Origin: Chytriomyces cf. hyalinus JEL632
Taxonomy: Eukaryota; Chytridiomycota; Chytridiomycetes; Chytridiales; Chytriomycetaceae
DNA length: 25,493 nucleotides
Direction of reading: 5' to 3'
Assembly (NCBI GenBank): GCA_025435555.1
Contig: JAIWWG010000179.1
Span: 1 to 25,493 of the forward strand
The notes beneath the pieces are model-generated. The model did no database searches and was not told the DNA's origin. It worked only from the letters and a program-made list of their open reading frames with translations. Made by a program: the position numbers and the translations under genes. Of this stretch, positions 1 to 25,493 are shown in pieces. Within the stretch, counting starts at the first letter, position 1, and each line of letters begins with the position of its first letter.

Positions 1-560
1 CCTTGGGCATGTGGAGGCGGGGCTGGCAATGAGCGGCTGCAGCAACGCTGATTGCGCGGGAGCGGTCGCAAATTGCGCAGCTCTGTGGGCCGATGATGAG
101 GGAGCAGGACTACGGAAAATGCTGGGCTGTGCTGCTGATGGGAGTGGGATCGCGGGCGGCAAATGGGATCGCGGGGACGGCTTGGCATGGTGCAAAGAGG
201 GTGCAGCGGCTGAAGGGATCGCGGGAATGGTGGCTGATGGTGCGGCTGATGATGCGGAGATGGGTGGACATGCTGCGGATGGGATCGCGGGGATGGCTGT
301 GGATGGTGGGAGAGAGTGGCTGATGGGGGGAATGGTGGCTGACGGTGCGGCTGATGATGCGGCTGATGGTGCGGAGATGGCTGGACATGCTGCGATTGCG
401 ATCGCGGGAATGGTGCGGCTGAAGGTGTGGATATGGCGGCTGATGAGATGGAGATGGCTGAACATGGATGGGGAGAGCTGCGGATGAGATCGCGGGGATG
501 ACTGTGGATGGTACAGAGAGTGCGAAGATGATTCAGATGGTGTGGAGATGGCTGCGGATC
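1..560. repeat. G-rich degenerate minisatellite
   Basis: The stretch is built from irregularly repeated G-rich words such as gatcgcggg (near 148, 169, 220, 286, 400 and 487), gcggctgatg and gcggagatgg. Spacing varies from about 20 to 115 nt. One frame stays open to 487 and reads as low-complexity Ala/Asp/Gly/Met peptide with recurrent AADGIAG-like units. The repeat register then slips between frames near 410-480, so the open frame looks like a by-product of repeat composition. It could instead be the end of a repetitive exon cut by the window edge. A GTGAGT donor-like site lies just downstream at 570. Confidence 0.55.
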
Positions 561-885
561 AAGTAAAGGGTGAGTTTCTTAGTTGTGTGTATCGAAAATA
601 AAGAATACTGTACTGCAGAGAAGGAGTTGGGGACTGAAAGTTGTTTTGTGCGGCTGAGTGACTGAATAAAGATCCAACTGCAGACACAAAGCCAGTGTAT
701 GGCAGGACATCCTTCAGCAGATAGAAAGTTGATCCGTCAAACTGGTGGCCGAAACCCAGCAACTACTTCAACTTGTATCTGATCATGATGCCTTGCCATA
801 CGGTGCCATGCCGTGCCACACCTCTGACCATGCGCTGCATGTTGGATACCTCATTTGGTTTTTGCCTTTTTTATTTTTTTACAAA
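561..885. other. Unassigned spacer upstream of the acidic-repeat gene
   Basis: No convincing coding signal was found. The stretch holds a GTGAGT donor-like site at 570 and a pyrimidine-rich run just before the ATG at 886. Promoter elements for the gene starting at 886 presumably lie here, but no specific motif can be defended. Confidence 0.3.
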
Positions 886-2835
886 ATGCTTCCCACCGCA
901 ACAAGGTCCAAGTCCAAAAAGACCACGATGGTCAAAACTCCGATGACTGAACATGAACTGAACGAAAGAGCAAAACGCATTCTCACCAAACTGCAACAAG
1001 GGCTCAATGTACAGCATTCCTTCCACAGAGTCCTTCTGGACGCGAAGAAAACATTGGAGTATGAGTTGGAGGAAACCTGCTACTCAAACAAAACCGAAAA
1101 AGAGGAGAATCCGATGCAAAGAAAAAAAGCGGAGTTGGAAAAAAGGTGCATTTGTTGTTTGTATTTTGTTCGTGTGTCTGAAAATTATTCCTCCCTTTCA
1201 TAGCTTGTTTAGAGAAGGCAGCACCGAATCCAGACAATGAAACAATAGACGATCAGGGGAAAAATAATAATTCTGAATGGGACGAAGAAATGAACGGAGA
1301 TTCAGACATTGGTGAAAAAGACAAGCATATCGATGAACTTGAAATCGAAACTTCCGACAATGAGTCTGACGGAGATATGGACAATAATGGAGCAGGCAAA
1401 GAGGTGGTGGATGAAAAATTGAATGATAAAGATACTGGGGATGAAGACAAAAGTGACAAGATCATAGGGGAAGAAATCACAGGAGAAGAAATCACAGAGG
1501 ATGAAATTGCAGGGGACGAAATTGCAGGGGACGAAATCGCAGAGGACGAAATCGCAGGGGACAAAATCGCAGGGGACGAAATTGCAGAGGACGAAGAATC
1601 CAACGACGAAGAATCTGATGACGAAGAATCTGATGACGAAGAATCGAAAAAAACTCCTGCCCAAATTCAGAAAGCCAATCAAGATATTGCAAAAGCAAAC
1701 AAATTTATCAAAGATGCACAGGTGAGTTACTTTCATGTTGATTATAAGTCTATTTCTACTTAAGTATAACATTAATAACTAGAGTGGCAAGTACATTAAA
1801 ACATACGTGACGAAAATCAAGAACCTCGTTGCGAATGAAAATTCTGTCGGAGTCATCCATTTGGATTACACAACCAGGGTGCAAGCAATGACCCTTTTCA
1901 AGGAAAAGCCTGTTGTACTCCTTGCCTTGAACGAAGAGTTAGTTGGCTATGTATTGACCCATCAAGAGTCACGCCAGCCTGTTCAATCGTGCCAGTTCCA
2001 GTTTAATACAATTAGTAAATTGTTGGAGCTGTTCAAGATTCAGTCAAAACCGGACAAGAAAATGGAAAAGTCTCACTCGAATGCATTTCCTAATAAGGTC
2101 AAAGACGGAAGCGAAAGGCTGTATAATCTATCCATCTTCAACATGTCGGGCCATACAAAGACGGCACTCAAGTTTTCCAGCAAGACATGGAAAGGAAAAC
2201 TTGCTTGCTATATGGACGTGGGGGAGAAAACACCTTCTTGTGCCATGCTTGGACATGTCACTGAGTATGGAAGTTCAACCCTTCAAACGCCGGCTCTTGT
2301 GGACGAATTGAATGCAATCTTCTTCCCTGGTTCTGTAAAACGGAAGAAGCAAATTGCCCACCTCATCAACGAGCATCAAAAACAAGTTACCTCAAGGCTG
2401 GCAGAAAATGGGGGATACCTGTTGCGATACATAGCCAGGAACATGTTGAATCCAAAACATTGCGACAGCAAAGATTGCAAAGTCATACCATCTACCTTGC
2501 TTTATGGAGGCAAGTTTCAGGCTAACATGTCTTTTTTGAAACTCAGCGAGTATGATATTTCTATTCCAGTTAAGTGAATTGCATTTTATTAATTCAAATC
2601 ACAACCTCTAACCTCAGCTGACTAGATCTGCGTTGGTACAATCATCTCCTTTTTCGCTGCCAGCATTCAACACGAAGTTGAAGTCGAACCGAACTTCCTC
2701 AAGAGCAACAAGAAGTTTGAGGAACGCATTGTAGAAGTGTTTGGATCATATGAAAGCATCTATCAACATCTGGCACAGAAAGACAAAATTGTGAAAGAAG
2801 CTGCAATGGTCAAGTCTGAAAATAAAAAAGAGTAA
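886..2835 (+). CDS. Unrecognised multi-exon protein with acidic pentapeptide repeat
   Basis: The proposed model starts at ATG 886. Exon 1 runs to about 1145-1171, exon 2 from about 1204 to 1721, exon 3 from 1783 to 2568, and exon 4 from 2626 to the TAA at 2833-2835, giving about 590 residues. Introns 2 (1722-1782, GTGAGT...CTAG) and 3 (2569-2625, GTTAAGT...CTAG) are phase 0 and join open frames cleanly. Intron 1 is uncertain because the best-looking donor (GTGCAT at 1146) does not preserve frame with the acceptors at 1203 or 1212. The N terminus is basic and probably coiled-coil (about residues 20-87). Exon 2 is strongly acidic and carries about eight 15-bp units encoding EIAGD/EIAED, then DDEES repeats. 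Exons 3 and 4 look globular with no motif I recognise. The acidic tract suggests a nuclear or chromatin-facing protein, but that is inference only. The 3' end faces the SET-domain gene. Confidence 0.6.
1467..1640 (+). repeat. 15-bp coding tandem repeat (EIAGD/EIAED, then DDEES)
   Basis: Consecutive 15-nt units of the form gaaattgcaggggac encode GEEIT, EDEIA, GDEIA, GDEIA, EDEIA, GDKIA, GDEIA and EDEES, followed by three NDEES/DDEES units. The unit is a multiple of three, so copy-number change would keep frame. It lies inside exon 2 of the gene at 886-2835. Confidence 0.8.
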
Positions 2836-3166
2836 TTTACCTTCAAATTTAACATTCACTTTCGGCACATTTGAAGCTTCAACGTCAGCTGACGGGTGAA
2901 CCAAATCAAGGACTGCTGAAGTTGCAGGCTGTTGTTGCACATTAACCATTTCCAGGTATACAGTCCATAAGTGCAGTCAAAATCCATTTCAGGATAGATC
3001 ACTTCTTCGACATATTTCCGGTTTGTGAGGCTCATGATTGCAGCTTTGATATGCTTTCCAACTGGAGCTGTTGCTGTGACGGACAGGTGACCTCAGGTGC
3101 AGATCATGTGTGGGTGATTGGTATAATCGAGACGGCGGAAGATGCTGGCGGTGGTGAGCAGATGAG
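2836..3166. other. Convergent intergenic region, possible extra 3' exons
   Basis: This lies between the stop of the plus-strand gene (2835) and the stop I use for the minus-strand SET gene (3167). Several short minus-strand open stretches could be further 3' exons of the SET gene if exon 5 is spliced differently, for example through a GTCAGT-like donor near 3208. None can be confirmed. No other gene, RNA or repeat was recognised. Confidence 0.3.
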
Positions 3167-4760
3167 TCAGATGATCAGACTGTCAAGAGTGAGGAAGACA
3201 ACAAACATTTGCACAACTGACGGACAACGTGCGCACACCAAAGCCACTCGGTTTGAATAGGTATCTTCTTGTGTGATGGCAGGCGAGCCAAGTTTATTTT
3301 GCAGTTTTTGCATCATAAAAAAAAATGTGCGTTTCAGAAACACCTGAATTGCAAAGTTTCGAATTTCCACAAGCAGGAATGGCAGACGCGTTTAATTCAG
3401 CAGATTTTCAACACCCCGCACGAATACCTTGATTGTGGCATTATCATTTGCATCAGTGTCCCTGTCTTCTGCTTTTCTTTCTTTCTTTCGTATTTTCGAT
3501 CCATTTAAGGAGCCACCCCCAATCAACTCATGCAAATTGTCGAGACATGCTCGAATAGGCACAAATGCGATATGAGATGAATGCAACAGTTCTGTAGCTC
3601 TTGTTTCCATCCCTTTCATGAGCGACTGCAGCCGCTTCAACTCTTTCAATGTTGCCGCATTTATAACGCCTTTCTTTCATGGTCGATGTTGTCGCAAACA
3701 ATTTCGCGCTTTCCATTGTACTTTGCCGACTTTGTGCATTGCTTGGGGTATTCGAAGCAGTAGAGTCCAACCCGCTTGAACAGATTCCAAGAACGCATTC
3801 ATTTCCACGAGCATTCGGCGTAGACTTAAAATCAACCGGTCAAATTGTCGGCAGACGTTGTCCAGTTGCTTCTGAGTGGCTGTTTTCCCACATGTTGCGC
3901 AACAACCCGTGAATTTTCCAACATTTCCAGTTATGCAAATCATTTCTGCAGATGATTCATTTTCGGAGGTCCATTGAAATGCTGCGCATTCGTAATCTTC
4001 GTGGAGGGGTCCATGGACGATAGTATTCGAGCCTGCCAAAAATCCCGTCGTTGGTTGAGCATGACACCACTCGCATTGGCAGTAAAATAGAAAATGCTCT
4101 TCAAGATAGCGCTGCCGATCCTAAGAACATTGCTGAAAATCAGTTGGATAACCCGGGACAGCACAAGAAAGAACGTCACCTCAGCCAGTTCCACATTCGC
4201 CACCAAGTCAATGTAAGAAATGGTTACTTCCTCGCCGCATTGGATATCTCGTTTCACAGTCAATTGATACACTGGAGACGGGAAGCCTTCAACTTCGTCA
4301 CATGCGTTTGGATTGCAAGAATGATTTGCGTTGGACATTGTGACGAGGAGCGCAGTTGGGAACGAGTTGCACTGGAGCACAAAGTAAAAGCGCAGGATAA
4401 AGTCTCGAGATGGTGGTTGCAGCTGTTTGTTTGGCCGCACGTTATGTCGGCTGCTTTTTCGGCGATTTCGTCAATCTCAGACTGAGGAACCTGCTCCCGT
4501 CGCGCCGTTGGAATCATTGAGATTTGAATCGGAAACAAGTACTGAAGCACGCTGGATGCATTGATGCTGTTTCTCGCACGAAAGACGAGCGCGGCAGAAG
4601 CATTGGTCTGAGAGAACTGTCCGTGTGGCCAGGCCTCGAATGCGCTCTCCTCCAAGAGAAGCAGTCCTCTCTCGATGTGTTGAGTCGCTACGAACGCACG
4701 GCCTTTGTCGGGAAGCTCTTTGATCTGGAGAGCATCCTTGTTGACATTTTTTGGACCCAT
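3167..4760 (-). CDS. SMYD-like SET-domain protein lysine methyltransferase, five exons
   Basis: Proposed to transfer methyl groups from S-adenosylmethionine to protein lysines. The model in minus-strand order is 4760-4491, 4422-4180, 4120-3722, 3673-3428 and 3343-3167, about 444 residues, with every intron phase 0. Introns are 68, 59, 48 and 84 nt; the third removes an in-frame TGA at 3679-3677. Residues 1-45 resemble the SET N terminus (DKGRAFVATQHIERG). The core signature is NANHSCNPNA (121-130) followed by GEEVTISYIDL (153-163), the cofactor and active-site region of SET domains. A CxCxxC post-SET zinc motif follows at C185, C187 and C190. Family proteins usually carry a MYND zinc finger inserted early in SET; none is visible here, as EESAFEAW passes straight to the helical part. 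The C-terminal helical region (LLHSSHIAFVPIRACLDNL) resembles the SMYD tail. Exons 1-3 are well supported; introns 3 and 4 and the exact C terminus are less sure. Confidence 0.75.
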
Positions 4761-5036
4761 GAGGTAAAAATTTAACTCATCCCATTTTATCGCATCAAGT
4801 ATCCATCCAGAACTCTCCGTCTCGGGTTTCGAATATCAATTGCATAAGAGTACGTTTTCTGCTCTCCGACACTATTACCTTACATTCCCATGCGTCCTCA
4901 TGTCCATTGTGCTGCATCTCTTAAATTTTGAAAAAGTCACAGGGGAATTGTCGGAACATGATTTCGTGTTTATGCCAAGCATCGAGGTCAAAACAAAACA
5001 AAAAAGTGCTCACAAAACACCACAAGTACAAAAGGA
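4761..5036. other. Upstream region of the SET gene, no gene seen
   Basis: This is the 5' flank of the minus-strand SET gene and the left flank of the first PAM2 cassette. It is moderately AT-rich with no recognisable coding exon. It may contain promoters for both sides, but no element can be named. Confidence 0.3.
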
Positions 5037-5530
5037 ATGTACCGCCTCCTCCGTACTGACTGCAACCACTTCGAATCTCACGCAGCTCACTATGGACGTC
5101 TCTTGTCCATACTCCGAAACACCCTCTTTGTCGTCATTTCAATTTCAGCTGTCGCTATTTTAGCCGCAGGAGCGGCGCGTTTTGATTCTGAAGCAAAGTC
5201 CACAAAGGCGGCTGAGATATTTCAACGGCTGATTGCCAAGAGACAGCTGATCGAGCTTTCGTTGGTTATCACCGCCCTGGTTGTGTACGCAAGAGAAGGC
5301 TTTATAAATGAACGAGGTTAGTGTGGCTTCAGTTCAGTTCCGGTCCATTGATGCAAATCCCTCTTCATCACTGACCTAGTCTCGTTCTTCAGAGAACGCT
5401 CCTGTTGACCACACGGGCCACAAGTGGTTGTGCCCGCTCCCGTAGATGTTCAGACCCAACCTCTTCGCAAGCTTCAAGGTCCAAGGCCAGGGCTGAACCC
5501 CTTTGCCGCCGAGTTTGTGCCGGCATCCCC
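5037..5530 (+). CDS. PAM2 cassette copy A: hydrophobic exon, intron, PAM2 exon
   Basis: The left open stretch encodes a peptide with a hydrophobic run (VVISISAVAILAAGAA) and a second amphipathic run (LIELSLVITALVVYA), ending in GFINER. A 76-nt intron follows (5317-5392, GTTAGT...TTCTTCAG). An intron at the equivalent place, also 76 nt, occurs in copy C. Downstream, in another frame, 5490-5528 encodes GLNPFAAEFVPAS, a close match to the PAM2 consensus that binds the MLLE domain of poly(A)-binding protein. Simple splicing does not put the PAM2 frame in phase with the first exon (a TAG arrives in the spliced frame), so an exon is missing from my model or the copy is decaying. No domain family was recognised for the hydrophobic exon. 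Confidence 0.4.
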
Positions 5531-5585
5531 AAGAGGACTGACTATTTATGCGAAGAAATTCTATCGATGACTATCTTCCACCAAG

Positions 5586-5957
5586 TTGCCACTGCCCGCC
5601 GCCTTATCAAGCAGGCCAGAACTAAAGCAGCTATGCTTTCACAGACGAGTACCAGCCGCTGCTTTGAAGGCATTAAATCCCTTTGCCGCGACTTTCCAAC
5701 TGTCGTCAACAGGTAAAGAGAATGTGGTGCTCACAACGGCAACTTACGCACCTTTTCCAGCTGAACTCCGTCCAAGACATCGGCTTAACCCACTCACTTT
5801 GGAATTTGTGCCCGCTTCAGCAAGGGGCTCAATGTCGACTGAGAGGGACCTGACAGAACAAAAAAAAAGTAGCGTCAAAACCAGCACCCTACAACATACG
5901 AGGTACATACCGTTCTTGTATCTGCGAGTTATGTTGATGCTTCGTACTCACTGCTAA
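5586..5957 (+). CDS. Fragment with two more PAM2-like motifs
   Basis: This open stretch carries ALNPFAATFQLSS at 5670-5708 (a weaker PAM2 match, with Glu-Phe-Val replaced) and RLNPLTLEFVPAS at 5781-5819 (a strong match). A possible 48-nt intron, 5713-5760 (GTAAAG...TTTTCCAG), lies between them and would preserve frame, so the coding region stays open with or without splicing. It may be the downstream exon of the copy-A gene, giving a protein with three PAM2-like peptides in series. PAM2 motifs recruit poly(A)-binding protein in translation or mRNA-decay factors; that role is inferred from motif alone. The start is not defined and the first open codon is not an ATG. The last ~120 nt belong to the repeated cassette (copy B). 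Confidence 0.4.
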   Translation: MPLPAALSSRPELKQLCFHRRVPAAALKALNPFAATFQLSSTGKENVVLTTATYAPFPAELRPRHRLNPLTLEFVPASARGSMSTERDLTEQKKSSVKTSTLQHTRYIPFLYLRVMLMLRTHC

Positions 5958-6280
5958 GGCTTTGAATCCTGAGTAGCATAAAATGGTGTCCGTCTGATTG
6001 AACAGTCCAATGTTGGAACGTCAGTGATCCCACCCGCGAGCAAAAGTCGCGAAGAAAAAAGTGAGCGAGGGTTAAGTTCTGTCCAGGCCCTGTGATGCAA
6101 ATCCCTCTTCATCACTGACCTTGTCTTCATCTTCTGAAAAAGCCACGCGGGCCGACAAGATCCGCAGGGAGGTGTAAGCAGTGGACGACGGTGTACCTGG
6201 CCGGGCCCTTCGCCAGCCGTTCGGGCCAAGACGTGGGTTAAACCCATTAGGCCGCCAAGTTCGTGTCTGCCTCTGCGATG
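5837..6280 (+). pseudogene. PAM2 cassette copy B, decayed
   Basis: The left edge shares actgagagggacctgacag with copy C at 10468. The intron-like segment (about 6068-6139) shares gatgcaaatccctcttcatc with the copy A intron, but its acceptor reads ttctga where A has ttcag. The PAM2 equivalent at 6235-6274 begins GLNP and continues AAKFVSAS only after a 1-nt frame change relative to copy A. The lost acceptor and frameshift indicate a nonfunctional copy. Confidence 0.55.
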
Positions 6281-6850
6281 GGGCTACATGAGGACTTTCA
6301 TTCTGAGTACCTGAATTTACCGCGCATCGTTTTTCCTGTTCTTTTTTTCATATTCTTCCTCCATTACTCTCATCTTTATTTTCTGGCATGGCGGTAGAAG
6401 TCAGCAAGCAGTAAGTTAATTTATAATCCACAATAAACCACACAAGAAGCATGTCTTTCAGATATTTGGGTTCGCATTTTGCTTCGCTTAATATATCGAA
6501 CCTCCCTTGCTATGTGTCACACCAATGAGATCACACAGCCAGTACAAGCCGCCTGAAATGCAGTGGGAAATGTATCCTCTATCATGCTACTGATGGACTT
6601 GCGTCGTTTTCCAGTCAGTCAGGAACCTGCGGGGGCATATAATAAAAACTTTGAAAACTGAAGTCTTTAGCTTCCCAGCACAGATGCGCTCAGCGTACTT
6701 GTTGCATAATACCTGGGATATGTATGCGGAAGGAGACGGCATCTCAGAGTGTGGAATTAGCACTTGACAGCGTTCAGGTGGATTTTTGCCGTTGAAGCGA
6801 TGCTGCTCATTGGTTCATGTTCGCACCAACAGGGACAAAATCCTTGGTAA
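6281..6850. other. Gene-poor region with one possible short spliced ORF
   Basis: The region is mostly AT-rich with no recognised gene. One possible small gene starts at ATG 6388 (MAVEVSKQ), with a clean 51-nt intron 6411-6461 (GTAAGT...CTTTCAG) and a short second exon ending after about 29 residues in total. Splice sites of this quality can occur by chance and I do not recognise the peptide. Confidence 0.25.
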
Positions 6851-7020
6851 TTCAATCACTTAACGGCATTTTTAGAGATGGAAAAGTCATTTGATCCTAT
6901 TGTACAGTTTTCGCACCTGGCCTGCAACGCGTGAGAGTGAAAAAATTGTTTTTGGACAATGCCACAAACCTTGCCCAACTTGCGCTCTGTCGCAGCGCGT
7001 TTTCCCTGCGCACATACTGT

Positions 7021-7022
<2 letters not shown>

Positions 7023-7049
<27 letters not shown>
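7023..7049. repeat. (CTG)9 trinucleotide tract
   Basis: Nine uninterrupted CTG units. Depending on frame and strand it would encode Leu, Cys or Ala (plus strand) or Gln, Ser or Ala (minus strand). No convincing gene spans it, so it is best treated as a microsatellite. Confidence 0.9.
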
Positions 7050-7052
<3 letters not shown>

Positions 7053-7084
7053 ATGCGCGAGAGGTGTAGATGTCGCAATAGGGC

Positions 7085-7387
7085 ATGATGAGTTTGAAGC
7101 GACTGTTCTGCGATGTCATGATCAGCAATATCAGCAATCTGGAGGATCCAGAAATCTGGAGGCAGCCAGCGATCCTTTCAAAATCCAACTGATTGAATCG
7201 TATTTTGGCCGTATCCTCAATCAAAGAAATGAATGGAGAAATCCAATGGCGTCGCAAACTGGAAGAAATCTCAGATGAACGCGTGTGGAATGAGGACACG
7301 CTGAAGCATGTCATGCAGCACTGGTTCGAGATTGATAATTGTTCAGAGGCAGTAATTTGGACGCAAGTCCGAAAATACCTCCATTAA
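7085..7387 (+). pseudogene. Unrecognised coding-like fragment with one in-frame stop
   Basis: From ATG 7085 one frame reads MMSLKRLFCDVM and on to 7189, meets a TGA at 7190-7192, then stays open to 7387 (for example KLEEISDERVWNED, HVMQHWFEIDN). The residue composition looks like real protein on both sides of the stop. Either a small intron removes the stop or this is a gene remnant. No family was recognised. Confidence 0.3.
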
Positions 7388-7390
7388 GTT

Positions 7391-8100
7391 GGTTTCGCCA
7401 GCGGCTCGAAGAAAGCGATTGTTGAAGTCTGCTCGATAATCAACGCGACCAAAAGAGCAAAAACACAGCAACTGCACACCCAGTCAATATGTTAGGAATA
7501 GTTTCAGATGAATATGCGTCGCTGCATTGTCATTGTGATGTGTGCTTACCCTTTGTTTTCCCACATCCTTCAATGAAACAGAAAGGGCACAGTTTCTCAC
7601 GCAATCCATCCTCCGACCGGAAGCAAGAAATTTCCTATACGCTTCATATATATTCGTCTGGATTTGGCTGTATTTGTTTTCTGTGGTTCCAGTCCGGCCA
7701 CTGCAAGTTTGCATGTTGAACTCCTTTGAACTCGAGGGTGAGACTGCAATGACGATATACAGAAGGAATGGGATGGTCCATTCCGTACGGCATCGAATCG
7801 GTACTGATTGGTCCGGAAGGTGTGCGACGAATCAAAAACCCCAGCTCGCAGCGAAGCAGACCGTCATCAAACATTGATATACTGTGTGCAAATGCAGGAG
7901 TTTCTGGAGCCGTCATTAAAGGTGGTGGATATTTTGTTGCTTATTGTTTGGTGTTTTCGCTGACAAGGATTGCTGCCTGTTTTTGTAAAAACTTAGAATT
8001 GCAAACTTCCATCCCCACCAGAGCACCGCTTCTACCGACGAGCGCACGCATATTACACAAGAGCAATATACACTCAAACTCGCCTTAGAAGAACCCAAAT
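7391..8100. repeat. Segmental duplication, left copy
   Basis: This segment is a diverged copy of about 8577-9420. Matching anchors are tttcgccagcggc (7391 vs 8579), cccacatcc...gaaac...cacagtttctcac (7560 vs 8765), ttccagtcc (7686 vs 8893) and ttggtgttttcgctga (7948 vs 9315). Short coding-like islands, including NIDILCANAGVSG near 7877-7917, hint at old gene exons, but no continuous gene can be assembled on either strand. An intron-like acceptor present in the right copy (ctgcag at 9365-9370) reads ttgcaa here. Confidence 0.5.
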
Positions 8101-8576
8101 GGTATTCGCAAAAGCCCTCGGTGAACTTGTTGCATCGGAGCAGTGATCACACGCTTCATCGTTGAACCCAACTTGAACGTGGCTTCGATAGTACACGGTA
8201 CGTATTGCGCTATCTTCTTTTGCATCCCGCTGCTTTTCACCAACTTTGACCGCACGCCGTATAGCTGCAGTCAAGTATCGAAGACAAGCCTCTGCCCGTA
8301 GAAAACAACAAGGCGTTCCTATTCAATTGATGGCCAGCTGCTACTGCTGCGTGCACTGGAGTCCGAATGCCATGTTCACGCGAGCACTGTGAAGACGGCG
8401 GAAGCATCTCGAAAAGCCTGTTTACAAACAGCAGTCTCGCTTCTTTTATGTGTCGTTCTTGCTACAGAGCCCGCGTGCACTTGCTTTTGTTTCTCTTCCT
8501 GGTCAAGGCGTATAATTATCCAGATGGGGCAGAAGTTGATGCAAGTCCAAAGATTCGACTTCCACTGATGCCGCGA
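8101..8576. other. Spacer between duplicated segments
   Basis: No gene could be established. A minus-strand open stretch (8274-8074, including VGEKQRDAKEDSAIRTVYYRS) has coding-like composition, but it has no recognised domain and no clear splice continuation. Confidence 0.3.
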
Positions 8577-9420
8577 TGCTTTCGCCAGCGGCGTGAAGCA
8601 CGTGATTCTGGACGTGTCATCAATGTGACCAAATGACTCAAAATGCACAGCGGCTTCAAATACGCACAAGGTGTCTAGAAATACGGTGAGAATTATACAT
8701 GAATAAATTGCAAAGTTGAGATTCGCTCACTGCTTGTTTTTAGTGTTTGTATTTCCCTCCTGTGCCACATCCAAATGAAACAAACAGTTTCTCACACACA
8801 CACCCGGCTCATCATCCCACAGAAAGCGAATATTGTCTGCTATGCGGTTACTACTCCCCAGAAGTTGGAGGCGTATGCAGTTTTGTTTAGTTCCAGTCCA
8901 GCTACATCAAGTTCGCACACTGAACACCTTCGAATTTCGAAGCTGAGACCGTTGGATGACAAGATTCATGATGAACTGAAGTTGCCTTGGCCGGATTATA
9001 TGGGGTCCAGGGTTCAAAATTCTTTGTGTCGAAAACAGGTGCAAAACTCGGACGCTGCAGTTTGAATCAGGCGAGTGAGTCCCAGGCATGTGACCCTCAA
9101 CATCAGCATACGATGCCGGTGGATATTGGCAGGCCCAATACGTACAGTGATGAGTCGGTAGTGTGTGGTCCGGCAGGTGCACGGCGCATCAAAGAAACCA
9201 TCCTGTGTCTATGCATTGATGCAGACAATCATTGAACAGAGAATATGCGCAAACGCAGGAGACGCTGAAGGCGTCACCAAAGAAGGTGAGGATTTTTGTT
9301 TAGTTGTATTTTTTTTGGTGTTTTCGCTGAGAAGGATTCTGGCCCGTTTTCTAAAATATTTAAACTGCAGGCGTAAAACCCATTCCTCCGACTTAAAAAA
9401 CAGCGCTCATCATACACCCA
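8577..9420. repeat. Segmental duplication, right copy
   Basis: This is a diverged copy of 7391-8100, longer because of insertions in the middle. Coding-like islands include FASGVKHVILDVSSM (near 8580-8630) and CANAGDAEGV (near 9247). A donor-like GTGAGG at 9285 and an acceptor ctgcag at 9365-9370 suggest intron remains. I cannot assign a gene. Confidence 0.5.
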
Positions 9421-9703
9421 AGAGCTGCTTGTGTAAGATATGTACCCAGCGTAATCACTTTGTCCGGAACCGCAATGCTTGACCCAACCACGTGACTCTG
9501 TCCCTAAGTTGACTTCATCAACAACCAACCCAGCAACCGCAACGCGCAACCGTGCCAGTAGCAAACCACATGCCAGCTGAGCATTTTGTATACATCCTAC
9601 CAGCAGTATTGCATGCCCCGGGCCGATAAAATTTTGAGCAAATCGTGGCAAGCCCCTCGCGATAAACATGACAAGCAACTGGGTAAAAATTAGCTTTACC
9701 TGT

Positions 9704-9831
9704 ACAATCGCTCGGATATTGGCTGGGGTCCAAAGCAGAGCATAGATCCTTCCATTGTGAAGGTACGACAATTGCTCGGATATTGCCTGCGGTCCAAAGC
9801 AGAGCATAGATCCCTCCATTGTGAAAGCATG
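9704..9831. repeat. 64-bp tandem duplication
   Basis: Two adjacent 64-bp units begin acaatcgctcggatattg (9704) and acaattgctcggatattg (9768). They share most positions, including gtccaaagcagagcatagat. The period is not a multiple of three, so it would shift frame in any coding sequence. Confidence 0.8.
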
Positions 9832-10464
9832 AACGGAGGAATGTGGAGGAAATGCCAATGATGGCTTGGATGGAGCTGCTGGTGCACTATCTGAATCATC
9901 AGTCATGAAATGGGATGGTTCCATAGACGCAATGAATTTAGCAGAACTGGCAGTGTGGCCTTGATGGAGATAGTCGTATCAGCTAGACAGTCTGCAATCA
10001 TAGCCCGAAATCGAAACTTGTGGAGCCACCAGGTCTGAACGCGCCCAATGGCCCTAAGATATCTGGAATCCAAACCACGACCATTGTATTAGTGTTGGAT
10101 TTAAAACCACCACTAAGCAAATTCAATGCACTGTCGAAGCAGATGATAGAGTGGAAATGGTGGAGTTGAATGGAGAGATATTGCCTGGCGACAGAACGAT
10201 GGAAGCTTGCACCCCTACTGTACCAGACAAATAGATCTCAGCATCAACCATGCCCAAACTATCCGCGTTGATAAAAAGACATATATGCCCAGGCACAAAT
10301 TCCAGTCCAGGAGGAATGTGGAACCGTTCTGCGAGACTGACACACATGAAAAAGGACCGGCACTGAGATCAGCCATTGTTATCAGCCATGACAGAATACA
10401 ATCAAAATACGCGGTGGAGGGATTATCAAAACAAAGGTGGGGGATATTCATGCATCTGAAGTTT
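9832..10464. other. Unassigned region
   Basis: Only short open stretches are present. The best is on the minus strand, 10347-10123, with RFHIPPGLEFVPGH and SLGMVDAEIYLSG, which has protein-like composition but no family I can name and no clear neighbouring exon. Confidence 0.25.
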
Positions 10465-10890
10465 CAACTGAGAGGGACCTGACAGAACCAAAACAAAGTA
10501 CCTTCAAATCATATCCAACAGGGCAAAAAGTGCAAACCCTTCATTTATTGCCACACTTTGTGTGTGCTTTGTACTCACTGCAGCCACTTTGAACCTTGAA
10601 CAGCACAAAAATAGTTTCAATGAGCATCTTCTACAAGGTGATTGCCAAGAGAATATTGATTGAGCTTTCACTGGTTATCACTGCTCTGGTGGTGTATGCA
10701 CAAGAAGGCACTCTAAATGAGCAGGGTAATTGTGGCTTCAGTTCAGTCCTAGTCCATTGCTGCAAATCTAGCTTTATAACTGACATTGTCTTCTTCTTCA
10801 GAAAAAAGAGCTTTAAACTGTTGAAATGAGAATTCAAGCAATTCAGGCATTCTGAGGATTTGAGGCTCAGGAAGTTCAAGCAAGTGCCCA
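10465..10890 (+). pseudogene. PAM2 cassette copy C
   Basis: The left edge shares actgagagggacctgacag with copy B. The exon encodes MSIFYKVIAKRILIEL followed by SLVITALVVYAQEGTLNEQ, clearly homologous to copy A. A 76-nt intron, 10726-10801 (GTAATT...CTTCTTCAG), matches copy A in position and length. After splicing the frame ends within eight codons (EKRALNC then stop), giving at most a 40-60 residue peptide with a hydrophobic segment. The region matching the PAM2 peptide (about 10853-10890) is eroded to an EVQAS-like remnant. It is probably a decayed copy, although a tiny membrane or secreted peptide is possible. Confidence 0.45.
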
Positions 10891-11999
10891 AGGTATTGCA
10901 AAATTAACGTTTTCCCCCACATTCATTGATTAATGTTTATGATCACCAGTGCTTTGGAGGATCGAAAAGATCCATTATTTTTTGTTCTTGTTCTTCAGGG
11001 AGTTATTTCGGAGGATGATTCCTGGGCCGCATTTGAGCAGGATTTGGAAGGGTTGATTTGGTTGGATATTTTGGCAGAATCAAGATAATGGTTATTTCCA
11101 AGTATTGGAGAAAGCTGCTTGCTTTCAAAGCTTGATGGCAAGTGATGAATTGTGCACTGATCTTGATGAGTCTTTTGAGGGATGCGAATGATACCAAAAG
11201 AGCAGTCAATAAAACCATGAACTGGATAGCCATTTAGCACCTGTGGCTTGTTGCTCTAGAATAGCATATTCTCAGGGGATCTGCTATGTACCAGAGTGGG
11301 CAAGCATGTGCTGTGGATGCTATTGACCAAATTGTGGATTCGTTGCAGACTGTGGGAGATCAGTATGAGAGAGTGTGTGAAGTTCCACAGTGCATTTTGA
11401 CTTTAAGAGATGGTGACAGAGCCCAGTGGGCTGTTCAAAATTGATTGTGCATTCATGAGCAAGTCCCCACCAACGCCCGCCTAAGTCTATTACAGTGCGT
11501 AATGAGCGTAATGCCAGACGCATCCAGAGACACAAACGCATTTAGAGACACAAACGCAGATGTAGACAAATCTGGAGACACAAACAAATTGCTTCCATTT
11601 GATCGCAGCAGCATTGCTTGCGAGTGCAGCATTTTTGGGGTGTGCAGCTGCATCTGGCAACGAGTTGGCTGCCATGTTTTCCCATCATCAGAATGTTGCT
11701 TGTATTTCAATTGCCCAGTTTCTGTTCCATTGCACCATCTCTTTCATTATTTGTTACATGCGTTTCATCACACACTGCCGCATTTTCCCAAGTTTAGCAG
11801 TCTTGCCACTTGTCATTTATATTCCAACAGGCACTGTTAATCCAAGAGGTCCTATTCTTCCTAGTCCTCAAGGATGTAACAAAGTGAAAATGAAGAGCTG
11901 TATGACTAGAACCTTACCGAAAAAAAGCAGATTTTACACAAAACCCTCATTTTTAATATACTCCATCTCCTTCCACTCCAGTCATACAAATATCATGTC
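10891..11999. other. Unassigned AT-rich region with small repeats
   Basis: One exon-like island at about 11000-11077 (GVISEDDSWAAFEQDLEGL) is preceded by a plausible intron (10892-10999, GTATTG...TTCTTCAG), but it stops soon after with no recognisable continuation. At 11523-11588 a short motif, agacacaaac, recurs four times at roughly 15-30 nt spacing. No RNA gene was seen. Confidence 0.3.
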
Positions 12000-12006
12000 A
12001 GAAATG

Positions 12007-12480
12007 TGTAACAAAGCTCTGCGGTGTTTAGATTATATGTGGCCTGGACCAATCCAAGTTACATATAGCACAGAGGGCAGTACAGGTGCTCAGACTTGAA
12101 TGCATGCATTAGGACCATCCATAAGAGTGCCTGTGAGAAGTTTGGTGCATGTTGGAAAAGCCTATCTCTGCAGAAAGGGAGTTGGTGGGAGGAATCAAAC
12201 CACTCAGAGTGCCAACAAAAGACCCAGTGGCAAAGTGCTGCAAATGAGCAAAGGACAGCACCTCCACAGATGTCATCTCAGGATTGTGTAAAAAAGCTCT
12301 GGGGTTTTGCAAAGATGCAGGTTGCATCTGCAGGTTATATGTAGCCTGGACCAATCTATGTAACATACAGCACAGAAAGCTTTACAAGTGCTCGAACTTG
12401 ATCACATGTATTAGAACCGTCTGTAAAAGTGCCTTTGAGAAGTTTGGTACATTTTAATAAAGGCAATGTCAGCAGACAGG
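12007..12480. repeat. Diverged tandem duplication, about 280-300 bp period
   Basis: The block starting gtgtaacaaagctctg (12007) recurs as gtgtaaaaaagctctg (12287). The block starting atatgtggcctggaccaat (12035) recurs as atatgtagcctggaccaat (12337). Homology continues through gagaagtttggtgcat and gagaagtttggtacat. A 22-nt length difference between the blocks explains the two offsets (280 and 302). Confidence 0.65.
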
Positions 12481-13190
12481 GACTTGGTGGGAACTGATAA
12501 TGTCTCTACCAGCAACCCAGTCCTACTCAACAGGTTTTGGCAATCCAGGCATTGATCCAAACTGCCCATGCAAAGTACCCTAGGCATTAAAACATTTTAT
12601 TACATTTTCTGCAGCTAGGATTTGTCTCTATGCTGGAAAGTGCAATTTAACTTAAACCCACTTAAAAGCTTCTCAGGAATGTGCCACATACCAAAACTGC
12701 TGGCAATTGTTCTCCAAAATATTGAAACACACGTTTACACCTTGTTCTTGAAGCATTTGTCTCTGGGCTGGAAACTGATGATGTCTCCCACAACAAACCA
12801 GTCCCACTCAACAGCTTTTTGCAACTTTCAAAGAGCATGGAAACATGTTGTTATACTTTTCACCAGAAGGATTTGTCTTTGTGTAGAAAATTGATGATGT
12901 CTCCAGCAAGAACCCAGTCCCACTCAATAACTTTTGCAACCCAGATATCCATCCAAACTGCTACTTCTCACTTCAGAGAGCATGGAAACATGTTATTACA
13001 TGTTCTTGCTGAAAGATTTGTCTATGTGATGAAACCTGGAGATGTCTCCCCCAACAACTTAGTTGCACTCTGCAGCTAGTTGCATCCTAAACATCCATGT
13101 AACCTACTACTTTTTACTTCAAAGAGCATTGAAACATATCAATCCACCTTCTTGCAGAAGGTTTCGTCTGCAGAATTTAAACTGATAATA
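12480..13190. repeat. Degenerate tandem repeat, about 116-145 bp period
   Basis: Units begin near 12621, 12756, 12872, 13017 and 13162 with tttgtct-like starts. Most continue with gatgatgtctccc, cccagtcccactcaa and agagcatggaaacatgtt. An earlier unit near 12480 shares the middle part. Identity between units is modest, so this is an old array. It differs in sequence from the 140-bp satellite further right. Confidence 0.6.
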
Positions 13191-13782
13191 TATTTATATC
13201 ATAAATTTTTGGTAAAACCTTTTAAAAAATATACAATTGCAAACAACAATATCTTTCAGTTCACTTTATGTGACGACTGATGCAAACACTGAATCCATTG
13301 GTGCATCTTTTCAATGCACCAATCTGTATCTTTCCGCTTCAAAGTAATTGTCAAGTGCATTGTCATACTGCATTGACAGCAACAAACTTGCTTTTTCACT
13401 CACTCGCACTTGCCTCTCAACAGCTACTTTCATTTGGTTCATCTGTTTCTTCACTTGACCTTCACACGTGTTCTGACTTTAATCTTAGTGTGGCATATAT
13501 ATTTTTGTATTTTAGTCATTTGAGTTAATTTGATTGATTCGCATGCTCAGTCAATCCTACAGGTTCAGCACAAACCATTCAGAGGTATGAGAGCATAACA
13601 AAACAAGGCAACTCACTGTCACAGCAATCACACAATCTCAAGAAAAGTACTTTTATTTAAGGAGTTCTTGAAATTGATCATAAAATTGATGGGCGCAAAC
13701 TTTTCAGAGGCATGGACCATAATAAAAAAAGTTGCTATCAAGGCAATCTTGACGCATGATAACATAACAAATAACAATTTAG
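13191..13782. other. Spacer between repeat arrays
   Basis: This is AT-rich noncoding sequence. Near 13567 and 13693 a segment beginning gcacaaaccattcagaggtatg is repeated as gcgcaaacttttcagaggcatg (offset about 126), probably a very decayed repeat pair. No gene was seen. Confidence 0.35.
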
Positions 13783-15201
13783 GGGGGTGTGAGTTAAGAT
13801 GTGCAATAATTGATGTGGAAATGTAAGAATAAATGTGACACAGAATGAGAGAAATGACTTACCAAATCTCACAATGAGAGTAACAATTGTCATTTTTTCA
13901 AATCTATCTTACCTTATGCACATGAAGAGGGAGTTGAGGTAAGCATTTATTGATGGAAATGCATAAATAAAAGTAATACAGCATGAGAGAAATGACTTAA
14001 CAAATGTCACAAAGAGAGCAACAATCGACATTTTTTCAAGTTTATCTTATCTTACACACATGTGAAGGGAATTGAGCTGAGCATTTCATGATATGGACGT
14101 GTATGAAAAAAAGAGACACAGCATGAGAGAAATGACTCAACAAATCTTACAAAGAAAGTAACAGTCGTCAGTTTTTCAAGTTTATCATATCTGATGCACA
14201 TGTAGAGGGAATTGAGCTGAGCATTTATTGATATGGACGTGTATGAAAAAAAGTGATACAGCATGAGAGAAATGACTTAACAAATGTCGCAACGAGAGTA
14301 ACCGTTGTCATTTTTTTGAGTCTATGTCATCAGATGCGCATGTAGAGGGAATTGAGCTGAGCATTTATTGATATGGACGTGTATGAAAAAAAGTGATACA
14401 GCATGAGAGAAATGACTTAACAAATGTCGCAACGAGAGTAACCGTTGTCATTTTTTTGAGTCTATGTCATCAGATGCGCATGTAGAGGGAATTGAGCTGA
14501 GCATTTATTGATATGGACGTGTATGAAAAAAAGTGACTCGACATGAGAGAAATGACTTAACAAATGTCGCAACGAGAGTAACAGTTGTCATTTTTTCGAG
14601 TCTATGTCATCAGATGCGCATGTAGAGGGAATTGAGCTGAGCATTTATTGATATGTGCATGTATGAAAAAAAGTGATACAGCATGAGAGAAATGACTTAA
14701 CAAATGTCGCAACGAGAGTAACGGTTGTCATGTTTTCAAGTTTATCTTATCTGATGCACATGTAGAGGGAATTGAGCTGAGCATTTATTGATATGGACGT
14801 GTATGAAAAAAAGTGACTCGACATGAGAGAAATGACTTAACAAATGTCGCAACGAGAGTAACAGTTGTCATTTTTTCGAGTCTATGTCATCAGATGCGCA
14901 TGTAGAGGGAATTGAGCTGAGCATTTATTGATATGGACGTGTATGAAAAAAAGTGACTCGACATGAGAGAAATGACTTAACAAATGTCGCAACGAGAGTA
15001 ACAGTCGTCATTTTTTCGAGTCTATGTCATCTGATGCACATGTAGAGGGAATTGAGCTGAGCATTTATTGATATGGACGTGTATGAAAAAAAGTGACTCG
15101 ACATGAGAGAAATGACTTAACAAATGTCGCAACGAGAGTAACGGTCGTCATTTTTTCGAGTCTATGTCATCTGATGCACATGTAGAGGGAATTGAGCTGA
15201 G
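13783..15201. repeat. 140-bp subtelomeric satellite array
   Basis: The anchor tgtagagggaattgagctga recurs at exactly 140-bp steps at 14201, 14341, 14481, 14621, 14761, 14901, 15041 and 15181. Diverged units lie at 14061 and 13923, and a poorer one near 13783. Units from 14201 rightward are nearly identical; for example 14221-14340 equals 14361-14480. Two subtypes alternate (gtgatacagcatgag versus gtgactcgacatgag). The last unit is cut after attgagctgag at 15201, where telomere repeat begins. No unit encodes a conserved protein. The position between genes and telomere repeat marks it as subtelomeric. Confidence 0.93.
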
Positions 15202-15213
15202 AGTTAGGGTTAG
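15202..15213 (+). repeat. Telomere repeat remnant between satellite and LINE copy 1
   Basis: The sequence agttagggttag, about 1.7 units of TTAGGG, lies exactly between the truncated satellite unit and the 5' end of the truncated LINE. With one extra base on each side it equals the gttagggttaga found at the second junction (20154). G-strand orientation implies that the chromosome end lies to the right. Confidence 0.85.
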
Positions 15214-15214
15214 A

Positions 15215-16152
15215 CCCATGTGCGTACCTCTCGAAAAAGCGGTCGTGGAGGTCGCACTGGACCTGGAGGGCGTATTGTCCCAGGTGCTGCCCCTGCCTCA
15301 ACAACAACTGTTTCTGTACCCGTTGCTGTTGAAAACACTTCCACACAGGTTGTTGAAGCCGCCTGGTCCACTGTTGCACGTAATGGAACGCGTCGTGCCC
15401 CTCCACCATCTTGCGAATCTCGTCAACGCGCGCCGCAAACTCAGCAGCAGTATGATGAAAAAACACACCGCATGCGTCAAAAGAAGGCATTACAGATGGC
15501 GAAAGCTGTCCCTGAACCGAAAAAGTTTGCAGTGATCCGTGTTGAACTCCACAGCAGTCGTCAGTTGCGCGGATGTTCCTTCCGGGACCGGAAACATTTG
15601 ATCGATGCGTTTGTGGGACAGATGGGGGTTCGCCACAATGTGGCTCTTACCTCATCTATTGGTAACTCCATCATTGAGCTGTATTGTCCGACTGATGTTG
15701 TTCTGGAAGTGGTGCGAGTTCTTAGGGAGCGTGGCCAACAAGTCCTCCTTGCAGCCTTCAACCCACTCATATCCGACATTGACGGAAATCGCCTTGACTC
15801 CACCCAGACAGAAAAAGCTGCCAAGCGCCTCGCGTTTTTGTGCAAAGCCGCACGTACTGTCAATCTCCGTGCTGCCATCCTTGCCGGTGCCTCTCAGCAA
15901 CTCAAGGAAGCCACGCAGAAAGTGTTTGAAACCATCCGAGGCTCCCCATCCGACTCCCTTCTTGCACCCCCACGCCCCCACCGTAGCGCGTTTGCGAAAT
16001 TTGCTGCCCCAGACACACTGTCGCTAACTGATTTTGTGACTCTCGACCCAGTTCCGGAATCTACTGAGTTTGTCGATAGTCAAGACGATGTTGCCATGTC
16101 TGTGTCCAATCTGGATCTTGGTCCCGCGGCTGACGCCGCCGACCAAGAATGA
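15215..16152 (+). pseudogene. LINE ORF1, 5'-truncated (copy 1)
   Basis: About 312 codons corresponding to residues 316-627 of the full ORF1 at 20182. The zinc-ribbon-like region, Ser/Thr/Ala-rich region and coiled coil are missing. The Arg/Gly-rich segment (RTSRKSGRGGRTGPGGR) and the C-terminal domain (RVELHSSRQLRG, SSIGNSIIELYCP) remain. There is no in-frame ATG near the break; the first ATG, at 15218, is out of frame. The sequence ends GAATGA, overlapping ORF2 by ATGA. The remaining part appears identical in protein to copy 2. Confidence 0.85.
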
Positions 16153-19100
16153 TCAAAATCGCATTTTCGAATCTCAACGGGCTGTCTGGCAAAGCCGAAG
16201 AAGTCCTGAGATTCAAGTCTGCGCAATCTGTTGACCTTTCTTTAATGGTGGAAACGTGGCTCTCCCCAACATCCTCCATTCCTTTTCGACCACACCTATT
16301 TAATATCACAAGTACAAACACGGAGGCAATTGCGGGAGGTCGGCGCAATTTTGGCGGCATTTTGGCGTTCTCAACTGCAACTCTCTCCCCCCAATTCCGA
16401 GTTATCTATGAAGATCCCTTGGGGTTCTATTGCGCAATGCGCATCTCTGATCTTATCCTCATCACTGCCTACATCCCCCCCTCTGCTGACAATCGGGTAA
16501 TCGGGGACATGCTTCAAAAAGCGGAAACGTTATCTGAAGGCTTTACGTTGCGTTGTCTTTTGGTTGGCGATCTGAACGCACGGATGACGGATGCTGGTGA
16601 TTCACTCACAAACACACGTGGAACGTATATGCAGCAGGAACTGTTCAACTCTGGACTTGCGCTTCAAATCCCGGAGTCTGGGAAATGGACGTCGTGGGCT
16701 GGTGGTGGTCGAGGGATTCCGGATGTTGTACTCTCGAGCTTCCCAGTCTCTAACCTCACAGTTCATGAAGGCGAGTCACTTGGAGGTTCGGACCATCGGC
16801 CGCTGACATTTTCTGTGCCACTGGATGTCGAAACCAAGCCCAAGTCTTTTGCGCGCTGGAATGTTCGTCGCCTCACAACTGCCAAATACCATCAGCGTTT
16901 TGCTGAGGAGCTGGAGTCCACGCAGCAGGAGATCATGGATCAACTGGAATTGCTGCGAACACGCTTGGAAAGCCCTGCTGTGGGATACGTTGCGGGTGTA
17001 TCACAGTGCGATGCACACACCGTGGCACCTGCAGTAGGCGCCAACCCTCCGGGAAGTACTTCCCATGCTTCTCTTGATCCTGTTACCCACACTGCAGATT
17101 GCCCCAGAGCCACCACTCACATGTCTGACAGTCCTTCTCAGTCCGCTGGTCCATCCCACTCCCATCCACGTTCTGTCGATGCTCCCAACCCATCTACGCA
17201 GCAGGACATGTGCTTATGCCTGGAATTGCTGCGAACGAGCTTTGAAAGCCCTGCTGTGGGGTACATCGCGGGTGCATCACAGTGCGATGCACACACCGCG
17301 GTACCTGCAGTAGGCGCTCCCCTCCCGGGAAGTACTTCTCGCTCCTCGCTCTTGAACAATACTCACACACCAAACCGTGCTAGAACTCAAGAGTTGATCA
17401 ACGAGGCCTGGGAACACTTCCTGTCATGGGTCCGAAATGCTGCGTCAAAGTCAATTGGTGTCCTCCAAGTCTCTGACCATCTGCCATCGGAGTTTTGGAC
17501 TGATGAGCTTGAACAAAGTCGGGACAACGTGCAGCAAGAACTTGCGAACGTGCAACAGGAAATCGAGCGTGGCCAGTTGTCTCGTCTCGAAATCAAACGC
17601 CTTGCTTCCGAACTGACCAACACTCAGCGTGCTTACCGGGCGGATCTGACCACACGCAAGCGCGTGCTCTTCGAAGATGCTGTCGATAAGCTCACAGTCC
17701 CACAAAACATGTCCTCGTTCATGCGCATGGTAAAAGGAGCCAAGTCGCGAAAAGACCGCACTGTCTGCAAACTGGACCCGGCGAAAATCAATGAACACGC
17801 TGCCCATTTTCGAACTACCTTTGGAGCACCTCCGACTGGACATCCCCAACCTGGACCCCCTGCGCTTGAGGAAATCCAGTCGCGTCCAACTCAGGAAGTC
17901 TTCAACCCGGATGCGATCATGTCTGCGATTGCTGGACTCCCACTCGGAAAGGCTACTGGATCCGATGGAATTCCTGCTGAACTCATCAAAGCCGGTGGCG
18001 ATCTCATGGCTGACGTTCTCAGTGTTTTCCTGCCCATGGTCCATGCTGCTGCAACTATTCCATCTGACTGGAGGAAGGCGCTCATTGTGCCAGTCTTCAA
18101 GAAGAAGGGATCTGATCAGGACATTGCAAACTACCGACCTATTGCACTGACAAGTACGATACGACGACTCTACGAGCGGCTGCTTGTTCCTGAACTTGGA
18201 CCCGTAATGCAACAACTCGATGACTTTCAAGGTGGCTTCAGACCCGGTCGGTCCTCGCTCGATCAAGCCATGGTTCTCCACGAAACCCTGAACACCAATG
18301 AACATGCTTCGACTATCCTGCTGGACATCAAAGCGGCATATGACGAAGTCGATCGAAGGGTTCTTTGGCAAATGCTCACACAAGTCTTCGGCCTGGACGA
18401 ATTCATGCTTGCACGGCTCCAGGATCTTTTCGATCACAACTCGTGCTGTCTGGTGGTGGCTGGCGTGATTAGTGATCCGATTGACAACGAACGAGGTCTT
18501 TTGCAGGGTGCTACTCTGTCCCCGATTTTGTTCAACTGTCACATCCATGGTCTCTCAATTCGGCTACGTGCTCCTGGAATCCCGCGAATTCGAATCAACG
18601 GTATCCATCTCAATAACCTCCTGTTTGCAGACGATACGTCCTTGGTAGCTGCAAATCAACATGATCTCGCAGTCCTGCTCCGAACGTGTGAGGAATGGTC
18701 CAACACTGTCGGCATCCGGTTCTCGCCATCCAAGTGCATCTATCTCGGTCCTGTTCCAGCACTACGTGATGTACCTCTCAAGCTCTACAACGTGGACCTT
18801 CCATCCCAGCAATGTGCCCCGTATCTCGGCATCCCTTTTGGCCAACACGGAATCAACTGGGCTCTGCTGGCAAAGGAACGAACTTCAAAAGCGCGTGGTG
18901 TCATTGTGGCGCTGGCATCGGTAGGTATGAATGCAATGGGCTGGGCTCCTGCAGCTTCTGTTACTATCTACAGGAGTTTCATTCGGCCGGTCCTTGAATA
19001 TGGCATTGCTCTCAAGCTCCCATCCGCGTCCACGCTCAAGTTGTACGAGTCGGTCCAACGTCTTGCACTACGGACTCTCACATCAACACCCCGCAACACG

Positions 19101-19970
19101 TCCACTGCCGCTCTCCACAAGCTGCTGCAAGTCGAACCATTCAAACACCGTGCTACCGAGCTCAATCTCATGTGGTCCTCCCGATTGCATAACTCAACTG
19201 ATCGTTCTATCCCGGCTGTTCGTTTCTGGCGCGGCGCTCTGCTTGGTGCTGACAAACCATTTCAGGAATGTCTTCCCCGCCTTGCTCGCTCCAACCCACT
19301 TGTGACTCATGTGGATGCTAAATGGATTGATTTTCGACAGCAACCACTGGTTCCCCCACCTCCAGCTGAAGTTCCGTTCCGGTACCCTCCGAAGCCAAAA
19401 CAAGCGCTGTCTGACAATGCTCGCAAGAAGCTGCGCAAGGAATCCATCGTCAACCTGGACAACAACCTGGACACCATTGCTGGCGCAATCCAAGTCGAAA
19501 CCAAAGACCCAGTCCGGCCGTATCTGACTGCCTGCAAGGGAATTGACCGCAAGACACGCAACAACATCCTTCGCTGGACTCTTGGTGCCGTCACCCGACA
19601 CGAACCGTGCCTCAAGTGCAACGACGTACTGACCCGATCCCATGCTGCTGACTGTTCTGGTGCCACTGCTCTCCTGCGCATCAACTGGGACACGCTTGCA
19701 CCTCCTGCCGGCCGAATGACCTGGCTTGATACGATCCTGAATGAAGTCCGGAATACACCGCCCTCCGAAATCGACACGTACACCGAAGTCTCTTCTGCCG
19801 TAGCTCTCATCTACACCGAATGTCGCCACCTCCAACAGCAAGCCAATGGCTACTGGGCCGAGCCAGATGCACCCGCACGACCACTGCCGCCTCGAAGACC
19901 GCGAAATCGCATACCTCAACCCGGGGGAGCCCCGCTTGGGCGACCACGGCAAAACCCGGAGCCTGGATAA
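16149..19970 (+). CDS. LINE ORF2: APE endonuclease and reverse transcriptase (copy 1, intact)
   Basis: A 1273-residue polyprotein that would nick telomeric DNA and reverse-transcribe the element RNA. The APE-type endonuclease spans about residues 1-225, with N8, E35, Y108, GDLNAR (140-145) and SDH (214-216). A linker contains a duplicated segment starting at residues 266 and 358, then a Gln/Glu-rich helical region. Reverse transcriptase motifs follow in order: GSDGIPAELIK, NYRPIALTS, GGFRPGRSSLDQ, LLDIKAAYDEVD (catalytic D726), QGATLSPILFN and LLFADD (catalytic D828, D829). A C-terminal CLKC...H...C motif begins at C1154. No RNase H domain is seen. The start codon overlaps the ORF1 stop (ATGA), suggesting termination-reinitiation. 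The frame is uninterrupted. Confidence 0.95.
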   Translation: MIKIAFSNLNGLSGKAEEVLRFKSAQSVDLSLMVETWLSPTSSIPFRPHLFNITSTNTEAIAGGRRNFGGILAFSTATLSPQFRVIYEDPLGFYCAMRISDLILITAYIPPSADNRVIGDMLQKAETLSEGFTLRCLLVGDLNARMTDAGDSLTNTRGTYMQQELFNSGLALQIPESGKWTSWAGGGRGIPDVVLSSFPVSNLTVHEGESLGGSDHRPLTFSVPLDVETKPKSFARWNVRRLTTAKYHQRFAEELESTQQEIMDQLELLRTRLESPAVGYVAGVSQCDAHTVAPAVGANPPGSTSHASLDPVTHTADCPRATTHMSDSPSQSAGPSHSHPRSVDAPNPSTQQDMCLCLELLRTSFESPAVGYIAGASQCDAHTAVPAVGAPLPGSTSRSSLLNNTHTPNRARTQELINEAWEHFLSWVRNAASKSIGVLQVSDHLPSEFWTDELEQSRDNVQQELANVQQEIERGQLSRLEIKRLASELTNTQRAYRADLTTRKRVLFEDAVDKLTVPQNMSSFMRMVKGAKSRKDRTVCKLDPAKINEHAAHFRTTFGAPPTGHPQPGPPALEEIQSRPTQEVFNPDAIMSAIAGLPLGKATGSDGIPAELIKAGGDLMADVLSVFLPMVHAAATIPSDWRKALIVPVFKKKGSDQDIANYRPIALTSTIRRLYERLLVPELGPVMQQLDDFQGGFRPGRSSLDQAMVLHETLNTNEHASTILLDIKAAYDEVDRRVLWQMLTQVFGLDEFMLARLQDLFDHNSCCLVVAGVISDPIDNERGLLQGATLSPILFNCHIHGLSIRLRAPGIPRIRINGIHLNNLLFADDTSLVAANQHDLAVLLRTCEEWSNTVGIRFSPSKCIYLGPVPALRDVPLKLYNVDLPSQQCAPYLGIPFGQHGINWALLAKERTSKARGVIVALASVGMNAMGWAPAASVTIYRSFIRPVLEYGIALKLPSASTLKLYESVQRLALRTLTSTPRNTSTAALHKLLQVEPFKHRATELNLMWSSRLHNSTDRSIPAVRFWRGALLGADKPFQECLPRLARSNPLVTHVDAKWIDFRQQPLVPPPPAEVPFRYPPKPKQALSDNARKKLRKESIVNLDNNLDTIAGAIQVETKDPVRPYLTACKGIDRKTRNNILRWTLGAVTRHEPCLKCNDVLTRSHAADCSGATALLRINWDTLAPPAGRMTWLDTILNEVRNTPPSEIDTYTEVSSAVALIYTECRHLQQQANGYWAEPDAPARPLPPRRPRNRIPQPGGAPLGRPRQNPEPG
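16944..17346 (+). repeat. Internal duplication in the ORF2 linker (copy 1)
   Basis: Two segments of about 127 nt, at 16944-17070 and 17220-17346, share ctggaattgctgcgaac, ctgctgtggg, acagtgcgatgcacacacc and ggaagtactt. The 276-nt offset is exactly 92 codons, so frame is kept. Both encode LELLRT...ESPAVGY.AG.SQCDAHT. The same pair is present in copy 2 at 22857-22983 and 23133-23259. Confidence 0.9.
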
Positions 19971-20154
19971 TCAACCGTCAAGCCCGAACTGACCATACAT
20001 ATCTTATTACCTTTACCGATCATCTGTTTTCTTAACATTTCCGCACTTTACTTCTGATTCTTTGGAGTTCTTGAACTTTTTTTGAGTGATTTTTGCTATC
20101 TTTCAACCCCGCACTTGTGTTACTGTGTAACTTGATTAAAAGAAACTGAAAACG
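19971..20154 (+). other. LINE 3' UTR (copy 1)
   Basis: 184 nt from the ORF2 stop to the telomere repeat, T-rich in the middle. A small inverted repeat, gttac-tgt-gtaac, sits at 20119-20131, 23 nt before the 3' end. The end is gattaaaagaaactgaaaac, A-rich but without a homopolymer tail. In this family type the reverse transcriptase recognises the RNA 3' end, so the hairpin is a candidate recognition element. Confidence 0.6.
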
Positions 20155-20164
20155 TTAGGGTTAG
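20155..20164 (+). repeat. Telomere repeat spacer between LINE copies
   Basis: Exactly TTAGGGTTAG, between the end of copy 1 and the 5' end of copy 2. Together with the preceding G and following A it matches the junction at 15203-15214 over 12 nt. This short, same-register spacer is the strongest sign of site-specific insertion in telomere repeats. Confidence 0.92.
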
Positions 20165-20181
20165 AAAAAAGTCTGTTTGAA

Positions 20182-22065
20182 ATGTCCACGGTCATCAAAA
20201 GCAGCAGCACCAACACCAAGCACCCGTTCGTGATGCTGGAGCTCAACATCGCAAAGCGCCTCAAGGGGACGGCTCGCTGTCCCGTGGCGGGATGCGGGTC
20301 GGCCTCTCTGAAGAGCCTTGGGGTGGGAGGGAATCCGAACCAGTTTGGGTTCTCCACCATCCAAATGCAGTGCACCACGTGCACCAAACGTTGCAGACTC
20401 AACGCAGCGCTGAAGGCAGGAGGGTCGGCCTCTGCGGACCTGTACGCAGAGTGGGAGAAGGCTTTCGGTAAGCTGGTCCCAGTCACTTCCACCACAGGCA
20501 CAGCAGCAAAGCGCCGCCGCCAGAACTCCGAAGCAGACACTGCCACTGCAGTCTCTACTTCCACACCCAGTGCTTCCCAGAGTCGTCTGATCCAACAGAC
20601 CCTCTCATTTGCTGCAGCCACCGCTGGCCGCTCTGTGGATCAGCCACCAGCAGGCTCAGCAGGCTCAGCAAGCACAGCAACAACCTCAACAACCAATCTC
20701 ACCACCCCAGCTGGTTCCGCAGGCCTTCCACAGAGCGAATTCAGCTTCATGGCACCCGCGCCAGCCATGCAGACCACCGCTGCAGCCTCCGAAATGTCGC
20801 CATCAGTGATTTCGAATGCATTTCCACCCCCTGCTGTGCCTGCCACAGCTGTCAACTGGCAGCAGCGTGCAGAGGCAGCAGAGGCCGCTACAGCTTCCCT
20901 TCAGACGCAGCTGCAGTCCCTGATTGCGCTGCTGGCCCAGCTGGTCACCCAGATGCAGCAGGGCTCAGTTGGTGTGGGTAAGTCATCAGGCACAGCAAAT
21001 GAGTGTCAGCCAACTGTGGCGCAGCCATTGAGCACAGCAACAGCCCTCTTGGCTTCCATCAGTGCTTCAACTGCTCCCACGCTCGCAGCACCAACTCCCA
21101 ATGGAGCCCAGTCCACCCACGTGCAGCCCCATGTGCGTACCTCTCGAAAAAGCGGTCGTGGAGGTCGCACTGGACCTGGAGGGCGTATTGTCCCAGGTGC
21201 TGCCCCTGCCTCAACAACAACTGTTTCTGTACCCGTTGCTGTTGAAAACACTTCCACACAGGTTGTTGAAGCCGCCTGGTCCACTGTTGCACGTAATGGA
21301 ACGCGTCGTGCCCCTCCACCATCTTGCGAATCTCGTCAACGCGCGCCGCAAACTCAGCAGCAGTATGATGAAAAAACACACCGCATGCGTCAAAAGAAGG
21401 CATTACAGATGGCGAAAGCTGTCCCTGAACCGAAAAAGTTTGCAGTGATCCGTGTTGAACTCCACAGCAGTCGTCAGTTGCGCGGATGTTCCTTCCGGGA
21501 CCGGAAACATTTGATCGATGCGTTTGTGGGACAGATGGGGGTTCGCCACAATGTGGCTCTTACCTCATCTATTGGTAACTCCATCATTGAGCTGTATTGT
21601 CCGACTGATGTTGTTCTGGAAGTGGTGCGAGTTCTTAGGGAGCGTGGCCAACAAGTCCTCCTTGCAGCCTTCAACCCACTCATATCCGACATTGACGGAA
21701 ATCGCCTTGACTCCACCCAGACAGAAAAAGCTGCCAAGCGCCTCGCGTTTTTGTGCAAAGCCGCACGTACTGTCAATCTCCGTGCTGCCATCCTTGCCGG
21801 TGCCTCTCAGCAACTCAAGGAAGCCACGCAGAAAGTGTTTGAAACCATCCGAGGCTCCCCATCCGACTCCCTTCTTGCACCCCCACGCCCCCACCGTAGC
21901 GCGTTTGCGAAATTTGCTGCCCCAGACACACTGTCGCTAACTGATTTTGTGACTCTCGACCCAGTTCCGGAATCTACTGAGTTTGTCGATAGTCAAGACG
22001 ATGTTGCCATGTCTGTGTCCAATCTGGATCTTGGTCCCGCGGCTGACGCCGCCGACCAAGAATGA
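20182..22065 (+). CDS. LINE ORF1 nucleic-acid-binding protein (copy 2, full length)
   Basis: 627 residues, presumed to coat element RNA and help bring it to the telomere. The N terminus has a zinc-ribbon-like pattern C33, C38, C64, C67 (CPVAGC...QCTTC), resembling ribbons in transposases and transcription factors rather than the CCHC knuckles of many LINE ORF1 proteins. A Ser/Thr/Ala/Pro-rich, probably disordered region follows. Residues 225-260 form a likely coiled coil (AEAAEAATASLQTQLQSL), suited to self-association. A basic Arg/Gly segment lies at 319-335. The conserved C-terminal region (about 405-500; RVELHSSRQLRG, SSIGNSIIELYCP) probably folds as an RNA-binding domain, by position only. 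The ATG at 20182 is the first in frame and 17 nt from the element start. The stop overlaps the ORF2 start. Confidence 0.88.
   Translation: MSTVIKSSSTNTKHPFVMLELNIAKRLKGTARCPVAGCGSASLKSLGVGGNPNQFGFSTIQMQCTTCTKRCRLNAALKAGGSASADLYAEWEKAFGKLVPVTSTTGTAAKRRRQNSEADTATAVSTSTPSASQSRLIQQTLSFAAATAGRSVDQPPAGSAGSASTATTSTTNLTTPAGSAGLPQSEFSFMAPAPAMQTTAAASEMSPSVISNAFPPPAVPATAVNWQQRAEAAEAATASLQTQLQSLIALLAQLVTQMQQGSVGVGKSSGTANECQPTVAQPLSTATALLASISASTAPTLAAPTPNGAQSTHVQPHVRTSRKSGRGGRTGPGGRIVPGAAPASTTTVSVPVAVENTSTQVVEAAWSTVARNGTRRAPPPSCESRQRAPQTQQQYDEKTHRMRQKKALQMAKAVPEPKKFAVIRVELHSSRQLRGCSFRDRKHLIDAFVGQMGVRHNVALTSSIGNSIIELYCPTDVVLEVVRVLRERGQQVLLAAFNPLISDIDGNRLDSTQTEKAAKRLAFLCKAARTVNLRAAILAGASQQLKEATQKVFETIRGSPSDSLLAPPRPHRSAFAKFAAPDTLSLTDFVTLDPVPESTEFVDSQDDVAMSVSNLDLGPAADAADQE
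22062..22065 (+). promoter_or_regulatory. ATGA stop-start overlap of ORF1 and ORF2
   Basis: The ORF2 ATG shares its TG with the ORF1 TGA. The same arrangement is at 16149-16152 in copy 1. In SART1 of silkworm a similar overlap supports reinitiation of ORF2 translation; the role here is inferred by analogy. Confidence 0.7.
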
Positions 22066-24911
22066 TCAAAATCGCATTTTCGAATCTCAACGGGCTGTCT
22101 GGCAAAGCCGAAGAAGTCCTGAGATTCAAGTCTGCGCAATCTGTTGACCTTTCTTTAATGGTGGAAACGTGGCTCTCCCCAACATCCTCCATTCCTTTTC
22201 GACCACACCTATTTAATATCACAAGTACAAACACGGAGGCAATTGCGGGAGGTCGGCGCAATTTTGGCGGCATTTTGGCGTTCTCAACTGCAACTCTCTC
22301 CCCCCAATTCCGAGTTATCTATGAAGATCCCTTGGGGTTCTATTGCGCAATGCGCATCTCTGATCTTATCCTCATCACTGCCTACATCCCCCCCTCTGCT
22401 GACAATCGGGTAATCGGGGACATGCTTCAAAAAGCGGAAACGTTATCTGAAGGCTTTACGTTGCGTTGTCTTTTGGTTGGCGATCTGAACGCACGGATGA
22501 CGGATGCTGGTGATTCACTCACAAACACACGTGGAACGTATATGCAGCAGGAACTGTTCAACTCTGGACTTGCGCTTCAAATCCCGGAGTCTGGGAAATG
22601 GACGTCGTGGGCTGGTGGTGGTCGAGGGATTCCGGATGTTGTACTCTCGAGCTTCCCAGTCTCTAACCTCACAGTTCATGAAGGCGAGTCACTTGGAGGT
22701 TCGGACCATCGGCCGCTGACATTTTCTGTGCCACTGGATGTCGAAACCAAGCCCAAGTCTTTTGCGCGCTGGAATGTTCGTCGCCTCACAACTGCCAAAT
22801 ACCATCAGCGTTTTGCTGAGGAGCTGGAGTCCACGCAGCAGGAGATCATGGATCAACTGGAATTGCTGCGAACACGCTTGGAAAGCCCTGCTGTGGGATA
22901 CGTTGCGGGTGTATCACAGTGCGATGCACACACCGTGGCACCTGCAGTAGGCGCCAACCCTCCGGGAAGTACTTCCCATGCTTCTCTTGATCCTGTTACC
23001 CACACTGCAGATTGCCCCAGAGCCACCACTCACATGTCTGACAGTCCTTCTCAGTCCGCTGGTCCATCCCACTCCCATCCACGTTCTGTCGATGCTCCCA
23101 ACCCATCTACGCAGCAGGACATGTGCTTATGCCTGGAATTGCTGCGAACGAGCTTTGAAAGCCCTGCTGTGGGGTACATCGCGGGTGCATCACAGTGCGA
23201 TGCACACACCGCGGTACCTGCAGTAGGCGCTCCCCTCCCGGGAAGTACTTCTCGCTCCTCGCTCTTGAACAATACTCACACACCAAACCGTGCTAGAACT
23301 CAAGAGTTGATCAACGAGGCCTGGGAACACTTCCTGTCATGGGTCCGAAATGCTGCGTCAAAGTCAATTGGTGTCCTCCAAGTCTCTGACCATCTGCCAT
23401 CGGAGTTTTGGACTGATGAGCTTGAACAAAGTCGGGACAACGTGCAGCAAGAACTTGCGAACGTGCAACAGGAAATCGAGCGTGGCCAGTTGTCTCGTCT
23501 CGAAATCAAACGCCTTGCTTCCGAACTGACCAACACTCAGCGTGCTTACCGGGCGGATCTGACCACACGCAAGCGCGTGCTCTTCGAAGATGCTGTCGAT
23601 AAGCTCACAGTCCCACAAAACATGTCCTCGTTCATGCGCATGGTAAAAGGAGCCAAGTCGCGAAAAGACCGCACTGTCTGCAAACTGGACCCGGCGAAAA
23701 TCAATGAACACGCTGCCCATTTTCGAACTACCTTTGGAGCACCTCCGACTGGACATCCCCAACCTGGACCCCCTGCGCTTGAGGAAATCCAGTCGCGTCC
23801 AACTCAGGAAGTCTTCAACCCGGATGCGATCATGTCTGCGATTGCTGGACTCCCACTCGGAAAGGCTACTGGATCCGATGGAATTCCTGCTGAACTCATC
23901 AAAGCCGGTGGCGATCTCATGGCTGACGTTCTCAGTGTTTTCCTGCCCATGGTCCATGCTGCTGCAACTATTCCATCTGACTGGAGGAAGGCGCTCATTG
24001 TGCCAGTCTTCAAGAAGAAGGGATCTGATCAGGACATTGCAAACTACCGACCTATTGCACTGACAAGTACGATACGACGACTCTACGAGCGGCTGCTTGT
24101 TCCTGAACTTGGACCCGTAATGCAACAACTCGATGACTTTCAAGGTGGCTTCAGACCCGGTCGGTCCTCGCTCGATCAAGCCATGGTTCTCCACGAAACC
24201 CTGAACACCAATGAACATGCTTCGACTATCCTGCTGGACATCAAAGCGGCATATGACGAAGTCGATCGAAGGGTTCTTTGGCAAATGCTCACACAAGTCT
24301 TCGGCCTGGACGAATTCATGCTTGCACGGCTCCAGGATCTTTTCGATCACAACTCGTGCTGTCTGGTGGTGGCTGGCGTGATTAGTGATCCGATTGACAA
24401 CGAACGAGGTCTTTTGCAGGGTGCTACTCTGTCCCCGATTTTGTTCAACTGTCACATCCATGGTCTCTCAATTCGGCTACGTGCTCCTGGAATCCCGCGA
24501 ATTCGAATCAACGGTATCCATCTCAATAACCTCCTGTTTGCAGACGATACGTCCTTGGTAGCTGCAAATCAACATGATCTCGCAGTCCTGCTCCGAACGT
24601 GTGAGGAATGGTCCAACACTGTCGGCATCCGGTTCTCGCCATCCAAGTGCATCTATCTCGGTCCTGTTCCAGCACTACGTGATGTACCTCTCAAGCTCTA
24701 CAACGTGGACCTTCCATCCCAGCAATGTGCCCCGTATCTCGGCATCCCTTTTGGCCAACACGGAATCAACTGGGCTCTGCTGGCAAAGGAACGAACTTCA
24801 AAAGCGCGTGGTGTCATTGTGGCGCTGGCATCGGTAGGTATGAATGCAATGGGCTGGGCTCCTGCAGCTTCTGTTACTATCTACAGGAGTTTCATTCGGC
24901 CGAGTCCTTGA
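22062..24911 (+). CDS. LINE ORF2 (copy 2), truncated by frameshift in the reverse transcriptase region
   Basis: Up to residue 947 it appears identical to ORF2 of copy 1, including all endonuclease motifs and the reverse transcriptase motifs through FADD (D828, D829). An extra A at 24903 (cggccgagtcc instead of cggccggtcc) shifts the frame and a TGA follows at 24909-24911. The product would lack the thumb-like region after the palm and the CCHC-like motif, so it is probably inactive for retrotransposition. A single-base sequencing or assembly error is a real alternative because the rest is so similar to copy 1. Confidence 0.9.
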   Translation: MIKIAFSNLNGLSGKAEEVLRFKSAQSVDLSLMVETWLSPTSSIPFRPHLFNITSTNTEAIAGGRRNFGGILAFSTATLSPQFRVIYEDPLGFYCAMRISDLILITAYIPPSADNRVIGDMLQKAETLSEGFTLRCLLVGDLNARMTDAGDSLTNTRGTYMQQELFNSGLALQIPESGKWTSWAGGGRGIPDVVLSSFPVSNLTVHEGESLGGSDHRPLTFSVPLDVETKPKSFARWNVRRLTTAKYHQRFAEELESTQQEIMDQLELLRTRLESPAVGYVAGVSQCDAHTVAPAVGANPPGSTSHASLDPVTHTADCPRATTHMSDSPSQSAGPSHSHPRSVDAPNPSTQQDMCLCLELLRTSFESPAVGYIAGASQCDAHTAVPAVGAPLPGSTSRSSLLNNTHTPNRARTQELINEAWEHFLSWVRNAASKSIGVLQVSDHLPSEFWTDELEQSRDNVQQELANVQQEIERGQLSRLEIKRLASELTNTQRAYRADLTTRKRVLFEDAVDKLTVPQNMSSFMRMVKGAKSRKDRTVCKLDPAKINEHAAHFRTTFGAPPTGHPQPGPPALEEIQSRPTQEVFNPDAIMSAIAGLPLGKATGSDGIPAELIKAGGDLMADVLSVFLPMVHAAATIPSDWRKALIVPVFKKKGSDQDIANYRPIALTSTIRRLYERLLVPELGPVMQQLDDFQGGFRPGRSSLDQAMVLHETLNTNEHASTILLDIKAAYDEVDRRVLWQMLTQVFGLDEFMLARLQDLFDHNSCCLVVAGVISDPIDNERGLLQGATLSPILFNCHIHGLSIRLRAPGIPRIRINGIHLNNLLFADDTSLVAANQHDLAVLLRTCEEWSNTVGIRFSPSKCIYLGPVPALRDVPLKLYNVDLPSQQCAPYLGIPFGQHGINWALLAKERTSKARGVIVALASVGMNAMGWAPAASVTIYRSFIRPSP

Positions 24912-25493
24912 ATATGGCATTGCTCTCAAGCTCCCATCCGCGTCCACGCTCAAGTTGTACGAGTCGGTCCAACGTCTTGCACTACGGACTCTCACATCAA
25001 CACCCCGCAACACGTCCACTGCCGCTCTCCACAAGCTGCTGCAAGTCGAACCATTCAAACACCGTGCTACCGAGCTCAATCTCATGTGGTCCTCCCGATT
25101 GCATAACTCAACTGATCGTTCTATCCCGGCTGTTCGTTTCTGGCGCGGCGCTCTGCTTGGTGCTGACAAACCATTTCAGGAATGTCTTCCCCGCCTTGCT
25201 CGCTCCAACCCACTTGTGACTCATGTGGATGCTAAATGGATTGATTTTCGACAGCAACCACTGGTTCCCCCACCTCCAGCTGAAGTTCCGTTCCGGTACC
25301 CTCCGAAGCCAAAACAAGCGCTGTCTGACAATGCTCGCAAGAAGCTGCGCAAGGAATCCATCGTCAACCTGGACAACAACCTGGACACCATTGCTGGCGC
25401 AATCCAAGTCGAAACCAAAGACCCAGTCCGGCCGTATCTGACTGCCTGCAAGGGAATTGACCGCAAGACACGCAACAACATCCTTCGCTGGAC
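24905..25493 (+). pseudogene. Out-of-frame remainder of ORF2 (copy 2), continues past the window
   Basis: Nucleotide sequence matches copy 1 from 18991 onward with the offset raised by one to 5914. It encodes the post-palm region (LEYGIALKLPSAS onward) in a frame no longer joined to the upstream part. The window ends about 95 nt before the CCHC-like motif. Confidence 0.85.

What the first reader, a model, noticed from the sequence alone, without database searches (positions are those of the whole stretch)
15202..25493. Head-to-tail array of a telomere-targeted LINE at a chromosome end
Two copies of a two-ORF, APE-type LINE lie in the same orientation, separated from each other and from the subtelomeric satellite by only TTAGGGTTAG. 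Telomere-specific LINEs are known in few lineages (TRAS/SART in insects, MoTeR in Magnaporthe, GilM/GilT in Giardia). The ORF1 architecture seen here may represent an undescribed family.
Basis: partly seen in the sequence, partly recalled or inferred. Interest (0 to 1): 0.9.

Follow-up and report, generated by a model that had tools for sequence, protein, structure and literature searches.

The report
Telomere-repeat-targeting LINE arrays in a chytrid
The window ends in a head-to-tail array of a jumping gene that inserts into the TTAGGG repeats at chromosome ends of what looks like a chytrid fungus, where several such families, including one of opposite orientation that seems to lack a DNA-cutting enzyme, share the chromosome ends with ordinary telomerase.

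Summary
Window 15215-20153 is a 5'-truncated copy, and 20165-25493 a contig-end-cut copy, of one two-ORF APE-type LINE (family A), in the same orientation, separated from each other and from the satellite by 10-11 nt of TTAGGG repeat. The host is chytrid-like and encodes TERT. Beyond the finding: (i) families B, D and ORF1-only C share A's ACTGAAAAC/GTTAGGG junction and mix in its arrays; (ii) spacer variants are shared by neighbouring junctions, across families (12 of 18 adjacent pairs holding a variant; shuffled mean 1.2), pointing to an ~11-bp target-site duplication that explains the constant spacer; (iii) another LINE (E), poly(A)-tailed and without recognisable endonuclease, sits mostly at telomere-like sequence in opposite polarity. 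I read A-D as SART-polarity, telomere-repeat-specific LINEs using target-primed reverse transcription from a nicked C-strand. New variant of a known kind; no chytrid precedent in the searches listed.

The parts
13809..15201 (+). 140-bp satellite array, about 10 copies, that borders the telomeric repeat; elsewhere found only on C113
15204..15213 (+). Telomeric spacer TTAGGGTTAG between satellite and copy 1
15215..20153 (+). LINE family A, copy 1, 5'-truncated inside ORF1
15220..16152 (+). 3' part of ORF1, copy 1
16149..19970 (+). ORF2 (1273 aa): APE endonuclease (aa 104-219, PF14529) and reverse transcriptase (aa 651-895, RVT_1); overlaps the end of ORF1 by 4 nt
19608..19655 (+). C-terminal zinc knuckle-like CX2CX8HX4C in ORF2
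   Evidence: read by eye from the sequence; motif name recalled
20135..20140 (+). ATTAAA poly(A)-signal-like hexamer, 13 nt before the 3' end
   Evidence: counterpart AATAAA in families B, C, D
20145..20153 (+). 3'-terminal motif ACTGAAAAC shared by families A, B, C, D
20154..20164 (+). Telomeric spacer GTTAGGGTTAG between copy 1 and copy 2
20165..25493 (+). LINE family A, copy 2, complete 5' end (A-run from 20165), cut by the contig end
20182..22065 (+). ORF1 (627 aa), full; no Pfam family; N-terminal Cys cluster at 20278-20394 (by eye)
22062..24911 (+). ORF2 of copy 2, frame lost near 24903 by a one-base length difference

Best explanation
Family A is a site-specific APE LINE that inserts into double-stranded TTAGGG repeats at chromosome ends of a chytrid-like fungus. 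Shown: the sense strand is the G-strand, the 3' end faces the contig end in nearly all cases on large contigs, there is no poly(A) tail, and the usual 3' end is ...ACTGAAAAC joined to GTTAGGG. Inferred: the endonuclease nicks the C-strand near CCCTAAC^CC (one base uncertain, because the G at the joint can belong to either side); the 3'-OH pairs with telomere-like sequence at the RNA 3' end and primes reverse transcription (TPRT); the second cut about 11 bp away duplicates GTTAGGGTTAG(G). Because the duplicated target is itself a usable target, each insertion creates two spacers for the next one, and arrays of families A, B, C and D grow head to tail with near-constant spacers. A TERT gene is present, so the elements probably live in the telomere rather than replace telomerase.
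For: Exact 3' junction ACTGAAAACGTTAGGGTTAG 54 times in the genome, 78 with at most one mismatch, 86 with up to two; reversed-pattern control 0. 39 of 45 A 3' ends read in telomeric spacers. Position and polarity relative to contig ends. C111: (TTAGGG)21 followed by an A copy. 20 full-length ORF2 copies without stops at 99-100% identity among 40 matches, so recently active or homogenised. APE and RT domains. Spacer variants shared between adjacent junctions, 12 of 18 pairs, reached by none of 20,000 shuffles, although different families lie between equal variants on C5 and C10. TERT domain.
Against: No retrotransposition shown. Variant sharing could come from recombination instead of target-site duplication; 6 of 18 adjacent pairs differ. 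Some D and C copies lie well inside contigs: D on C203, C198 and C221, C on C203 and C210, so either those are old ends or specificity is for the repeat and not for the end. Five of 45 A 3' ends are degenerate; a B copy on C12 (GTTAGGACTC) and the D copy on C221 (GTTAGGGAGT) also leave the repeat early. Contig ends carry errors, so array sizes are uncertain. One of 14 A 3' ends on large contigs has the opposite polarity (C231).
Confidence: 0.85

Rival explanations
1. The arrays spread mainly by recombination (unequal exchange, break-induced copying between ends) and not by new insertions; the near-constant spacer is just copied, or longer TTAGGG tracts are purged because they are fragile.
For: Copies are nearly identical; C89 and C113 share the same subtelomere; in M. 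oryzae, tracts of 3 or more repeats between MoTeRs break, and stable ones have at most two (passages of PMC7367193).
Against: Different families in different orders and various 5'-truncation points sit between spacers, and at the C89/C113 border different elements (A truncated, B with its 5' end) follow the telomeric repeat. Fragility alone would allow spacers much shorter than 10 nt; in the A junctions none is, the 5 printed as irregular apart (one of those, L009, has a regular spacer behind a short repeat of the 3' end).
Confidence: 0.25
2. A is an ordinary interspersed LINE that happens to be clustered near ends because only heterochromatic ends tolerate it.
For: Eight of 73 PF14529 matches in the genome were not assignable to the A/B/D arrays, so other APE LINEs may exist; a few A copies have degenerate flanks.
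Against: The 3' junction is fixed with TTAGGG in 39 of 45 A ends read, and the genome-wide junction count is 54 exact versus 0 in the control.
Confidence: 0.04
3. The elements maintain chromosome ends instead of telomerase, as in Drosophila.
For: Many contigs end in arrays; (TTAGGG)4 was found on four contigs only.
Against: A TERT-type RNA-binding domain is encoded; (TTAGGG)n tracts of 8 and 21 units exist on C94 and C111; the A-D polarity needs duplex telomeric repeats and cannot extend a bare G-overhang (inference).
Confidence: 0.1

Closest known systems
SART1 (Bombyx mori)
   Same: Telomeric-repeat-specific LINE inserted on the TTAGG strand; inserts into repeats, not at the terminus (passages of PMC7265360). 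APE type and R1 clade recalled.
   Different: SART1 uses a poly(A) tail and needs at least three TTAGG repeats (abstract); A-D have no poly(A), a fixed ACTGAAAAC end, a different joint, and apparently use two-repeat spacers.
TRAS (Bombyx mori)
   Same: Telomeric LINE that coexists with a family of opposite polarity.
   Different: Opposite polarity to A-D; E has TRAS-like polarity but no recognisable endonuclease.
MoTeR1/2 and FoTeR (Magnaporthe, Fusarium)
   Same: Fungal telomeric elements; MoTeRs form head-to-tail arrays with TTAGGG spacers, and MoTeR2 lacks the RT region as C lacks ORF2.
   Different: They group with CRE-type elements and have a restriction-like endonuclease; MoTeR 5' ends are nearest the chromosome end and spacers range from half a repeat to over 20; FoTeR 3' ends run into TAACCC. 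A-D have APE, 3' ends outward and near-constant spacers.
Tx1-1_ACar and Zepp
   Same: Telomeric LINEs named in PMC10088271 (passages); L1-like and APE type recalled.
   Different: Other hosts; structure not compared here.
HeT-A/TART (Drosophila) and endonuclease-lacking telomeric Penelope-like elements
   Same: Family E has its 3' end inward, truncated copies in tandem at contig ends, and no recognisable endonuclease (PMC4522978 passages).
   Different: E has a LINE-type RT and a poly(A) tail; HeT-A has no RT and TART has an endonuclease (recalled).

Membership tests
Non-LTR retrotransposon (LINE), APE type | RT of LINE type with APE endonuclease in one ORF, no LTRs, 5'-truncated copies | tested here: met
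   in 12001-25493 no repeat of 200 bp or more apart from the two copies and the satellite
Telomere-specific LINE | 3' junctions fixed in telomeric repeats in most copies | tested here: met
   39 of 45 A ends read; 54 exact junctions, control 0
Telomere-specific LINE | Copies at chromosome ends with uniform polarity | tested here: met
   42 of 42 places within 31 kb of a contig end, 13 of 14 on large contigs with 3' end outward; the C228 copy, reached through ORF2, is about 55 kb from an end. Contig ends stand in for chromosome ends
R1 clade (TRAS/SART) | RT groups with R1 elements | not testable with these tools
   no named R1 reference was found among the hits; the tree holds mostly unnamed metagenomic relatives and Mucor
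R1 clade (TRAS/SART) | poly(A) tail at the 3' end, as in SART1 | tested here: not met
   ACTGAAAAC joined directly to GTTAGGG
CRE clade (MoTeR, FoTeR) | restriction-like endonuclease rather than APE | tested here: not met
   PF14529 over its cut-off
CRE clade (MoTeR) | 5' end nearest the chromosome end | tested here: not met
L1/Tx1-like clade | RT groups with L1/Tx1 | tested here: inconclusive
   best solved-structure match is L1 ORF2p (50 bits), R2 close behind (46 bits); Mucor LINEs lie outside the group of A, B and D in the tree, whose references are mostly unnamed
Endonuclease-lacking telomeric element (family E only) | no APE or other known endonuclease domain | tested here: met
   RVT_1 the only match over cut-off; no PF14529 or PF03372 match within E copies; relatives P0125 and P0127 also RVT_1 only. 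Restriction-like endonuclease excluded only by eye
Penelope-like element (family E only) | telomeric repeats in the 3' end of the template | tested here: not met
   3' end is poly(A)
Penelope-like element (family E only) | PLE-type RT | tested here: inconclusive
   RT matches L1 ORF2p and R2 among solved structures; no PLE reference was compared

The most novel reading that the evidence does not exclude
Chytrid chromosome ends are composite telomeres built by telomerase together with two LINE systems of opposite polarity: APE-bearing families (A, B, D) that nick the C-strand and perpetuate their own two-repeat target by target-site duplication, with an ORF1-only parasite (C), and an endonuclease-free LINE lineage (E) that primes directly on the G-strand 3' end and adds itself to chromosome ends as HeT-A does, with endonuclease-free relatives elsewhere.
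Probability: 0.4. Interest if true: 0.87.

Novelty: new variant of a known kind. Interest (0 to 1): 0.75.

Why it matters
Telomere-targeted LINEs are known in few lineages; this would add an early-diverging fungus, with APE elements in the polarity opposite to the fungal MoTeRs. The variant spacers give what perfect telomeric repeats usually hide, a readable target-site duplication (the FoTeR authors say they could not identify one), so the insertion step can be tested. Family E, a LINE without a recognisable endonuclease at chromosome ends, would be a natural case of end-primed reverse transcription in an organism that keeps TERT, and bears on how telomerase-like end addition could arise from retroelements.

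Tried and rejected
Rejected: MoTeR/CRE membership (APE endonuclease, opposite polarity). Rejected: a general subtelomeric satellite (only two contigs carry it). Rejected: a chance TTAGGG match. Led nowhere: IMG/VR scan for relatives of ORF2 (6 pattern matches, none confirmed); Rfam on the window (0 matches); structure prediction of ORF1 (queue full, accepted, unfinished), so no fold search was made and the ORF1 fold is untested. The clade of the RT could not be named for want of reference sequences.

Literature for a chytrid precedent: 1 paper; 9 of 9 listed; 0 papers; 20 of 1,215 listed; 15 of 45; 15 of 32; 1; 12 of 34; 12 of 25; I saw titles and abstract starts, and none names a telomeric LINE in a chytrid. 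The library holds open-licence papers only. The B. dendrobatidis near telomere-to-telomere paper (PMC11797018) was seen in passages only (12 of 20 places); those count LINEs in a repeat table and do not mention LINEs at telomeres. The SART1 1997 and MoTeR 2012 papers are not held.
Full report
What is in the window. The right end of the window carries two copies of one LINE, family A. Copy 1 (15215-20153) is 5'-truncated inside ORF1; copy 2 (20165-25493) has the complete 5' end and ORF1 (627 aa) but is cut by the contig end. Aligned, they are identical over 4,365 bases except for a one-base length difference near 24903 that breaks ORF2 of copy 2; copies with the frame open exist elsewhere. ORF2 carries an APE endonuclease and a reverse transcriptase. 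TTAGGGTTAG occurs only at the two borders, 15204 and 20155 (0.02 expected).

Genome-wide test. The window is contig C89 of a 37.8-Mb, 242-contig genome. A search with the 3' end of A gave 42 places (81 candidates, 40 scored, so a lower bound). Reading the 3' flanks: 38 of 42 go into GTTAGGGTTAG-type spacers (in one, L009, behind a short repeat of the element's end), 1 (C111) is at a contig end, and 3 (C32, C231, C202) are degenerate, C231 and C202 having the same flank. Three more 3' ends were read next to ORF2 matches: C10 is telomeric with a variant, C21 and C228 are degenerate. So 39 of 45 are telomeric, 1 undetermined, 5 degenerate. The 3' end of the C46 copy was not read. All 42 lie within 31 kb of a contig end; on contigs of at least 100 kb, 14 of 14 lie within 50 kb of an end, where 27% of the bases of the 21 large contigs tabulated lie, and 13 of 14 have the 3' end outward. 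Of the added three, C10 and C21 are also within 31 kb of an end (C21 with its 3' end inward relative to the nearer one) and C228 is about 55 kb from one (contig lengths). On C111, DNA unlike the elements is followed by (TTAGGG)21 and then a truncated A copy. On C209 an A copy stops inside ORF2 and imperfect TTAGGG repeats run to the contig end.

More families share the arrays. Elements next to A belong to families B (ORF2 1221 aa, 13 full-length open frames at 100%), D (4 open frames of 1230 aa) and C, a 2.34-kb element with an ORF1 but no ORF2. ORF2 identities are 28% (A-B), 34% (A-D, RT half) and 45% (B-D, RT half), yet A, B, C and D all end in ACTGAAAAC before GTTAG, with ATTAAA or AATAAA 13-14 bases before the 3' end. 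The 20-mer ACTGAAAACGTTAGGGTTAG is found 54 times exactly, 78 times with at most one mismatch and 86 times with up to two; the reversed control gives 0. Some of the 8 two-mismatch rows may not be element ends. In a tree of 72 RTs (families A, B, D, E and 69 of the 216 hits listed, one of them, P0170, dropped for lack of a match), A groups with metagenomic P0001 and P0002, B with D, and Mucor LINEs lie outside the group that holds A, B and D. Of 73 PF14529 matches in the genome, 65 lie in A/B/D copies or their arrays, assigned by position, and 8 do not (C178, C181 twice, C25, C120, C179, C84, C46:499292).

Why spacers are near constant. Regular spacers at A 3' ends are 10 to 14 nt (some loci overlap, so a few junctions are counted twice, and the pattern reads C40, which has three repeats, as two). 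Longer ones exist: five repeats at C94:22235 and nearly three at the C113 satellite border. Variant spacers cluster by array: seven GTTAGGGTTAT on C10, three GTTAGAGTTAG on C5, three GTTAAGGTTAG on C203 and two on C137, two GTTAGGGTTAT on C198. Among the 78 junctions with at most one mismatch, 12 of 18 adjacent pairs holding a variant are identical, against a mean of 1.17 and a maximum of 6 in 20,000 shuffles. Adjacent means next in that list; junctions missed by the pattern are skipped. On C5 and C10 different families lie between equal variants. The simplest reading is insertion into an existing spacer with duplication of about 11 bp; recombination is the rival. In M. oryzae, longer inter-element tracts are fragile (passages of PMC7367193), which may add to the effect.

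Polarity and mechanism. The sense strand of A-D is the G-strand and the 3' end faces the terminus, as for SART1 on the TTAGG strand (passages of PMC7265360) and opposite to MoTeR (passages) and, by my reading of its 3' TAACCC flanks, to FoTeR (two sections read). Target-primed synthesis must then start from a nick in the C-strand inside duplex repeat; it cannot start from the G-overhang. A transcript running past the poly(A) signal into UUAGGG would let the nicked C-strand anneal; this is inference. The number of A residues at intact 5' ends varies from 5 to 10 (families A, B and C pooled).

Family E. A search with E's 3' end gave 24 matches, of which 23 reach the 3' end; all 23 flanks were read. 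E has a poly(A) tail, sits on the opposite strand, and points its 5' end outward in 13 of 15 places on large contigs. Of 21 flanks scored, 14 exceed the 99th percentile of background for similarity to (CCCTAA)n; two unscored ones are telomeric by eye (C76:35235 and C177:932991); of the 7 below, two (both on C167) still look telomere-like by eye and five do not (C177:932211, C193:243250, C76:27568, C204, C210). Its RT part matches RVT_1 and no APE family, and no PF14529 or PF03372 match falls within E copies; in the three copies read upstream of the RT (C111, C193, C182) no endonuclease was seen. Its two closest relatives over most of its length, P0125 and P0127 (740 and 731 aa, 38% and 35% identical, both starting with Met), also carry RVT_1 only. 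E copies, truncated or cut by the contig end, stand in tandem at the very ends of C232, C167 and C177. This resembles HeT-A-type end addition; endonuclease-lacking telomeric elements, taken as Penelope-like, were reported in M. graminicola (passages of PMC4522978), but E's RT matches L1 and R2 and no Penelope-like reference was compared.

Host and telomerase. ORF1 of A has two homologues, both Chytriomyces hyalinus (65% and 61%); E has an 89% match there over 26% of its length. The species is not identified. A TERT RNA-binding domain is encoded on C172.

Limits. The genome searches score only the best candidates; contig ends are error-prone; no named RT references were at hand; the ORF1 structure job never finished. 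Some D and C copies lie well inside contigs (D on C203, C198, C221; C on C203 and C210; the length of C199, which also holds C, is not known), and a B copy on C12 and the D copy on C221 leave the repeat early, so specificity may be for the repeat and not for the end.

Verdict. The kind is known; the host lineage, the polarity among fungal elements, the fixed 3' junction without poly(A), the array-specific duplicated spacers and the coexisting endonuclease-lacking LINE are, as far as the listed searches show, new.

Noticed in passing
L074/L073 (C111:10708-14402), L075 (C193), L076 (C182): Family E: poly(A)-tailed LINE of opposite polarity, mostly at telomere-like sequence, RT without a recognisable endonuclease, with an ORF1 of about 360 codons.
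   Followed up: partly
C94:17541-19884 (L011, L066, L010): Family C: ORF1-only, probably non-autonomous telomeric element with a 3' end like D's; other copies on C10, C95, C199, C203, C210 and elsewhere.
   Followed up: partly
window 16944-17062 and 17220-17338: An imperfect internal duplication of about 120 bp (89% identical) within ORF2 of family A, between endonuclease and RT.
   Followed up: no
C113:10700-11990 (L117, L118) and window 13392-15215: Two contigs share the same subtelomere but differ in the telomere joining point, the inserted element (B versus A) and apparently satellite copy number: alleles or duplicated ends.
   Followed up: partly
C209:193520-193648 (L061): An A copy ends abruptly inside ORF2 and is followed by imperfect TTAGGG repeats to the contig end, as if a broken end had been healed, or an assembly error.
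   Followed up: no
window 3940-4437, - strand: Open frame with a SET-domain match (PF00856), probably a host gene, about 9 kb inward of the satellite.
   Followed up: no
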